A stretch of 64,000 bases of DNA, from contig JAABRF010000005.1 in the NCBI GenBank assembly GCA_011391075.1, positions 1 through 64,000 of the forward strand, in the 5' to 3' direction. Shown here piece by piece: positions 1-64,000 of the stretch. The number at the start of each line of letters is the position of its first letter. Positions within the stretch are counted from its first letter, which is position 1. The translations under genes were made by a program, and so were the position numbers. This stretch comes from Flavobacteriia bacterium (GTDB lineage Bacteria; Bacteroidota; Bacteroidia; Flavobacteriales; Flavobacteriaceae). The notes beneath the pieces are model-generated. The model worked only from the letters and a program-made list of their open reading frames with translations. It made no database searches and was not told the origin of the DNA.

Positions 1-560
1 TGACAGGTATGGTCAAGATTGGATCGGTCGTGTCTTGTACGGTAATGGTTTGACTTAAGGTTGTACTGTTGCTACAGTTGTCCGTAGCTGTCCAGGTTCT
101 GGTTAAAGTATAACTGTCTGCACATGCTCCATCTGTTCGGGTTTCTCCATCGTAGGTTACCGTTACACTTGTATCACAATTGTCTGTCGCTGTGGCTGTA
201 CCTACTGCAGGTACTGCACTACATTCTACCGTAACATTGACAGGTATGGTCAAGATTGGATCGGTCGTGTCATTGACATTAATAGTATGGTTGATGGTAG
301 AGAAATTTCCACAAGCATCCGTTATTCTATAAACTCTGGTAATGACTATCGGACAAGTACCTGTTGAAGTTTGGGTAGAACTTACTACCAATGAAGCGTC
401 TGCAGTACAATTGTCTGATATCGCAGGATTACCCGTTAAGGCTTCCAAGGCTGCTACGGTTGTTACCGCTGCTGGAGCTGCTGATACATTACATCCAGCA
501 ACATTGGTTGCGGTAATAGTACCAGTTATGGTTGGGGCTGTCGTGTCATTGACATTGACA
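1..560 (-). repeat. In-frame tandem HYR-like repeats, 79-residue period
   Basis: The same stretch (plus-strand start tgacaggtatggtcaagatt) occurs at 1 and 238, giving a 237-bp period that keeps the reading frame. The repeat unit encodes TIPVNVTVECSAVPAVG followed by TATDNCD and TLTRTWTATDNC. A more diverged unit lies at about 240-560. This is coding repetition within the adhesin, not a mobile element. Confidence 0.85.
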
Positions 561-2470
561 GTTGTTTGACATGTAGAAGTACAACCATTGCTATTAGTTA
601 GAACAAGTGTAAGAACAAAAGACAGATTACAAGAATTTCCAGCAATTACAGTTACGCTTTGAGTGTTGGATGCTCCTGAAATAGATCCATTACCAGAAAT
701 AGACCAAGCATAAGTTGACATTCCGGCAGGAGCAGTAAAACTATTTGAAGAACCTACACAAACTGGACCGGAAGTACCGGTAATACTACAACTCGGCAAG
801 GCATTAACAACTACACTAGCAGTTGTTGAAGCTGTACAACCTGTAGAACTAGTTGTAGTTAAGGTAACTGTTTTGGTTCCTGAAGTTGACCAACTTATTC
901 CAGTAGGGTTTTGAGCCGTACTAGTTGCAGGAGATGCCCCTGAACCAAAATTCCAAGCATAAGTTGCACCAGTACCAGCATTTGCAGCTGTAAAATTACC
1001 TAAAGCATTAACACATATTGGGCTTGGAGTTGAGGTGATGTTTGCAACCAATACATTGGCTTGCGTATCTGTATCAGTTGCTGAATTGTTTGAAGTGTTT
1101 GGATCGGTTGTGCCGGTTGGGGCAGAAACCGTAGCTGTATTTACTAAATTCCCCGAAAAATTACAAGGAATAGCTAAAATAACACTATAAGAAACAGTAC
1201 CTCCATTTGGAAGATTTACACTTTGATTAATATTACCGGTACCAGAAGAAGTTCCCGTTGCTCCACCCGAAAATGTAGCTGTCCAACTAGAAATTGAAGT
1301 TCCGGTAGGTGCTGTATCAACAACTCCAACACTATTTGCACTACAAGGCCCATTATTTGAAACAACTACTGTATAGGTTTTGGATTGTCCAGAAGAATAT
1401 GTGGTTGAACCATCTGTTTTAGTAACACTCAAATCTGCAACTTGATTGATTGTAACAGTTACAGGATCAACAACAGTTACTGGATTTACGTCACAATTAT
1501 AACACGTTATCTCAGCCGTATAAGTTGTATTAACAGTAGGACAAACTGTCGTTGTTAGGTTATTTGTAATTAGATTGTGACTTGGATCATACCAACCAAA
1601 AGTATAGTTTGCTGCTGTTGGATTTTCTGGTAGAAATTGCCAAGTTTCATTAGTTGCGCTCCAAGGTGAGTCAGAGGTTTGACGACCCGGTGCTGCATAT
1701 CCAACAGTTCTAGCATTATTTTGAATACCAACTACCGCTCTACCACCATTCCAAGTACAACCACTGGGTTTGTCAATAAGATTAACAGTAATAATATTAG
1801 TTGTTTCTTGTATTATTATTTGTTGAGTTGTTTTTTTATCTATACAGCTTCCATAACCAGTTTGAAGATAGTGCTGAACAGCATTATAATTTACAACAAA
1901 CTGTCTAAAAGGTGCTGTACCTGTAACAAAATAATCTATGGAACCACTTCCTCCAATTGCAACTTCTGTAAGTAAATCATGATAAGCTCCAAAAATTGTA
2001 TTACGCATCAGCGCAGCATTTGGAACATTTTGATTAAATGACCATGGACAAAAACCACCAGGAACATTATCAGTTGTATTGAAGGTAACAACCCCATTAT
2101 CACCAATTAACAATTGGTTATAAGTATTTCCAAAATAACTAAAATTAAATCCAATATTGATGATACTTGACCAACGATCATCGACTGTAATATTGGTAGC
2201 AGTAGCAGGTACAGGAATAGGCGCACAATAATCGTTTCCAATAATATAGGTATTGGTATTAGAACCTATAGACAAATTCTGAACATCAATTGCTGCTGTT
2301 AAAGTGGCACATGAACCACAATCAACAGATGTATCTGCTCCAGCATAAACACCCATTCCACAATTAATATCCGATGTTTGAGAAAAGGCATTAAAACTTA
2401 TTCCTAATATGAAGATATTTAGAAAAAGTGTAAAAATACCTTGTAAATTGAAAGAATATTTTTTTTCCAT
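1..2470 (-). CDS. Giant secreted repeat adhesin, N-terminal part (3' end outside window)
   Basis: The minus strand is open from an ATG at 2470 to the window edge, at least 823 codons. An N-terminal signal peptide (about residues 1-30, ending near AFSQ) is followed by a domain of about 230 residues with the phrase IGFNFSYFGNTYNQLLIGDNG, common at the start of flavobacterial surface proteins. Then come a DUF11/CARDB-like segment (SVTKTDGSTTY), a PKD-like segment (TYAWNFGSG), a second Ig/PKD-like segment (TYAWSISGNG) and HYR-like repeats starting NDTTAPTI and QDTTDPIL. Two HYR units repeat exactly 237 bp (79 residues) apart at 1 and 238. Such proteins are usually exported by the type IX system via a C-terminal signal, which would lie outside the window. 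It starts 10 bp after the upstream gene, so the two are probably one operon. The exact ligand or gliding role is unknown. Confidence 0.85.
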   Translation of the reverse strand, partial: MEKKYSFNLQGIFTLFLNIFILGISFNAFSQTSDINCGMGVYAGADTSVDCGSCATLTAAIDVQNLSIGSNTNTYIIGNDYCAPIPVPATATNITVDDRWSSIINIGFNFSYFGNTYNQLLIGDNGVVTFNTTDNVPGGFCPWSFNQNVPNAALMRNTIFGAYHDLLTEVAIGGSGSIDYFVTGTAPFRQFVVNYNAVQHYLQTGYGSCIDKKTTQQIIIQETTNIITVNLIDKPSGCTWNGGRAVVGIQNNARTVGYAAPGRQTSDSPWSATNETWQFLPENPTAANYTFGWYDPSHNLITNNLTTTVCPTVNTTYTAEITCYNCDVNPVTVVDPVTVTINQVADLSVTKTDGSTTYSSGQSKTYTVVVSNNGPCSANSVGVVDTAPTGTSISSWTATFSGGATGTSSGTGNINQSVNLPNGGTVSYSVILAIPCNFSGNLVNTATVSAPTGTTDPNTSNNSATDTDTQANVLVANITSTPSPICVNALGNFTAANAGTGATYAWNFGSGASPATSTAQNPTGISWSTSGTKTVTLTTTSSTGCTASTTASVVVNALPSCSITGTSGPVCVGSSNSFTAPAGMSTYAWSISGNGSISGASNTQSVTVIAGNSCNLSFVLTLVLTNSNGCTSTCQTTVNVNDTTAPTITGTITATNVAGCNVSAAPAAVTTVAALEALTGNPAISDNCTADASLVVSSTQTSTGTCPIVITRVYRITDACGNFSTINHTINVNDTTDPILTIPVNVTVECSAVPAVGTATATDNCDTSVTVTYDGETRTDGACADSYTLTRTWTATDNCSNSTTLSQTITVQDTTDPILTIPV

Positions 2471-2480
2471 TGGAGATTAT

Positions 2481-3026
2481 TTAGAATGAAAATTCAGTTT
2501 GCAAAATTGACTCTATCAGTAAACTTTTACAATTCACAGAGTTTATTTGGATTTTGGAAAAATTAATCTTTTCCTGATTAATAATTTCAGAAACATTTTG
2601 CGATACAAAAAAATCTAATTTTACATCGGCTGGAATTTTTAATAAAAGGTATGACTTTTCATCATTTCTTTCAATTATTAAGTTTTCATTTAAACCGTAT
2701 AAAACTATTTTACTCAACAAATTCACAGAAGTCTTAATTCTGTGTTTTTTATACTCTAAAGCATTAAAATCTAGATTAACTACTGCAATTCTAATTTCAA
2801 CTTCATTTTCACTAGTATTCTCTATACTAAAATGAAAACCTTTACTAATAGAAGCATCTCTTTTGAGCATATCTGTGGCAGCATCATTATCCACAATCAT
2901 TTTAATACCACAATTATCACCTAATGATTTTTGTGTATCTTGACTTTGTATGACAATACTGATATTCCCCAAAAAGATTAATAGTAGATAACGAAAAAAG
3001 CGCATTTTAGACCAAAGATTATTCAT
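2481..3026 (-). CDS. Small secreted protein of unknown function, upstream of the adhesin
   Basis: A 181-residue protein that I do not recognise. It starts at 3026 or, more naturally for a signal peptide, at the internal ATG at 3005 (MRFFRYLLLIFLGNISIVIQSQ). The rest looks like a beta-rich extracytoplasmic domain with three cysteines (in DNCGIK and VNCKSL regions) and no transmembrane segment. It lies directly upstream of the giant adhesin, with 10 bp between its stop and the adhesin start. It is probably co-transcribed and may be an accessory or cargo protein, but that is inference from position only. Confidence 0.65.
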   Translation of the reverse strand: MNNLWSKMRFFRYLLLIFLGNISIVIQSQDTQKSLGDNCGIKMIVDNDAATDMLKRDASISKGFHFSIENTSENEVEIRIAVVNLDFNALEYKKHRIKTSVNLLSKIVLYGLNENLIIERNDEKSYLLLKIPADVKLDFFVSQNVSEIINQEKINFSKIQINSVNCKSLLIESILQTEFSF

Positions 3027-3078
3027 AATAGAGAAGTTTGAACAATTAATTTTTCAGTTTACAACATATACTTCCTTG

Positions 3079-3086
3079 CAAAGTTA
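3079..3086 (-). promoter_or_regulatory. Candidate -7 element for the adhesin operon
   Basis: On the minus strand the sequence reads TAACTTTG, an exact match to the Bacteroidota -7 consensus TAnnTTTG. It lies about 50 bp upstream of the ATG at 3026. No clear TTTG is visible at the -33 position, so this is only a candidate. Confidence 0.4.
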
Positions 3087-3275
3087 AACAATTATTCACA
3101 ATTGTTAATAACTTTTTCATGATATTTGTCACTTTTATAAATAATATTTATTTAACAATATATAAATCAAATAATTAAAATTAAATGATTAATAAAAACA
3201 TAACTCTCCGGTAAAACTTCATGCTTTAAATCAAATTTTTGTAATATTGTCCCATCAATCTAAAAACCAAACATT

Positions 3276-3686
3276 ATGTATCCAGAAGAAATTGTGAACC
3301 CCATGCGGGCTGAATTAACCGAAAACGGATTTGAAGAATTATTTTTTGATTACGAAGTAGATCAAGCTTTATCTAAAAAAGGCACAACGCTGATAATGGT
3401 CAACTCAGTCTGTGGATGTGCGGCCCGAACAGCCAGACCAGGAACTATTATGTCTTTGAAAGGAATTAAAAAACCCAATCATTTATTTACCGTATTTGCC
3501 GGTGTTGATCAAGAAGCAACCGCTAGGGCTAGAGACTATATGATTCCTTATCCTCCTTCTTCACCATCATTAGCACTATTTAAAGACGGAGAACTCATCC
3601 ACATGTGGGAACGACATCATATTGAAGGCAGACCAGCTGAAGTCATAGCTGAGGATATGGCTTTGATCTTTGAAAAATATTGTTAA
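3276..3686 (+). CDS. Bacilliredoxin, BrxA/BrxB family (YphP/YqiW-like)
   Basis: A 136-residue protein matching the usual length and sequence of the BrxA/BrxB (DUF1094) family. The diagnostic CGC motif is in NSVCGCAARTARPG at about residues 46-48. In Bacillus these proteins remove bacillithiol from S-bacillithiolated proteins. Many Bacteroidota carry a single homologue. It starts MYPEEIVNPMRAEL, typical for the family, and sits alone between the divergent adhesin operon and the HD-domain gene. Family assignment is confident; whether this organism uses bacillithiol is not shown here. Confidence 0.93.
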   Translation: MYPEEIVNPMRAELTENGFEELFFDYEVDQALSKKGTTLIMVNSVCGCAARTARPGTIMSLKGIKKPNHLFTVFAGVDQEATARARDYMIPYPPSSPSLALFKDGELIHMWERHHIEGRPAEVIAEDMALIFEKYC

Positions 3687-3758
3687 TTTTAGCCTACCGG
3701 AGTGACAGGTTATTCAGTTCGTTTTTTAATTAATTGCATTCATCCTTAATCATCATAA

Positions 3759-3786
3759 ACCCAAAGGTTTTAGAAAACCTTTGGGT
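3759..3786 (+). terminator. Hairpin between bacilliredoxin and HD-domain genes
   Basis: A perfect 13-bp inverted repeat (acccaaaggtttt / aaaacctttgggt) with a 2-nt centre lies 72 bp after the bacilliredoxin stop and 11 bp before the next ATG. It is not followed by a T-run, so it may act on translation of the downstream gene rather than terminate. Confidence 0.5.
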
Positions 3787-3797
3787 CTAAACAAGTC

Positions 3798-4463
3798 ATG
3801 AACAACGAAAATATCCTTCAAAATACAATTGATTTTGTAAAAGAAACCCTTAAAGAAGCTGAAGGTGGACATGATTGGTTTCACATTGAAAGAGTATTTC
3901 ACAATGCGTTGTTAATTGCAAAAAACGAATCGGTTGACCCTTTCATTGTAGCATTGGGAGCCTTATTACACGACATTGCCGATGCTAAATTTCACGATGG
4001 GGATGAAAATAAAGGTCCTCAAATGGCTTTTGAATTTTTATCAAAACTGGGTGTTTCAATAGAAGTAATCGAACATGTCCAAAACATCATTCGACATATA
4101 TCTTTCAAACAAACCAAAGATCAATTAGCTTCTCCCTTTTCATCAAAAGAATTGGAAGTGGTGCGTGATGCTGATCGCTTAGATGCCATTGGTGCAATCG
4201 GTATTGCACGAGCCTTTAACTATGGCGGTTTTAAAAACAGAAGTTTGTACGATCCGGAAATCAAACCCAATCTACAAATGTCGAAGGAGGAATACAAAAA
4301 CAGTAAAGCCCCAACTATCAATCATTTTTACGAAAAATTATTGCTATTAAAAGACATGATACACACGGAGACCGGTAAGAAAATGGCTGAAGAAAGACAT
4401 CAGTTTATGATTGAATTTCTCAAACAATTTGCTTTAGAAACAGGCATTAAACTTCATTATTAA
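3798..4463 (+). CDS. HD-domain metal-dependent phosphohydrolase (YedJ-like)
   Basis: A 221-residue single-domain HD hydrolase. The metal ligands are visible in order: His in GGHDWFHIERV (about residue 24-28), the HD pair in ALLHDIADAKF (about 58), His in IIRHISFK (about 98) and Asp in VRDADRLDAIG (about 124). The DADRLDAIGAIGIARAF segment is characteristic of the YedJ-like HD subfamily. The natural substrate is not known for most members. It sits between two strong hairpins and appears to be a single-gene unit. Confidence 0.88.
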   Translation: MNNENILQNTIDFVKETLKEAEGGHDWFHIERVFHNALLIAKNESVDPFIVALGALLHDIADAKFHDGDENKGPQMAFEFLSKLGVSIEVIEHVQNIIRHISFKQTKDQLASPFSSKELEVVRDADRLDAIGAIGIARAFNYGGFKNRSLYDPEIKPNLQMSKEEYKNSKAPTINHFYEKLLLLKDMIHTETGKKMAEERHQFMIEFLKQFALETGIKLHY

Positions 4464-4509
4464 ATTAAAAGTGAGTGTTTCTTGTTATAAAGAAACACTC
4501 ACTTTTAAT
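4464..4509. terminator. Bidirectional terminator between the HD-domain gene and infB
   Basis: A 20-bp perfect stem (attaaaagtgagtgtttctt and its complement) with a 6-nt loop lies between two convergent genes. T/A-rich flanks on both strands fit intrinsic termination of both. Confidence 0.85.
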
Positions 4510-4540
4510 GTGCTAATATGCTAATTTGCAAATTAGCTAA
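4510..4540 (-). repeat. 8-bp tandem units (ATTAGCAC type) after infB
   Basis: On the minus strand the gap reads as tandem units of the form attagcat-attagcac between the infB stop and its terminator. The same unit recurs upstream of three genes in the export operon (55230, 57416 and 59443). Confidence 0.6.
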
Positions 4541-7306
4541 TTATTTCAATTTCTTCTTGACTTCTACTTCGTGATAAGCTTCTACTATATCACCAATTTC
4601 AATATCGTTGAAATTTTTGATTTGCATACCACAATCATAGCCTTTGGCTACCTCTTTGGCATCGTCTTTAAATCGTTTTAGAGAGTCCAATTCGCCTGTA
4701 TAAATCACAATACCATCTCGAATGATACGAATATTGGATTTTCTGTAGATTTTCCCATCAGTAACCATACATCCAGCAATACTACCTACTTTGGTTACTT
4801 TAAAGATTTCTCTGATTTCTGCATTACCTGTTATCTCTTCCTTCATTTCAGGTGACAACATACCTTCCATAGCATCTTTGACATCATTGATGGCATCATA
4901 AATAATAGAATAGGTACGAACGTCGATTTCTTCTCTATCGGCAACAGCACGGGCTGGACCAGCAGGACGGACATTAAATCCTATGATAATGGCATCGGAA
5001 GCAGAAGCCAACAATACGTCGGATTCAGTAATAGCTCCTACACCTTTATGAATAATATTTACTTGAATTTCTTCAGTAGATAATTTTTGAAGTGATCCAA
5101 ATAGAGCTTCTACCGAACCATCTACGTCTCCTTTAAGGATGATGTTTAGTTCTTTGAAATCCCCAAGAGCAATACGACGTCCGATTTCATCCAAAGTGAT
5201 GTGACGTTGTGTTCGCACTGATTGTTCTCTTTGTAATTGGGCTCTCTTATTGGCTATTTGCTTCGCTTCTCTTTCGTCTTCAAATACGTGGAATCGATCA
5301 CCTGCTTGTGGCGCACCGTCCAAACCTAGAACAGCAACTGGTGTAGAAGGTCCGGCTTCTTTAATTTTATTGCCACGTTCGTCATACATGGCTTTCACTT
5401 TACCACTATAACTTCCAGCCAACAAATAATCACCCACTCGCATGGTGCCGGCTTCGACCAACATCGTGGAAATGAATCCTTTACCTTTATCTAATTGTGC
5501 TTCAATTACAGTTCCAATTGCTTCCTTATTTGGATTGGCTTTTAAATCTAATAATTCAGCTTCCAACAGTACTTTTTCTAGAAGTAAATCTACATTCAAA
5601 CCGGCTTTAGCTGAAATCTCCTGAGACTGAATTTTACCTCCCCAATCTTCAACCAATAAATTCATTGCCGAAAGCTGCTCTTTAATTTTTTCAGGATTGG
5701 CTGCAGGTTTGTCAATTTTATTAATAGCAAACACAATTGGCACGCCTGCGGCTTGCGCATGACTTATTGCTTCTTTGGTTTGTGGCATCACTGCATCATC
5801 TGCAGCTACTACAATTACCACGATATCTGTAACTTGTGCTCCACGAGCACGCATAGCCGTAAAGGCTTCGTGACCTGGAGTATCCAAAAATGTCACTCTT
5901 TCCCCCGATTTTAAAAGTACACTATAGGCTCCAATATGCTGAGTTATACCTCCTGCTTCACCTGCAATAACATTGGCTTTTCTAATATAGTCCAATAATG
6001 ATGTTTTTCCATGGTCAACGTGACCCATAATGGTTACGATTGGAGCTCTTGACACTAAATCTTCCGGAGCATCAATTGTTTCTTGAATAGATTCTTCCAA
6101 ATCAGCTCCAACAAATTCAACAGTATAACCAAATTCATCGGCTAATATGGTAATGGTTTCAGCATCGAGACGTTGATTCATGGTCACCATCATTCCTAGA
6201 GACATACAAGCTGAAATCAACTGGTTTACCGGACTCTCCATCATGGTTGCCAATTCACTAACCGTAACAAACTCGGTTACTTTGATAACAGTGCTTTCGG
6301 CTTCACGTTGTTCCAACTCTTGTTCTGAAAGATGTCGGTGGTGATCTCTTTTTTGCTTACGATACTTAACAGATGTAGATTTCTTGCTCTTGCCTTGTAA
6401 CTTTTCAAGGGTTTCCTGAATTTGTTTTTTTACTTCATCTTCAGTTGGCTCTTCTTTAATAAATTTTTTCTTGGCTTCCAACTTAGGTTTTACCACACCT
6501 GGTTTGGCAGGCGTACCGGTATTAACCGATTTGAAAGGTTCATTGGTTCTAATTCTCTTTCTTTTCTTTTTGGCATCTTCTGAAGCTGAAGATGTTTCAG
6601 CTTCTTTTTTTCCTTTTTCCTTTTTTGGTTTGTCAAACTTTGTAAGGTCGACTTTATCCCCTGAAATTTTAGGGCCTGTTAATTTTTGATATTCCGTTTT
6701 AATAGTTTCCGGCTCTTGGGGTTTTTCATATTCATTTCCTTCAACATCTACCTCAATCTTTTTGAGTTGTTCAATTACTTTGGGAATTTCAACCGCTTCA
6801 ATCTCTTTTTCATGAACTATTTCAATCTCTTCTTGAGAAACTATTTCTTCAAACTTTTCCTCAACTTCAATTTGGATTTCTTTAACCTCTTCAATTTCCA
6901 AAGGTTTTTCTTCTTCAACTATTTCGATTTTGGGAACAACTGTTTTGGCTTTTGGAGTTAAATCAATTTTGCCAACAACTTTGGTTTGAAGTTTTTCTGT
7001 TTCAATTTTAATAACTTTATGCCTTTCTTCTTCTTCTTTTCGGATTTTTTCTAATTTCTCTCTTTCCTGCTCTTTACGTATTGCTTCAATTTCCTTTCTT
7101 TTTTCTTCACTTACTTCATCAGAAGCTACTTTTCTTTTACGGTCTGTTTGAAAAGCATCACACAAGAGATCGTACTCTTTTTCAGAAATTTTGGTAGTTG
7201 GGCGTGCTTCTACCTCAAACCCGTGACTATTAAGGTATTCAACAGCTCTTTCTAATGAAATATTTAATTCAGCAAGAACTTTATTTAACCGTTGTGTTTT
7301 TTCCAT
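4541..7306 (-). CDS. infB: Translation initiation factor IF-2
   Basis: A 921-residue IF-2. The first about 340 residues are a low-complexity Lys/Glu-rich extension, as is normal for the variable IF-2 N-terminus. The basic linker with [12 protein letters not shown] precedes the IF2N-like region. The GTPase domain follows, with G1 GHVDHGKTS at about 426, G3 DTPGHE at about 473 and G4 NKID at about 526. Domains II to IV end in [18 protein letters not shown] and a C-terminal fMet-tRNA-binding barrel. IF-2 places initiator tRNA on the 30S subunit. It is the last gene of the rimP-nusA-infB operon, the standard bacterial order, with 129 bp after nusA. Confidence 0.98.
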
Positions 7307-7435
7307 ATTAAAAAATCCTATGTTGGAAATCTTGGTTTAAGGCTTAAAAAATTATTTCGATTCGAGATGACTCATGTCATATTTTCATTACTTGCAATTG
7401 AATCGAAAAAATGCAAATATTTTTACAATAGGGTT

Positions 7436-8689
7436 TTACCCTTCAAATTCTTCTTTGAGAATGCGTTGAACATCTATTATTGTTTCCTCTTCCAAGTCGG
7501 TTCGATTTACTAAATCGGCAACACTTTGGTCCAAAATACTTTTAGCTGTATCCAATCCAACCCTTTGGAATTCTTTGATTACCCAAGCTTCAATTTCATC
7601 TGAGAATTCTGCCAATTCAACGTCTTCATCATCTATAGTTTCACGTTGCACATCAATATCATAACCTGTCAAAATACTGGCCAATTTAATATTAACCCCA
7701 TTTTTACCGATGGCTTTAGAAACTTCTTCAGGTTTTAAGTATACTTCTACACGACCTTTTTTGCCATCTCTGCGTTTTTCAGGAAAAATTTTAACTGAAA
7801 TCACATTTGCAGGACTTAAAGCTCTTTGGATAAACAAATTTTCATTCTTGGTAAAATTAATTACATCAATATTTTCATTACCCAATTCGCGTACGATGCC
7901 ATGAATACGAGAACCTTTCATTCCAACACAAGCTCCAACCGGATCAATTCTCTCATCATAGGAATCAACAGCAACTTTAGCTTTCTCTCCTGGAATACGA
8001 GCGACACCTTCAATAGTGATTAATCCTTCAAAAATTTCAGGAATTTCTTGTTCAAAAAGTTTTACCAAAAAGCGTGGATCTGTTCTTGAAAGCGTGATGT
8101 TGGGTTTATTTCCTTTTAACTCCACAAATTTGATTACGCCTTTAACATTATCGCCTTTTCTAAAAAAGTCAGACTTGATTTGTTCAGTTTTCGGCAATAC
8201 GATTTCATTGCCATCATCATCCAAAAGAATTACTGCATTGTGACGGATATGATGTACTTCGGCAGTAAATATTTCACCTTCCAATTCTTTGAAATGTTTG
8301 TAAATATTGGAACTGTCATGCTCATAAACTTTGGAAACCAAATTTTGACGTAAGGCCAGAATATCTCTTCTCCCTAAATCGGCCAATTTGAATTCCTCTG
8401 AAACTTCTTCTCCTACCTCAAAGTCGGGTTCGATTTTTTGAGCTTCTGTTAAAGAAATTTGTTTGTAAGGATCTTCCACTTCATTATCTTCTACCACAAT
8501 TCTGTTGTGCCAGATTTCCATATCTCCTTTATCAGGATTGATAATGATACTAAAACTATCATCATCTCCAAACCTTTTTCGCAAGGTAGCACTTATCACT
8601 TCCTCAAGGATAGCCATAAGCGTTACTCTATCTATACTTTTGTCGTCTTTAAATTCCGAAAACGATTCAATAAGCGCTAAATTTTCCAT
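7436..8689 (-). CDS. nusA: Transcription termination/antitermination factor NusA
   Basis: A 417-residue NusA of the short form usual in Bacteroidota, lacking the C-terminal acidic repeats of E. coli NusA. The N-terminal RNA-polymerase-binding domain (MAILEEVISATLRKRFG) is followed by an S1 domain (about 130-200), KH1 (VGACVGMKGSRIHGIVREL) and KH2 (VSKAIGKNGVNIKLAS, about residue 320-335). The acidic tail LEEETIIDVQRILKEEFEG ends the protein. It lies between rimP (10-bp gap) and infB in the expected operon. Confidence 0.97.
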   Translation of the reverse strand: MENLALIESFSEFKDDKSIDRVTLMAILEEVISATLRKRFGDDDSFSIIINPDKGDMEIWHNRIVVEDNEVEDPYKQISLTEAQKIEPDFEVGEEVSEEFKLADLGRRDILALRQNLVSKVYEHDSSNIYKHFKELEGEIFTAEVHHIRHNAVILLDDDGNEIVLPKTEQIKSDFFRKGDNVKGVIKFVELKGNKPNITLSRTDPRFLVKLFEQEIPEIFEGLITIEGVARIPGEKAKVAVDSYDERIDPVGACVGMKGSRIHGIVRELGNENIDVINFTKNENLFIQRALSPANVISVKIFPEKRRDGKKGRVEVYLKPEEVSKAIGKNGVNIKLASILTGYDIDVQRETIDDEDVELAEFSDEIEAWVIKEFQRVGLDTAKSILDQSVADLVNRTDLEEETIIDVQRILKEEFEG

Positions 8690-8699
8690 ACTTAATTGA

Positions 8700-9164
8700 T
8701 CAGTTGTAAACTATTTTAACTTTTGCTTTATTAATTTTATCGATTGATATTGAGTCTTGTTTGATAACCGTTTGTTTACCTTTCCCTTTTTCCTTTGGAA
8801 TTTTAGCCTGATATTCCAAAACAATTTGATCTTCGACTATGTCAATTAATTTTCCTTCAATTTTTTCATTACCCACTTCAACAGTGAGTATTCTCCCCAA
8901 ATTCTTTCTGTATTGCCTTGGATTGGAAATAGGCTTGGTAATATCTGGGGTAGTTACTACCAGTGAAAAATCAAAATTTTCTCGATCTAAATTGTGTTCA
9001 ATATGCCGACTAATTCTAATGCATTCTTCTAATGCTACACCATGATCTCCATCCACAATTACCTCAATACTACCCGATTGTGCAATATGACAATCAATAA
9101 GAAAGAGTTCATTATTGATCTCAAGTGCTTCATTAATCAGGTTTAAAACTTTATCGGAATCCAT
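8700..9164 (-). CDS. rimP: Ribosome maturation factor RimP
   Basis: A 154-residue protein of the usual RimP length. The N-terminal half contains IEVIVDGDHGVALEECIRISRHIE and LVVTTPDITKPI, typical of the RimP alpha/beta domain. The C-terminal half is the SH3-like barrel (RNLGRILTVEVG, GKLIDIVEDQIVLEY). It helps mature the 30S subunit. It is the first gene of the rimP-nusA-infB operon. Confidence 0.96.
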   Translation of the reverse strand: MDSDKVLNLINEALEINNELFLIDCHIAQSGSIEVIVDGDHGVALEECIRISRHIEHNLDRENFDFSLVVTTPDITKPISNPRQYRKNLGRILTVEVGNEKIEGKLIDIVEDQIVLEYQAKIPKEKGKGKQTVIKQDSISIDKINKAKVKIVYN

Positions 9165-9180
9165 TTTTTGGTAATAAAAT

Positions 9181-9199
9181 AGGGGACATAAAGTCCCCT
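9181..9199 (-). other. Hairpin in the rimP 5' leader
   Basis: The inverted repeat aggggac-ataaa-gtcccct lies between the candidate rimP promoter and its ATG, 17 bp from the ATG. It would form a stable short hairpin in the leader. Its role is unknown. Confidence 0.5.
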
Positions 9200-9228
9200 T
9201 TCTTCACTAATCTCTTGATTTTACGGTG

Positions 9229-9258
9229 CAAAGATATTCATTTTTCAATAAAATCAAA
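9229..9258 (-). promoter_or_regulatory. Candidate promoter of the rimP-nusA-infB operon
   Basis: On the minus strand TTTG is followed after 18 nt by TATCTTTG, close to the Bacteroidota consensus TTTG-N19-TAnnTTTG. It lies about 65 bp upstream of the rimP ATG. Confidence 0.6.
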
Positions 9259-9327
9259 ATTTTTACGTTATTTTCAATAGATTTTATTAACTTTACACAT
9301 TATTATTAAATTTTAAAACCACTCATT

Positions 9328-10155
9328 ATGAAGCGCATATTAGTTCCTATAGATTTTTCCGAACAAGCGGAACACGCTATGAAAACTGCAGCCCAAATAG
9401 CCCGAAAATCAGGTGGAAAAATTTTCTTATTACACATGTTAAATTTACCATCCGATCAAACCGATATGGATCCATCTGCAGATGCCAGTAGCCCTGCGAA
9501 AATGTTATATCTCAGTAAAATTCATGAAAAATTTGAAGATTTGAAAGATGTTGATTACATGGAAGGAATAGCTGTTTCTGAGGAAGTTAGGTTCCATAAA
9601 ACTTTTGCCGGCATTATCAATTACAGCAAAGAATTGGATTGTGACTTAATCGTAATGGGTTCGCATGGAGCTACAGGACTTAAAGAAATGTTTATCGGTT
9701 CAAATACTGAAAAAGTAGTGAGAAATTCAGACATTCCTGTTCTTGTAGTCAAAAAAGGAGTTGATATTCAAGAATGTAAGAAATTTGTTTTCGCTTCCGA
9801 TTTTTCAGAAGAAGTAAAACCTTCTTTTGGTAGATTTATCAAATTTGCATCCAAATTTAATGGAGAGATTGATTTACTTTTTGTAAATACCGTTCACAAT
9901 TTTGAATCAACACATGACACTAGCAAGAGAATGCATGAATTTGTAGCCAATTATGAAATGCCTAATTACACTTTAAACATTTATAATGACACTTCTGTTG
10001 AGAGAGGTATCCTAAATTTTACTAAAGATGCCAATGCAGATGTTATTGCACTCAATACACACCAGCGCAAAGGATTATCCAGTATGTTTAACGATAGCAT
10101 CAGTGAAGATTTGGTAAATCACGCTTTGAAACCGGTGATTACTTTTAAAATATAA
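9328..10155 (+). CDS. Universal stress protein, tandem UspA domains
   Basis: A 275-residue protein with two Usp domains. Domain 1 (about 1-147) begins MKRILVPIDFSEQAEHAMK and carries an intact nucleotide-binding loop, GSHGATGLKEMFIGSNTEKV (GxxGx9GS/T). Domain 2 (about 152-275) starts KKFVFASDFSEEV but has a degenerate loop (NTHQRKGLSSMFNDS), so probably only the first half binds ATP. It is cytoplasmic. Tandem Usp proteins of this length are common in Flavobacteriia. The gene stands alone, divergent from rimP and convergent with exonuclease III. Confidence 0.93.
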   Translation: MKRILVPIDFSEQAEHAMKTAAQIARKSGGKIFLLHMLNLPSDQTDMDPSADASSPAKMLYLSKIHEKFEDLKDVDYMEGIAVSEEVRFHKTFAGIINYSKELDCDLIVMGSHGATGLKEMFIGSNTEKVVRNSDIPVLVVKKGVDIQECKKFVFASDFSEEVKPSFGRFIKFASKFNGEIDLLFVNTVHNFESTHDTSKRMHEFVANYEMPNYTLNIYNDTSVERGILNFTKDANADVIALNTHQRKGLSSMFNDSISEDLVNHALKPVITFKI

Positions 10156-10173
10156 TTTGTAAAATATTTTATA

Positions 10174-10210
10174 AAAAAGAGAGAAGTTACATGGTAGCTT
10201 CTCTCTTTTT
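10174..10210. terminator. Bidirectional terminator between usp and exonuclease III
   Basis: A 17-bp stem with one G-T wobble (aaaaagagagaagttac / gtagcttctctcttttt) and a 3-nt loop, with T-rich tracts on both strands between convergent genes. Confidence 0.85.
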
Positions 10211-10223
10211 CTTTTTAAACCCA

Positions 10224-10991
10224 TCAAATGTCCAATTCTAATAATACCGGACAATGATCGGAATGTTTGGCTTCTTGTAAGATAATGGCTCTGGAAATTT
10301 TATCTTTTAAAGTTTCTGAAACCATGTGATAATCCAAACGCCAACCTTTGTTGTTGGCACGTGCATTTTGTCGGTAACTCCACCATGAATATTGTTGAAC
10401 CTCTGGATGGAGATATCTAAAACTATCGACAAAACCTGTATTGATAAATTGAGTCAACCAAGCTCGTTCAATGGGCAAAAATCCTGAAACTGTTTTTAAT
10501 CTAATTGGATCGTGAATATCAATGGGTTCGTGGCATATATTGTAATCTCCACATATAATCAAATTGGGTACTACTTTTCTCAAATTTTGTGTATAATCCA
10601 AAAATTCATCCATGTATTTCAGCTTGAATTCCAACCTCTCATCACTAGTGCCAGAAGGCAAATACATACTCATAACAGAAAAACCTTCAAAATCGGCTCT
10701 TAAATTTCTACCTTCCCGATCCATACTTGCAATTCCGGTCCCAACAACTACATTCTTAGGTTCAGTTTTGGATAAAATGGCTACACCGCTGTATCCCTTT
10801 TTCTCGGCTGGAAACCAATATTGATAGGCGTAACCCGCTTCATTGAATATTTCCTTATCCAATTGATCTTCTTGCGCTTTAATTTCTTGCAAACAAAGCA
10901 CATCAGGGTTGGCAGCTTTCAGCCAATGAATAAAATTCTTAGTTATTGCGGCTCTTACCCCATTTACATTGTACGATATAAGTCTTATCAT
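10224..10991 (-). CDS. xth: Exodeoxyribonuclease III / AP endonuclease
   Basis: A 255-residue member of the ExoIII family of EEP nucleases. The visible catalytic landmarks are the metal-binding Glu in VLCLQEIKAQ (about 36), the Asp/Asn pair in ICGDYNICHEP (about 148), the RLDYHM segment (about 218) and the terminal HSDHCPVLLEL catalytic His. It cleaves DNA at abasic sites and removes 3' blocking groups in base excision repair. It is a single-gene unit convergent with the Usp gene. Confidence 0.95.
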   Translation of the reverse strand: MIRLISYNVNGVRAAITKNFIHWLKAANPDVLCLQEIKAQEDQLDKEIFNEAGYAYQYWFPAEKKGYSGVAILSKTEPKNVVVGTGIASMDREGRNLRADFEGFSVMSMYLPSGTSDERLEFKLKYMDEFLDYTQNLRKVVPNLIICGDYNICHEPIDIHDPIRLKTVSGFLPIERAWLTQFINTGFVDSFRYLHPEVQQYSWWSYRQNARANNKGWRLDYHMVSETLKDKISRAIILQEAKHSDHCPVLLELDI

Positions 10992-11140
10992 TTAGAATCT
11001 TTGATTTTTACAAAAATAATTAATTTTTAATATAATAAGCATTTGATAAGTTTGGAATGAGAAATCAAAATTATTCAAGATGAATGGGATGTTAAAATTT
11101 AAAAAATTACATCGAAAAATGACATATATCAATCCCATTG

Positions 11141-11171
11141 TTTGGATTTTGGAATTTTTTTTGTATCATTG
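11141..11171 (+). promoter_or_regulatory. Candidate promoter of the giant-protein gene pair
   Basis: TTTG at 11141 is followed after 19 nt by TATCATTG at 11164, one mismatch from TAnnTTTG. The predicted transcript would have a leader of about 90-145 nt, depending on which ATG is used. Confidence 0.45.
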
Positions 11172-11265
11172 TAGCAGTTTTCAAAGGTAGTTTTTTACTA
11201 ATGAAATAGTCATGTACTGTTCATTGTGCCCAAAAACAAACTACGTACCCAAAATAAAATTGTAA

Positions 11266-14200
11266 ATGTACACGGCTATTGCATTTCCCTTTGAGATGCA
11301 CATAGAAACACGTGTTCCCATGAAAAAATCAGAATTCCTTTTAAAAGAAGCCAGAGAATTAGTAATCTCAAGACCTTCATTAGTTGAAAAAAAATCAAAC
11401 CGACGCCAATTTTTACGGGTTTTTGGATTGGGAGCTTTGGCTGTCAATCCGGCCATTGGAGCAGTTAAAAAAATGACCAACGAGCCATTTTTGGTTGATT
11501 TGGAAGAAAATCAACTCAAAGTTTGGCGTAATGGTGAATTGGCTTGGGAAATTTCTGACCGTTATTTTGGTTCAGATACTGCCATTTCTATTACTCAAAT
11601 TGAAAATGGATGGCAATTTCAAATTTCAAAACTAAGTTTTAAAGGTACTCAATTTACTTTCAACCTTCAAGGCTCGATTTTGCAAGCCTTATCTCAATGG
11701 TTGATAAAATTAGAAAGCCCTGAATTACAATGGAATAGTGAAATGGATTTTGTTGACTTTTTGGATGGCATCAAACCGCTTTCTGCTGAAGCCCAGATAC
11801 AATCAGAAATGCTCCAATTCCAAAATGGCGGACATGTTTCAGTCCATGGCTCTGTTCTGACTACAATCAGTCCTGATTGGAGTATGGAGTTTACAAAAGA
11901 AAAAGCCATTCAGTTGGATTTGAATGGAAAAACTTTACAAACCCATACTTTAAAAATTATACCCGGATTTGACGATACACTACCCTTTTATAACGAAAAT
12001 GCTAAGGGTAGCTTATTACAAATGTCCACTTTTACACCTTGGCAAGATTTTATATCTTCCTATACTTATAAAGGTAAATCATTGGTAACTGGCACCGAAT
12101 TAAATCCAACTTTACAAATTCTTTCAGGTGATACTGAAACCAATCATTTGCAACTCCTTTGGACGGATGGTTTGCTTCACAAAATGACTGTAAAAGGGGT
12201 ATTGAACGAATCGATCGCTTTACAAGATTATTTCTTTTTTCAAGATTTAAATGATGCAGCATCCAACTTCTATTTATCAGCTCGATTAGAGCCTAAAGGT
12301 CAATGGATTTCAAACACAATGGGTTCTTTTCAATTGACTAGAAATCAAGATATTCCCGATTTTGAAGTGTTTGGACTAGGACTAGTCGTTCAAAATCAAA
12401 TTTTGAAACCTAGATTAAAAGCATTTCATCCCAAAATGAACGGTGGATTGAGTACTACTTCCATTTTTCAAAATGCTCCTATGGTCAATATTTCAGACCA
12501 TAAAAACAATTTTGACGAACTTAAATCCCAATATTTCTTTGAACCTCCGCAAGATACAACGCGTAATAAAACTGTCATCAGAGGACGAACCAATCTCCCT
12601 ATAAAAACCGATCCAAAAACGAAAGAAGACGATAAAAAAAATGATGTCAAAGTTATTAGGGAAGTAAAAGTTGAAAAAGAAGTAGTTAATCCTAAAGAGG
12701 TTAAAATTGAGACTCAAAAAGATCTCATCATAGAAAAAATCCCGGAAATTCAAGTTGAAAATAATCGAAAAATCAACTTTATTCCTCGCCTTCCGATGAA
12801 TATCAGGATTTTGCGACCTGATGATTTGGTATGGTTGGAAGTCCAATTCAAAAATTTTAAATTTGTCAGCAGTAGAACTGGCGGAACTACTGTGGAATTA
12901 GAAGATAAAACCAAAGTTGGCACGCTTATCTATTCTTTTCCAACACAACACACCTTGGAGGAAGCCTATTTTGAAACAACTCCAATGGATACCGCTGGTA
13001 ATCAAGAAATCAAACTTCCCGCCCGACATATTCGCGCTAAAAAAAGTAGGCTGGTTTATGAATATGAAACGGGAAAACCCGGTTTTGAACTCAATATTCA
13101 CGAATTATTGGATTGGAGTAAATTTACACTCAAAGTTCACCCAAGAGCTTATATCAAATTACCGACAGTTATCACAAAACCTGTAGGAAAACCTATTACT
13201 GCCTCCAAAGCAAATTTAATAAAATCGGATAATCTAACCACTAAAAACAATTTTTATCAAACCCAAATCGTAGAGAAATCCAAATACAAAGTAGATAAAC
13301 TTTCTGTGTATGACAAAGTTGTAGTTGATGCTGTTTTACCATTGAGCATTACTCCTACCTTGGAACCTTCCTTTAATTTGAATTATTTCAAATTACCACT
13401 AAAAGTTGAACCTATTCCAGATACGCATACTTGTATCGAAGCACCGGCTTTAATGTACATCTCACCCAATCAAGTAAATGATTTTTCACACAAAATTGAT
13501 GTTGAGTATAGAGATACTGAAGAAATTCCGGTCGTTAAAACCAATACAACCCTCAAACAAGTCAAGCCTTTACAAGTAAGATTGAATCCTATTTATACCA
13601 ACAAAGGTCAGATTACAGAATTGTGGCATACTTCATTAGGAATCAAGCTTAAAAACAACAAAATTGCTTATCACGGCATGGATAAGCTGAAAACCATACG
13701 TGCTTTGTGGGCTTTTGATGCCAATAGCGATTACAAAGGTTGTGCTTTGATAGATGAACCATTCCAAGCTTCTTTGGATGCCAGCGACCGACATAAATTA
13801 GTACATACTACTTCCAATTATGAAATTCAAGGCTTTACTCCTTTTCCGGTTCCGGTTAAAAAATTAATGCTTACCGGATTGGGCTCTTATCTGGACTGGC
13901 ATGCTTTCTTTGATGTCCCAACACCAGTAGACAACCATTTGAATATCATTGAATGGGAACATTTGGCTACATTGGGTCGAGACCATTATGTAAAAGTGGT
14001 GCGAGAAGGATATTTATTCCCTGTTGGACATAGAGCAGCTTTGGTTAAAGTTACTGAAAGAAAGTTTGATGCAAGTACCAAAGCCGCTGTCAATAAAATG
14101 CGAATGTACATCGTCATTTTAGAAAAAGAAGTTTTGTATAAACGCAACGATCCCACCAATAAATTTATCAAATTTCCATTTCAAGCAGTCAAAATTGAAA

Positions 14201-16281
14201 ACGACTATACACCCAATATTAATAAACCAGAACAAATTGCGTTAAATGAAAATAATTTAAATAAAATAAAAGCCATAAAAATTGGGGTAGATTGTCCTCA
14301 AAAACCAGGTCGAAGTTCTACTTATAATTTCTACATTAATGTAAACAGCAAACCTTTCTTATTTGATATTACAGCAACTGACAAAGAAGGAAACGAACAC
14401 CGTATTCAAATGCCTTTAGCATTCGTAGAAAACTTAACCGGCCGTACTAAATCTATGGTCGAAAAGATGGCTGCAGATTACAATCCTAAGAAAAACCTCA
14501 ATGATATTCTTTTCAATGGTCAACAAGTTGCCTATGCAGATTGTTTAGTAGATGGTGACACAACTTTCGAAACGAAGAAATTGAGTTTTGGAGGTCAATA
14601 TTATGCGGCTAGCGGTGAAGGAGATTTGAAATTCCATCCAATGATGCAATCAGCCGATGTTTACATCAAAGCGGTTGATGAACTTACAGGTAAACGTGAA
14701 CCTGCTTCCATTCAATTGGAAGACGACAACAATCAAGGAATGGTATTTGCCAAAGTAAGTGGAGCCGAAGTTGATTTTAGTGGCGGAAGTGATAAATCGG
14801 GTGGATTTATGATGCCCAATATGTCTATTTCAGGTTTGAGTAAATTACAAGGGCCTATTGGAGGTAAAGTGGAAGACATGATGAACCTCAACTTTATCCC
14901 TACCGAATTTTTCAAAATTGTAGGCGATTTGCCCATGGCTAAAATCTTTGGGGTTATCGACATCATCAGTTTACTTTTGGACAAACCCAATATTGGTAGT
15001 TCTTTTCAAGATTTGATTGCTAAAATTAAAAAATTCAAAGAAGAAATCGAAAAGATAAAAGACGATATTCTATTACTTCAACAAAAAGCCAAAGAAACCG
15101 GCGAAATACTCACATCTAGTATAGAAGAAAAGAAAGCATTATTGAAGGCAAAAGCAGTGGAAATTATGAATACACTGAATAATCAGATGCCTAAAGTACC
15201 CAACCTAAAAACTTGGTTTACCACCGAAGCTTTCTTTGCTGAATACAAATGGATTCCGGAATTCAGTAGCAGTGATATCAGTTTGTTTGGAGGTTTACTC
15301 AAATTTCACGTAGATAAGCCCAAAGAAGCCCTGCAAATCACTACTACTTTTTCAAAACCATTTGACGGCTTGACTTCTGCAACCCTAGATGGAAAAGCAG
15401 AATTATCCAAATTCAACATTGAAATAAAAGATGCTCTAAAAGTAAACTTCGACTCCATGAAGTTTATCAGTGGTAGCAGTAAAAAAACAGATGTCAAAGT
15501 AGATTTAAACAAATCTAAACCCATTGAATTTGTCGGGGCCTTGAGTTTTGTAAACAACTTACAAAATCTCATTCCAAGTACCGGTTTTTCTGATGATGGT
15601 CCTTATGTAAATCTAACAATGGCAGGCGTCAAAGCCGGATTTGACATCAGTATTCCAGATGTAGAAGTTGGGGTCTTTTCTTTGTCCAATATGACTTTGG
15701 GAGCCTATATCAACTTGCCTTTTAATGGAGATGAACTCACCATGGGATTCAATTTCTGTACCCGAGAAAATCCATTTTTATTGACTGTATCAGGATTCGG
15801 TGGAGGCGGTTACTTCTTGATGATCACTACTTTGAAAGGATTGAAATCTGTAGAAGCTGCTTTTGAATTTGGAGCTTCAGTTTCCATCAATTTGGGTGTA
15901 GCTTCGGGAGGTGTAAGTATTATGGGAGGTTTCTATTTCAAATACGAAATGGTAGCTGAAAAAGAAACCATCAATTTGACAGGTTACATCCGTATCAACG
16001 GTCGATTGTCTATCCTGGGGATCATTTCTGTTTCTATGGAATTCTACTTGGCCCTCAATGCAGTTTATGAAACTGTACAATTGGGTAATGGTAGTAGCGA
16101 ATTGAAAGTAACCAAGATGGAAGGTGTTGCCACTTTGAAAGTGAAGATAGAAATTTTATTCTTTAGCAAAACTGTATCGGTTAGTGTCAGAAGAGAATTT
16201 GCAGGTGCTGATGCCGATCCAACCTTTGCTCAAATGGTATTACCTGAAGACTGGAATGAATACTGCTTAGCATTTGCCTAA
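11266..16281 (+). CDS. Giant uncharacterised protein 1 with Tat-like N-terminus (~1,650 aa)
   Basis: Up to 1,671 residues; I know no named function. The ATG at 11320 (MKKSEFLLKEAREL) is a likelier start than 11266. About 28 residues into that form is NRRQFLRVFGLGALAV, matching a Tat motif, though its hydrophobic stretch is short. The body is beta-rich with few cysteines. A Lys/Glu/Val linker lies at about 450-500. A core at about 905-930 contains RDHYVKVVREGYLFPVGHR followed by ALVKVTERKF. A predicted helical coiled-coil hairpin spans about 1248-1310 (KIKKFKEEIEKIKDDI). The C-terminal about 230 residues form a Gly-rich beta region (NPFLLTVSGFGGGGYF; SILGIISVSMEFYLAL), ending DWNEYCLAFA. No T9SS sorting domain, transmembrane segment or enzyme motif is obvious. 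The next giant gene follows after 59 bp on the same strand, so the two very likely act together. Confidence 0.9.
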   Translation: MYTAIAFPFEMHIETRVPMKKSEFLLKEARELVISRPSLVEKKSNRRQFLRVFGLGALAVNPAIGAVKKMTNEPFLVDLEENQLKVWRNGELAWEISDRYFGSDTAISITQIENGWQFQISKLSFKGTQFTFNLQGSILQALSQWLIKLESPELQWNSEMDFVDFLDGIKPLSAEAQIQSEMLQFQNGGHVSVHGSVLTTISPDWSMEFTKEKAIQLDLNGKTLQTHTLKIIPGFDDTLPFYNENAKGSLLQMSTFTPWQDFISSYTYKGKSLVTGTELNPTLQILSGDTETNHLQLLWTDGLLHKMTVKGVLNESIALQDYFFFQDLNDAASNFYLSARLEPKGQWISNTMGSFQLTRNQDIPDFEVFGLGLVVQNQILKPRLKAFHPKMNGGLSTTSIFQNAPMVNISDHKNNFDELKSQYFFEPPQDTTRNKTVIRGRTNLPIKTDPKTKEDDKKNDVKVIREVKVEKEVVNPKEVKIETQKDLIIEKIPEIQVENNRKINFIPRLPMNIRILRPDDLVWLEVQFKNFKFVSSRTGGTTVELEDKTKVGTLIYSFPTQHTLEEAYFETTPMDTAGNQEIKLPARHIRAKKSRLVYEYETGKPGFELNIHELLDWSKFTLKVHPRAYIKLPTVITKPVGKPITASKANLIKSDNLTTKNNFYQTQIVEKSKYKVDKLSVYDKVVVDAVLPLSITPTLEPSFNLNYFKLPLKVEPIPDTHTCIEAPALMYISPNQVNDFSHKIDVEYRDTEEIPVVKTNTTLKQVKPLQVRLNPIYTNKGQITELWHTSLGIKLKNNKIAYHGMDKLKTIRALWAFDANSDYKGCALIDEPFQASLDASDRHKLVHTTSNYEIQGFTPFPVPVKKLMLTGLGSYLDWHAFFDVPTPVDNHLNIIEWEHLATLGRDHYVKVVREGYLFPVGHRAALVKVTERKFDASTKAAVNKMRMYIVILEKEVLYKRNDPTNKFIKFPFQAVKIENDYTPNINKPEQIALNENNLNKIKAIKIGVDCPQKPGRSSTYNFYINVNSKPFLFDITATDKEGNEHRIQMPLAFVENLTGRTKSMVEKMAADYNPKKNLNDILFNGQQVAYADCLVDGDTTFETKKLSFGGQYYAASGEGDLKFHPMMQSADVYIKAVDELTGKREPASIQLEDDNNQGMVFAKVSGAEVDFSGGSDKSGGFMMPNMSISGLSKLQGPIGGKVEDMMNLNFIPTEFFKIVGDLPMAKIFGVIDIISLLLDKPNIGSSFQDLIAKIKKFKEEIEKIKDDILLLQQKAKETGEILTSSIEEKKALLKAKAVEIMNTLNNQMPKVPNLKTWFTTEAFFAEYKWIPEFSSSDISLFGGLLKFHVDKPKEALQITTTFSKPFDGLTSATLDGKAELSKFNIEIKDALKVNFDSMKFISGSSKKTDVKVDLNKSKPIEFVGALSFVNNLQNLIPSTGFSDDGPYVNLTMAGVKAGFDISIPDVEVGVFSLSNMTLGAYINLPFNGDELTMGFNFCTRENPFLLTVSGFGGGGYFLMITTLKGLKSVEAAFEFGASVSINLGVASGGVSIMGGFYFKYEMVAEKETINLTGYIRINGRLSILGIISVSMEFYLALNAVYETVQLGNGSSELKVTKMEGVATLKVKIEILFFSKTVSVSVRREFAGADADPTFAQMVLPEDWNEYCLAFA

Positions 16282-16303
16282 CCCAAGAGGTAAAATTTAA
16301 CCA

Positions 16304-16328
16304 AAATCGTAAATCGTAAATCGTAAAT
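16304..16328 (+). repeat. 7-bp tandem repeat (AAATCGT x3) in the giant-gene gap
   Basis: Three perfect copies of aaatcgt plus aaat lie between the two giant genes, just before the second ATG. No hairpin or other signal is evident in this 59-bp gap. Confidence 0.7.
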
Positions 16329-16340
16329 AATTTAACGGTT

Positions 16341-19300
16341 ATGTCACAAGAACTCATTTTCACCACATTACCCAACCAACGCATCAGTTTGGATGGAAAA
16401 GCATTTTTAAAATTGTCTGTCTTTTGTTCCGCTAGACTTACTTCGGCTCAAAATACTACCTTACAATCTTTTCCCGATGTATTGAGTTGGCCTGAATTAA
16501 TTGCCTCAGCCGATTATAAATTCAAATTCGGCACTTTGGAATTGGAAGCCCAATTGCTTACCAATGCAATGGATCCCGATTTCTTTGGGCATATTTTTCA
16601 CAATCAAATCAGAGTAAAATCTTACAAACAAGATAATTTTACCGAAAAAAACATTCATTCGGTTCCTATCGTGCATATCAAAGATTTTATTTTTAATAAT
16701 TATCAAAAATTGGCCATTGATAGTCCTACTAAATTGGTTACTGCCGATAAATTTATAGATTCGGCACATTTTGGAGCCATCAATAGGATCAAACTCAACG
16801 AACTAGAAATCAATAAAGTCAACAATGACACTGCCCCTAGAGCATTAAAGGTGAAAACTTTAGCAACTCAGGATGTAGCCGTTGACAAACAACTCAAAAC
16901 CGATTTACGCAAAAATAAATTCGTCAAGTTTTCAGCTAAAATGAATCCTGAAACAGATTTTGCTCAATTACGCAAGTTTCATCGTATTGACGAACAGATG
17001 AAACCTTTTAAACCTATCGTTATTCAAAAACCTGAATTTGAATTTCACGATATTATTTCCATAGCAACCAATTACCCACAAATTGCTAGAAGATTAGGTT
17101 TTATCTTGGATTTTCTAGTGCCGTTTGATGGAACTATTCCAGTTACAAATGTGGTAACACTCATCACTAATGACTTACAATTTACCAACACAGATACTGT
17201 AGTTTCTGCTCCACCAACTGCCTATCAACTCACTTCCAAAGGTTTTTATGCTGCCGACAAACCAAATTCTGTATTCAAACAAGGTTTTGTGCGCATTAAT
17301 ACGCCCGAATTTACGGTTTTACAAATGGATGCCGATGGTGCAGCAATCAAAACCCAACAAATCACCGAAAGCAAAACCAAAGAAGTGGCCGAATTCTACA
17401 AAGTTCGCTCCGATTTAAAAATGGTTATGCGCAAAGGAAAAACCAATGCTAGAGGTCAACATCGCCTCAAAGATGTGAAAAGAGCACAACCACCAGTAGA
17501 AGAAGGTTTGCCAGCCATGCGTAGTGCCGGTATTGCCATTGTTAAAAATGGAATGGCCGAACACGTTTTCAAAAAGTTTGAAATCGCCAAAACTTTACAA
17601 CCCAAATTATTGAATTTGGATTTGGCTTTAAAAATGCAACCTAAAGCCAACTTGGAATTGAGTTCCAAAAAACTCAAAGTAGCTCAAACCTTAACACCAA
17701 TGCGTCATGATCGTCTGAAAATGGCACAGATGGCGCCTATTAAACTTATTTATCCAGCCGAGACTTTGTATTCTGATGACATTGTTCAAGGCTATAGAAT
17801 GGATATTGCATATGAGGAAAACCCTAATCAATGGTTTTCTTTACATCAAAGGAAAAATGAGTACAAGTGGTATGACAATCAAAATAAAGCACACGATATT
17901 GACATTCCTGAAACAGACGAAGGATTTATTGAACTGGCAATGACCGAAAATCCCGATGATCCCAATGATGTATTTATTTCCGAAACACTTGCCCGCTGGG
18001 AAGGTTGGAGTTTGAGTGTCACACGTCCCGGATTTGCCATTAATGAAGCTGCCGATGATCCGTCACCCAACAAACGCGATTTTGTAAATACGGATAAAAA
18101 TGTGGAAATGAAAAAGTATGCATTCGATCCCAATTTGGAATTTAGAATGAATATGCAGTCCAAAAGTATCCCCGGAACTTTACCCCGATTGAGATTTGGA
18201 AAAGATTATCGGGTTAGAGTTCGGACTGTAGATTTGGCGGGCAATTCCGTGCCTTTGGATTTCCAACCTGAAACCACAACCGATAGTATTCGTACCAACA
18301 TTCGCTATATGCGCTATGAACCATTGTCTTCTCCAATTGTTTTGGTAGGAAATGAATTGAAAGATGGAGAATTTTTGGAAAGTATGGTGATCCGTAGTAA
18401 TTACGATCAAAGTGCCAATGATTATGAAAATTTGAATTTAGACGAAAAAGATTTCCCCGATTATTCCCAACGATATTTGTTGCCTCCCAAAAACAGTCAA
18501 ATGATAGCTGAAACTCATGGGAAATTTGAAAAAGCTATGGGCAATAATCCGTTGATAGCTCAACAAATCTACAAGCTGATTACCGACCATGAAGGCTTGT
18601 ACAAACGTCCTGAAAAAACGGTTGAAAAAGTATATCAACCAAATGAAGTAGAGATCATTTATCTCCCTGATCCAATGGCTGCCGGCGTTGCATTATTCGT
18701 TTCCGAAGGATTTGAACATACGCATACACAAGAATTTAGTGCCAAAATGTTTAGTTTTTTCAGTGGTGAAGAACTGTCTTCCGATAAAACAAACACAGTA
18801 GAAATTCCAGATGATTGGTACAATGCCAAACATTTGCGTATTCGCTTGGAAGAAGGTGAATTGGGAAGTAAATGGAATCCATCCGAACGTATTTTTACAG
18901 TATTTTTACCCAAAGGATATCGTACCCGCATCAAATACAGTACTTTTTGGAGAGAAGCCGATTTCAAAAAAATGTCTGCTCTTTGGCAAATGATCAAGGA
19001 AAAAAATCCAAGTAATTTGACCGAATTGGAAAAAGTAGTCAGAAATGGTCAACATTGGATGATGAGTCCACCTCGAGAATTTGAATTGGTTCATGCTGTA
19101 CAACAACCCGTAGAAATACCTGAAATTAAAAACATCATTCCCGATAGAGATTTTGGTGAAACTTTTGTGGATCTACACACCAAATTTAAAGTTCATGGAG
19201 AAAGCACCGAAAAGGTGAGTATTCAAGCCAAATGGACTGAACCTATAGATGATGGTATATCTGTAGAAATCAACGAAGCACAAGCAGGTAGAAATATGAT

Positions 19301-20816
19301 TTCAGACATTGATATTCAATACAATGACGACACTTTAACCTTTGGAACCATTCCTGAACCAGTAATGATTCCGGCTCACAACCAACTGAAGAATATGGAA
19401 AAAATTCAAGCCATTCCATTGCAAAAACATCAGTTGAGAACTGAAGCCGAATTTAAGAAAGATCCTCAACCGGGTGCAGTCAAACTCAATAAAACCTATC
19501 AATTACAAAATACCAAATACCAAAAAGTATTGGCAGATAAAAATGCTGCTCCCAAAAACTTGGTCAATACCGTCAAATTTGATATTGCTGAAAGCAAATA
19601 CGACTTTGTAAAAATGGTAGAATTACGCAAAGAACCATTGGCGCATCATTTTGGCGATACCAAACACCGTTGGGTAGATTATCAAGTAGTAGGAAACACA
19701 AGGTATGAGGAATATTTTACTAAAATTCTCAAAAAAAATCCAAAATTATCCATTACACGAGAAAGCAAATGGGTCGAAAAAATTAACATTTTAAGTGCTG
19801 CAAGGCCTATTTTACCGGAAATCGATTATGTAATACCTACTTTTGAATGGCGTAAAACCCAAAACGATGACACCATGCGTCACCGTAGAATGGGTGGCGG
19901 ATTGAGAATCTATATCAAACGGCCTTGGTATAGTACCGGTGTCGATGAAATGCTCGGCGTGATTTTACCGCCCAAACCAAGCGGTAATGTTACCATGACG
20001 ATGGTTGGAACCAATACTTCACCTTATACGGATTATTATACCCATTGGGCTATAGATCCTATTTTATATTCTGTTCAAACTGATAAAGCTTCACCACAAC
20101 CGGAAGATTTTAGACTCAATCCGGTTTTGGACGATCAATTACAATATCCGGGTCAAGAAAACTTAAAAGCACAAGTAGCTGCTTATCCCGTATTTTTTGA
20201 CGAGGATAAGCAAATGTGGTATGCCGATATTGCCATAGATCCTAAAAATGTGTATTTCCCATTTGTGAAATTGGCTATTGCACGCTACCAACCATTTTCT
20301 GTTAAAAAAGAAAATCAAGATGTATGCCTGTCTCCTGTAGTATTATCAACCTTTGTACAATTAGTTCCCGAGCGTCAAACGACAGTACAATTTATTGATA
20401 AAAACAAATCAAAACTCAAAATTACAGTAGAAGGCACTATTTTTAATGAGAGATTTGCCAAATGGGGAAATCGTTCATTTGTGCGTATTTCGTTTGTGGA
20501 TGCCTTGCAAGCCAAACCGATTGAAGGAGTAATAGACAGCGGAAAAAATAGTCGAAATTTGGTAGAGGAAGGTTTGGAAATTTTGTTGGCTCAAGGTAAA
20601 AATGTAACCAATAATAAGTATCTAATTACACAAGAAATCTCAATTCCTACTATTTACAAGGAAAAACCTTATCAAATATTGATTGAGGAATTTGAACGCG
20701 GACCATTAAAAACTGCAGGAGATGAAATAGATGCAAAATATGCATCTCAGATGGTACAAAACGAAGAAACCGATCGTTTGATTTATGCAGATGTCTTTAC
20801 GGTGGGAGAAAAATAA
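16341..20816 (+). CDS. Giant uncharacterised protein 2 (1,491 aa), partner of the preceding gene
   Basis: A 1,491-residue protein with no signal peptide (MSQELIFTTLPNQRISLDGK) and no transmembrane segment. No named function is recognised. It is beta-rich. A fibronectin/Ig-like phrase LRFGKDYRVRVRTVDLAGNS lies at about 616-635. VEIIYLPDPMAAGVALF follows at about 770, and PEIDYVIPTFEWRK at about 1155. A distinctive C-terminal block has IKRPWYSTGVDEMLGVILPP (about 1195), THWAIDPILYS (about 1235), WYADIAIDPKNVYFPFVKLA (about 1290) and LSPVVLSTFVQLVPER (about 1330). From memory, similar blocks occur in very large hypothetical proteins of actinomycetes and cyanobacteria, which would make this a widespread orphan family; this was not checked. 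The region 190-480 is rich in Lys/Gln/Met. The gene follows its giant partner and is followed by a strong terminator, so the pair forms a complete two-gene unit. Confidence 0.9.
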   Translation: MSQELIFTTLPNQRISLDGKAFLKLSVFCSARLTSAQNTTLQSFPDVLSWPELIASADYKFKFGTLELEAQLLTNAMDPDFFGHIFHNQIRVKSYKQDNFTEKNIHSVPIVHIKDFIFNNYQKLAIDSPTKLVTADKFIDSAHFGAINRIKLNELEINKVNNDTAPRALKVKTLATQDVAVDKQLKTDLRKNKFVKFSAKMNPETDFAQLRKFHRIDEQMKPFKPIVIQKPEFEFHDIISIATNYPQIARRLGFILDFLVPFDGTIPVTNVVTLITNDLQFTNTDTVVSAPPTAYQLTSKGFYAADKPNSVFKQGFVRINTPEFTVLQMDADGAAIKTQQITESKTKEVAEFYKVRSDLKMVMRKGKTNARGQHRLKDVKRAQPPVEEGLPAMRSAGIAIVKNGMAEHVFKKFEIAKTLQPKLLNLDLALKMQPKANLELSSKKLKVAQTLTPMRHDRLKMAQMAPIKLIYPAETLYSDDIVQGYRMDIAYEENPNQWFSLHQRKNEYKWYDNQNKAHDIDIPETDEGFIELAMTENPDDPNDVFISETLARWEGWSLSVTRPGFAINEAADDPSPNKRDFVNTDKNVEMKKYAFDPNLEFRMNMQSKSIPGTLPRLRFGKDYRVRVRTVDLAGNSVPLDFQPETTTDSIRTNIRYMRYEPLSSPIVLVGNELKDGEFLESMVIRSNYDQSANDYENLNLDEKDFPDYSQRYLLPPKNSQMIAETHGKFEKAMGNNPLIAQQIYKLITDHEGLYKRPEKTVEKVYQPNEVEIIYLPDPMAAGVALFVSEGFEHTHTQEFSAKMFSFFSGEELSSDKTNTVEIPDDWYNAKHLRIRLEEGELGSKWNPSERIFTVFLPKGYRTRIKYSTFWREADFKKMSALWQMIKEKNPSNLTELEKVVRNGQHWMMSPPREFELVHAVQQPVEIPEIKNIIPDRDFGETFVDLHTKFKVHGESTEKVSIQAKWTEPIDDGISVEINEAQAGRNMISDIDIQYNDDTLTFGTIPEPVMIPAHNQLKNMEKIQAIPLQKHQLRTEAEFKKDPQPGAVKLNKTYQLQNTKYQKVLADKNAAPKNLVNTVKFDIAESKYDFVKMVELRKEPLAHHFGDTKHRWVDYQVVGNTRYEEYFTKILKKNPKLSITRESKWVEKINILSAARPILPEIDYVIPTFEWRKTQNDDTMRHRRMGGGLRIYIKRPWYSTGVDEMLGVILPPKPSGNVTMTMVGTNTSPYTDYYTHWAIDPILYSVQTDKASPQPEDFRLNPVLDDQLQYPGQENLKAQVAAYPVFFDEDKQMWYADIAIDPKNVYFPFVKLAIARYQPFSVKKENQDVCLSPVVLSTFVQLVPERQTTVQFIDKNKSKLKITVEGTIFNERFAKWGNRSFVRISFVDALQAKPIEGVIDSGKNSRNLVEEGLEILLAQGKNVTNNKYLITQEISIPTIYKEKPYQILIEEFERGPLKTAGDEIDAKYASQMVQNEETDRLIYADVFTVGEK

Positions 20817-20843
20817 CTAAACTAACTATTATATACCAAGAAT

Positions 20844-20875
20844 GAGGTTGTCTAAAATTAAAAAAAGACAACCTC
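20844..20875. terminator. Bidirectional terminator between giant gene 2 and trpS
   Basis: A perfect 10-bp stem (gaggttgtct / agacaacctc) around an A-rich 12-nt loop, with T/A-rich flanks, lies between two convergent genes. Confidence 0.85.
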
Positions 20876-20881
20876 TATTTT

Positions 20882-21850
20882 TTAATATCCAAGTTTTGCT
20901 CTAACTCTTTTCAACACAGTTTGAGCAACAATACGTGCTTTTTTGGCACCAACTTCCAAAGCCTCATCAATCTCCGATTTGTGCGCCATGTAATATTGAT
21001 AACGCGAACGGACTTCAGCATATTTTTCCAAAATTAATTCGTAAAAAGCTTGTTTGGCATGTCCATATCCATAGTTGCCAGCTAAATATTGACTTCTCAT
21101 CACTTCGGTTTGCTCTGGAGAAGCGATGAGTTTGTATAAGTTGAAAAGATTACAAGTATCAGGATTTTTGGGATCTTCAAGTGGAGTACTATCCGTTTTG
21201 ATTTGCATGATTTGTTTACGCAATTCTTTATCGCTCAAAAATATATTGATGATGTTCCCTTTGGATTTGCTCATTTTTTCTCCATCAGTACCAGGCACAT
21301 ACATCGTGTTATCTTGTATTTTGGCTTGAGGTGGTACTAATATTTGACCCATTTTAAAATTTATCCTATCAGCTACATCTCTGGCCATTTCAAGGTGTTG
21401 CAATTGATCTTTCCCAACAGGTACAATTTCAGCATCATATAGTAAAATATCAGCAGCCATAAGCATGGGATAAGAAAACAATCCCGCATTGACATCACTC
21501 AAACGGTCAGCCTTATCTTTAAACGAATGAGCCAATGTCAAACGTTGATACGGAAAAAAACAACTCAAATACCAAGCCAACTCAGTAACTTCAGGAATGT
21601 CACTTTGGCGATAAAAAACAGTTTTATGAATATCTAAACCGGCAGCAAGCCAAGTAGCAGCTGTACTGTATGTATTTTCTCTCAATTCATCCCCATCTTT
21701 TATTTGAGTCAAGGAATGCATATCAGCAATAAATAGAAAAGATTCATTCTGAGGCTGATTTGCCAATTGAATTGCAGGAAAAATTGCTCCTAATAGATTC
21801 CCTAAATGGGGTGTACCGGTACTTTGAACGCCTGTAAGTATTCTGGACAT
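20882..21850 (-). CDS. trpS: Tryptophan--tRNA ligase
   Basis: A 322-residue class I aminoacyl-tRNA synthetase of the usual TrpRS length. The N-terminus MSRILTGVQSTGTPHLGNLLGA carries the HIGH-equivalent (PHLGN), and the KMSKS loop is GEKMSKSKGNII at about 192-203. Specificity is supported by FFPYQRLTLAHSFKDKAD and PVGKDQLQHLEMARDVA. It charges tRNA-Trp in the cytoplasm. It is a single-gene unit with its own candidate promoter. Confidence 0.97.
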   Translation of the reverse strand: MSRILTGVQSTGTPHLGNLLGAIFPAIQLANQPQNESFLFIADMHSLTQIKDGDELRENTYSTAATWLAAGLDIHKTVFYRQSDIPEVTELAWYLSCFFPYQRLTLAHSFKDKADRLSDVNAGLFSYPMLMAADILLYDAEIVPVGKDQLQHLEMARDVADRINFKMGQILVPPQAKIQDNTMYVPGTDGEKMSKSKGNIINIFLSDKELRKQIMQIKTDSTPLEDPKNPDTCNLFNLYKLIASPEQTEVMRSQYLAGNYGYGHAKQAFYELILEKYAEVRSRYQYYMAHKSEIDEALEVGAKKARIVAQTVLKRVRAKLGY

Positions 21851-21888
21851 AAAAATATAAAAAAATTATTATCTGTAAAAAAACGGGA

Positions 21889-21917
21889 CAAATGTAGTAA
21901 AATAAGGCGTTTGCAAA
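21889..21917 (-). promoter_or_regulatory. Candidate trpS promoter
   Basis: On the minus strand TTTTG is followed after 17 nt by TACATTTG, an exact TAnnTTTG match about 40 bp upstream of the trpS ATG. The rest of the 328-bp gap up to 22178 is AT-rich. It must hold the promoter of the cytochrome cluster, but I see no convincing element there. Confidence 0.55.
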
Positions 21918-22178
21918 AAAAAACAACGCAAAAAAAAGAAATATCGCCTGCTAAAACACATGAATTTGTCCATTGCGTAAGAAAACTGATAAATATCATT
22001 TTTTGTTAGTTATTTGTTATGGAGATTTGTCCTATTAATTCGATAGCATTACTTATTCTTATTACTTAAATATTTTTTATACTTATAATAACTAACATCA
22101 GTACTGTCATATAAATTATAATTAATCAATCAGAACAAAGAAAACTCATTAAATCAAACCATTTAACAAACACTTATT

Positions 22179-23324
22179 ATGAACAAATTTAGATTTTTTA
22201 GCGGCATTATCATTATTGCTCTAAGTTTTGTTTTTATTCAATGTACCAGTGAACCAATTGCAGGTCCGGAAGGCCCAGCAGGACAAGATGGCGAAAATGG
22301 TATAGACGGCGGAAATGTATGCTTAACATGTCATAACGTGGATTACAAAGTAGTTCAACCGGAAACGTATGCGCTTTCAGGTCACGGAACTGGTACTGCT
22401 CACATATCACATGGTGGCACATCTTGTGCCGCTTGTCATACCAATGGTGGTTACATCAACACAGTTTATAGTGAAACCTTAACAGCATCCTCTGCTTTCC
22501 CTGAAGAAAGAATCGGTTGCACCACTTGTCACTCGGGTGGTCATGCTTCTGCTGGTTTAGCTATCAGTGGTACTGATGCTGCTTTGAGAAGTGTTTCAGA
22601 ATACACTTTGAATCAAAAAGACGCCAATGGAAATGATGTAAACGTTCATTTTGGAAATGCTAGTAACAATTGTATTCATTGTCACCAACCAAGAAGAAAC
22701 GCAACTTCTGCGTTAACTCCCAATACATCTGGCAATATATCCATCAGTTCTACTTTTGGTCCTCATTATGGAAACCAAACCGCTTTGTTGGAGGGAATGT
22801 TTGGAGCAGAAGTTACCGGAGCAACTGTATATCCAACTAAAAGCTCAGCTGTTCATAGAACTGGATCTTCTTGTGCCAAATGTCATATGGGCCCTAAAGA
22901 AGGAAACACCGGAAATCACACTATGAAACCCAATTTAAATACTTGTAAAACTTGTCATACTGGTGCTGGTATAGTAAACTACGATATCAATGCTGGACAA
23001 ACTAAAATCAAAAATTTGATGATGGAATTGGCTGAAGAAATCGTAAGAGTAAGATCAACAGACTTTAGAATCGCCAATTATACAGGGACTAAACCATTTA
23101 CATCTCCAAATATTTTCACGGATGCAACATACTCTACCAACCAATTAACCATTATGTCGGGCACACTAAATTATGCCTCTACTGATGACGTTAAAGTTAG
23201 AGTTGCAAAAGCTTATTGGAATTGGAGATATTTATATCAAGATCATTCTTATGGATTACACAATCCAAAATATGCAGAAGCACTGTTGAAAAATTCGATA
23301 GCAAACTTAAAACTTATTCCTTAA
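22179..23324 (+). CDS. Hexaheme c-type cytochrome lipoprotein with collagen-like stalk
   Basis: A 381-residue secreted multiheme cytochrome. The signal peptide ends in a lipobox-like FVFIQC (about residue 22). A short collagen-like Gly-X-X run follows (GPEGPAGQDGENGIDGG, about 28-44). Six CxxCH haem sites are visible: CLTCH (about 47), CAACH (82), CTTCH (113), CIHCH (164), CAKCH (231) and CKTCH (255). Several further His residues could be distal ligands. The C-terminus has HSYGLHNPKYAEALL, a phrase typical of multiheme cytochromes. It probably sits on the outer membrane or periplasmic surface and carries electrons. It heads the respiratory cluster. The nitrite-reductase NrfA CxxCK site is absent, so it is not NrfA. 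Confidence 0.9.
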   Translation: MNKFRFFSGIIIIALSFVFIQCTSEPIAGPEGPAGQDGENGIDGGNVCLTCHNVDYKVVQPETYALSGHGTGTAHISHGGTSCAACHTNGGYINTVYSETLTASSAFPEERIGCTTCHSGGHASAGLAISGTDAALRSVSEYTLNQKDANGNDVNVHFGNASNNCIHCHQPRRNATSALTPNTSGNISISSTFGPHYGNQTALLEGMFGAEVTGATVYPTKSSAVHRTGSSCAKCHMGPKEGNTGNHTMKPNLNTCKTCHTGAGIVNYDINAGQTKIKNLMMELAEEIVRVRSTDFRIANYTGTKPFTSPNIFTDATYSTNQLTIMSGTLNYASTDDVKVRVAKAYWNWRYLYQDHSYGLHNPKYAEALLKNSIANLKLIP

Positions 23325-23340
23325 ACTTACTTTGAATTAA

Positions 23341-23372
23341 AAAACATTCAGGAACAAACCTGAACGTTTTTA
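23341..23372 (+). terminator. Hairpin with T-run between the two cytochrome lipoproteins
   Basis: Imperfect inverted repeat aacattcagg / cctgaacgtt with TTTTT directly after. It may partly terminate after the hexaheme gene or set expression ratios in the operon. Confidence 0.5.
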
Positions 23373-23412
23373 CTAAAGTTATTAGGATTAATCATATCAA
23401 ACTCATTTAATA

Positions 23413-23790
23413 ATGAAGAAAGTTATTCAATTTTTATTGATTTGCGTCGTTGGGTTTTCTTTAAAATCGTGTTATTATGACGAGACCCTTCCTGCTCAGG
23501 AAATTCCGGATGGAACAGTGGTAACTTATAAAGCAGATATCGCTCCTATTCTCACTGATTGTACTACTTGCCATGGAGGCGGTGTTAATCCTGATTTAAG
23601 AAACACTCAACAAGCATACAACAATCTGTTTCCAAATTATGTAACAGTTGGTAATCCTACCAATAGTAAACTCTATTACAATGCTCCCGGAAATTCAAAC
23701 AGTGTTCATGCTAACGTTGGTTTTAACTTAGATGACACTCAATTGGCATACATTAAATATTGGATTAACCACGATGCTGAATACGAATAA
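23413..23790 (+). CDS. Small monoheme c-type cytochrome lipoprotein
   Basis: A 125-residue protein with signal peptide and lipobox (VGFSLKSCYYDE, Cys about 20) and one CxxCH site (DCTTCHGGG, about residue 49). Sequence after the haem (LRNTQQAYNNLF, then KLYYNAPG and AYIKYWINHDAEYE) resembles the cytochrome-like domain found beside hydrolase or barrel genes in Bacteroidota. It may relay electrons at a membrane surface. It lies between the hexaheme cytochrome and the barrel gene, with a 16-bp gap to the latter. Confidence 0.85.
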   Translation: MKKVIQFLLICVVGFSLKSCYYDETLPAQEIPDGTVVTYKADIAPILTDCTTCHGGGVNPDLRNTQQAYNNLFPNYVTVGNPTNSKLYYNAPGNSNSVHANVGFNLDDTQLAYIKYWINHDAEYE

Positions 23791-23806
23791 GATAAACACT
23801 AGACTC

Positions 23807-24670
23807 ATGAAAGATTTAAAAATTATTATTTGGATTCTACTATTGCTACCTGTGATAGGTTTTTCACAAGAAGAATTAATTGATTCTATCGCAACAGAAG
23901 AACCAACTGTAGTTGAAAACAAATTGGAAAGAACTGCTTTTGAAAGTTCACAGATAATTGACAATAATACCAGTGTAACTTTTGTAAAAGGCACTTTAGA
24001 AATCGTAATGCAACATCGTTTTGGATTGGTTGATGGAGGAACAAATGATGTTTTTGGATTATGGGCTCCTACCAACATTCGTTTGGCTGTTGCCTACAGT
24101 TTGACAGATAGAATTACTGTAGGTGTAGGAACGACCAAAGACAGTCGTTTGCAAGATTTTAATGCCAAAGTGGCCTTGTTAAGACAAACCCGTAGCGGTT
24201 CAATGCCCGTAAATGTTACCTACTACGGTAATATGGTAGTAGATGCCAGAACTAAAGACAATTTTAACAACATTCAAGATCGGTATTCTTTCTTCAATCA
24301 ACTGATAATCTCCAGAAGAATGAGCCCAAAATTATCTTTTCAAATGGCCCCAAGTGTAGCCCACATCAACTTGGTAGAACCTACACTTCCCAATGACTTA
24401 TTTGCCTTATCCTTGGGTGGAAGATACAAAATAAGTTCTCAAACTTGTTTGTTAATTGATTATACGCATCCTTTTGCTTCCTACGATAACAGTCCAAAAC
24501 CAGGATTTAGTGTAGGAGCCGAATTCAATACAAGTGCACACGCATTTCAAATTTATTTCACAAATTACAAAGGAATCGTAAACCAAAGAAGTCAATATTA
24601 CAATCAAAACAACTTCTTTGAAGGTGATTTTATGCTAGGTTTCACCATCACTCGTAGATATAATTTTTAA
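23807..24670 (+). CDS. DUF5777-like outer-membrane beta-barrel protein
   Basis: A 287-residue protein when started at the ATG at 23807 (MKDLKIIIWILLLLPVIGFSQ), which gives a clean signal peptide. An in-frame upstream ATG at 23732 would overlap the previous gene. The body has alternating beta strands (RLAVAYSLTDRITVGVGTT; LSLGGRYKISSQTCLLIDYT) and ends in FMLGFTITRRYNF, with the terminal aromatic typical of barrels. It matches what I know of DUF5777. Next to a multiheme and a monoheme cytochrome lipoprotein it could act as the pore of a porin-cytochrome conduit; this is inference from neighbours. Confidence 0.8.
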   Translation: MKDLKIIIWILLLLPVIGFSQEELIDSIATEEPTVVENKLERTAFESSQIIDNNTSVTFVKGTLEIVMQHRFGLVDGGTNDVFGLWAPTNIRLAVAYSLTDRITVGVGTTKDSRLQDFNAKVALLRQTRSGSMPVNVTYYGNMVVDARTKDNFNNIQDRYSFFNQLIISRRMSPKLSFQMAPSVAHINLVEPTLPNDLFALSLGGRYKISSQTCLLIDYTHPFASYDNSPKPGFSVGAEFNTSAHAFQIYFTNYKGIVNQRSQYYNQNNFFEGDFMLGFTITRRYNF

Positions 24671-24689
24671 AAAAACAAAAACTATTTTA

Positions 24690-24740
24690 AGTAACATATC
24701 TCATCAGTGATTTCATTGTATGATATGTTACTTTTTTTTA
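24690..24740 (+). terminator. Terminator-like hairpin within the respiratory cluster
   Basis: An 11-bp perfect stem (agtaacatatc / gatatgttact, arms 24690-24700 and 24722-24732) is followed by eight T residues. It separates the cytochrome/barrel genes from the Fe-S/NrfD genes, so these may be two transcription units or a partially attenuated operon. Confidence 0.75.
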
Positions 24741-24768
24741 CCCAAAACAGGAAAAAACATAATCAATC

Positions 24769-25737
24769 ATGGAAGATCAAAACACTAATTCAAGAAGAAA
24801 ATTTTTAAAACTTGGTTTAATTTCCGGTGTAACTGCTATGGCTGGCGCTTCGCTTGTTTCTTGTTCATCTGAAGAAAAAAAACCGGAATCAGGTGAAAAA
24901 ATGAGATTGCTAACACCAGATGGAAAAATCGTCGAAGTGGATGCATCGAATATAAACAAATATCCCGAAGCATTGATTACTCCTGCTGAATCAAGAAAAG
25001 GCATCCCAGATAGAAAATTTGTTATGGTGATTGATTTAGCCAAATGTAGCAATGCTCGTACTTGTGTAGAAAGTTGTCAAAAAGCTCACAATTTGGATTC
25101 AGATCAAGAGTTTATGAAAATCCAACTCATTCAAAACAATGAAAATACAGAACCTTATTGGTTTCCTAAACCCTGTTATCATTGCGATGAACCACCTTGT
25201 GTAACCGTTTGCCCAACGGGTGCAACATTTAAAAGAGAAGACAATATAGTACTTATTGACAATCAACGTTGTATAGGCTGTAAATTCTGCATGACTAGTT
25301 GTCCATACTCTGCTCGTCAATTTAATTGGGGACATAAAGCCAAATATGACAAAAAAGATCAACCTTATTCACCTGAAACTAGTGTTCCCGGCGCAGAAGG
25401 TACAGTGGTAAAATGTGATTTTTGCCCAGATTTATTAAGACAGGGACTTTTACCTCATTGTGCCAAAGCGTGTCCAAACGGGGTAATCTACTTTGGAGAT
25501 AAAAATGAAGATATCGTGACTAATGGGGAAGAATCATTCCAATTTTCAAAATTAATTACTGATAGAGGTGGATATAGACATTTGGAACATTTGGGAACAA
25601 AACCAAACGTTTATTATCTACCACCAGTTGACAAACAATATCCAGTTGAAAGAGGATTTGAAAACGAAGAGGAAATAAATGAACGTTATAAAAATGTTCC
25701 CTATGTAAAAGAATTGAAAAAACAAGGTAAAATATAA
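24769..25737 (+). CDS. Tat-exported Fe-S electron-transfer subunit (NrfC/DmsB/HybA-like)
   Basis: A 322-residue ferredoxin-type subunit. The N-terminus has a Tat motif, SRRKFLKLGLISG, and ends in a possible lipobox (ASLVSCSSEE). Four cysteine groups follow: CSNARTCVESC (about 90-100), CYHCDEPPCVTVCP (about 135-148), CIGCKFCMTSCP (about 167-178) and CDFCPDLL with CAKACP (about 218-240). In the first group the usual second Cys of CxxCxxCxxxC is Ala, so that cluster lacks a normal ligand. Such subunits pass electrons between an NrfD-type quinone protein and partner redox proteins. The next gene is that NrfD partner, 16 bp downstream. No molybdopterin subunit is nearby. Confidence 0.93.
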   Translation: MEDQNTNSRRKFLKLGLISGVTAMAGASLVSCSSEEKKPESGEKMRLLTPDGKIVEVDASNINKYPEALITPAESRKGIPDRKFVMVIDLAKCSNARTCVESCQKAHNLDSDQEFMKIQLIQNNENTEPYWFPKPCYHCDEPPCVTVCPTGATFKREDNIVLIDNQRCIGCKFCMTSCPYSARQFNWGHKAKYDKKDQPYSPETSVPGAEGTVVKCDFCPDLLRQGLLPHCAKACPNGVIYFGDKNEDIVTNGEESFQFSKLITDRGGYRHLEHLGTKPNVYYLPPVDKQYPVERGFENEEEINERYKNVPYVKELKKQGKI

Positions 25738-25753
25738 CTAAATACGCTTAAAG

Positions 25754-27109
25754 ATGGATATTATTAACAGAAAAAAAGCATTAGTTGAAGAGTTTTCTCC
25801 TATGTTGGAAAAATACAGTAAACTAACCAAATTATGGATAGCTTTTCTCATTGCTGTAATCATAATCGGTATGGTAGCTTTTGTGCTTCAAGTGATGTAT
25901 GGACATGAAATTACCGGAATGAGAGATAATGTAGTTTGGGGTATTTATATTATAAACTTTATCTTTTTTGTTGGAATTAGTTATTCCGGAGCTTTTATTT
26001 CAGGAATACTTCATTTCTTTAAAACACCGTGGAAAAACTCCATTTCAAGAATTGTAGAGATCATGACGGTAATTGCAATGGTAATTGGTCCAGTTTTTAT
26101 ATTATTATGTATTGGCAGATTGGATAGACTACATTATTTATTTATTTATCCTAGAATTCAGTCTCCAATTACATGGGATATCATTGCTGTAATAACCGAT
26201 TTAATTGCTTGTTTCTTATATTTATACCTAACTTTCATTCCTGATTTAGCCATATTGAGAGATAATAGTGAAAATTTAAATTTACCCAAATGGCAAAAAA
26301 AGATGTATAAATTTTTAGCTATTAGATATCAAGATACACCTTCTCAACGTCACAGATTGCACAAAATTACCAGAACTATGTCCACAATTGTTATCGTTTT
26401 GGCAATCGTTGCATATTCTGTTTTGGCATGGATTTTTAGTCTCACCTTACAACCAGGCTGGAATAGTACCATTTTCGCTCCCAATTTTATTATTGCCGGA
26501 CTATATTCTGGGATTAGTGTTATAATCATATCAATGTATTTCATTAGAAGACAATTTAAATTGGAACATTATATATTCCAAAAACATTTTGTCATAGCGG
26601 GTATCATTTTACAAATACTAGCACTTCTTTTCGGTTATTTTACTTTTACTGATTATTTTTCTAAATGGTTTAGCACAAAGATCGACGATACAATACTGTT
26701 GAATAGTTTATTTTCTAGATATTTTATTGAATTTATTTTAGCCAATTATATTGGAATTTTAGTTCCTGTTTTAGTTATTTTCTTTAAAAAACTCAGAACG
26801 GTAAAAATGATTACGTTTGCAGCTGTAATAGCGCTTTTAGGATTATGGCTCAATCGATATCTATTGGTTGTACCATCTCTAGAAAATCCATTTTTACCCA
26901 TTCAAGAAACAGGTCCTGAATACATACATTATTCAGCAACTTGGATTGAATACTCATTAAGTTTTACTGGAATTGCAGCATTTTTACTCATATTTACTTT
27001 ATTGGCAAAGTTTGTTCCAATTATTCCCATGTCAGGTATAATTGAAAACGAAGAGTTTAAAGCTAAGAGAATTCAAAAAAAGGATTCACCTGACGAATTC
27101 GATGTTTAG
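25754..27109 (+). CDS. NrfD/PsrC-family quinone-interacting membrane protein
   Basis: A 451-residue integral membrane protein with about nine or ten hydrophobic segments (for example LWIAFLIAVIIIGMVAFVL at about 27-45). NrfD-family features include VVWGIYIINFIFFVGISYSGAFISGILHF (about 60-90, split by a turn) and the C-terminal segments. The family oxidises or reduces quinol without haem and pairs with an Fe-S subunit, here the immediately upstream gene. It is likely the menaquinol entry or exit point of the cluster. Confidence 0.9.
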   Translation: MDIINRKKALVEEFSPMLEKYSKLTKLWIAFLIAVIIIGMVAFVLQVMYGHEITGMRDNVVWGIYIINFIFFVGISYSGAFISGILHFFKTPWKNSISRIVEIMTVIAMVIGPVFILLCIGRLDRLHYLFIYPRIQSPITWDIIAVITDLIACFLYLYLTFIPDLAILRDNSENLNLPKWQKKMYKFLAIRYQDTPSQRHRLHKITRTMSTIVIVLAIVAYSVLAWIFSLTLQPGWNSTIFAPNFIIAGLYSGISVIIISMYFIRRQFKLEHYIFQKHFVIAGIILQILALLFGYFTFTDYFSKWFSTKIDDTILLNSLFSRYFIEFILANYIGILVPVLVIFFKKLRTVKMITFAAVIALLGLWLNRYLLVVPSLENPFLPIQETGPEYIHYSATWIEYSLSFTGIAAFLLIFTLLAKFVPIIPMSGIIENEEFKAKRIQKKDSPDEFDV

Positions 27110-27248
27110 AAGTTTTACTTGAATTAAATTATAAATCAATAAATAGTTTTTTTAAAATTATATTCAATTCACAAACATAAAGAATACATTTTTAAACAAT
27201 TATAAACTACTGATGTTTCCCTGAATTAAATATTGCTAACTACAAATT

Positions 27249-27272
27249 TAATCAGGATATTTCATCTGATTA
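27249..27272 (+). promoter_or_regulatory. Inverted repeat ahead of the anchored periplasmic protein
   Basis: Arms TAATCAG and CTGATTA are separated by 10 nt in the 186-bp gap between the NrfD gene and the next gene. The 17-bp centre-to-centre spacing would suit a dimeric regulator. No motif match is claimed. Confidence 0.3.
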
Positions 27273-27295
27273 TTAAAATATAAAAACATAAACAA

Positions 27296-28183
27296 ATGAA
27301 AATAAATCAATTGAAATTATTTATTTCAGCAATTATTCTTATTATCATTTCTACAGATAAAAGTTTAGCACAAGGGTTTAATGCAGATAATTACAAAATA
27401 TTTTACAATTTCAAAACTGTAAAACAAATTGATAATAAAAGACTTTTTGAAGTAAGTTTTGTAACCCAAAATGCAGAAGATAAATTAGATGAAATGCCCG
27501 TTTTTAAGGCTGAAATCAAATTTTTAAATGTTTTAGATGAACAAGAGGTATTATTGGGTTCCGTTTTGACATCAAAAGAAGGTAAAGCACAATTAATTCT
27601 TCCAGAAAATCAAACTTATTTGAAAGATAGCGATGGCAGAATTACGGTTCGTGCTAAATTTGAAGCAACAGATGCCTTAGAAGAACAATTAGAAGAAATT
27701 AGTTTCAAAGATTTAACTTTGGAATTTGGTATAACTGAAATTGACAGCGTAAGAACTATTTCCGTTAATGCATATACCTTGGACAATAATGGTGAATCGA
27801 TACCTGTAGAGGCTGCAGATATAGCTTTTTACGTGCAAGGAATGCTTTCTAAATTAAAAATTGAAGAAGGAGCTATTGAACAAGGAGTTTATGAATTTGA
27901 ATACGTCAATCAAATTCCCGGTGATGATAAGGGAAATCTTACTTTTTATGCTATGATTGAAGAAAGCGATGATTTTGCCAATGTCATTCAAATGAAAAAA
28001 GCTAAATTCGGTACGATTATTGAAAAAAATAAAATGGATAAAAATGCATTATGGGCCGATGCAGCGCCAATATGGATGTATATAGTTCTTTCCATTTTAT
28101 TAATTGGTGTTTATTCCAATTTTGCCTATTCAATTGTCAACCTTTTTAAAATCAGAAATGAGAAAGTAGAACCAGAATCATAA
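27296..28183 (+). CDS. Periplasmic beta-domain protein with C-terminal membrane anchor, unknown function
   Basis: A 295-residue protein that I do not recognise. A signal peptide (MKINQLKLFISAIILIIIS, ending near LAQ) is followed by about 220 residues of beta-rich, acidic sequence with no cysteine or CxxCH. One transmembrane helix lies near the C-terminus (WMYIVLSILLIGVYSNFAY, about 261-279), then a short basic cytoplasmic tail. The topology places the domain in the periplasm. It sits between the NrfD-like protein and a cytochrome c, so it is probably a structural or assembly partner of this electron-transfer complex; that is inference. Confidence 0.75.
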   Translation: MKINQLKLFISAIILIIISTDKSLAQGFNADNYKIFYNFKTVKQIDNKRLFEVSFVTQNAEDKLDEMPVFKAEIKFLNVLDEQEVLLGSVLTSKEGKAQLILPENQTYLKDSDGRITVRAKFEATDALEEQLEEISFKDLTLEFGITEIDSVRTISVNAYTLDNNGESIPVEAADIAFYVQGMLSKLKIEEGAIEQGVYEFEYVNQIPGDDKGNLTFYAMIEESDDFANVIQMKKAKFGTIIEKNKMDKNALWADAAPIWMYIVLSILLIGVYSNFAYSIVNLFKIRNEKVEPES

Positions 28184-28238
28184 ACAAATATTAAACCAAT
28201 CACAATTTTATTAATTAAACCAAAATAAGTAACTAAAA

Positions 28239-28628
28239 ATGAAAACAATTAAATTTTTGAGCATCGTAGGATTAGTAAGTCTAATGTTTATGTCTTTTAT
28301 AGACCAAGAGCCTTGGGTTGTTCCGGCTAAAGACAAAGCTAAAAAAAACACAGTAGCCAACGATAAAGAAAACATGGCCGAAGCCAAAACACTTTACAAT
28401 ACACATTGCAAATCCTGTCATGGGGCAAAAGGTTTAGGAGATGGTACGAAAGCAAAAGGTTTAAAAGGTGACCTAGGTGATTTTTCATCTACCAAATTCC
28501 AAGCCCAAACCGACGGTGAATTATTCTACAAAACTAAAATTGGTAGAGCAGATATGCCTAGTTATGCTAAAAAAATGACGGATGAAGAAATCTGGTTGAC
28601 TGTACACTTCATGAGAAGTTTGAAATAA
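28239..28628 (+). CDS. Class I c-type cytochrome
   Basis: A 129-residue secreted cytochrome c. The hydrophobic N-terminal segment (FLSIVGLVSLMFMSFI) serves as signal or anchor. The haem site is CKSCHGAKGLGDG at about 57-61, and the axial Met is likely in RADMPSYAKKMTDEEIW (about 108-120). It is the last gene of the respiratory cluster, followed by a strong terminator. It may be the soluble acceptor or donor linking the Fe-S/NrfD unit to terminal oxidases or to the multiheme cytochrome. Confidence 0.92.
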   Translation: MKTIKFLSIVGLVSLMFMSFIDQEPWVVPAKDKAKKNTVANDKENMAEAKTLYNTHCKSCHGAKGLGDGTKAKGLKGDLGDFSSTKFQAQTDGELFYKTKIGRADMPSYAKKMTDEEIWLTVHFMRSLK

Positions 28629-28649
28629 TAAGTTAAATTCATTTCTATT

Positions 28650-28686
28650 AACAGCGCTTTTAGATTATAAAAGCGCTGTTTTTTTT
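28650..28686 (+). terminator. Rho-independent terminator of the respiratory cluster
   Basis: A perfect 13-bp stem (aacagcgctttta / taaaagcgctgtt) with a 5-nt loop is followed by eight T residues, 21 bp after the cytochrome c stop. Confidence 0.92.
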
Positions 28687-28781
28687 AATGTACGGTTTTA
28701 CTTACTACGTTTTTGGAATAAAAAAATAACCTAAAAAAATTAAAATTTTAGAATTTTATAGGCTAAGTGTTGAAAAAATGC

Positions 28782-28789
28782 TAATTTTG
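28782..28789 (+). promoter_or_regulatory. Candidate -7 element of the Rrf2 gene
   Basis: TAATTTTG matches TAnnTTTG exactly, 36 bp upstream of the Rrf2 ATG. No clear -33 TTTG is seen. Confidence 0.4.
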
Positions 28790-28825
28790 ACATGAAATTA
28801 ATTCAAGTTCAAAGATAAAATTTGT

Positions 28826-29227
28826 ATGAAAATCAACACCAAAATAAGATATGGGTTAAGAGCAATGATTGAAATTGCAAAACACACATCCGAAAATGGT
28901 GTGCTTCAAAAAGATATTGCAATCAATCAAAGTATTTCCTTAAAATATCTCGATCCAATTCTCAACTCATTAAAAGTGGCCAATTTGATCCATAAAAAGA
29001 GTCACAAAGAAGGATATATCCTAAAAAAACCTGCAACTGAAATCACGATATTTGAAATTCACAATGCCTTTGAACCGGGAATTAGGATTTTGGATTGCTT
29101 GGATTTACACAATGATTGTAATATTGAAGCCAAATGCGACGTCAAAGGTTTTTGGTGCGAATTGAACACCATGATTGCAGATAAATTTAAATCTGTAACG
29201 CTATACGATTTAGTTCAAAAAAATTAA
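28826..29227 (+). CDS. Rrf2-family transcriptional regulator
   Basis: A 133-residue winged-helix regulator. The N-terminus MKINTKIRYGLRAMIEIA and the recognition region LQKDIAINQSISLKYLDPIL are typical of Rrf2 (IscR/NsrR/RirA) proteins. Four Cys lie within about 22 residues (CLDLHNDCNIEAKC and FWC, about residues 91-112), and three of these could bind an Fe-S cluster that senses NO, iron or redox state. It lies just after the terminator of the respiratory cluster on the same strand, so it could control that cluster or itself. The signal sensed cannot be read from sequence. Confidence 0.9.
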   Translation: MKINTKIRYGLRAMIEIAKHTSENGVLQKDIAINQSISLKYLDPILNSLKVANLIHKKSHKEGYILKKPATEITIFEIHNAFEPGIRILDCLDLHNDCNIEAKCDVKGFWCELNTMIADKFKSVTLYDLVQKN

Positions 29228-29232
29228 AACCT

Positions 29233-30183
29233 TTATTCTTCTCCCAATAATTGATTGATTTTATCTAAATTGGGTGCTAAAATAATCTCAATTCTTCTAT
29301 TTTTAGCTTTTCCATCACTTGTAGCATTCGATTGAACCGGCAAATACTCACTTCTACCTGCCGCTGTGATTTGGATTGGTTTAACGCCTTTGTTCTGTAG
29401 TATTCTCACAATAGCCGTTGCCCTTTTTACAGACAAATCCCAATTATCAATAATCGTTGTGCCACTATAGGGAACATTGTCCGTATGACCTTCAATTAAA
29501 ACCTCAATGTCTTGATTTTGTACCAATACAACGGCCAATTTTTCAACCGCATCAATTCCTTGAACACCAACAGCCCAACTTCCGGAATCAAAAAGTAACT
29601 TATTTTCCATAGACACATATACTTTCCCGTTTTTATGTGTAACTGTCAAGCCTTTTCCTTCAAAACCCTTTAATGCATTGGAAACAGCATTTTTTAAGGC
29701 ATTCATTTTGGCTTCTTTTGTTGCAATCAAATCTTGTAGCTCCGCAATGGTTTGAGATCGTGCTTCCAGTTCTGATTGTAATTTGAGTAAACGCGTATTT
29801 TCAGTTTCCAACAATCGTTCTTTTGTTTCCAGCTCGGTCAACAATTGCCTTATCGTATTGGCCTTTTCTGTAAGTTCTGAGGCACTTTCGGTCTGTAAAG
29901 CATCATAAGACGCTATCAACTTATCTAGTCTATCCTTGGCTGCATTATACGCTTGCTCCACACCTGCTTTGCGATCATTTAAATCTTGGATGGCTCCTTC
30001 TAAATTTTTTACATCATGCTGCAATTTATTGCGTTCTGCTACCAAATTTTCATTTTGATCAATCAATTCACTATTGGAATTGGACAAACGATTGTATTTG
30101 CGTTCCAAATCTTCATACACTTTTTTGGAAACACAAGAAGTGAAAAAGGATAACAACAAAATAATGGAAACTATCTTTCTCAT
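29233..30183 (-). CDS. OmpA-family peptidoglycan-binding lipoprotein with coiled coil
   Basis: A 316-residue lipoprotein. The lipobox is FFTSC (Cys about 17), followed by VSKKVYEDLERKYN. A long coiled coil spans about 20-165. The C-terminal OmpA domain (about 190-310) has GHTDNVPY, NWDLSVKRA and the peptidoglycan-binding phrase KNRRIEIILAP. It tethers the outer membrane to the cell wall. It is downstream of CcsBA but separated from it by a terminator. It is clearly a paralogue of the 283-residue protein at 35000-35851, sharing the MRK start, SCVSKK and the OmpA domain. Confidence 0.93.
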   Translation of the reverse strand: MRKIVSIILLLSFFTSCVSKKVYEDLERKYNRLSNSNSELIDQNENLVAERNKLQHDVKNLEGAIQDLNDRKAGVEQAYNAAKDRLDKLIASYDALQTESASELTEKANTIRQLLTELETKERLLETENTRLLKLQSELEARSQTIAELQDLIATKEAKMNALKNAVSNALKGFEGKGLTVTHKNGKVYVSMENKLLFDSGSWAVGVQGIDAVEKLAVVLVQNQDIEVLIEGHTDNVPYSGTTIIDNWDLSVKRATAIVRILQNKGVKPIQITAAGRSEYLPVQSNATSDGKAKNRRIEIILAPNLDKINQLLGEE

Positions 30184-30248
30184 AATTTAATGCTTTAAAA
30201 ATTAGTGAAAAAAAATACTATTAAAAAAGACTTTTATAATACAAATGC

Positions 30249-30256
30249 CAAAATTA
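30249..30256 (-). promoter_or_regulatory. Candidate -7 element of the OmpA-family gene
   Basis: On the minus strand TAATTTTG matches TAnnTTTG, about 66 bp upstream of the ATG at 30183. No convincing -33 is seen. Confidence 0.35.
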
Positions 30257-30265
30257 CAAAAAAAA

Positions 30266-30300
30266 TACGGGTTGACTTTATTAAAAAATCAACCTCGTAT
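30266..30300 (-). terminator. Terminator of the ccsBA gene
   Basis: On the minus strand atacgaggttga pairs with tcaacccgtat, with one bulge, and is followed by eight T residues. It lies 23 bp after the ccsBA stop. Confidence 0.8.
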
Positions 30301-30322
30301 TAATTAACAGTTATTTTATATC

Positions 30323-33300
30323 TTAACTTTTCTTACTACTAAATTTTCTGTATTTCAAATAAGAAAATATTGAAAATAATATAAAGAATACAGTAGTATA
30401 ATAAACCCAGTTAGGCACAGGAACTGGATCACCTGCTGCATATGAGTGCATACCACTTAAATAAAAATTAACCCCAAAAAATGTCATGATTAGGGTAGAA
30501 ATAGCCCACAAACTAGCCAAATTAAATGCAAATTTTCCTCTTAATCCTGGAACCAGTCTCATGTGTAGAATAAAAATGTAAATCATCATAGAAATCAAAG
30601 ACCATACTTCCTTAGGATCCCAGCTCCAATATCGTCCCCAACTTTCATTGGCCCATACACCTCCCAAAAATGTTCCAATAGACAAGGTAAACAATCCCAC
30701 AATCAAAACCATTTCATTGATATAAGTAAGTTCATCAATCGTATTATTGAGTTTTAGTGCATTCTTATTGTTTTTCAAAATATAGAGCCATAATACCACA
30801 AAGCCCAATAAGGCTCCTAACCCTAAAAAAGCATAACTAGAAGTAATCACCGCTACGTGTATCATCAACCAATATGATTTTAATACAGGTACCAAATTTG
30901 TAATTTCAGGATTCATAGAACTTCCATGCGCTATTCCTAGCAATAGCGATGCAAAAACAACAGTAGCCGCCAATATGAATTTACTTTGCTTATGTGAAAA
31001 ATACAATCCCACCAAAACACTTACAAAAGCAACAAAAACAATTGCTTCATATCCATCACTCCAAGGTGCGTGACCAGAAATATACCATCTTAAACCTAAA
31101 CCAAAAGCATGAAGAAACATGCCAATTGCTGTAAGTATGGTGAGAATCATTATGGTATATCGAATCCACTTGGTTGGTTTAGTAAATAAATCAACAAATG
31201 CAAAAACCAAAAAAGCAAATCCAACCAACATAAAATACATCATCAGTTTTTTAAATATACTCCAATGATTATAAGCTATTTCAAGATTTGTTTTGGTTGA
31301 ATTCGGAATTATTTCAGCACCGTATTTCTTTTGATAGGCACTAATAATATCAAGATTTTGATCGGCTTCAGTATAATCTCCGGTTTCAATGGCTTTCACC
31401 AATGATCTCATATAGGTTTGATGCATCTTGGCTACCAATGTATCATTACTTTCAATGAGTTCTTTGTCAAATCCTACTACCCATTTGTGATTTGAATCTC
31501 CAATTTTAGGATAAATCTGCATTACATTTCCACTGACAATAGAAACCAACACATTAAATCTTTCATCCAAATTAATAATCTCCTTATCTGTTGCAGTCCT
31601 ATCCATACTTTTCTTCATTTGTACTTCCTGAACCTTACTTCCTATGTAATAATTTTCCTTCACATTATTGAAAAAGTTGGCAATCGAGGTATAGCCATCT
31701 TCTACACCTAATTCCGTACTCATAAATTTGCCAAGTGCATGGGCTTTAACATGTATTAATGGCTGTTCTTCCCAATAATAAGGATCCAATTGAGCCGATA
31801 GCAATACTTGCTCTGCCGTCAATCCTTGATAAGTATCTTTTTTATATACTTTTCTCAAAGCTTCCAAAGCATAGGTATTCAAGGGTTTTATTCTACCTTG
31901 AAAATCCTGAATAAGCAACCTTCCAAATTTATCGGCATGTACCTTGCTGACTACATTATTCATCTTTTTTGGATGATCTTTCAAATCCATCATTTCACCT
32001 GCAACATGATTGTGATCGTCTGTCATTAATGACGTATGATTTGGCTCTTCTGAAATTTGAATACTATCAGCATTGAAATTCTGTGCATGAGTCGTAAGAG
32101 AATAACTTAAAAACAATAAAATGATTGAAATTTGATGCTTTTTCAATCTTTTGAGTTTCTCTGAAAGATCTTTAAATCGAGAACCATTCCAAAACAAAGT
32201 GAAAAACATACCCAATCCCATGAAAAAATATCCAACATAAGTAATTAGCGTTCCCCAATAATCATGATTTACGGAAAGTACTGTACCTTTTTCATCCATA
32301 TCATAACTTGATTGAAAAAAACGATATCCTTTGTAATCCAATACATGATTCATAAAAATACGATAATTCATAGAAAAGGTAGAATCAAGCACGGTTACCT
32401 CACTTGCATATGAAGAAGCAGAATTGGTCCCTGGATATCTTTCCATTTGAAAGTCATTTAATTGTATGGAAAAAGGAGTCTTAATTTCTTTGGAGCCGTA
32501 ACTCAAATTAAAATCTAAATCGTTCATTTTAATGATTACTGGATTTGAAATGGAATTTTTACTACCATAAAGTAATACAGGTTGAATCTCCTCTCCTGAC
32601 TCAACTTCTAAGAACAAAGCATCCAAAGGATATTTATCTCTATCCGATTGGTGTGCGGCCATAAGCTTTTGCTCTCCTTTTAACAAGGGTTCTGTAATTA
32701 TAAAATGCAAATTATCAAAGCTGTATAACTTCATTAATTCAACATTGTAAATACTGTCTTTTTTCAAAGGTGTTGGTTGTTGGGTTTTCATGTCCAAAAC
32801 ATTTCCATCTGAAGGTGCGTGAAAAGTAAAATTATTGAGTTTGTAATCAAAATTGAGGGCTCCATCTGTAGGATGATTTAAACTAAATGTATAATTTCCA
32901 AATTTAACGCTTTCTTGAATAGGAACATAAATATCTTCACGAGTATTCATTCCGGAAACAACAATATGCAAATGTTCTTTTCCGGTATCATTTTTCTCAA
33001 ATACAGTTTTAACATTAGGAATAAACCGGGTTGTTTTGATTTTAAAGGGAGTTTGTGCAACTTTATCTTGAATTGAATAGGTCTTTTTTCCAATGAATCC
33101 AAAAAGAACTTCTTTAGACAAACTTATTTGATCAGTTCCTTTGCTAACTTTTACATCAAGATACGTTTTATCAGAAATAATCGTACTAGAAACGGCTCCT
33201 TCTCTAATTGACATAAGACCTTCAAATCCAAAATAACGAGAGACAAAAGCTCCAAAAAGAATAATAATAAAAGCTGTGTGAAAAATAAAAACAGGCCACT

Positions 33301-33523
33301 TCTCTTTTCGATAAAGTTTATATCGAAAAATATTACCAATAAAATTGAGCATCAACATCAACATGATCAACTCAAACCACCAAGTGTTGTATATAAAAGA
33401 TTTAGATGTTTGAGTTCCAAAATCGTTTTCAATAAAAGTGGCTGCTCCCATTGCAATGACAAACAAAATGATTAATACACTCATCAAACGAGTGGAAAAA
33501 AATAAGTTAAAAAAATTTTTCAT
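30323..33523 (-). CDS. ccsBA: Cytochrome c biogenesis protein CcsBA (ResB-ResC fusion)
   Basis: A 1,066-residue fusion of the two system II haem-handling proteins. The N-terminal half is ResB/CcsB-like, with several membrane helices in about the first 90 residues and a large periplasmic domain, then another helix near 430. The C-terminal half is CcsA/ResC-like with about eight helices and the WWD haem motif, NESWGRYWSWDPKEVWSL, at about 950-970. It exports haem and ligates it to CxxCH sites. The fused form is usual in Bacteroidota. Its position next to three c-type cytochromes fits a maturation role for them. No nrfA or nrfH accompanies it here. Confidence 0.95.
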   Translation of the reverse strand: MKNFFNLFFSTRLMSVLIILFVIAMGAATFIENDFGTQTSKSFIYNTWWFELIMLMLMLNFIGNIFRYKLYRKEKWPVFIFHTAFIIILFGAFVSRYFGFEGLMSIREGAVSSTIISDKTYLDVKVSKGTDQISLSKEVLFGFIGKKTYSIQDKVAQTPFKIKTTRFIPNVKTVFEKNDTGKEHLHIVVSGMNTREDIYVPIQESVKFGNYTFSLNHPTDGALNFDYKLNNFTFHAPSDGNVLDMKTQQPTPLKKDSIYNVELMKLYSFDNLHFIITEPLLKGEQKLMAAHQSDRDKYPLDALFLEVESGEEIQPVLLYGSKNSISNPVIIKMNDLDFNLSYGSKEIKTPFSIQLNDFQMERYPGTNSASSYASEVTVLDSTFSMNYRIFMNHVLDYKGYRFFQSSYDMDEKGTVLSVNHDYWGTLITYVGYFFMGLGMFFTLFWNGSRFKDLSEKLKRLKKHQISIILLFLSYSLTTHAQNFNADSIQISEEPNHTSLMTDDHNHVAGEMMDLKDHPKKMNNVVSKVHADKFGRLLIQDFQGRIKPLNTYALEALRKVYKKDTYQGLTAEQVLLSAQLDPYYWEEQPLIHVKAHALGKFMSTELGVEDGYTSIANFFNNVKENYYIGSKVQEVQMKKSMDRTATDKEIINLDERFNVLVSIVSGNVMQIYPKIGDSNHKWVVGFDKELIESNDTLVAKMHQTYMRSLVKAIETGDYTEADQNLDIISAYQKKYGAEIIPNSTKTNLEIAYNHWSIFKKLMMYFMLVGFAFLVFAFVDLFTKPTKWIRYTIMILTILTAIGMFLHAFGLGLRWYISGHAPWSDGYEAIVFVAFVSVLVGLYFSHKQSKFILAATVVFASLLLGIAHGSSMNPEITNLVPVLKSYWLMIHVAVITSSYAFLGLGALLGFVVLWLYILKNNKNALKLNNTIDELTYINEMVLIVGLFTLSIGTFLGGVWANESWGRYWSWDPKEVWSLISMMIYIFILHMRLVPGLRGKFAFNLASLWAISTLIMTFFGVNFYLSGMHSYAAGDPVPVPNWVYYTTVFFILFSIFSYLKYRKFSSKKS

Positions 33524-33938
33524 GAATATATATTTTTGTGAATAATTGTATTTTAGTTGTTTAATGATTACATAAATTCAAGAATTAAAGGCCTGAAGAT
33601 TAATGTTCTCCCGTCACGTATAAGTGTGGAATCAGGATTATTCAATTCAATATTAATGATGTTATAAATTGAATATTTCCACTAATAATGGAAATACTAA
33701 TTTCAAACCCTGATTATTATCTGAAGAAATGTAACTGTTTTACACTATATTTTCTATATAATTAGTAGCACTAAAATGTTGGACAAAAATAGGCATTTAT
33801 ACAGAATAAAACCAGAATAATTTGTAAAAAAAAACAATCAAAACAATTGAATTAATCAATCAAGAGAAAGCCAATTGATAGGAGTCAGAAGAAAATGCAT
33901 TTGATTATGTAATCACTATTTAGGTACTACATAATATT
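33524..33938. other. 415-bp non-coding gap upstream of ccsBA
   Basis: I see no gene or RNA with a known fold here. A short inverted repeat lies at 33674-33696 (tatttcca / tggaaata, 7-nt loop) on the leader side of ccsBA. Related phrases atcagga and cctgatta flank it at about 33632 and 33708. The gap lies between the ccsBA start and the end of the PAP2 gene, both on the minus strand, so it should hold the ccsBA promoter. I find no clear -7/-33 pair. Confidence 0.4.
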
Positions 33939-34502
33939 TCAATTTATGACAAATTTTGACCATAAATAATGAAATAATGCATGAAAAACAAAACCCAAAA
34001 AAACACCTAAGATTGCGCCAGTAAGCACATCAGATGGAAAATGAACCCCTAAATAAATACGGCTGTAAGCAAATAAAATGGGCCAAATTAAAATGAAATA
34101 AATAGGTTTAAAATAGGACTTCAAACTCAGGATTACAAATGTAGAAACAGCAAAAGAGTTGGTTGCATGACCCGATAAAAAACTATATCCTCCCGATTTT
34201 TTCACTACTCTAATCAAAGAACTTATAGATTCATCTTTAAATGGTCTGATTCTTTGAAAGGTTTCCTTGATGAGATTTACAAATTGATCAGTAAAAGTAA
34301 TGAGTAAAGCTATGAAAAATAGGGTAAATAGCGTTTTTTTCCAGCCGAAATGCTTGAGTAATAAATATAAAATAATCACATACAACGGAATCCAAACATA
34401 CTTATTGGTTACCCCTATCCAAAAAAAATCCCATTGCTCATTTCCCATTGAATTGAGAAATACCAATAGCCTTTGATCCCAATTTATGATTCTATCCAAC
34501 AA
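33939..34502 (-). CDS. PAP2-family membrane phosphatase
   Basis: A 187-residue membrane protein with five or six helices. The acid-phosphatase signature is complete: KETFQRIRPF (motif 1), SGGYSFLSGHATNSFA (motif 2, PSGH-like, about 104-119) and SRIYLGVHFPSDVLTGA (motif 3, about 146-162). Such enzymes dephosphorylate undecaprenyl pyrophosphate or other lipid phosphates at the membrane surface. The start is TTG (34502), two bases after the tatA stop, indicating translational coupling with tatA. Confidence 0.92.
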   Translation of the reverse strand: MLDRIINWDQRLLVFLNSMGNEQWDFFWIGVTNKYVWIPLYVIILYLLLKHFGWKKTLFTLFFIALLITFTDQFVNLIKETFQRIRPFKDESISSLIRVVKKSGGYSFLSGHATNSFAVSTFVILSLKSYFKPIYFILIWPILFAYSRIYLGVHFPSDVLTGAILGVFLGFVFHALFHYLWSKFVIN

Positions 34503-34504
34503 CT

Positions 34505-34780
34505 TTAAAATTTAGTGGTACGTTTGATAGGCCCAGTATATTCTTCAACATTCTCTTTTAACTTATCTACTTCAGCCTTGATATCTTTGGAAATATTGGA
34601 CACTGATGCATCAATATCCTTTTTATAAGCCGATTGATTGATTTCTCGTTTCACTTCATTGGTAGCATCCCGCAATTGACGCATACCTTTACCTAAACCT
34701 CTTGCTAATTCGGGTACTTTATCAGCTCCAAATAACATGACTACAACCAAAAGGATAAAAAATATTTCTGAACCGCCCAT
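34505..34780 (-). CDS. tatA: Sec-independent protein translocase TatA/E
   Basis: A 91-residue protein starting at the ATG at 34780 (MGGSEIFFILLVVVMLFGAD), which gives the canonical TatA layout: short N-terminus, one helix, FG hinge, and the amphipathic helix KVPELARGLGKGMRQLRDA, then a charged tail. An upstream in-frame ATG at 34828 would add 16 unneeded residues. TatA forms the export pore for folded proteins carrying twin-arginine signals. Two candidate substrates lie in this window: the Fe-S protein at 24769 and giant protein 1. It is coupled to the PAP2 gene downstream. tatC is not in the window. Confidence 0.93.
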   Translation of the reverse strand: MGGSEIFFILLVVVMLFGADKVPELARGLGKGMRQLRDATNEVKREINQSAYKKDIDASVSNISKDIKAEVDKLKENVEEYTGPIKRTTKF

Positions 34781-34927
34781 GATTTTAAAAAAATTACAAA
34801 TCAAAAAAAATAAAATTCCAAACAACACACATTGAATTCAAAATGGTGTTAAATTGAATTGAAACTGTATTTCTAGACTTAAGATTAACAAAAGCGAAAT
34901 TACAAACAAATTTCAAAAAAAAAGCCA

Positions 34928-34960
34928 CAAAACCACTTTCATTTTAAAAAAGTGGTTTTG
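34928..34960 (-). terminator. Terminator of the second OmpA-family gene
   Basis: A perfect 12-bp stem (caaaaccacttt / aaagtggttttg) with a 9-nt loop is followed on the minus strand by a T-run, about 40 bp after the stop at 35000. Confidence 0.85.
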
Positions 34961-34999
34961 CGACTTATAATTATAAGTAGATTAATAAAAACAAATATC

Positions 35000-35851
35000 T
35001 TAATTTGTGTTTGGAGCACTTTCCATCAACTTGATAAATTCATCCAACTTGGGAAGAATAATCACTTCAGTTCTACGGTTAATGCTGCGTCCTGCTTCAG
35101 TATCATTGGTAGCTTTTGGTACATATTCACTTCTAGCTCCTGCCGTGATACGTGCCGGATTGATACCCATATTGGTTTGGAAATAGCGTGCAATGGTATT
35201 GGCTCTCATGGCGCTTAAATCCCAATTATCTTTTACACAAGCATTGGTAATAGGCACATTGTCTGTATGTCCTTCAATCAGAATATCATAATCTTTGTAA
35301 TCATTTAAAATCACGGAAAGTTTATTTAAAACTTCGCCTGCTTTATCAGAAATCACATAACTTCCCGATTTGAACAACATTTTATCTGACAATGAAACAA
35401 ATACAACTCCTTTTAAAACTTTGACATCGACATCTTCATCTTCCAAATTATCTAAGGAACGTTTGATTTTATTACTCAAAGCCAAATTCATAGAATCATT
35501 CTTTCTACTGATATCGGTTAATTTACGAATATAAACATTGGCTGTACTAATCTCATCCAATAATTTACTGATATTAGTATTGCCTTGTTGACTCATACTC
35601 ACACATTTATCCAATGCATCTTGCAATTGTGCAATATTCTGTTTATGAGTTAAAATCTGTTCGTTTAAAAACTCAATTTTTGCCTTAGAAGCATCATCTT
35701 CAGTAAGACATTTCATCAAATTGGCTTTGCAATCCGTTAAAGATTGTTCGCTATCCTTAAATTTATTTTCGAGTTCTAAATACTGTTTTTTGCTCACGCA
35801 GGAACTCAAGCCTACTGCTACAAGCATAATTATTAAAAATAGTTTTCTCAT
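35000..35851 (-). CDS. OmpA-family peptidoglycan-binding lipoprotein, second copy
   Basis: A 283-residue lipoprotein. The lipobox is VGLSSC (Cys about 18), followed by VSKKQYLELENKF and a predicted coiled coil to about residue 120. The C-terminal OmpA domain (about 145-275) has EGHTDNVPI, NWDLSAMRA and SINRRTEVIILP. It anchors the outer membrane to peptidoglycan. It is a paralogue of the 316-residue protein at 29233, with the same start and domain plan but a shorter coiled coil. The two copies flank ccsBA, PAP2 and tatA. Confidence 0.93.
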   Translation of the reverse strand: MRKLFLIIMLVAVGLSSCVSKKQYLELENKFKDSEQSLTDCKANLMKCLTEDDASKAKIEFLNEQILTHKQNIAQLQDALDKCVSMSQQGNTNISKLLDEISTANVYIRKLTDISRKNDSMNLALSNKIKRSLDNLEDEDVDVKVLKGVVFVSLSDKMLFKSGSYVISDKAGEVLNKLSVILNDYKDYDILIEGHTDNVPITNACVKDNWDLSAMRANTIARYFQTNMGINPARITAGARSEYVPKATNDTEAGRSINRRTEVIILPKLDEFIKLMESAPNTN

Positions 35852-36082
35852 AATTGTTGATATTTAATTAACTTCGCTAAATTACTACAAAAACGAGGAA
35901 TATCAATGGATATTGCAACAAAATATTGTTAATTCAGCAATTGATTTTTTTCGCTGTGATTTCCTTTTATACTATTGTAATTCTATTATTGACCTTGCTT
36001 TAGCAACGAAAGTCAGTACGTATAAAAATATAAAGGATTAAAGAAAAAAAATTTACTTTGCTTTGATAATCTCGATAATTGA

Positions 36083-36514
36083 TTACAAGTTCAATGCAAT
36101 TCCTACCGCCCCATTATTACCCGCTTCAACAAAAATTGAAAAAGTATCAGACAAGGCATATCTGGCTCCTAAATGTCCACCTAAACCGAATTCGCCATCA
36201 CCTACTAATCCCAATTCGACACCTAAATAAGTATCCCACTGGTCGGGTAAATTGATGGGCTCGGCAAAGTGATAATCAGCGCGTCCAAATACGAAAAACT
36301 TGGAATTATAATCACCTGAATTGTAAAAGACACCTCCTACCCCAATTGAAAATTGATCCCCCAATCCATAATCATAAGTTGCTTTAATTCCAGTTCCATG
36401 ACCATAAAAATTAAAACCGGCTTGTAACTTTTGATCTCCGCTTCCTGAAAAATTTTGAGCAAATAAACCAGAGGCTCCTATTAAAAAAAGTACTAAAAAA
36501 AATGTTTTCTTCAT
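36083..36514 (-). CDS. Small outer-membrane beta-barrel protein (DUF6646-like)
   Basis: A 143-residue protein when started at the ATG at 36514 (MKKTFFLVLFLIGASGLFAQ), a clean signal peptide. A longer in-frame ATG at 36661 would add 49 residues and spoil it. The mature part is short beta strands rich in Gly and aromatics (GIKATYDYGLGDQFSIGVGG; TYLGVELGLVGDGEFGLGG) and ends in GIALNL, suggesting an eight-stranded barrel. It resembles flavobacterial DUF6646 proteins. Function is unknown, and it is a single-gene unit. Confidence 0.75.
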   Translation of the reverse strand: MKKTFFLVLFLIGASGLFAQNFSGSGDQKLQAGFNFYGHGTGIKATYDYGLGDQFSIGVGGVFYNSGDYNSKFFVFGRADYHFAEPINLPDQWDTYLGVELGLVGDGEFGLGGHLGARYALSDTFSIFVEAGNNGAVGIALNL

Positions 36515-36706
36515 TTGAATTAAAATTTTTAAATTATTAATAAAACGTTTGCAACTCAATATTGTTGCAATAATTGTTCCTAAAAACAAAAAAAAGAAAT
36601 GAGGAGAAGAAAAATTTGCATCCAATAAAAATATATTTCTTGAAAAAAATAAAAACGGCATGAACTTTGAAATGAGTTAAACAAAACAATTTAAAACCGT
36701 CGGATC

Positions 36707-37657
36707 ATGAAAACAACATTACGTTTATTTGGAATTTTACTACTAGGAATCAGTTTGAATTCCTGTGTTATTGAAACAAACGGATATTACAACGATGTTT
36801 CATTGGAACAAGTTATGACAGATTACGACATTTGGTATGTGGATTACAACCGTACTACCGGATCTGGAAATGTGCCATTCGTGTCAAAGGCTTTTACACT
36901 TTCTTTTATTAATGGTAGAATGTATGCCAATAATAATATTGTAGGCATCGGATTTACCGGTAATGGGTATGGTGTTCAAAAAGGTACTTACAACACAAAT
37001 TCAGGTTTTTTAAGAATCAATCACAGTACTGATGGGATGTATGAATTTGAAGTTTATGCCGAATCACCCAGCCACATCAGACTTTATAACGCTTATTACA
37101 ACGTTACTTATTATTTAAATGGGTATCAAAAAAATTACTTCGATTTTGATCAAGTTTTTTATGATAATATTGAATATTTTTTACAAGAATATTTTGCTTG
37201 GGAAAAATCATATACCAGCGTGGCAGGTTCAGCCAATGTATTTGACAATGAAAATTATTTGGCTTTCACCCCTGAAAACAACACCACATTTTATTCATCT
37301 GTAGATCAAACAGGATTGCCTTTGAATTCAATTTTTTGGGATTACACAGGCACATACGAGGTCTACGATGTAAACGGGTATGATAATTTAAAAATATTAT
37401 CACTCTATTACAGTCCTACCGGTTATGAAGAATTTGAATTGGTAGTCTTAAATGATGCAAAAATTGAATTGTATCATATTGATTCAGGAACCACTTATAA
37501 GTTCAACGGCTTGGGCTTTGTACAATTTAAAATGGGTAGCACCGATAAGAAAACAAAAGATTTCGGAGATCGTTCTAGAACAAAAATAACTCGGAAAACT
37601 GTTGAAAGAAGTGCAAAAGCAATTGAGTTTAAAAAAACAAATCAAAGTTTGAAATAG
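36707..37657 (+). CDS. Uncharacterised lipoprotein with a repeated beta domain
   Basis: A 316-residue lipoprotein that I do not recognise. The signal and lipobox are clear (LLLGISLNSCVIETN, Cys about 20). The body is rich in Tyr and Asn. Two halves look alike: each starts with a phrase of the type WYVDYNRTTG / FWDYTGTYEV and ends with a segment such as FEVYAESPSHIRLYN / FELVVLNDAKIELYH, suggesting two copies of a lipocalin-like domain. The last 45 residues are Lys/Arg-rich and probably disordered. It is followed by a good terminator and stands alone. Confidence 0.75.
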   Translation: MKTTLRLFGILLLGISLNSCVIETNGYYNDVSLEQVMTDYDIWYVDYNRTTGSGNVPFVSKAFTLSFINGRMYANNNIVGIGFTGNGYGVQKGTYNTNSGFLRINHSTDGMYEFEVYAESPSHIRLYNAYYNVTYYLNGYQKNYFDFDQVFYDNIEYFLQEYFAWEKSYTSVAGSANVFDNENYLAFTPENNTTFYSSVDQTGLPLNSIFWDYTGTYEVYDVNGYDNLKILSLYYSPTGYEEFELVVLNDAKIELYHIDSGTTYKFNGLGFVQFKMGSTDKKTKDFGDRSRTKITRKTVERSAKAIEFKKTNQSLK

Positions 37658-37693
37658 AAATAAACCATTAACACAAAGCCAAAAACATAAAAT

Positions 37694-37722
37694 ATTCCCG
37701 GACAAATGTTCGGGATTTTTTT
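37694..37722 (+). terminator. Terminator after the unknown lipoprotein
   Basis: A stem of about nine pairs (attcccgga/gttcgggat type, with G-T pairs) and short loop at 37694-37715 is followed by a run of eight T residues. Confidence 0.8.
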
Positions 37723-37754
37723 TACCTTTACCACAACTAAACTACTTTAAAAAA

Positions 37755-38891
37755 GTGATTAACAAGCGCCTACTTATCAGGAATTTACTGGCATATCACG
37801 GGGAAAATTCGTTTTATGACAAAAAAGAATCACTTGACTTATATTCTCGACCATCCAAAGCAAAGTTTCTCAAACACATTTGTGCTTTGGCAAATGCCAA
37901 TCCGCAAAACAAAGCCTTCATCGTAGTAGGAATTGATGATCGATCCAATGAATTAAAAGGGGTAGATTTTTTTGATGATTCTCGTATACAAAATCTAATT
38001 GATGCCTATATTGATAATGCACCACAGGTACAATATGAAAATGTCCCCTTTCCAGAATTGCAACGGCATAAAGTAATTGGATTGGTTACGGTGGCTTCTT
38101 CGGGTAAAATTGCCAAACTCAAACGAAGCATTTGGAATTATAACTCGGGTAATATTTTTTTGAGAATTGGGAGTACTTCCAGAATCATAGACGCTTTGGT
38201 TTTAGAAAACTTCAATTCAAATACGGTTCAAAATATTGAAAAACAATCGGTAAACAACATTGAATTAACGCTTAAAGGTGTTTTTGACTTTCTCAATCAT
38301 CACAAAGACGTAAGTGAAGCTCAATATTTGGTTTTCAACGAACAATTTGTCTTGTGTTGGGCAGGTCAGAAGAAAGTGGTCGGAGAAAAAGTTTTTTATA
38401 GCAGAGTTGATATTGAATTGGTAAATGAACAAGTAAGATTATTTTATTCCTATATGGATGAAGTAAAAATTGAGGTTTCAAAAAAGGCTTTTATTACCAC
38501 CGAATATGTCCCACTTTTTATGAATGGCACGTATGAATACTTTGCATTGGAAAAAAATATCATCCATTTCAAAGAAAATGGCACTTACAAATTGGCTTCC
38601 GAAATTTTATTTAAAAGGCCGATATTTGAATCAAACACAATTCAAAAAATCTTCAATCGAAGCAATTCCCTTTTTAACCAATTAACTGAAAAAAAAATAT
38701 TTAGCCCTAGGCAATTGAAACAATTACACCAACTACCAGATCAATATCTGATTTGCTATCTCAATGGCGTTGAAACTGCATTGGAACGATTTGAGGAATT
38801 GGGACCGCTATTGAAAAATCAAGAAGATAAAAAGGCTTATATGAAGTACAAAGAAGTGAAAAGAGTTTTTCGAAAAGTGAATGGGAAATAG
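37755..38891 (+). CDS. AlbA_2/Schlafen-type putative DNA-binding protein
   Basis: A 378-residue protein starting at GTG (37755). The N-terminal domain (about 20-135) has the AlbA_2 layout: a short acidic lead (ESLDLYSRPSKAKFLKHICALAN), NKAFIVVGIDDRSNELKG and a RIQNLIDAYIDNAPQVQYE segment ending in a beta hairpin (HKVIGLVTV). AlbA_2 domains occur in putative transcription regulators and ATP-binding proteins. The C-terminal about 230 residues are unrecognised, mixed alpha/beta, and end basic (YKEVKRVFRKVNGK). It is a single gene convergent with the SLC13 permease, with only 6 bp between the two stops. Confidence 0.75.
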   Translation: MINKRLLIRNLLAYHGENSFYDKKESLDLYSRPSKAKFLKHICALANANPQNKAFIVVGIDDRSNELKGVDFFDDSRIQNLIDAYIDNAPQVQYENVPFPELQRHKVIGLVTVASSGKIAKLKRSIWNYNSGNIFLRIGSTSRIIDALVLENFNSNTVQNIEKQSVNNIELTLKGVFDFLNHHKDVSEAQYLVFNEQFVLCWAGQKKVVGEKVFYSRVDIELVNEQVRLFYSYMDEVKIEVSKKAFITTEYVPLFMNGTYEYFALEKNIIHFKENGTYKLASEILFKRPIFESNTIQKIFNRSNSLFNQLTEKKIFSPRQLKQLHQLPDQYLICYLNGVETALERFEELGPLLKNQEDKKAYMKYKEVKRVFRKVNGK

Positions 38892-38897
38892 ATTCTT

Positions 38898-40673
38898 TTA
38901 AAAATACAAGCAACTCAACATTCCAACCGTAACCAAAAAATACAATACAGTCAACGGAATTCCGACGCGTAAATAGTCTTTAAATTTATAATTTCCAGGT
39001 CCATAAACCATCAAATTGGTTTGATAACCCATAGGTGTCATAAAATTGGCAGATGCTGCAAATGCAACGGTCAGCACAAATGGAATATGATTGACATCCA
39101 AAGTTAGTGCCATCGTCATAGCAATTGGAAATATGATTGCCGATGAAGCTCTAACGCTTATCACAGCTGAAAGAATAGTGGTAAGGAGGTAAATTCCGGC
39201 TAATACAGCTACTTTACCCATAGGTTTTAAAACAGTCAGCAAGCCATTGGCAAAAATCTCTGCTACCCCAGATTTAAGCATAGCTGTACCCAATGATAAG
39301 GCCAAAGCAATAATCAGAACCAATTGAAAATCAATACTTTTGATAATGCTTTTTGGATTCACGACTTTAAAAATCACCAAAATACTGAGAAGCATCAACA
39401 AGCCATTGAAAAATTTTACAATACTAAAAGAAGCTAAAATTACTACAGCCATAAAACCGATGTATAGAAAAAGACTTTTAGATTCCTTGATTTTGTCCTT
39501 CTTTTTGTTTCCTGAAACTAAAATAAACTCGGTAACATCCTTGGTGCGTTGTTCAAAATAACTACCGGTAAGTAAAAGCAAGGCATCGCCCGCTCTCAAG
39601 GGTTCGGAATTGATTTGGTTTACTATGGCTTCTCCGTTTCTAAACAATGCCATTACGGATGCATCATATTGTGCTCTGAATTTAATTTCCTTAAGGGATT
39701 TACCTATTAATGTTGAGTTATAGGCAATTACAATTTCATACATCTTGGCATTATCCTTTCTGGAGAACATTCCCAAAGAAGGCAATTCGAACCCATTGTA
39801 ATTTTTTACAAAATCTTCTATAGAATTGGTATCTCCGGTGAAAAGCAAAATATCTTCTTCCATGAGTAACATATCTTGGGGGACAGCCGTAATTCTCATA
39901 TTTTCACGCAAAACTTCTACAACTGTTAATCCTTGTAAATTTTTCAAGCCTGCTTCTAAAATTGTTTTTCCTATCAAATGACTTCCGGTTTTCAATCTGG
40001 CTTCGACGACATAATTTCTGTTTAGAGCCGGAATGCTATCCATTATATTTTCATGTGAAGGCAACCTTTTTAAACCCCAAAAAACCATATAGATGGTTCC
40101 CAAAAAAGCCATGGTAAGACCTACAGGCGTAAAATCAAAAAAATGAAGAATTTCGGCATTTGGAATGATTTTTTGCTCAGCCAACATTCCATTTACAATC
40201 AAATTGGTAGAAGTTCCAATCAAAGTAATATTCCCTCCGATGATGGCTGCAAAAGATAATGGGATTAAGATTTTGGAAAGTGGAAATTGGAATTTTTTGG
40301 CATTGGTATGCACAATAGGCATCATCACAGCTACCAATGGGGTATTGTTGATAAACGCCGAAATAGGAAAAACCATTAACATCATTCTAGCAACAAAACT
40401 CTTAACATTCTTAGTGTTATGAAATATTTTTCCAAAAAAACCTTCCATTGTAGAAACTTTTCTAAAAATATCTCCTAAGACGAGTAACATAACGATAATA
40501 GCCAATTGCTCATTGGCAAATCCATGTATTACTTCGGCTGGTTCCAATATTTGGAAAATTCCCAGGACCACTACAGCAATTATAAAGGTCATAGCAGGGC
40601 CAACCCATTCCTTGTATAATGAAAGAATGATAAAGATAATTACCAAAATCACTATGATGGCTTGAAAAGTCAA
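38898..40673 (-). CDS. SLC13/DASS-family permease with RCK_C domains, probable sulfate transporter
   Basis: A 591-residue membrane protein. The N-terminal helices contain SAFINNTPLVAVMMPIV and GGNITLIGTSTNLIVNG, the DASS substrate/sodium-site signature. Two RCK_C/TrkA_C-type domains sit in the middle (about 205-375, LKTGSHLIGKTILEAGL and YNSTLIGKSLKEI). The second helical half has VRASSAIIFPIAMTMAL and SANFMTPMGYQTNLMVYGPG. The family takes up divalent anions. As the last gene after the APS reductase and ATP sulfurylase genes on the same strand, sulfate is the likely substrate. Confidence 0.9.
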   Translation of the reverse strand: MTFQAIIVILVIIFIILSLYKEWVGPAMTFIIAVVVLGIFQILEPAEVIHGFANEQLAIIVMLLVLGDIFRKVSTMEGFFGKIFHNTKNVKSFVARMMLMVFPISAFINNTPLVAVMMPIVHTNAKKFQFPLSKILIPLSFAAIIGGNITLIGTSTNLIVNGMLAEQKIIPNAEILHFFDFTPVGLTMAFLGTIYMVFWGLKRLPSHENIMDSIPALNRNYVVEARLKTGSHLIGKTILEAGLKNLQGLTVVEVLRENMRITAVPQDMLLMEEDILLFTGDTNSIEDFVKNYNGFELPSLGMFSRKDNAKMYEIVIAYNSTLIGKSLKEIKFRAQYDASVMALFRNGEAIVNQINSEPLRAGDALLLLTGSYFEQRTKDVTEFILVSGNKKKDKIKESKSLFLYIGFMAVVILASFSIVKFFNGLLMLLSILVIFKVVNPKSIIKSIDFQLVLIIALALSLGTAMLKSGVAEIFANGLLTVLKPMGKVAVLAGIYLLTTILSAVISVRASSAIIFPIAMTMALTLDVNHIPFVLTVAFAASANFMTPMGYQTNLMVYGPGNYKFKDYLRVGIPLTVLYFLVTVGMLSCLYF

Positions 40674-40688
40674 ATTAGGCTGGTTAAA

Positions 40689-40740
40689 TCCCGATAGATA
40701 TTGGGAGAAATTATTGGTTAATATCCCGAAAACTATCGGA
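40689..40740. repeat. Two REP-like palindromes (CCCGATAG type)
   Basis: tcccgatagatattggga (40689-40706) and tcccgaaaactatcgga (40724-40740) lie in the 128-bp gap between cysN and the permease. Both are variants of the perfect palindrome at 42139. Confidence 0.6.
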
Positions 40741-40801
40741 ATGGGTTATTTAAAAATTGAATTTTGGGATTTGATTATTGGTTTAAAACTAATAATTAAA
40801 C

Positions 40802-42082
40802 CTAAACAATCATGCCAGCTCCCATGGTTTCGTTGGTTACTTCATCTACCAGTATAAAACTACCAGTTCTGCGATTACGTTCATAAGAATCAAAAAACAA
40901 GGGTTGAGAAGTACGTACCATAATTTTGGCTATATCGTTCATTTTGACGTTTTTATCTTCTCTGTTTTCATCCAGCGAATTGATATCCATTTTATAAGAA
41001 ACTTCTTTTACAACACATTTTACTTCATTGGTGTTGTGTTTCAACAAGTATTTGCCTCCATGAATCAATGGACGCGGATTAAACCAGCACATCATGGCTG
41101 TTATATCTTGACTTTGCAAAGGTACATTATCCGATTTTACCAATATATTACCACGACTGATATCAATATCATCTTTAATAGTAATGGTTACGGACTGTGG
41201 TGCAAAAGCCGATTGAAGGCTTTCTCCTAATGTATCAATACTCACAATTTCGGTTTCATATCCTGAAGGCATCACTTTCACTTTATCACCCACATTGAAA
41301 ATACCTCCGTCAATGCGTCCTGCGTAACCGCGATAATCATGAAATTTATCGGTTTGTGGTCGAATGACAAATTGAATAGGAAATCTTGGATCTTCATGAT
41401 TGACATCACCTGAAATATAAATATTCTCCAACAAATCAAGTAATGTAGTTCCTTTATACCAATCCATATTTACAGATCTATCCACTACATTATCTCCATT
41501 TAAGGCACTGATAGGAATAAAATGTATATCTTTTACATTGAATTTTGGAGCAAATTGAAGATAGTGTTTTTTAACTTGTTCAAATCTTTCTTCACTAAAT
41601 TCAACTAAATCCATCTTGTTGATACACACAACAAGATGAGGAATTTGAAGCAAAGATGCAATATAAGAATGTCTTAATGTCTGTTCGATTACTCCATTTC
41701 GAGCATCGATTAAAATTAAGGCTACATTGGCAGTTGATGCACCGGTTACCATATTTCGGGTATATTGTATATGTCCTGGTGTATCGGCGATTATAAACTT
41801 ACGTTTGGGTGTTGCAAAATATCGATAAGCAACATCGATGGTAATTCCTTGTTCACGTTCAGCTTTTAAACCATCGGTGAGTAAAGCCAAATCGGCTACA
41901 TCTTTACCTTTATTTTTGCTAGCCTTCTCAATGGCGTCAATTTGATCTTGAAAAATGGATTTACTATCGTATAGGAGTCTGCCTATCAAAGTACTTTTTC
42001 CGTCGTCAACACTACCCGCTGTTGTAAAACGCAGTAATTCCATATTGAGGTAACCATCTGATGCTAATTTTTCCTGGTTCAT
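40802..42082 (-). CDS. cysN: Sulfate adenylyltransferase subunit 1 (GTPase)
   Basis: A 426-residue translation-factor-type GTPase. G1 is TAGSVDDGKSTLIGRL (about 16-31), G2/switch AEREQGITIDVAYRYF, G3 IADTPGHIQYTRNM and G4 VVCINKMDLV (about 154). Barrel domains follow, ending in DEVTNETMGAGMIV. CysN with CysD makes adenosine 5'-phosphosulfate from ATP and sulfate, driven by GTP hydrolysis. The length matches CysN alone, with no fused CysC APS kinase. cysD lies 86 bp upstream. Confidence 0.96.
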   Translation of the reverse strand: MNQEKLASDGYLNMELLRFTTAGSVDDGKSTLIGRLLYDSKSIFQDQIDAIEKASKNKGKDVADLALLTDGLKAEREQGITIDVAYRYFATPKRKFIIADTPGHIQYTRNMVTGASTANVALILIDARNGVIEQTLRHSYIASLLQIPHLVVCINKMDLVEFSEERFEQVKKHYLQFAPKFNVKDIHFIPISALNGDNVVDRSVNMDWYKGTTLLDLLENIYISGDVNHEDPRFPIQFVIRPQTDKFHDYRGYAGRIDGGIFNVGDKVKVMPSGYETEIVSIDTLGESLQSAFAPQSVTITIKDDIDISRGNILVKSDNVPLQSQDITAMMCWFNPRPLIHGGKYLLKHNTNEVKCVVKEVSYKMDINSLDENREDKNVKMNDIAKIMVRTSQPLFFDSYERNRRTGSFILVDEVTNETMGAGMIV

Positions 42083-42138
42083 TATTTAACGCTGTTTGTT
42101 AAAATCAATTCAATTATTTAAAGTAAATCAAAAATCTA

Positions 42139-42156
42139 TCCCGATAGCTATCGGGA
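42139..42156. repeat. Perfect 18-bp REP-like palindrome
   Basis: tcccgatagctatcggga is a perfect palindrome in the cysD-cysN gap. Imperfect relatives occur at 40689, 40724 and 45701, so this is a small dispersed extragenic family. Confidence 0.75.
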
Positions 42157-42168
42157 CTAATCTCTAAT

Positions 42169-43074
42169 TTAAAAATACCCTTCCTTTTTTCGGTCTTCCA
42201 TCGCCGTTTCAGAGCGTTTATCGTCAAAACGCATACCTCTTTCTGTGGTTCTTTCGGCTGCAATTTCATCGATAATGTCTTTGAGATTATCCGCTTTGGA
42301 TTGAGTCAAACCTGTGTTGGTAATATCTCCAATGGTTCGGCAACGCACATCTAAAACTTCCATTTTTTCAGTTGGTTTTAATTGCATAAAAGGAGCTGTT
42401 GCCAATAATACCCCATCGCGTAAAAAGCATTCACGTCTATGGGTATAATACAAACTTGGAATTTCAATATTTTCCATAAAAATATATTGCCAAACATCCA
42501 ATTCTGTCCAATTACTCAAGGGAAATACTCTAAAATGTTCTCCCATTTTTTTTCGACCATTGAACAAATTCCACAATTCAGGTCTTTGATTTTTGGGATC
42601 CCATTGTCCAAATTCGTCGCGATGAGAAAAAAATCTCTCTTTAGCTCTGGCTTTTTCTTCATCACGTCGGCCACCACCAACAGCACAATCAAATTTATGT
42701 GTTTCTATAGCATCCAATAAGGTGGTTGTTTGCAACACATTGCGACTGGCATTAAAGCCGGTTTCTTCTAAAACTTTCCCTTCATCTATGGTCTTTTGAA
42801 CAGATCCAATATAAAGTTTGACCCCATTTTTATGAACCAAATTGTCTCGGAAATCAATCGTTTCTTCAAAGTTGTGTCCTGTATCAATGTGTAAAAGCGG
42901 AATGGGTACTCGAGCGGGATAAAAAGCTTTTCGAGCCAGATGAAACATCACAATACTGTCTTTACCTCCAGAAAAAAGAATGACCGGATTTTGAAATTGC
43001 GCGGCCACTTCTCTAAATATAAAGATGGATTCTGATTCGAGTTCTTTTAAATGGGTTAAATTAAATGGTTTCAT
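42169..43074 (-). CDS. cysD: Sulfate adenylyltransferase subunit 2
   Basis: A 301-residue PP-loop ATP pyrophosphatase. The PP-loop is PVILFSGGKDSIVMFHLARK (about 30-49). The family-specific features are HIDTGHNFEETIDFRD, FDCAVGGGRRDEEKARAKER and PLSNWTELDVWQYI. It ends RSETAMEDRKKEGYF, the usual CysD tail. It catalyses the adenylyl transfer step with CysN. It lies between APS reductase (72-bp gap) and cysN. Confidence 0.97.
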   Translation of the reverse strand: MKPFNLTHLKELESESIFIFREVAAQFQNPVILFSGGKDSIVMFHLARKAFYPARVPIPLLHIDTGHNFEETIDFRDNLVHKNGVKLYIGSVQKTIDEGKVLEETGFNASRNVLQTTTLLDAIETHKFDCAVGGGRRDEEKARAKERFFSHRDEFGQWDPKNQRPELWNLFNGRKKMGEHFRVFPLSNWTELDVWQYIFMENIEIPSLYYTHRRECFLRDGVLLATAPFMQLKPTEKMEVLDVRCRTIGDITNTGLTQSKADNLKDIIDEIAAERTTERGMRFDDKRSETAMEDRKKEGYF

Positions 43075-43146
43075 TTTATTTATATCGAAATGACTTGGTT
43101 ATAAATCCAAATCAATGGCTTTAAAAATTAATAAAAGTATACTCAA

Positions 43147-43875
43147 TCATTGAATTTTTCCAATGTTTAGAATGGGTTTTTGAGGTTCTACATGTAAACC
43201 ACATTCTTTTTTGTCCTTGCTTTCCCACCACCATCTTCCGGCTCTAATATCTTCTCCTTCTTGAATAGCTCGTGTACATGGTGCACATCCGATGCTGATA
43301 AAACCCTTATCATGCAAAGTATTGTATGGAACTGCTTTTTCACTCAGATAAGTTAGAACTTCATTCAATTTCCAATTAAGTAAAGGGTTGTATTTGAAAC
43401 AATTAAAGGCTTTACTTTCTTCCAAAACATTAACATTAGTTCTCGTTACGGATTGTTCGGCTCTTAAACCTGTAATCCATAAATCAACATCTTGTAAAGC
43501 TCTTTGTAAAGGGTAAACTTTTCTTATATCGCAACACTCCTTTCTATTTTCAAGTGAATCGTAAAAACTGTAGATCCCTTTTTCATCGACCATTTTTTCT
43601 ACCTGTGAAGTTTCTGGGTAAAAAGCTGTGATTTTTTTTCCATATTTCTTTTGAGTCTCGTGCCACACTTGATACGTTTCTTCAAACATTCTACCTGTAT
43701 CAAGTGTGAAAACCTCAATCGGTAAATCATGGGTAAAAATGAGATCGGTTATCACTTGATCTTCTTGACCGAAACTAGTGGAGAAGGCAATTTTACCTTT
43801 GAATTTTTCGGCTAAATACCGAAGTTGTTCAACCACGTGTTTATCTTGTATTGCTTCAGATAATATTGTAATCAT
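43147..43875 (-). CDS. cysH: Adenylyl-sulfate (APS) reductase, CysH family with Fe-S cysteines
   Basis: A 242-residue CysH-family reductase. The nucleotide-binding region is KIAFSTSFGQEDQVI and VFTLDTGRMFEETY. The four Cys ligands of a [4Fe-4S] cluster are present as a CC pair (RKECCDIRKV, about 121-122) and CxxC (IGCAPCTRA, about 202-205). The catalytic Cys is KKECGLH near the C-terminus. The CC/CxxC set marks the type that reduces APS directly to sulfite with thioredoxin, which fits the absence of an APS kinase gene here. It is the first gene of the cysH-cysD-cysN-permease operon. Confidence 0.93.
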   Translation of the reverse strand: MITILSEAIQDKHVVEQLRYLAEKFKGKIAFSTSFGQEDQVITDLIFTHDLPIEVFTLDTGRMFEETYQVWHETQKKYGKKITAFYPETSQVEKMVDEKGIYSFYDSLENRKECCDIRKVYPLQRALQDVDLWITGLRAEQSVTRTNVNVLEESKAFNCFKYNPLLNWKLNEVLTYLSEKAVPYNTLHDKGFISIGCAPCTRAIQEGEDIRAGRWWWESKDKKECGLHVEPQKPILNIGKIQ

Positions 43876-43898
43876 TTATAATGAATCATTTTTATATC

Positions 43899-43916
43899 CA
43901 CTTCAACATAAGTGGA
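43899..43916 (-). other. Hairpin in the cysH leader
   Basis: ccactt-caacat-aagtgg, a 6-bp perfect stem, lies 24 bp upstream of the cysH ATG. The 230-bp leader region was scanned by eye for a known SAM or other riboswitch core and none was recognised. Confidence 0.35.
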
Positions 43917-44043
43917 ACCTGTAAACTGTGAACATTCAACCCATTTTATAAACCTTGAGTTGTTAAGCAACCGGCGAAATTATAGGAAATGTTGGACTTT
44001 TATACTGACAAAAATCATTTATAAAGAATTGCATCCAAAAATA

Positions 44044-44087
44044 AAACTGTCTGAAAAGTATCGTTGGACTTACTTTTCAGACAGTTT
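44044..44087 (-). terminator. Terminator of the aldehyde dehydrogenase gene
   Basis: A perfect 17-bp stem (aaactgtctgaaaagta / tacttttcagacagttt) with a 10-nt loop is followed on the minus strand by a T-rich tract. It lies 20 bp after the ALDH stop. Confidence 0.9.
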
Positions 44088-44106
44088 ATTTATTTAAAAA
44101 AATAGT

Positions 44107-45654
44107 TTAAATATCAAATTTAATGCCTTGAGCTAAAGGTAATTGAGCTCCGTAGTTTATAGTGTTTGTTTGACGTCTCATATATACTTTCCAAGCATCA
44201 GATCCTGACTCACGTCCACCACCGGTTTCTTTTTCTCCACCAAATGCCCCACCAATTTCGGCACCTGAAGTACCCAAATTGACATTGGCAATGCCACAAT
44301 CAGATCCGTTTTGTGAAACAAATGTTTCGGCTTCTCTCACATTGAGTGTAAAAATAGCTGAAGACAATCCTTGTGGCACATCATTTTGAATATCAATGGC
44401 ATTTTGAACATCACCGCTGTATTTGATAAAATAAACGATTGGGGCAAAAGTTTCTTCTTGCACAATATGGTAGTGATTTTGAGCTTCAGCGATACAAGGC
44501 ACCACATAATTCCCAGATTCATAACCTGGTCCAGTCAAATGTTGACCTCCAAATAGTATTTTACCACCTTCTTCTTGAACTTTTTTAACGGCATCCAAAA
44601 AGGCATTGACGGCATGAATATCTATAACTGGTCCTACCAAATTTCCATCTTTCAATGGATTTCCAATTTTTTGTCCAATTTTTTCATAAGCACCCAAGAA
44701 TGCATCTTTTACTTTATCGTAGATTGAATCGTGAATAATGACCCTACGTGTGGATGTACAACGTTGTCCGGCAGTACCAACAGTTCCAAAAACAGTGGAC
44801 ATAACGGCCATTTGAATATCGGCATTTGGAGTGATAATTACGGCATTGTTTCCACCCAATTCCAACAAAGTTCTACCCAATCTGCGTCCTATGATTTCGG
44901 CAGCTCTTTTCCCAACGGAAGTTGATCCTGTAATAGAAAAAAGGGGAATTCGTTTATCGGCTAGGAAATTATCTCCCATCACAGAAGAACGACCTACGAC
45001 AAGGTTGAAAACTCCTTCGGGAACATTATTGTCAATCAATACTTGACGGATGATTTTTTGGGTAGCAACTGCGGTCAAAGGGGTTTTGGAAGAAGGTTTC
45101 CAAATAACCACATCACCGGCTATAGCAGCTAAAGCAGAATTCCAAGCCCATACAGCAACTGGAAAGTTATAGGAAGTGACAAGTCCTACAATTCCAAGTG
45201 GATGATATTGTTCGGATAATCTATGTAAAGGTCTTTCCGATTGAAGGGCAATACCGTTGATTAAACGAGATTGACCAACTGCAAAATCGCAGATATCTAT
45301 CATTTCTTGCACTTCGCCCAAACCTTCTTGGTACACTTTACCCATTTCATAGGAAACCAATGCGCCTAAATCGGCTTTGTGAATTCTCAGTGCATTTCCA
45401 ATTTGACGTACTATTTCACCACGTACCGGAGCTGGAACTAATCTCCATTTTTTAAAAGCTTCTTCAGCTTTTTGAACTACTTTTTCGTATTCGCCCAAAG
45501 TTGCTGTTTTTACTTGAGCAATTTCTTTCCCATCAATAGGAGAAGAGGATGAATCAATTTTACCTGTTGAGTCAAACCATTCGGTACCGGTAGAAACTCC
45601 AAAATTTAAAGCGTCTATTCCGAGATTTTGAAGTGTTTTTTGAATATCTATCAT
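44107..45654 (-). CDS. Aldehyde dehydrogenase, ALDH7 type (aminoadipate-semialdehyde-like)
   Basis: A 515-residue NAD-dependent aldehyde dehydrogenase. The catalytic Cys is in GTAGQRCTSTRRV (about 298), the general-base Glu in LLELGGNNAVI (about 265), and the cofactor site in SITGSTSVGKRAAE (about 240). ALDH7/antiquitin features include ALRIHKADLGALVSYEMGK, VTSYNFPVAVWAWNSALA and the C-terminal GGAFGGEKETGGGRESGSD. In many Bacteroidota this enzyme oxidises alpha-aminoadipic semialdehyde in lysine catabolism, and it may also remove aldehydes generally. No other lysine-degradation gene lies nearby. Confidence 0.92.
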   Translation of the reverse strand: MIDIQKTLQNLGIDALNFGVSTGTEWFDSTGKIDSSSSPIDGKEIAQVKTATLGEYEKVVQKAEEAFKKWRLVPAPVRGEIVRQIGNALRIHKADLGALVSYEMGKVYQEGLGEVQEMIDICDFAVGQSRLINGIALQSERPLHRLSEQYHPLGIVGLVTSYNFPVAVWAWNSALAAIAGDVVIWKPSSKTPLTAVATQKIIRQVLIDNNVPEGVFNLVVGRSSVMGDNFLADKRIPLFSITGSTSVGKRAAEIIGRRLGRTLLELGGNNAVIITPNADIQMAVMSTVFGTVGTAGQRCTSTRRVIIHDSIYDKVKDAFLGAYEKIGQKIGNPLKDGNLVGPVIDIHAVNAFLDAVKKVQEEGGKILFGGQHLTGPGYESGNYVVPCIAEAQNHYHIVQEETFAPIVYFIKYSGDVQNAIDIQNDVPQGLSSAIFTLNVREAETFVSQNGSDCGIANVNLGTSGAEIGGAFGGEKETGGGRESGSDAWKVYMRRQTNTINYGAQLPLAQGIKFDI

Positions 45655-45700
45655 TTTATTTGCGATTTACGAATTTAGTTTCGATTTCCGATTCCTGACT

Positions 45701-45716
45701 CCCGAAAGCTATCAGG
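45701..45716. repeat. Degenerate REP-like palindrome
   Basis: cccgaaagctatcagg is a variant of the palindrome at 42139. It lies in the 78-bp gap between the ALDH gene and the DUF1858 gene, which also contains short near-repeats of gatttacga / gatttccga. Confidence 0.5.
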
Positions 45717-45732
45717 TCGAGACAGAACGGGG

Positions 45733-45945
45733 TTAGATTTGGTTGAGGTTATTCAATTCATTTAGTTCTTTTACGAAAATATCGATTTGTTTATCATCAA
45801 AACCCTTTTCAATACAAGCCTCTTGAAGGGTTCCCCATATGGGTTCGCCACATTTGATACATCTTATTCCTTTTTCGGCTAGGTACCCAACTGCAAAAGG
45901 ATAAACATCAACTAAGTCTTCAATGGTTATATTAAGGTCAATCAT
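45733..45945 (-). CDS. DUF1858-domain small protein
   Basis: A 70-residue protein covering one DUF1858 domain. The start IDLNITIEDLVDVYPFAVGYL and the CxxC in GIRCIKCGEPIWGTL are characteristic. DUF1858 proteins are often found with redox or hybrid-cluster proteins and may use the CxxC as a redox or metal site. Function is unproven. It stands between the CapA-type gene and the ALDH gene on the same strand. Confidence 0.82.
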   Translation of the reverse strand: MIDLNITIEDLVDVYPFAVGYLAEKGIRCIKCGEPIWGTLQEACIEKGFDDKQIDIFVKELNELNNLNQI

Positions 45946-45996
45946 TAATTTAATGAAACAAATAAGGATGGCAAATTTAGGAAATTTACCTCGATT

Positions 45997-47136
45997 TTAA
46001 TACAGTCGAACGTAAACTTCTCTCATTAATTTTTCAACGTCCCTTGTGAAAACTTTTTTCTCTGTAACATTCAGATTGTGTGCTTCTAATAATTTGCGAA
46101 CATGTCGGGTGAATTTCATCATTTGTTCAAAGTCTTGGGCTTGATGAAAAAAGTACTTTTTATATTGAAATTCATCAACCGGCAATACCAAATAATCGGT
46201 TTTACCATTTAAAACCCTTTTATATACCCATGTCAAAATATATTGCGCTTGTGATATTTCTACTTTATTTTGGGAATTTTTAGACAAGGTCAGTTCAAAA
46301 ACTGCTCCTCCGTCACTGGGAAAAAAGCGCTGATTGGAAATAAAATTTCCTAGTGAATAAACGACCAATGTTTCAGCTTTTTTATCCCATTCCATTGGTT
46401 CCACAACGTGTGGATGGGATCCAATCACTATGGAAACCCCATTTTCTTTAAAAAAAGCAAACCAGTTTTTTTGATCCTGTATAGGCAGGTCTTTGTATTC
46501 TGCGCCCCAATGTACATAGGCAATCAAGACATCGGGATTTGATTTTTTGGCTAATGCTATATCGGTGAGAATGTTTTTTTTGTTTAAAAAACTTACCATG
46601 CTACTATCGGAAATAGAAATTCCGTTGGTTCCATAGGTATAGTTAAGCAACCCAATTTTAATTCCATTTCTATCCAATAGCATTAAACCGGATTTTGATT
46701 TGTGATCTTGGTTTTTATACGTGCCAAAATGAGAAATTTTTAAACTATCTAATAGGTCTATAGTTCGTTTTATTCCTTTTTCCTTCCTGTCGCAGGAATG
46801 GTTATTGGCAGTTCCCAAAATATCTACACCTGCATTTTTCACCGCCAATGCCAATTCAGGAGGCGAACTGAACATTGGATATCCGGAATAGGGTTTGGAA
46901 CCCAAGGTCACTTCCAAGTTTCCGATGGTAAAATCGGGTTCGCTCAATATATCTTTAATATAGACAAAGCAGTTTTGGTAGTCATACGTTTTTGTTTTAG
47001 CATCATAAGCCGCCTCTATCTGTGGTCCATGTCCCATGATATCGCCCATAAAAAGCAATTTGACCTCGGTTTTTTGACTCCACAATTCATTGGATATCAA
47101 GAAAAAAAAGAAAAAAATGACGTTTTTTGTTCCCAT
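45997..47136 (-). CDS. CapA/PgsA-family metallophosphatase-like protein
   Basis: A 379-residue protein if started at the ATG at 47136 (MGTKNVIFFFFFLISNELWSQ), which gives a signal peptide. An in-frame ATG at 47166 is possible. The CapA fold is shown by LLFMGDIMGHGPQIEAA, TIGNLEVTLGSKPYSGYP, LGTANNHSCDRKEKGIKRT, AYVHWGAEYKDLP and VIGSHPHVVEPME, which carry the His/Asp/Asn metal ligands. CapA/PgsA proteins take part in poly-gamma-glutamate export or are uncharacterised cell-envelope phosphoesterases. No pgsB or pgsC is nearby, so the role here is open. Confidence 0.88.
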   Translation of the reverse strand: MGTKNVIFFFFFLISNELWSQKTEVKLLFMGDIMGHGPQIEAAYDAKTKTYDYQNCFVYIKDILSEPDFTIGNLEVTLGSKPYSGYPMFSSPPELALAVKNAGVDILGTANNHSCDRKEKGIKRTIDLLDSLKISHFGTYKNQDHKSKSGLMLLDRNGIKIGLLNYTYGTNGISISDSSMVSFLNKKNILTDIALAKKSNPDVLIAYVHWGAEYKDLPIQDQKNWFAFFKENGVSIVIGSHPHVVEPMEWDKKAETLVVYSLGNFISNQRFFPSDGGAVFELTLSKNSQNKVEISQAQYILTWVYKRVLNGKTDYLVLPVDEFQYKKYFFHQAQDFEQMMKFTRHVRKLLEAHNLNVTEKKVFTRDVEKLMREVYVRLY

Positions 47137-47214
47137 AGAGCAAAAGTAAATAAAAAGACTATTCATAAACTATAACAAAAATTTATTGCCTTATTTAGAA
47201 TTATTCTTAATAAC

Positions 47215-47228
47215 ATGATAATTATCAT
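47215..47228 (+). promoter_or_regulatory. Fur-box-like palindrome upstream of sufB
   Basis: atgataattatcat is a perfect 14-bp palindrome that contains the TGATAATTATCA core of Fur operators. It ends 12 bp before the candidate -7 element of sufB, where a bound repressor would block RNA polymerase. Iron control of suf genes by Fur is known in other bacteria. Confidence 0.5.
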
Positions 47229-47240
47229 TAAAATTCACTT

Positions 47241-47248
47241 TACTTTTG
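47241..47248 (+). promoter_or_regulatory. Candidate -7 element of the suf operon
   Basis: TACTTTTG matches TAnnTTTG exactly. It lies 92 bp before the sufB ATG. The -33 region overlaps the Fur-like palindrome and has no TTTG. Confidence 0.5.
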
Positions 47249-47340
47249 CCAAAGGAAATGAGATTGACCTAAATGGATTTAAATATTGACATTTAAACGC
47301 ATTATCTCAACAATCATGTCCAATCTAAACACTAGTTAAA

Positions 47341-48789
47341 ATGAAAAAATATACCGAAAACGAACTCGAGCAAGACCTCAAAACCAAAGAATACGAGTAT
47401 GGTTTTTATACGGATATAGAAGCCGATAAATTTCCTCCGGGTTTGAATGAAGCTGTGGTCATAGCCATATCCAAAAAGAAAAACGAACCGCAATGGATGA
47501 CTGATTGGCGATTGGAAGCTTTTCGAATTTGGGAAAAAATGACTGAACCTGAATGGGCAAACGTTCATTATGTGAAACCTCGTTTCAATGAAATCAGTTA
47601 TTATTCGGCTCCCAAGAAAAAACCTGAATTGGAATCTTTAGACCAAGTTGACCCCGAATTACTCAAAACATTTGCTAAGTTGGGGATTTCGATGGATGAA
47701 CAAAAGAGACTTTCCGGAGTGGCCATGGATATTGTAATTGACTCTGTTTCGGTAGCAACTACTTTCAAAAAAACTTTAGAAGAAAGAGGCATTATTTTTT
47801 GTCCTATTTCGGAAGCCATTCAAAAATATCCCGATTTAGTTAAAAAATACATGGGCTCTGTTGTCCCTAAAACAGACAATTTTTATGCGGCTTTGAATTC
47901 TGCCGTCTTCTCCGATGGTTCATTTTGTTATATTCCCAAAGGCGTGAGAAGTCCGGTGGAATTATCTACTTATTTCCGTATTAACGAAGGTGGAACAGGT
48001 CAATTTGAACGCACCTTACTCATAGCCGATGAAGATAGTTATGTTAGTTATTTGGAAGGCTGTACAGCTCCACAGAGAGATGAAAACCAATTGCATGCAG
48101 CAGTTGTGGAACTCATCGCATTGGATGGTGCAGAAATAAAATATTCAACGGTTCAAAATTGGTTTCCAGGTGATGCAGAAGGCAAAGGTGGCGTTTACAA
48201 TTTTGTAACCAAAAGGGCTATAGCACACCACAATGCCAAAATATCATGGACCCAAGTAGAAACCGGAAGTGCTATAACCTGGAAATATCCGAGTTGCATT
48301 TTAAAAGGCGACAACTCGATAGGGGAATTTTACAGTATTGCCGTTACCAACCATTTTCAACAAGCCGATACAGGTACCAAAATGATACATTTGGGCAACA
48401 ACACCAAAAGCACCATCATTTCTAAAGGAATTTCTGCAGGTAAATCTCAAAATTCATACAGAGGTTTGGTACGAGTTGGTAAAAATGCCCAAAACGCTCG
48501 TAATTTTTCACAATGTGATTCGCTTTTGATGGGCAATCAATGTGGTGCGCATACTTTTCCATACATTGAAACGAAAAATGCTTCTGCTCAAATTGAACAC
48601 GAAGCAACCACAAGTAAAATTGGGGAAGATCAATTGTTTTACTGCAATCAACGCGGTATTGATACTGAAAAAGCCATTGCTTTGATTGTAAATGGATTCA
48701 GCAAAGAAGTTCTTAATAAATTACCTATGGAATTTGCCGTTGAAGCCCAAAAATTACTAGAAATTTCTTTGGAAGGTAGTGTGGGATAA
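47341..48789 (+). CDS. sufB: Fe-S cluster assembly scaffold SufB
   Basis: A 482-residue SufB of normal length. Family phrases include [40 protein letters not shown] and the beta-helix core [24 protein letters not shown] (residues about 230-255, broken here for reading). The C-terminal region has [20 protein letters not shown], the conserved Cys-containing segment, and the terminal [19 protein letters not shown]. SufB with SufC and SufD builds Fe-S clusters in the cytoplasm. It is the first gene of the suf group, and an S9 peptidase gene separates it from sufC. Confidence 0.97.
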
Positions 48790-48819
48790 CCAATATTAAT
48801 TTTTATAAATCTTTTAAAA

Positions 48820-50757
48820 ATGAAAAAAATAATATTTTTAAGTCTGTTTTTAAGTTGGATGGGTATAACTGCCCAAAACCAGGTAGGTGTTATCAAACCC
48901 TCAGAAAATTTGATTACGGAAAACATTCCTGATATTCCGGTGGAGCTTAGTGCTAAAGTAAAGAAATACACTGAAGCAAGAGGTGCTAATTTGGTTGCCC
49001 TACATCCAATCAAAAAAGAAATGATCATCAGCACTCGATTTGCCAACACATCTCAATTGCATGTTGTAAATCAACCTTTGGGAATGCGAAAACAAATTAC
49101 TTTTTTTGAAGAACCAATAGGTAATGCTTCCTTTGAACCAACCAAGGGAGAATATTTGATTCTTTCAAAAGATGTTGGGGGAAATGAGTTTGCGCAATTG
49201 TACAAATACGATTTAAAAACCTTACAATTGACTCTTCTCACCGATGGTGGCAGATCTCAAAACGGCAATATCAACTGGAGAAAAGACGGAAAAGGTTTCT
49301 TTTTTGCTTCAACTATGAGAAACGGCAAGGATAGAGACATCTATTATATGAATCCCAATGATTTGACTTCAATCAAAATGATTTTACAGGTAGAAGGCGG
49401 CGGTTGGAGTATTCAAGACATTTCAGAAGATTCCAAAGTGTTGATTATAGGTGAATATATTTCTGCCAATGAATCACATTTATGGTTATTGAACGTAGAG
49501 AATGGAAAATTAACCGAATTCACCCCTAGAAATCAAAAAGGAGTTGTTTCAGGCCAAGGTACATTTGCAAAAAACCAAAATGGAATTTATTACATTACAG
49601 ATTTTGAAAATGAATTTGCGCAGTTGGTTTATAAAAATTTAAATACCAATCAAGTAGAATATCTCTCCAAAATACCATGGGATGTGGAACGATTTGAGGT
49701 ATCGGAAGATGGAAAAAATATACTCTTTTCAACCAATGAAGCCGGAGCATCTAAATTGTACAAATTGGATACAAAAACTCAAAAATACTCAATTTTACCA
49801 GGTATTCCAATGGGAAGTATAGGCGGTTTTGGGTTTCATAAATCACTCCCTTTGGTAGGTATTACGCTATCCAATGCGAAATCTTCATCGGATGTATATT
49901 ATTATGATTTGAAAAAAAATAAACTGGAAAAATGGACAGAAAGTGAATTGGGTGGTATTCAACCTGAAGATATTTCTACTCCAAAATTTATTGAATGGAA
50001 AAGTTTTGACGGATTGAATATCTCAGGCTTTTATTATCCCGCAGCTTCAAAATTTATAGGGAAAAGACCGGTCATCATCAACATACACGGCGGACCTGAA
50101 GGCCAATCTTTACCAAATTTTTTAGGATCCAATAATTATTTCACTAATGAAATGGGAATTGCTATTATTTATCCCAATGTGCGTGGATCTTCAGGTTTTG
50201 GTAAAACTTTCATCAAATTGGACAATGGATTTTTAAGAGAAGATTCCGTAAAAGATATTGGAGCTTTGTTGGATTGGATTAAAACCCAACCCGACTTGGA
50301 TGCAGATCGCATCATGGTTTTGGGTGGTAGTTATGGAGGCTACATGACTTTGGCTGTTTCATTCCATTATGCCGATAAGATAAAATGTGCTGTAGATGTT
50401 GTTGGTATTTCCAATTTCAATACTTTTTTGAAAAACACAGAAAGTTATAGAAGAGATTTACGAAGAGTGGAATACGGAGATGAACGTGATCCTGAAATGT
50501 ATGCTTTTCTGGAAAAAATCTCACCTCTTAACAACACTGATAAAATCAAAAAACCCATGTTGATCGTTCAAGGAACCAATGACCCACGTGTTCCGGTTAC
50601 GGAAGCGATGCAAATGAGAGACAAATTAAAAGCCAATGGCAATATTGTTTGGTATTTGGAAGCCAAAGATGAAGGACATGGATTCAGAAAGAAAAACAAT
50701 GTAGATTACCAAAGATTGGTAACTATACAATTTATTGAAGCGTATTTACTAAAATAA
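48820..50757 (+). CDS. S9-family prolyl oligopeptidase-like serine peptidase
   Basis: A 645-residue secreted peptidase. A signal peptide (MKKIIFLSLFLSWMGITAQ) is followed by a beta-propeller region (about 40-380) and the alpha/beta-hydrolase domain. The catalytic triad is visible as Ser in VLGGSYGGYM (about 505), Asp in VQGTNDPRVPV (about 586) and His in DEGHGFRKK (about 620). It hydrolyses peptides in the periplasm or outside the cell. It sits between sufB (30 bp) and sufC (13 bp) on the same strand. This is unexpected because its role has no evident tie to Fe-S assembly. Confidence 0.95.
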   Translation: MKKIIFLSLFLSWMGITAQNQVGVIKPSENLITENIPDIPVELSAKVKKYTEARGANLVALHPIKKEMIISTRFANTSQLHVVNQPLGMRKQITFFEEPIGNASFEPTKGEYLILSKDVGGNEFAQLYKYDLKTLQLTLLTDGGRSQNGNINWRKDGKGFFFASTMRNGKDRDIYYMNPNDLTSIKMILQVEGGGWSIQDISEDSKVLIIGEYISANESHLWLLNVENGKLTEFTPRNQKGVVSGQGTFAKNQNGIYYITDFENEFAQLVYKNLNTNQVEYLSKIPWDVERFEVSEDGKNILFSTNEAGASKLYKLDTKTQKYSILPGIPMGSIGGFGFHKSLPLVGITLSNAKSSSDVYYYDLKKNKLEKWTESELGGIQPEDISTPKFIEWKSFDGLNISGFYYPAASKFIGKRPVIINIHGGPEGQSLPNFLGSNNYFTNEMGIAIIYPNVRGSSGFGKTFIKLDNGFLREDSVKDIGALLDWIKTQPDLDADRIMVLGGSYGGYMTLAVSFHYADKIKCAVDVVGISNFNTFLKNTESYRRDLRRVEYGDERDPEMYAFLEKISPLNNTDKIKKPMLIVQGTNDPRVPVTEAMQMRDKLKANGNIVWYLEAKDEGHGFRKKNNVDYQRLVTIQFIEAYLLK

Positions 50758-50770
50758 GTATTAAATTATC

Positions 50771-51508
50771 ATGCTAAAAATCAAAAACTTACATGCCAGT
50801 ATCAATGGCAAAGAAATATTAAAAGGAATCAATCTCGAAGTAAAAAATGGAGAAGTTCACGCTATTATGGGACCCAATGGATCGGGTAAAACTACACTTT
50901 CATCGGTTGTTGCCGGTCGTGAGGACTATGAAGTAACGGAAGGAGAAATTACCTTGAATGGGGTCGATTTATTGGAATTGGCTCCTGAAGAAAGAGCCCA
51001 CAAAGGCGTATTTATGTCTTTTCAATATCCGGTAGCTATTCCGGGTGTAACCGTAACCAATTTTATTAAAACAGCCCTCAACGCCAAGCGTAAAGCTGCT
51101 GGTAAAGAAGATATGCCGGCTGTAGAAATGCTGAAAATGATCAGAGAGAAATCGGAGTTATTGGAATTGGATAAAAAGTTTTTATCTCGTTCGCTCAACG
51201 ACGGTTTTTCGGGTGGTGAAAAAAAACGCAATGAGATTTTTCAAATGGCGATGCTCGAACCCAAATTGGCTATCTTGGATGAAACCGATTCAGGCTTGGA
51301 CATCGATGCTTTGAAAACCGTTGCCAATGGCGTCAATAAACTGAAAAACAAAGACAATGCAGTAATCGTAATTACACATTATCAACGTTTGTTGGATTAT
51401 ATTGTCCCTGATTTTGTACATGTATTGAAAGATGGAAAAATCATTAAAAGTGGTGGCAAAGAATTGGCTTTTGAATTGGAAGCAAAAGGGTATGATTGGC
51501 TTAAATAG
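50771..51508 (+). CDS. sufC: Fe-S assembly ATPase SufC
   Basis: A 245-residue ABC-type ATPase. Walker A is MGPNGSGKTTLSSVVAGR (about 33-50), the Q-loop region MSFQYPVAIPGV, the signature SGGEKKRNEIFQMAML (about 147-162) and Walker B LAILDETDSGLDIDAL, the last a SufC-specific phrase. It drives conformational change in the SufBCD complex. It follows the S9 peptidase by 13 bp and precedes sufD. Confidence 0.97.
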   Translation: MLKIKNLHASINGKEILKGINLEVKNGEVHAIMGPNGSGKTTLSSVVAGREDYEVTEGEITLNGVDLLELAPEERAHKGVFMSFQYPVAIPGVTVTNFIKTALNAKRKAAGKEDMPAVEMLKMIREKSELLELDKKFLSRSLNDGFSGGEKKRNEIFQMAMLEPKLAILDETDSGLDIDALKTVANGVNKLKNKDNAVIVITHYQRLLDYIVPDFVHVLKDGKIIKSGGKELAFELEAKGYDWLK

Positions 51509-51600
51509 TTTTTTTGAGTTCAACTTTTACCATTAAAACTCGAACTCAATTCCACAGTTAGGCTCCATGTGATATAACCCATAATTCATAATTTACAAAA

Positions 51601-52920
51601 ATGTTAAAAGATAAAATAATACTATCCTATACCGGTTTTGAGAACAATCGTTCAACCGAAATCGATACGGAGTTTCACGCCAAACGAGTTCGCGCCATGC
51701 AGCAATTTGAAAAAGTGGGATTTCCTACCAAAGAAATTGAAGAATGGAAATACACTTCATTGAAAAATCTGCTCAAAACAGACTTTACACTTTTGACTGC
51801 TTCAGAAAGTGACATAGATACTAAAAAAATCAAGCCTTTTTTACTCAAAGGAATTGAAAGTTATAAATTGGTGTTTTTGGATGGCATATTTCAACCACAA
51901 GTGTCCGTAACTTCACATGAAGGTTTGGATATTTGCATTCTTTCATCGGCGATAAGCAAACCCAAATACAACATTGTATTGAATCATTACTTCAATACCA
52001 TTGCCTCTCAAAAAGATGGATTGGCTTCCTTAAATACAGCATTTACGCAAGAAGGTGTATTTATTCACATTCCAAAAAGCGTGGTTGTAGATCGACCTGT
52101 TGAAATCTTATACCTGACTTCAGGATCGGAAAAAGAGGTTTTGGTTCAACCCCGAAATTTGGTCATTGTAGATGAAAATGCCTATGTACAAATCGTGGAA
52201 AGACATCAGAGTTTGACTTCACAAAAAGTTTTCACCAATAGTGTTACCGAACTTTTTGCTCACAAAAGAGCCATTGTGGAATGGTATAAAGTTCAGAATG
52301 ACAACTTGCAGGCTTCAATTATTGATTCTACTTATATCAGTCAAAAAGAACAAAGTGTGGTCAGTATGTTTACATTTTCTTTTGGTGGTGATTTGGTACG
52401 AAACAATTTACATGTTTACCATGAAGGAGAACACATTACTTCCAACCTAAATGGAATCAGTATGTTGCACGGAACCCAACACGTAGATCATCAAACCAAC
52501 ATTTACCATCAACAACCCAATTGCGAAAGTCACGAATTGTACAAAGGGATATTTGACGAACAATCAACCGGGGTTTTTAATGGAAAAGTAATCGTTAGCA
52601 AAGAAGCTCAAAAAACCGATGCATATCAGCAAAATGACAATATACTCTTGACAGATGATGCTACCATCAATGCCAAGCCACAATTGGAAATATTTGCCGA
52701 TGATGTGAAATGTTCGCATGGTTGTACCATAGGACAATTGGACAAGAATGCTTTATTTTACATGAGGCAACGCGGTATTCCGGCTAAAGAAGCCAAAGCA
52801 CTTTTACTCTATGCTTTTACAGATCAAGTAGTCAATAGAATCAAAATACCGGCATTGAAAATTTGGATAACCGATACTATTTCTAAAAAATTGGGTGTGG
52901 AATTGGAAATTGAGGTTTGA
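51601..52920 (+). CDS. sufD: Fe-S cluster assembly protein SufD
   Basis: A 439-residue SufD. The N-terminal helical part contains EIEEWKYTSLKNLLKTDF. The beta-helix core includes FIHIPKSVVVDRPVEILYLT, VVSMFTFSFGGDLVRNNL and ANPQ-like repeats. The C-terminal region has VKCSHGCTIGQLDKNALFYM, RQRGIPAKEAKALLLYAF and the end KKLGVELEIEV. It partners SufB in the SufBC2D complex. sufS and sufE do not follow here, and a terminator closes the unit. Confidence 0.96.
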   Translation: MLKDKIILSYTGFENNRSTEIDTEFHAKRVRAMQQFEKVGFPTKEIEEWKYTSLKNLLKTDFTLLTASESDIDTKKIKPFLLKGIESYKLVFLDGIFQPQVSVTSHEGLDICILSSAISKPKYNIVLNHYFNTIASQKDGLASLNTAFTQEGVFIHIPKSVVVDRPVEILYLTSGSEKEVLVQPRNLVIVDENAYVQIVERHQSLTSQKVFTNSVTELFAHKRAIVEWYKVQNDNLQASIIDSTYISQKEQSVVSMFTFSFGGDLVRNNLHVYHEGEHITSNLNGISMLHGTQHVDHQTNIYHQQPNCESHELYKGIFDEQSTGVFNGKVIVSKEAQKTDAYQQNDNILLTDDATINAKPQLEIFADDVKCSHGCTIGQLDKNALFYMRQRGIPAKEAKALLLYAFTDQVVNRIKIPALKIWITDTISKKLGVELEIEV

Positions 52921-52984
52921 TAATTATGGTACTTGAAAATTAATCCTACAACTAAAGGGATTAAGTTTCTATTTGATTCAAAAT

Positions 52985-53020
52985 TTAAACCGCATATTCC
53001 TAAAGAAATATGCGGTTTAA
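52985..53020. terminator. Bidirectional terminator between sufD and the serine hydrolase
   Basis: A perfect 14-bp stem (ttaaaccgcatatt / aatatgcggtttaa) with an 8-nt loop lies between two convergent genes with A/T-rich flanks. Confidence 0.85.
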
Positions 53021-53054
53021 AATTAAATTTGATACCTATCGAGACATTTACATC

Positions 53055-54395
53055 CTATTTCAAAGCCCCAAAAATTTCCTTCAACATCTTATTAAAATCA
53101 ATTTCGGTTTCTTCATTGAGTCCCATTCGGACAATGACCATATCTTTGGATGGAATGATATATACTTTTTGACCTTGATGACCTTGCATGCTGTACATAT
53201 CACGTGGTGCATCGGGTAAAATACCACCGGCATTGAGCCAAAAATGGGCGCCATATTCGCCTTTGCTGTCTTTACATGGAGTGCTTACATATTGCACCCA
53301 ACTTTCACTTAGAATTTGCTCTCCATTCCAATTGCCCTTGTGTAAATAGAGCAAGCCTAATTTTCCCCAATGTCTGGCAGTTGCCCAACCATAGGAAGAA
53401 TACACGTAGTTTCCTTCCAAATCGGTTTCTATCATCGCAGAGCTCATTCCCAATTTATCAAAGAGTTCTTTTACCGGAAAATCGAGATAGGCTTGATGCG
53501 AAATAAATTGATTGCGTAGGTATTTCCCCAATAAGTTGGTTGTGCCGCTAGAATAATTCCAATGGGAACCAATGGGAAATTTCAAATCCTTGTGCAGTTG
53601 CATTTGGCTCATGTCTTTATGCATAAATAACATGCGGGTTACATCGGAAATGTGATTGTAATCTTCGTTCCATTCCAAGCCACTGCTCATTTGCAAAAGT
53701 GAATGAAGCGTAATGTTTTTACGTTCATCTTGTGCCCATTCAGGAAATAATTGCGTGGCATTTCTGTTGATTTTACCTTGTTTTTCCATAATTCCAAACA
53801 AAGTAGCCATGACACTTTTGGTCATAGACCAACCCAAAATAGGGGCATTTTTATCAAAACCTTCGTCGTATTTTTCAGCAATAATGTGATCTTTATAAAT
53901 GACGACCAAAGCACGAGTCATCAAACTGTCCTTGCCTTTGGGATCAAAGGCATTGTGAACCGCTAAGTTAAGCTTTTTATAGTCAATATTGGCAAACAAA
54001 GTATCTTGAGGATCTTCATTGCCGTATGGATAATACGGATTTAACGGACAATTGTGTGGCGCAGGAAAATACGTAATACGAGGCATGGATGCGTTTTTCA
54101 AAGCCAATTGACAACCCAAATCTTCGTGATATACCGCTTTGCGTTTCATCAATCCCAATACAGAAGCCGTTACCGTTTTGTGAATGGTATCCACTTCATA
54201 TTTAGCTATATCTATGGGAGGAAAATTATTATCGGTTTTGGCTACAAAATCTTGTGATCTACCGGCTTCAAACATACACGAACACATATTTTTGGCTGCA
54301 TAACCGGAAATGATGTTGAGACGTGGATATTGCCAAATCACTACAGCAACCACGATGAAGAGAAGTGCGAGTAGGATGTATTTGAGTTTTTTCAT
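53055..54395 (-). CDS. Membrane-anchored serine hydrolase (class C beta-lactamase fold)
   Basis: A 446-residue protein with one N-terminal helix (YILLALLFIVVAVVIW, about 5-20) and no clear cleavage site, so it is probably periplasmic and anchored. The beta-lactamase/penicillin-binding fold is shown by SxxK in GWSMTKSVMATL (about 194), YSS in WNYSSGTTNLLG (about 280) and HxG-like in QGHQGQKVYII (about 415). Four Cys in the first 150 residues are unusual. Such enzymes act as esterases, peptidases or PBP-like proteins; the substrate is unknown. It stands alone. Confidence 0.9.
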   Translation of the reverse strand: MKKLKYILLALLFIVVAVVIWQYPRLNIISGYAAKNMCSCMFEAGRSQDFVAKTDNNFPPIDIAKYEVDTIHKTVTASVLGLMKRKAVYHEDLGCQLALKNASMPRITYFPAPHNCPLNPYYPYGNEDPQDTLFANIDYKKLNLAVHNAFDPKGKDSLMTRALVVIYKDHIIAEKYDEGFDKNAPILGWSMTKSVMATLFGIMEKQGKINRNATQLFPEWAQDERKNITLHSLLQMSSGLEWNEDYNHISDVTRMLFMHKDMSQMQLHKDLKFPIGSHWNYSSGTTNLLGKYLRNQFISHQAYLDFPVKELFDKLGMSSAMIETDLEGNYVYSSYGWATARHWGKLGLLYLHKGNWNGEQILSESWVQYVSTPCKDSKGEYGAHFWLNAGGILPDAPRDMYSMQGHQGQKVYIIPSKDMVIVRMGLNEETEIDFNKMLKEIFGALK

Positions 54396-54471
54396 CTTTA
54401 GAAAGGTTAATTTATCGGATAAAAGTAAATAAATTTTGTCAATTCAAAAATACACATTACTTTTGTTGACC

Positions 54472-54572
54472 ATTTGGTTAAATATTATGGTTAAACCTTT
54501 TAATCAAATTAAACCAAATAGTGAGGACATGACTTTAAGTCAAACCCTCACTCAACTTAAATCAAACCTCAC
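54472..54572 (+). promoter_or_regulatory. Repeat-rich candidate operator region upstream of the TetR gene
   Basis: Two imperfect direct repeats, ttaagtcaaaccctcac (54535-54551) and ttaaatcaaacctcac (54557-54572), start 22 bp apart, about two helical turns. A separate inverted repeat has arms atttggtt (54472-54479) and aaccaaat (54512-54519). All lie just upstream of the TetR ATG at 54589 and fit autoregulation. Confidence 0.45.
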
Positions 54573-54588
54573 ACAAATAATATATAAA

Positions 54589-55194
54589 ATGGAAAACGAA
54601 AACACCGAACAAAAAATTCTCAACGCCGCCAACGAAGTTTTTCAAGAAAAAGGTTTGTATGGTGCCCGCATGCAGGAAATTGCAGACAAAGCCGGTATCA
54701 ATAAAGCTTTGTTGCATTACTATTATCGCAGTAAAGAAAAATTATTTGAAACCGTATTTCGAGCAGCTGTTACGCTTATGGCACCTAAAATCCGTAACAT
54801 CATCAGTTCGGAGGAACATTTATTTGACAAAATTCGACGCTTCACTGATGAGTACATCAGCTTTTTGAGTAATCATGCTTTTTTACCGGCTTTTGTCATC
54901 AACGAACTCAATAAAAATCCCAAACTCATTCAAGATGTATTTTTACTTGAAATTGGAGATAGTTTTCAAAAACTGAGAGATGATGTACAAATACTTGCCA
55001 ATAAAGGAGAAATAAAACCCGTGGAAGTTGAACACGTGTTGGTCAATATGATTTCCATGAGCTTGTTTCCCATCATTGCCAAACCACTTCTCAAAACCAT
55101 GTTTGACAAATCGGAAGTCGATTATCAACAATTTTTAAACGAACGAAAAAAACTGGTAGCCGATTTAATTATTGAGTCCATTAAAGTTAATTAG
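54589..55194 (+). CDS. TetR-family regulator of the export operon (CecR/YbiH-like)
   Basis: A 201-residue TetR regulator starting at the ATG at 54589 (MENENTEQKILNAANEVFQEKG). An in-frame ATG at 54436 would add 51 unsupported residues that include the operator-like repeats. The DNA-binding helix-turn-helix is GLYGARMQEIADKAGINKALLHYYYRSKE (about 22-50). The C-terminal ligand domain is all-alpha. It is the first gene of a run that continues with TolC-, YbhG-, YbhF-, YbhS- and YbhR-like genes. E. coli CecR controls ybhGFSR in the same way, so local repression is likely. Confidence 0.92.
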   Translation: MENENTEQKILNAANEVFQEKGLYGARMQEIADKAGINKALLHYYYRSKEKLFETVFRAAVTLMAPKIRNIISSEEHLFDKIRRFTDEYISFLSNHAFLPAFVINELNKNPKLIQDVFLLEIGDSFQKLRDDVQILANKGEIKPVEVEHVLVNMISMSLFPIIAKPLLKTMFDKSEVDYQQFLNERKKLVADLIIESIKVN

Positions 55195-55201
55195 CGAATT
55201 G

Positions 55202-55261
55202 GCACACTTCGACAAGCTCAGTGCATCGCATTAACACATTAACAAATTAGCACATTAACAA
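55202..55261 (+). repeat. 35-bp repeat plus 8-bp tandem units before the TolC-like gene
   Basis: A 35-bp sequence beginning gcacacttcgacaagctcag (55202-55236) recurs exactly at 57428-57462. It runs into four 8-bp units (attaacac, attaacaa, attagcac, attaacaa; 55230-55261) that end directly against the ATG. Confidence 0.8.
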
Positions 55262-56512
55262 ATGAAATTAAAAACCATATTCCTTTTTCTATTTTTCAAC
55301 AGTTTGCTTTTCTATTCGCAAGAAAAACTATCCCTAACACAATGCTATACTTTGGCATTGGAAAATCATCCCTTGCAAGGCAAATCTGAAATCCTTCAAA
55401 ATCAAACCCAATGGGAATTACAATCTTTGGAGGCTCAAAAATATCCTCGTTTGGATGCTGAAGTTCAAGCCACATACCAATCGGATGTCATGGTTTTACC
55501 CATTTCCTTACCCAATATCAGCATTGAAGCACCCGATAAAGATCAGTACAAAGCTACCCTTACAGCCAGTCAATTGATTTACAATGGCGGATCCATCCAA
55601 ACGCAAAAATCGCTGAAAGAAGCACAATTGGCTACCCAAAAAACAGAAGTGGAAGTCCAACTGCATCCGTTGAAAAATCAAATCAATGTTTTGTATTTTA
55701 ATATATTGTTGTTGCAACAAAAAATGGAAATTCTGACAAACAGCATCAGCCAGTTGCAGAGCAAAGAAGCAGAAATCCAAAAACTGATAGCAACCGGTAG
55801 CACTTATGAAAGTGCATTGGAACCGGTTCAAGTGAAAATTTTGGAATTGACCCAACAGTTGGTTGAAATCAATGCCCAAAAAACGCAATTGTATGACCAA
55901 TTGGGTTTGGTAATAGGTCAAAAAATAACGCCCAATACCCACTTGGAAATACCGCAAACATTGGGTGAAACGCAACCTAGATTGGAACTGGCATGGTTTG
56001 AATTGCAAAAAAACAACGTTGATTTACAAACCGAACTCTTAAAAAAACAAACCTTTCCCAAAGTAACCGCCTTTGGAACTGCCGGATACGGCAAACCCGG
56101 ACTCAATATGTTGTCCAACTCCTTTGATGATTATTACATCGTTGGCTTAAAAGCGCAATGGAATGTATTTGATTTTCACGCCAACAAAAAGCAACGAGAA
56201 GCCCTATTGCTCCAAAAGGAATTGATAGATAACCAACGTCAAGTTTTTGAATGGAATGTGAATCAAACCGCAGAAAACTACAAATTGGAAGTGGTAAAGT
56301 ACCAAACCTTACTTCAAACCGATGTGGAAATCATCCAATACCGTAAAAAAATTGTGGAAACCGCCGACAAACAACTCAAACACGATTTGATTACAACCAG
56401 TGATTATACTGCCGAAGTAAACAAACTATTAGAAGCGGAAATCAATCAAAAAACACACGAAATATTAATGGCATTAGCCCAAGCAAACTATAATACTACA
56501 CTATATGAATAA
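55262..56512 (+). CDS. TolC-family outer-membrane efflux protein
   Basis: A 416-residue outer-membrane channel protein. The signal peptide is MKLKTIFLFLFFNSLLFYSQ. The two OEP repeats of long helical hairpins are visible (KLSLTQCYTLALENHPLQGK, about 24-43; later LELAWFELQKNNVDLQTELL, about 240-260), separated by strand segments (YKATLTASQLIYNGGSIQ; IVGLKAQWNVFDF). It would form the outer-membrane exit duct for the ABC exporter that follows. Its end overlaps the next gene by 8 bp. Confidence 0.93.
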   Translation: MKLKTIFLFLFFNSLLFYSQEKLSLTQCYTLALENHPLQGKSEILQNQTQWELQSLEAQKYPRLDAEVQATYQSDVMVLPISLPNISIEAPDKDQYKATLTASQLIYNGGSIQTQKSLKEAQLATQKTEVEVQLHPLKNQINVLYFNILLLQQKMEILTNSISQLQSKEAEIQKLIATGSTYESALEPVQVKILELTQQLVEINAQKTQLYDQLGLVIGQKITPNTHLEIPQTLGETQPRLELAWFELQKNNVDLQTELLKKQTFPKVTAFGTAGYGKPGLNMLSNSFDDYYIVGLKAQWNVFDFHANKKQREALLLQKELIDNQRQVFEWNVNQTAENYKLEVVKYQTLLQTDVEIIQYRKKIVETADKQLKHDLITTSDYTAEVNKLLEAEINQKTHEILMALAQANYNTTLYE

Positions 56513-57416
56513 CATTATCAAAATGACAAGTGCGTCTCTACAATCGCTTTTGTTTGTTTCTATGACTATTTTATTGCTTTCATCTTGTAAAACATCGGAT
56601 GATAAAGCTGATGCTTATGGAAATTTTGAAGCTACGGAAGTAACCATTTCCTCCGAAACCAATGGAAAAATAATGCTCTTTACGATTTCAGAAGGTCAAA
56701 AATTAGAGAAAGGAACTTTGGTTGCAGAAGTCGATTCGACGGCTTTGGTGCTTAAACGCAACAACCTATTGGCTGCCAAAAAAGTGATTTACAGCAAATC
56801 CAAGGGTGTTTTGTCCCAAATCAATGTCTTGAAAACTCAAAAAGAAACGGCCATGCTCAACAAAAAACGCATCGAAGATTTGTTGGCAGATAAACTGGCT
56901 AGTCAAAAACAATTGGACGATGTCAATGGACAGATCAATGCATTTGATAAACAAATGGCTAGTATTCAGACTCAAAATGCAGGCGTATTGGATGAAACCC
57001 AAACGATTGATGCTCAAATTGCCGAATTGAATCATCAAATTGCCCAATGTAAAATATACAATCCGGTAGCCGGAACCGTATTAGTAAAATATGCCGAGGC
57101 TGGTGAAATGACCGGTTTTGGCAAACCGCTCTACAAAATTGCCAACCTCGACGTCATGCAATTCAAAGGTTATATCAGCGAAACCCAATTGAGTACGGTC
57201 AAAGTAGGACAGAAAGTGGAAGTAAGCGTAGATGCTGCCGACGCCTTGATAGGCCACGAAGGAACCATTACTTGGATTTCCTCAGAAGCTGAATTTACAC
57301 CCAAAGTCATTCAAACCAAAGAAGAACGCGTCAACTTGGTTTACGCCATCAAAGTCGATGTCAAAAATGACGGAAGTTTGAAGATTGGGATGCCTGGGGA
57401 GATGAGAATACGTTAA
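56505..57416 (+). CDS. HlyD/YbhG-like periplasmic adaptor, probable lipoprotein
   Basis: A 303-residue membrane-fusion protein. The N-terminus has a lipobox, MTILLLSSCKTSDD (Cys about 28), so it is probably lipid-anchored. The biotinyl-lipoyl-like half motif is FEATEVTISSETNGKIMLF (about 39-57), followed by a coiled-coil hairpin (about 85-180) and the return strand YNPVAGTVLVKYAEAGE (about 185-201). It links the inner-membrane permeases to the TolC-like protein. The start overlaps the TolC-like gene by 8 bp. Confidence 0.93.
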   Translation: MNNIIKMTSASLQSLLFVSMTILLLSSCKTSDDKADAYGNFEATEVTISSETNGKIMLFTISEGQKLEKGTLVAEVDSTALVLKRNNLLAAKKVIYSKSKGVLSQINVLKTQKETAMLNKKRIEDLLADKLASQKQLDDVNGQINAFDKQMASIQTQNAGVLDETQTIDAQIAELNHQIAQCKIYNPVAGTVLVKYAEAGEMTGFGKPLYKIANLDVMQFKGYISETQLSTVKVGQKVEVSVDAADALIGHEGTITWISSEAEFTPKVIQTKEERVNLVYAIKVDVKNDGSLKIGMPGEMRIR

Positions 57417-57462
57417 TTAGCACATTAGCACACTTCGACAAGCTCAGTGCATCGCATTAACA
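57416..57462 (+). repeat. 8-bp units plus second copy of the 35-bp repeat
   Basis: Two attagcac units (57416-57431) run into the exact 35-bp repeat (57428-57462) also found at 55202. The 64-bp gap between the adaptor gene and the first ATPase gene is nearly filled by them. Confidence 0.8.
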
Positions 57463-57480
57463 AATTGGAAAATTAATCAA

Positions 57481-58386
57481 ATGAGTATCAAAATCGAAAA
57501 CATATCCAAATCCTACAACAAAGGCAAAGTTCAAGCCCTGCAAAACATCTCGTTTGAAGTGCAACCGGGCGAATTATTTGGTTTGATCGGTCCTGACGGT
57601 GCCGGAAAAACCACTTTGTTTCGCATTTTGACAACGCTTTTAATCGCCGATTCGGGTAAAGCTAGTGTGATGAATAAAGATGTGGTAGCCGATTACAAAT
57701 ACATTCGCAATCAAGTAGGGTATATGCCGGGCAAGTTTTCCTTGTATCAGGATTTGACGGTAGAAGAAAATTTGAATTTTTTTGCAACCATATTTGGAAC
57801 GACATTGGAAGAAAACTACGATTTAATCAAAGATATTTACGTCCAAATCGAGCCTTTTAAAACCCGAAGAGCCGGCAAACTTTCGGGTGGTATGAAACAA
57901 AAACTAGCCTTGTCATGTGCCTTGATTCATAAACCGGAAGTGCTTTTTCTAGATGAACCTACTACCGGTGTAGATCCGGTTTCGAGAAAAGAGTTTTGGG
58001 AAATGCTGAAGCGCCTGCAACAAAAAGGGATTACCATATTGGTCTCTACGCCTTATATGGATGAAGCAGCACTCTGCGATCGTATCGCTTTGATCAAAGA
58101 TGGTAAAATCCTTAAAACCAATACACCCGAACAAATAGCGCAGGATTTTCCACACGCACTTTTTGCCATACGTGCAGACCAAATGTACCAACTGCTATCC
58201 GATTTAAAGGCATATCCCAAAACCTACAGCGTATATCCGTTTGGCGAATACGTACATTTTTCTTCCGATGATGCCACACTTACCGGAATTGAAATCATCA
58301 AATACCTCACGTCCAAAGGACATCAGAACGTGGTAATCCAACCCATCAAACCCGATATCGAAGATATATTTATGGAACTATCTTAA
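57481..58386 (+). CDS. ABC transporter ATPase, N-terminal YbhF-like half
   Basis: A 301-residue ATPase. Walker A is GLIGPDGAGKTTLFRI (about 36-51), signature LSGGMKQKLALSCALI (about 139-154), Walker B VLFLDEPTTGVDPVSRKEFW. The GPDGAGKTT wording and GMKQKL signature match the first ATPase domain of E. coli YbhF. A C-terminal about 75-residue extension follows and ends DIEDIFMELS. In E. coli this domain is fused to a second one; here the second is a separate gene at 58710 with a small gene in between. Confidence 0.95.
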   Translation: MSIKIENISKSYNKGKVQALQNISFEVQPGELFGLIGPDGAGKTTLFRILTTLLIADSGKASVMNKDVVADYKYIRNQVGYMPGKFSLYQDLTVEENLNFFATIFGTTLEENYDLIKDIYVQIEPFKTRRAGKLSGGMKQKLALSCALIHKPEVLFLDEPTTGVDPVSRKEFWEMLKRLQQKGITILVSTPYMDEAALCDRIALIKDGKILKTNTPEQIAQDFPHALFAIRADQMYQLLSDLKAYPKTYSVYPFGEYVHFSSDDATLTGIEIIKYLTSKGHQNVVIQPIKPDIEDIFMELS

Positions 58387-58410
58387 CGTCTAAACTAAAA
58401 ACAAATCATC

Positions 58411-58710
58411 ATGAACATTCTCAAAGAATTGAATTTCAACAACGACAAACCCGCCCTATTTTCGGTTTATAAATCTGATGGTATCAACATCGTAGCTATC
58501 GGACTTAAAGAAAACCAAACGGTTTCTAAACACAAAACCTCATTGCCAACCCTTTTAACGGTTTTAAAAGGTAAAATCAGTTTTAGTATTGAGGGAGAAA
58601 CCTTCGAACTGTTTGAATTTGACACCTACCATATTCCGGTTCAAATCGAACATGAATTAACCGGTTTGGAAATGGAAAATATGGTTCAATTGGTTCAAGA
58701 AAAAAAATAA
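58411..58710 (+). CDS. Small cupin-like protein between the two ATPase genes
   Basis: A 99-residue protein with a cupin-like layout: IVAIGLKENQTVSKHKTSLP then LLTVLKGKISFSIEGE and FDTYHIPVQIEHELTG. Three or four His/Glu residues lie where a cupin would bind a metal (SKHKT, YHIP, EHE), though the classic motif is incomplete. It starts 24 bp after the first ATPase and its stop overlaps the next ATG by one base (TAATG), so it is translated with the exporter. Such a protein might sense or bind the exported compound, but the function is unknown. Confidence 0.8.
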   Translation: MNILKELNFNNDKPALFSVYKSDGINIVAIGLKENQTVSKHKTSLPTLLTVLKGKISFSIEGETFELFEFDTYHIPVQIEHELTGLEMENMVQLVQEKK

Positions 58711-59438
58711 TGAACACCGACAAATCCATATGGGTAAAAGATCTCACCAAAAAATTTGGAGATTTTACGGCAGTAGATGCCATTTCATTTGAAGTAGGAA
58801 AAGGTGAAATTTTTGGATTCTTGGGAGCCAATGGCGCTGGGAAAACCACTGCCATGAAAATGCTGATCGGTATATCCAAACCTACATCTGGTGCTGCGAT
58901 GGTAGCCGGTTATGACGTGTTTCACCAAGCCGATTTGGTCAAGCAAAACATCGGATACATGAGTCAGAAGTTTGCTTTATACGACGATTTGACCATCAAG
59001 GAAAACGCCCGTTTTTTTGGAGGAATTTACGGTTTGACCAATACCGAAATCAAATCCAAAACACAACAATTGATAACGGATTTGGGAATACAGGAAGTTG
59101 TCAATCAAAATGTGGGTTCGCTTCCATTAGGTTGGAAACAGAAACTGGCTTTTTCGGTGGCTTTGTTACACGAACCCAAAATTGTCTTTCTGGATGAACC
59201 CACCGGAGGCGTTGATCCCATCACCCGACGCCAATTTTGGGAAATGATTTATAAACAAGCACACAACGGAACTACCATTTTTGTGACCACGCATTATATG
59301 GACGAAGCGGAATATTGTGACCGGGTTTCTATTATGGTGGATGGTAGAATTGATGCATTAGATACACCAGCCCAACTGAAAAAACAGTTTGATGCTGAAA
59401 GCATGAATGAGGTGTTTTTGAAATTGGCGAGGAAATGA
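58710..59438 (+). CDS. ABC transporter ATPase, C-terminal YbhF-like half
   Basis: A 242-residue ATPase. Walker A is GFLGANGAGKTTAMKML (about 34-50). The signature is replaced by LPLGWKQKLAFSVALL (about 137-152) in place of LSGGQ. Walker B is IVFLDEPTGGVDPITRRQFW and the switch His is in TTHYMDEAEYCD. The LPLG(F/W)KQ form matches the second ATPase domain of YbhF as I remember it. It probably pairs as a heterodimer with the upstream ATPase. It overlaps the cupin-like gene by one base. Confidence 0.95.
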   Translation: MNTDKSIWVKDLTKKFGDFTAVDAISFEVGKGEIFGFLGANGAGKTTAMKMLIGISKPTSGAAMVAGYDVFHQADLVKQNIGYMSQKFALYDDLTIKENARFFGGIYGLTNTEIKSKTQQLITDLGIQEVVNQNVGSLPLGWKQKLAFSVALLHEPKIVFLDEPTGGVDPITRRQFWEMIYKQAHNGTTIFVTTHYMDEAEYCDRVSIMVDGRIDALDTPAQLKKQFDAESMNEVFLKLARK

Positions 59439-59442
59439 GCAA

Positions 59443-59490
59443 ATTAGCACATTGACACATTAGCACATTAGCATATTGGCACATTAGCAA
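59443..59490 (+). repeat. Six tandem 8-bp units (ATTAGCAC type)
   Basis: attagcac, attgacac, attagcac, attagcat, attggcac and attagcaa follow one another without a gap, then att, in the 61-bp gap before the first permease gene. Confidence 0.9.
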
Positions 59491-59499
59491 ATTAATAAA

Positions 59500-60606
59500 A
59501 TGAAAAGATTTATAGGTTTTGTAAAAAAAGAGATTTACCACATTTTGAGGGATAGACGTTCGTTGTTTATTTTGTTTGGGATGCCTATTGTACAGATTTT
59601 GTTGTTTGGATTTGCCATTACCAATGAAATCAATAATGTGAAAATCGGGATTTTAGACAAGTCAAATGACGAAATAAGTCGTCAATTAATACAAAAAATT
59701 GATGCATCGCCCTATTTTCAAATTGATCAATATTTATATGATTCCAATGAATTCGAAACTACTTTCAAAAAAGGCAAAATTAAGGCTATATTAGTGTTTG
59801 AAGCTCAAACAGCTAAAGAGTTAATAACAAAAGGAAGTGTGAAAATTCAAGTTCTGACTGATGCTACTGAACCAAATACTGCAAACACTATCCTCAATTA
59901 CATACAAGCAATCATACAAAATTTTCAATCGGAAATTAACTTACAACAAACAATTCCACTTCAAATTGTTGTAGAAAGCAAAATGCTATATAATCCTGAA
60001 TTAAAAAGTGTTTATTTATTTGTACCAGGTGTTATGACAATTATATTGATGCTTGTCTCGGCCATGATGACATCAATTTCAATTGCCAAGGAAAAAGAAA
60101 TTGGAACAATGGAGATTCTATTGGTTTCACCACTCAATCCATCACAAGTGATTGTGGGTAAAGTTTTTCCTTATATTTTATTATCAATATTTAATGCAAT
60201 TGTTATTTTACTTTTAGGTTTTTTTGTTTTTGGGATGCCTATGAATGGCAATTTGGTATTATTAGGATTGGAAAGTGTCTTATTTATTTTAAGTGCATTA
60301 TCTTTAGGAATATTAATATCTACCATTTCTCAGACCCAACAAACGGCTATGATGATTTCATTAATGGGACTATTATTACCTGTAATCCTATTATCGGGAT
60401 ATATTTTTCCCATAAGCAGCATGCCCCAACCATTACAAATCATGAGTAATATTGTACCTGCCAAATGGTATATTATTATTTTAAAAGGCATTATGTTAAA
60501 GGCATCAGGCATTGCACTATTATGGAAAGAAACACTAATTTTAGTAATCATGACACTTTTCTTTTTAGCATTAAGTGTTAAAAATTATAAAATCAGGTTA
60601 GAATAG
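59500..60606 (+). CDS. ABC-2 type permease, YbhS-like
   Basis: A 368-residue permease of the usual YbhS/YbhR length. An N-terminal helix (LFILFGMPIVQILLFGFAI, about 22-40) precedes a periplasmic domain of about 130 residues. The five-helix ABC2_membrane core follows from about 175, including the signature SIAKEKEIGTMEILLVSPLNPSQVIVGK (about 193-220). The first about 50 codons use TTG for Leu, like the upstream genes. From about 59660 TTA dominates, which suggests a recombination join inside the gene. It works with the two ATPases and the second permease. Confidence 0.94.
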   Translation: MKRFIGFVKKEIYHILRDRRSLFILFGMPIVQILLFGFAITNEINNVKIGILDKSNDEISRQLIQKIDASPYFQIDQYLYDSNEFETTFKKGKIKAILVFEAQTAKELITKGSVKIQVLTDATEPNTANTILNYIQAIIQNFQSEINLQQTIPLQIVVESKMLYNPELKSVYLFVPGVMTIILMLVSAMMTSISIAKEKEIGTMEILLVSPLNPSQVIVGKVFPYILLSIFNAIVILLLGFFVFGMPMNGNLVLLGLESVLFILSALSLGILISTISQTQQTAMMISLMGLLLPVILLSGYIFPISSMPQPLQIMSNIVPAKWYIIILKGIMLKASGIALLWKETLILVIMTLFFLALSVKNYKIRLE

Positions 60607-60720
60607 TCTTTCAGTCATTCAATGATTTTGAGTCATCAGATTCTTAAAAGAAACAAATACCAAACATGCCTGAGATTGGCGAGTTTTAAATTCAAAAATT
60701 CAAAATTCAATTACTAAATC

Positions 60721-61842
60721 TTGAGAACAATATTATTTATAATACAGAAAGAATTCAAACAGATATTTAGGAATAAAGCAATGTTACCTATAATATTTGT
60801 GATGCCAATCATACAGATTTTGGTTTTATCTTATGCCGCTACATTTGAAGTCAAGAACATTCGTATAGGTTTTATTGATAACGATAAGTCGGTTGATAGT
60901 AGAGATTTTATAAACAGATTTAACGCATCTTCTTTATTTATCTTAACTGATTTGTTTCAGAATTCTGATCAAGCAATAATAGCAATACAAAAAGGAAAAA
61001 TAGACGTATTTATTGAAATCCCTGTTGATTTTGAAAAAAAAATGATACAGGATGAACATGTCAATTTATCGGTTCAAATAGATGCAATAAATGGTTCAGC
61101 AGCTGGAGTTATTAATGGATATGTAGGACAAATTGTAAAAATATTTGGAGATGATATAAGAAAAAATATTTCAACTCATTACGTAGTTAATTCTAATTTA
61201 AAACGATTTGAAATTGTGCCTTCCTATTGGTACAACCCTGAACTTGATTATAAAATTTTTATGGTACCTGGAATCATTGTAATTTTGGTTACCATGATCT
61301 CCTTTTTCCTTTCAGGCATGAATATCGTTAGAGAAAAAGAAATCGGAACACTAGAACAAATAAATGTAACACCTATCAAGAAACACCAATTTATCATTGG
61401 TAAATTATTACCATTTTGGATTTTAGCACTCTTCATTTTGTTCTTTGCAATGAATATTGGTCGAATACTTTTTCATGTCCCAATATTGGGGAATCCTTTT
61501 CTTATTTTGAGCTTTGCATCCATTTATATTTTAGTTTTTTTAGGGATGGGTTTTTTTATTTCAAATTTTACTGATACACAGCAACAAGCCATGTTTATTG
61601 CTTGGTTTTTTGTTGTCATCTTTATATTGATGGGAGGATTGTTCACCCCTATAGAGAGTATGCCAATATGGGCTCAAAGACTAACTGAATTTAATCCTGT
61701 AAAATATTTCATCGAAGTCATCAGAATGGTAATGCTCAAAGGCTCAGATTTTTCTGATGTTAAATTGCAATTTTTAAAAATTAGTATTTATGCTTTGGTT
61801 ATGAATGGCTTGGCTGTATGGAGTTATAAAAAAACTAATTAA
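60721..61842 (+). CDS. ABC-2 type permease, YbhR-like
   Basis: A 373-residue permease paralogous to the preceding one. The start is TTG at 60721 (MRTILFIIQKEFKQIFRNK); an in-frame stop lies just upstream and the next ATG would cut off the first helix region. The domain plan is the same: an N-terminal helix, a periplasmic domain, then five helices from about 180 with NIVREKEIGTLEQINVTPIKKHQ. The codons are TTA/ATA-rich. Its last 51 residues are 43/51 identical to a detached fragment at 63665-63820. Confidence 0.94.
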   Translation: MRTILFIIQKEFKQIFRNKAMLPIIFVMPIIQILVLSYAATFEVKNIRIGFIDNDKSVDSRDFINRFNASSLFILTDLFQNSDQAIIAIQKGKIDVFIEIPVDFEKKMIQDEHVNLSVQIDAINGSAAGVINGYVGQIVKIFGDDIRKNISTHYVVNSNLKRFEIVPSYWYNPELDYKIFMVPGIIVILVTMISFFLSGMNIVREKEIGTLEQINVTPIKKHQFIIGKLLPFWILALFILFFAMNIGRILFHVPILGNPFLILSFASIYILVFLGMGFFISNFTDTQQQAMFIAWFFVVIFILMGGLFTPIESMPIWAQRLTEFNPVKYFIEVIRMVMLKGSDFSDVKLQFLKISIYALVMNGLAVWSYKKTN

Positions 61843-61871
61843 AAATAATGATAACTTAAAACAAATTAATT

Positions 61872-62276
61872 ATGAATTACGGCAAAATTAACATTGCAAC
61901 TGGTCTTTTTTTCTTGGCTTTTTTTATGATGTACGGGTTTCTATTGATTTACAATAGAGACTTTGCCTCAAACAAATTGGAATGGATTGCCAATTCTGAA
62001 TCGGGTGCCCATTTTGAATCGCGACTAGCACACGTTCACGGAAATTTATTTGCCGTACTCAATATCTTCATCGGATATTTAATGTTGCAATTTAATATCA
62101 GAGCAAAATCACTTCAATGGATTTCCATTTTTTTACTCGGTGGTATGTTAATGCCATTAGGAATTTTAGCGGAATTAATATTTAAAGCTCCGCCAATTTT
62201 TGTGCTTTTGGGCGCAATAAGTGTTATTATAGCAATAGTTTGGCTTGGATTTGAAGTAATCAAAAAGCCCAAATAA
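61872..62276 (+). CDS. Four-helix membrane protein, unknown function
   Basis: A 134-residue integral membrane protein with four predicted helices (about 8-27, 55-75, 85-105 and 110-128). A loop between helices 1 and 2 carries ESRLAHVHGNLFAV, with two His placed near the membrane. I do not recognise the family with confidence. It starts 29 bp after the permease, on the same strand, and belongs to the stretch that appears inserted before the permease fragment. Confidence 0.75.
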   Translation: MNYGKINIATGLFFLAFFMMYGFLLIYNRDFASNKLEWIANSESGAHFESRLAHVHGNLFAVLNIFIGYLMLQFNIRAKSLQWISIFLLGGMLMPLGILAELIFKAPPIFVLLGAISVIIAIVWLGFEVIKKPK

Positions 62277-62284
62277 AATAGTTT

Positions 62285-62369
62285 GAATGTCCTTAAAAAT
62301 ATTACTTAAACGCACTTTATTCCATACTTAAACCGTTAATTGATTATTTTTTTGGACATTCTTTTTTTA
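62285..62369 (+). terminator. Possible terminator after the four-helix protein
   Basis: gaatgtcc (62285-62292) can pair with ggacattc (62354-62361), which is followed by seven T residues. The 61-nt loop is long, so this is a weak call. Confidence 0.35.
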
Positions 62370-62388
62370 ACTTTTAATCTTAATTACA

Positions 62389-62769
62389 ATGAGAATCTTT
62401 ACCTTTATTTTGTTAATTGCTTTTGGATTGTTAACCTTTTTTTTGAGTAGTTCCGTACTATTTGACTGGTTTGGAATAAGAGCCTTAGAAGGGAACTTTG
62501 TCCCTTTTGTGGTTTGGATAAATCTATTAAGTGCTATACTCTATTTAATTGCGGCTTATCTATTAATAATGAAAAAGAAAATGGCATTTACGGCTTTGAT
62601 TATCAGTTTGATATTATTAATCATAGGCAATATTGTTTTACAATTCTACATTAAAAATGGTGGATTATATGAGTTGAAAACCCCTAAGGCATTACTTTTT
62701 AGAACAATAATTACAGTAATTCTTACAAGTTTGTCTTATGTCATTTTATTTAGAAAAAAATCAATTTAA
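62389..62769 (+). CDS. Second small four-helix membrane protein, unknown function
   Basis: A 126-residue integral membrane protein with four predicted helices (about 3-25, 40-60, 68-88 and 105-123) and a basic tail (FRKKSI). No motif is recognised. It starts 112 bp after the previous membrane protein and ends 5 bp before the phospholipase-like gene, so it is likely co-expressed with that gene. Confidence 0.75.
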   Translation: MRIFTFILLIAFGLLTFFLSSSVLFDWFGIRALEGNFVPFVVWINLLSAILYLIAAYLLIMKKKMAFTALIISLILLIIGNIVLQFYIKNGGLYELKTPKALLFRTIITVILTSLSYVILFRKKSI

Positions 62770-62774
62770 GCAAA

Positions 62775-63662
62775 ATGAAATTGGTTTATAAAATAGTGAT
62801 TTTCACATTTGTTTTTTTCAATGTGATTGAAATTTTTTCTCAGGAAACAAGTAATCCTAAATTTGAATTATCAACGATTGCACAAGCTAATCAAGGGAAT
62901 AGCTATATTACTTTTCCAACTGATATTGGCAATATGGAACCGCTAATATTTGAAGCTAATTTGATACCCAATTTTATAATTAGAGAAAACAGCAACTCTA
63001 AATTGATGGGTGTACTGACACCACAGATTATTATAAGAATGTATAATCAATATTCTTATCCAATAAAAACACCTAGTTATCGTCCACAGGTAACATTGTA
63101 CTATAACTTTAAAGAAGCGTCAACATTTAAAAAAGTTATTTTTGGAAGATTAGCTCATCATTCTAACGGTCAAAACGACTCACTGATATATTACAATGGA
63201 TTGTTAAATATAGATTCAGGTGATTTTTCAACAGATTTTATTGAAGCCGGTTATATCTTTACCAATTTGGCACCAAAAACAAATGCTGTTCGATTTTTTA
63301 AATCCTCATTGGAATATCATCCTAAAAATTCGACACATGAACTATTAAACAACAGCTATCAACGTTGGCGCTGGCACAACGAATTTTCTGCTTTTAAAAT
63401 TCCTGTTAATAATCAAAACAAAAAAGCAAGAATGTCTTTGGACGTAAAAACGATAATTTTTTTAGGAAATATAATTGATACCCCTACATTTTCAACCGAT
63501 AGATTCCAAATGAGCGTAACATACAGTTATTATCCAAAGTTTTTAGAAGATATAGGTTTTTTTGTGCAATTTTATCAAGGTAAAGATTTTTATAACGTTT
63601 ATTATAATCAAGATAGAACAATGTTGCGTTTCGGCTTAATGACCGACAAGTTACGTTTTTAA
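62775..63662 (+). CDS. Outer-membrane phospholipase A1-like protein
   Basis: A 295-residue protein with signal peptide (MKLVYKIVIFTFVFFNVIEIFS) and a beta-barrel body. The OMPLA catalytic motif HxSNG is present in GRLAHHSNGQNDS (about 126-138). Further strands include FIEAGYIFTNL and SVTYSYYPKFLEDIGFFVQF, and the gene ends LRFGLMTDKLRF. OMPLA hydrolyses outer-membrane phospholipids when dimerised by calcium, and the dyad His/Ser plus Asn fit this. It is not part of known ybh operons and lies just before the permease fragment. Confidence 0.85.
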   Translation: MKLVYKIVIFTFVFFNVIEIFSQETSNPKFELSTIAQANQGNSYITFPTDIGNMEPLIFEANLIPNFIIRENSNSKLMGVLTPQIIIRMYNQYSYPIKTPSYRPQVTLYYNFKEASTFKKVIFGRLAHHSNGQNDSLIYYNGLLNIDSGDFSTDFIEAGYIFTNLAPKTNAVRFFKSSLEYHPKNSTHELLNNSYQRWRWHNEFSAFKIPVNNQNKKARMSLDVKTIIFLGNIIDTPTFSTDRFQMSVTYSYYPKFLEDIGFFVQFYQGKDFYNVYYNQDRTMLRFGLMTDKLRF

Positions 63663-63664
63663 TT

Positions 63665-63820
63665 AAATTCAACCCGGTGCGTTATTTTATAGAGGTCATC
63701 CGCATGGTAATGCTCAAAGGTTCAGGCTTCCATGATGTAATGCCTCAATTCCTTAAAATAAGTATATATGCACTTGTGATGAATGGATTGGCTATATGGA
63801 GTTATCATAAAACCAATTAA
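63665..63820 (+). pseudogene. Remnant of an ABC permease C-terminus
   Basis: The frame from 63665 reads KFNPVRYFIEVIRMVMLKGS and continues 31 more residues to the stop at 63818-63820. It aligns over 51 residues with the very end of the intact permease at 60721-61842, with 43 identities. No start codon or upstream part is present, because the preceding gene stops at 63662. It is therefore a gene remnant left when new DNA separated it from its 5' part. Confidence 0.88.
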
Positions 63821-63826
63821 AAATAT

Positions 63827-63834
63827 TACTTTTG
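63827..63834 (+). promoter_or_regulatory. Candidate -7 element of the right-edge gene
   Basis: TACTTTTG matches TAnnTTTG exactly, 27 bp upstream of the ATG at 63862. Confidence 0.45.
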
Positions 63835-63861
63835 CCTCCGTAACTTTTATTACCATTTAAA

Positions 63862-64000
63862 ATGCATTCCAAATTTTTATTCAACCTACTGGTTTTCGTA
63901 TGGTTTACGGGAATCACTTTTGCTCAAGAAAAAGACAATACCAAACCTACTTATACCGGAACGGTGACTTCAATGATTCATGTTCCTTCTATTGCGTCTA
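63862..64000 (+). CDS. Start of a secreted-protein gene (3' end outside window)
   Basis: The ATG at 63862 opens a frame to the window edge, 46 codons. It begins with a clear signal peptide (MHSKFLFNLLVFVWFTGITFAQ), then EKDNTKPTYTGTVTSMIHVP. Too little is visible to assign a family. A -7-like element just upstream suggests its own promoter. Confidence 0.7.
   Translation, partial: MHSKFLFNLLVFVWFTGITFAQEKDNTKPTYTGTVTSMIHVPSIAS

What the first reader, a model, noticed from the sequence alone, without database searches (positions are those of the whole stretch)
11266..20816. Two-gene module of giant uncharacterised proteins with a Tat-like leader on the first
Two same-strand genes of about 1,650 and 1,491 codons, 59 bp apart, form an isolated unit between housekeeping genes, with a promoter-like element before and a terminator after. 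Neither has a recognised enzyme, toxin, T9SS or transporter signature, yet both show well-ordered, repeated beta phrases. Protein 1 has NRRQFLRV, a central GYLFPVGHR core, a helical hairpin and a Gly-rich C-terminus. Protein 2 has RPWYSTG, THWAIDP and YFPFVKLAIARYQP. I recall similar phrases in giant hypothetical proteins of actinomycetes and cyanobacteria, which would make this a widely spread orphan system. A structure or sheath built from both proteins is one possibility; no function can be claimed.
Basis: partly seen in the sequence, partly recalled or inferred. Interest (0 to 1): 0.85.

Follow-up and report, generated by a model that had tools for sequence, protein, structure and literature searches.

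The report
Giant two-protein Tat-export gene pair
Two adjacent genes encode a pair of giant proteins with no known relatives that travel together across very different bacteria, and the first usually carries a tag for export in folded form, which would make it larger than the cargo that export route is recorded as handling.

Summary
P1 (11266-16281) and P2 (16341-20816) are tandem, 59 bp apart, and match nothing in Pfam, NCBIfam, PADLOC or the PDB, with only one sub-threshold coiled-coil match in PHROGs. The same pair, always P1 then P2, occurs in other Bacteroidota (18 of 395 genomes) and on plasmids of Streptomyces, Rhizobiaceae, Ruegeria, Cupriavidus and Diaphorobacter. In 91 genomes searched for both, 12 have both, 79 neither, none only one.

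A twin-arginine leader is present on 19 of 29 P1 N-termini, from three phyla; no P2 has an export signal. Leader-bearing P1 is 116-363 kDa (188 here); a review puts Tat cargo at up to 150 kDa.

In five other Bacteroidota families the pair goes with a predicted outer-membrane barrel and an RCC1 protein whose N-terminus weakly resembles TANFOR, the trafficking domain of a polymorphic-toxin class. In one family the barrel is in 12 of 12 pair-positive and 1 of 11 pair-negative genomes.

Best explanation: an obligate P1-P2 complex, Tat-exported on P1's leader, working outside the inner membrane, probably in surface contact or antagonism. The last step is inference. Structure prediction failed (pLDDT 28 and 31). 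The window's own genus lacks the barrel module in the assemblies held.

The parts
11007..11036 (+). promoter-like TTTACA-N18-TATAAT upstream of P1 (weak)
   Evidence: 11 of 12 consensus positions, but the scan as a whole is not above shuffles
11266..16281 (+). P1, giant protein, 1671 aa from the first ATG (about 1653 aa from the likely start at 11320), 188 kDa
   Evidence: homologues
11320..11463 (+). P1 Tat-type leader: n-region, twin arginine (R46-R47 at 11401-11406) in NRRQFLRV, then a weakly hydrophobic stretch
   Evidence: (S/T/N)RRxxL-like motif followed by a hydrophobic stretch in 19 of 29 P1 N-termini from Bacteroidota, Streptomyces and Alphaproteobacteria; TatA and TatC are encoded in this genome
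11464..12813 (+). P1 N-terminal domain (about residues 67-516); missing or very short in the Betaproteobacteria and Streptomyces versions
12814..14949 (+). P1 conserved core (residues 517-1228), with the R-x-D-D start and GYLFPVGHR
14950..15252 (+). P1 helical insert (residues 1229-1329), 41 to 1042 aa long across the family
   Evidence: helical or coiled-coil proteins are its only weak PDB matches
15253..16278 (+). P1 C-terminal amphipathic beta domain (residues 1330-1671), ending W-x-x-Y-C-x-A-F-A
   Evidence: best-conserved part of P1, strongest alternating hydrophobicity of either protein
16341..20816 (+). P2, giant protein, 1491 aa, 172 kDa, no export signal
18174..18251 (+). P2 invariant-rich stretch around GTLPRLRFGKDYRVRVRTVDLAGNSVP (from residue 612), reads like a fibronectin-III strand pair
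   Evidence: conserved columns; the FN3 likeness is from memory and no Pfam match supports it
20844..20883 (.). terminator-like hairpin with T run between P2 and the convergent tRNA synthetase gene
   Evidence: read from the sequence; its loop is longer than the automatic scan allows
34628..34777 (-). tatA of the same genome, unlinked export component
   Evidence: PF02416 match over the cut-off

Best explanation
P1 and P2 are the two obligate subunits of one giant complex. P2, which has no signal, binds P1 in the cytoplasm. The folded or partly folded assembly is taken across the inner membrane by Tat on P1's leader, with P2 as a hitchhiker. Outside that membrane P1's amphipathic beta C-terminal domain, set off by a helical arm of variable length, makes the contact with a membrane, lipid or partner. 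In several Bacteroidota families a dedicated outer-membrane barrel and a TANFOR-like/RCC1 protein carry or anchor the complex at the cell surface. The most likely role is cell-surface contact, either antagonism of neighbours or adhesion. Shown: the obligate pairing and order, the widely shared leader, the barrel linkage. Inferred: physical complex, hitchhiking, surface location, role.
For: Pairing: P1 lies immediately upstream of P2 on the same strand in every locus where both fit on the contig, in Bacteroidota, Actinomycetota, Alpha- and Betaproteobacteria. 12 genomes have both, 79 neither, 0 only one. Gene overlaps or gaps run from -4 to 59 nt in the eight loci measured. P1 and P2 distance matrices correlate at r=0.95 and share 11 of 15 tree splits. 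Export: a Tat-type leader on 19 of 29 P1 N-termini in three phyla, and none on P2. TatC occurs in all 20 pair-carrying genomes tested. On a Sinorhizobium plasmid a tatA gene follows P2 by 49 nt. Surface: the barrel and TANFOR-like/RCC1 genes adjoin the pair in four Bacteroidota families in different gene orders, and occur in a fifth. In family f39 the barrel is in 12 of 12 pair-positive against 1 of 11 pair-negative genomes (Fisher p about 1e-5). The exception encodes another large TANFOR-like protein beside the barrel, and barrel paralogues elsewhere sit by 2814-4021-codon TANFOR-like ORFs. TANFOR proteins are a polymorphic-toxin class with mostly Sec signals (PMC7073777).
Against: Ten P1 N-termini lack any leader, including all f32 Bacteroidota, which still have TatC, so Tat export cannot be universal. 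The barrel and TANFOR-like genes are absent from the window's genus, though those assemblies are only 68-84% complete, and were not seen in the loci outside Bacteroidota. TANFOR likeness is below the family cut-off even for the giant paralogues (E 0.02-0.03), and the RCC1 adaptors give no TANFOR match. No immunity-like gene or variable toxin tip was seen; both C-termini are conserved. The masses exceed the Tat cargo size quoted in PMC6708511. The f39 genomes are related, so their co-occurrence is not 23 independent observations. No structure or experiment.
Confidence: 0.45

Rival explanations
1. A cytoplasmic two-subunit assembly, for example a giant scaffold, storage body or compartment-like particle. 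The twin-arginine segment is then an accessory of some lineages.
For: No leader on 10 P1 N-termini; P2 never has a signal; the core P1+P2 without leader is complete in Betaproteobacteria and in one Streptomyces.
Against: The leader recurs in three phyla with a hydrophobic stretch and often an A-x-A-like end. One locus carries its own tatA. In most leader-bearing Bacteroidota outside the window's genus the barrel module is linked; in leaderless f32 it is not found.
Confidence: 0.2
2. A toxin or antagonism system delivered at the cell surface: P1-P2 is the delivered or membrane-damaging agent, with P1's amphipathic beta domain inserting into a target membrane.
For: The barrel module is shared with TANFOR-like giant proteins, and TANFOR proteins are polymorphic toxins (PMC7073777). 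Patchy spread, partly on conjugative plasmids. Lipase or protease genes lie near some rhizobial and roseobacter pairs. Strong beta amphipathicity.
Against: No toxin domain over a cut-off in any library, no variable C-terminus, no shared immunity-like neighbour. The nearby lipases and proteases differ between loci.
Confidence: 0.25
3. A passive structural or adhesive surface layer or fibre built from P1 and P2.
For: Invariant positions are mainly Gly, Pro, Trp, Arg and Asp rather than an evident catalytic set. Large beta-rich proteins with a helical arm of variable length.
Against: No internal repeats, which are usual in layer and fibre proteins. No anchor or sorting motif on either protein.
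Confidence: 0.25
4. A lipid- or glycan-handling device of the cell envelope, with P1's C-terminal beta meander forming a hydrophobic groove.
For: Conserved alternating hydrophobic pattern over about 300 residues.
Against: No match to known groove families; the structure model was unusable; present in Streptomyces, which have no outer membrane.
Confidence: 0.1

Closest known systems
Tat hitchhiker complexes, e.g. PaoABC of E. coli (PMC4273604)
   Same: one subunit has the twin-arginine leader and its partners have none; Tat takes folded cargo
   Different: P1 alone is 188 kDa here (116-363 kDa across leader-bearing full-length relatives) and P1+P2 about 360 kDa; no redox enzyme family is matched
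TANFOR polymorphic toxins of Bacteroidetes (PMC7073777)
   Same: a TANFOR-like domain protein and its barrel partner are linked to the pair in several families; very large secreted proteins
   Different: the similarity is below threshold and lies in the neighbour, not in P1 or P2; conserved C-termini, no toxin domain; the leader is Tat-type, whereas about 87% of TANFOR proteins have predicted Sec signals
Type IX secretion substrates
   Same: giant extracytoplasmic proteins in Bacteroidota
   Different: no Por_Secre_tail domain on P1 or P2; the pair also occurs in phyla without T9SS

Membership tests
Tat substrate | N-terminal (S/T)RRxFLK-like motif followed by a hydrophobic stretch | tested here: met
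   NRRQFLRV in P1 and equivalents in 19 of 29 P1 N-termini
Tat substrate | Tat translocase in the same genome | tested here: met
   TatA and TatC
Tat substrate | Tat-dependent export of a folded protein | not testable with these tools
   needs an export assay
Tat hitchhiker complex | partner encoded alongside, without a signal of its own | tested here: met
   P2 is next to P1 and starts without a signal
Tat hitchhiker complex | partners bind before export | not testable with these tools
   no complex prediction or biochemistry available
TANFOR polymorphic toxin | N-terminal TANFOR domain on P1 or P2 | tested here: not met
   no match in P1 or P2; only giant paralogues of the neighbour reach E 0.02-0.03
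TANFOR polymorphic toxin | variable C-terminal toxin domain with immunity gene | tested here: not met
   conserved C-termini; no shared immunity-like neighbour
T9SS substrate | C-terminal sorting domain | tested here: not met
   no Por_Secre_tail in P1 or P2
Phage tail or virion protein | match to phage families or presence in phage genomes | tested here: not met
   no P2 match in phages; no P1 or P2 relative in viral contigs; PHROGs only one sub-threshold match in the helical insert
Known anti-phage defence system | match to a PADLOC model | tested here: not met
   none for window P1 or P2; one rhizobial P1 matches ZorA and others only in its helical region

The most novel reading that the evidence does not exclude
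A new cross-phylum class of giant two-subunit machines exported folded through Tat, with cargo of 350 to over 500 kDa, well past the roughly 150 kDa usually quoted. In some outer-membrane bacteria it is passed on through a dedicated barrel shared with TANFOR-like giant proteins.
Probability: 0.25. Interest if true: 0.85.

Novelty: categorically new. Interest (0 to 1): 0.7.

Why it matters
The pair is conserved from Bacteroidota to Streptomyces and rhizobia, yet nothing in Pfam, NCBIfam, PADLOC or the PDB describes it. If P1 really crosses by Tat, it gives a direct test of how large a folded cargo Tat can move; the Sinorhizobium and Ruegeria versions (331 and 363 kDa) would be extreme cases. 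The barrel plus TANFOR-like module could also bear on how TANFOR-class proteins cross the outer membrane, which their discoverers left open. 'Categorically new' here refers to the protein families; the mechanism is unproven.

Tried and rejected
AlphaFold2 on P1 509-1671 and P2 292-1491 with 4-6 related sequences gave mean pLDDT 28 and 31, so no fold search was made and no fold claim rests on the models. Profile searches of the PDB gave only helical or coiled-coil matches to P1's helical insert. P1 and P2 are not detectably related to each other. Viral contigs gave no relatives with the patterns used, and a tblastn of P2 against phage genomes gave none. An empty-site test failed: both flanking genes exist in most relatives, but where they are on one contig they lie far apart. 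Base composition of P1 and P2 (36-37% GC) is close to the window's 34.7%, so recent transfer into this genus is not shown. The weak alpha-xenorhabdolysin B match to P1 (E 0.018, score 14.5 against a cut-off of 40) covers only the helical insert and was rejected as a coiled-coil resemblance. Lipase, protease and similar neighbours were rejected as system parts because they are not shared between loci. A tatA gene next to the pair was found in one locus only.
Full report
WHAT IS THERE. P1 and P2 are real ORFs of 1671 and 1491 codons, on one strand, 59 bp apart, between an Exo_endo_phos gene and a tRNA synthetase gene. Neither has a match over a cut-off in Pfam or NCBIfam, PADLOC or PHROGs, or by profile in the PDB apart from coiled-coil noise. 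The P1 start is probably Met19 (11320), where the close homologue L002 begins. A terminator hairpin follows P2. The promoter is only suggestive.

HOW FAR IT SPREADS. tblastn of P2 against plasmids found relatives in Streptomyces, Rhizobium, Cupriavidus, Diaphorobacter, Ensifer, Sinorhizobium and Bradyrhizobium. P1 adds Ruegeria, Agrobacterium and Paraburkholderia. Among 395 Bacteroidota genomes, 18 have P2. Among the window's 60 nearest relatives only members of its own genus have it. The closest named relative outside the window's own species is a sulfidic-cave 'Polaribacter' MAG at 75% identity in P2; a Flavobacteriaceae MAG is at 97%. No P2 relative was found in phages, and none of either protein in viral contigs. 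The spread is patchy and crosses phyla. In the trees the Streptomyces pairs group with one Bacteroidota family, and the Betaproteobacteria branch inside the Bacteroidota, as expected if the unit moves between lineages.

ALWAYS A PAIR. In every locus where both genes fit on the contig P1 is directly upstream of P2. All 81 f32 genomes and the 10 f39 genomes with handles below G450 had also been searched for P2: 12 have both, 79 neither, none one alone. Distances of P1 and P2 between loci correlate at r=0.95 (0 of 2000 permutations reach it), and 11 of 15 splits are shared; shared host ancestry contributes to this. Exceptions look like decay or assembly breaks: a 511-aa P2 remnant in Bradyrhizobium, a split P1 in L010 and L019, a split P2 in L005 and L064. 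The Ensifer, Rhizobium sp. Pop5 and Paraburkholderia fragments were not resolved.

ANATOMY OF P1. A Tat-type leader, an N-terminal domain, a conserved core (517-1228), a helical insert (1229-1329) and a C-terminal beta domain (1330-1671). The helical insert is about 41 aa in f32 Bacteroidota, about 100 here, about 275 in Betaproteobacteria and 919-1042 in four Alphaproteobacteria. The C-terminal domain has the strongest conserved alternating hydrophobicity of either protein and ends in W-x-x-Y-C-x-A-F-A or close variants in most members. P2 is conserved along most of its length; its invariant residues are mainly Gly, Pro, Trp, Arg and Asp, with no evident catalytic set. Neither protein has internal repeats.

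EXPORT. The leader is present in the window, L002, Streptomyces L009, four Alphaproteobacteria (L014-L017) and twelve further Bacteroidota loci: 19 of 29. It is missing in L010-L013, L018, L019 and the four f32 loci read. P2 never has one. TatA and TatC are present in this genome, and TatC in all 20 pair-carrying genomes tested, so the f32 absence is not due to loss of Tat. In Sinorhizobium a tatA gene follows P2 directly. A review quotes Tat cargo up to 150 kDa (PMC6708511); P1 is 188 kDa here and 331, 329, 363 and 334 kDa in L014-L017, and a complete P2 adds 143-280 kDa depending on the locus. A leader on one subunit and none on its obligate partner is the hitchhiker pattern (PaoABC, PMC4273604).

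LINK TO A SURFACE MODULE. Clustering neighbours across loci found two recurrent genes: a predicted outer-membrane barrel of about 640 aa (signal peptide, beta pattern, terminal aromatic; my reading) and a protein with an N-terminal domain of about 280 aa followed in most by RCC1 repeats. They adjoin the pair in families f36, f39, f42 and f59 in different orders and orientations; in f69 they lie on another short contig. In f39 the long barrel match (E below 1e-160) is in all 12 pair-positive genomes and 1 of 11 pair-negative ones (Fisher p about 1e-5). That one, G457, has the barrel followed by a different large protein with the same N-terminal domain. Elsewhere in these genomes barrel paralogues sit by ORFs of 2814-4021 codons that begin with this domain. 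Two of those reach TANFOR (TIGR02542) at E 0.02-0.03, far below its cut-off, so TANFOR is a lead, not a membership. TANFOR proteins are polymorphic toxins whose outer-membrane route is unproven (PMC7073777). The window's genus and f32 have neither barrel nor full adaptor; the window's genome is only 68% complete.

JUDGEMENT. Shown: an obligate, ordered, cross-phylum pair of unknown giant proteins; a recurrent Tat-type leader on P1 only; a lineage-wide link to a barrel module. Inferred, in falling order of confidence: the two proteins bind; P1 takes P2 through Tat; the complex acts outside the inner membrane; in some Bacteroidota the barrel module brings it to the surface; its role is contact, adhesion or antagonism.

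Noticed in passing
L014 15244-15411: A plasmid-borne tatA gene directly follows P2 in Sinorhizobium meliloti, the only such case among the loci.
   Followed up: yes
L070, L071, L072, L073: In four pair-carrying genomes, ORFs of 2814 to 4021 codons start with the TANFOR-like domain of the pair's neighbour, each with a barrel paralogue close by.
   Followed up: partly
L077 10592-17506: Pair-negative f39 genome with the barrel, a 502-codon adaptor and a different large TANFOR-like ORF running off the contig end, as if the barrel module had another client.
   Followed up: partly
L052 2764-5694 and 17687-19324: Next to the pair and its barrel: a 977-codon protein with a PD40 propeller trace and an AAA ATPase. 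Unclear whether they belong.
   Followed up: no
window 22179-27109: Redox cluster: cytochrome c552-like multihaem protein, DUF5777 barrel, 4Fe-4S protein and NrfD-like subunit, in a relative of a sulfidic-cave MAG.
   Followed up: no
L020 13608-15143: A 511-aa P2 remnant without P1 among conjugation genes of a Bradyrhizobium plasmid, followed by an M23 peptidase gene.
   Followed up: no
L010 19490-22003 and L016 6813-8615, 27658-28254: Patatin-like lipase, zinc phospholipase C and M35 protease genes near alphaproteobacterial pairs; not shared between loci.
   Followed up: partly
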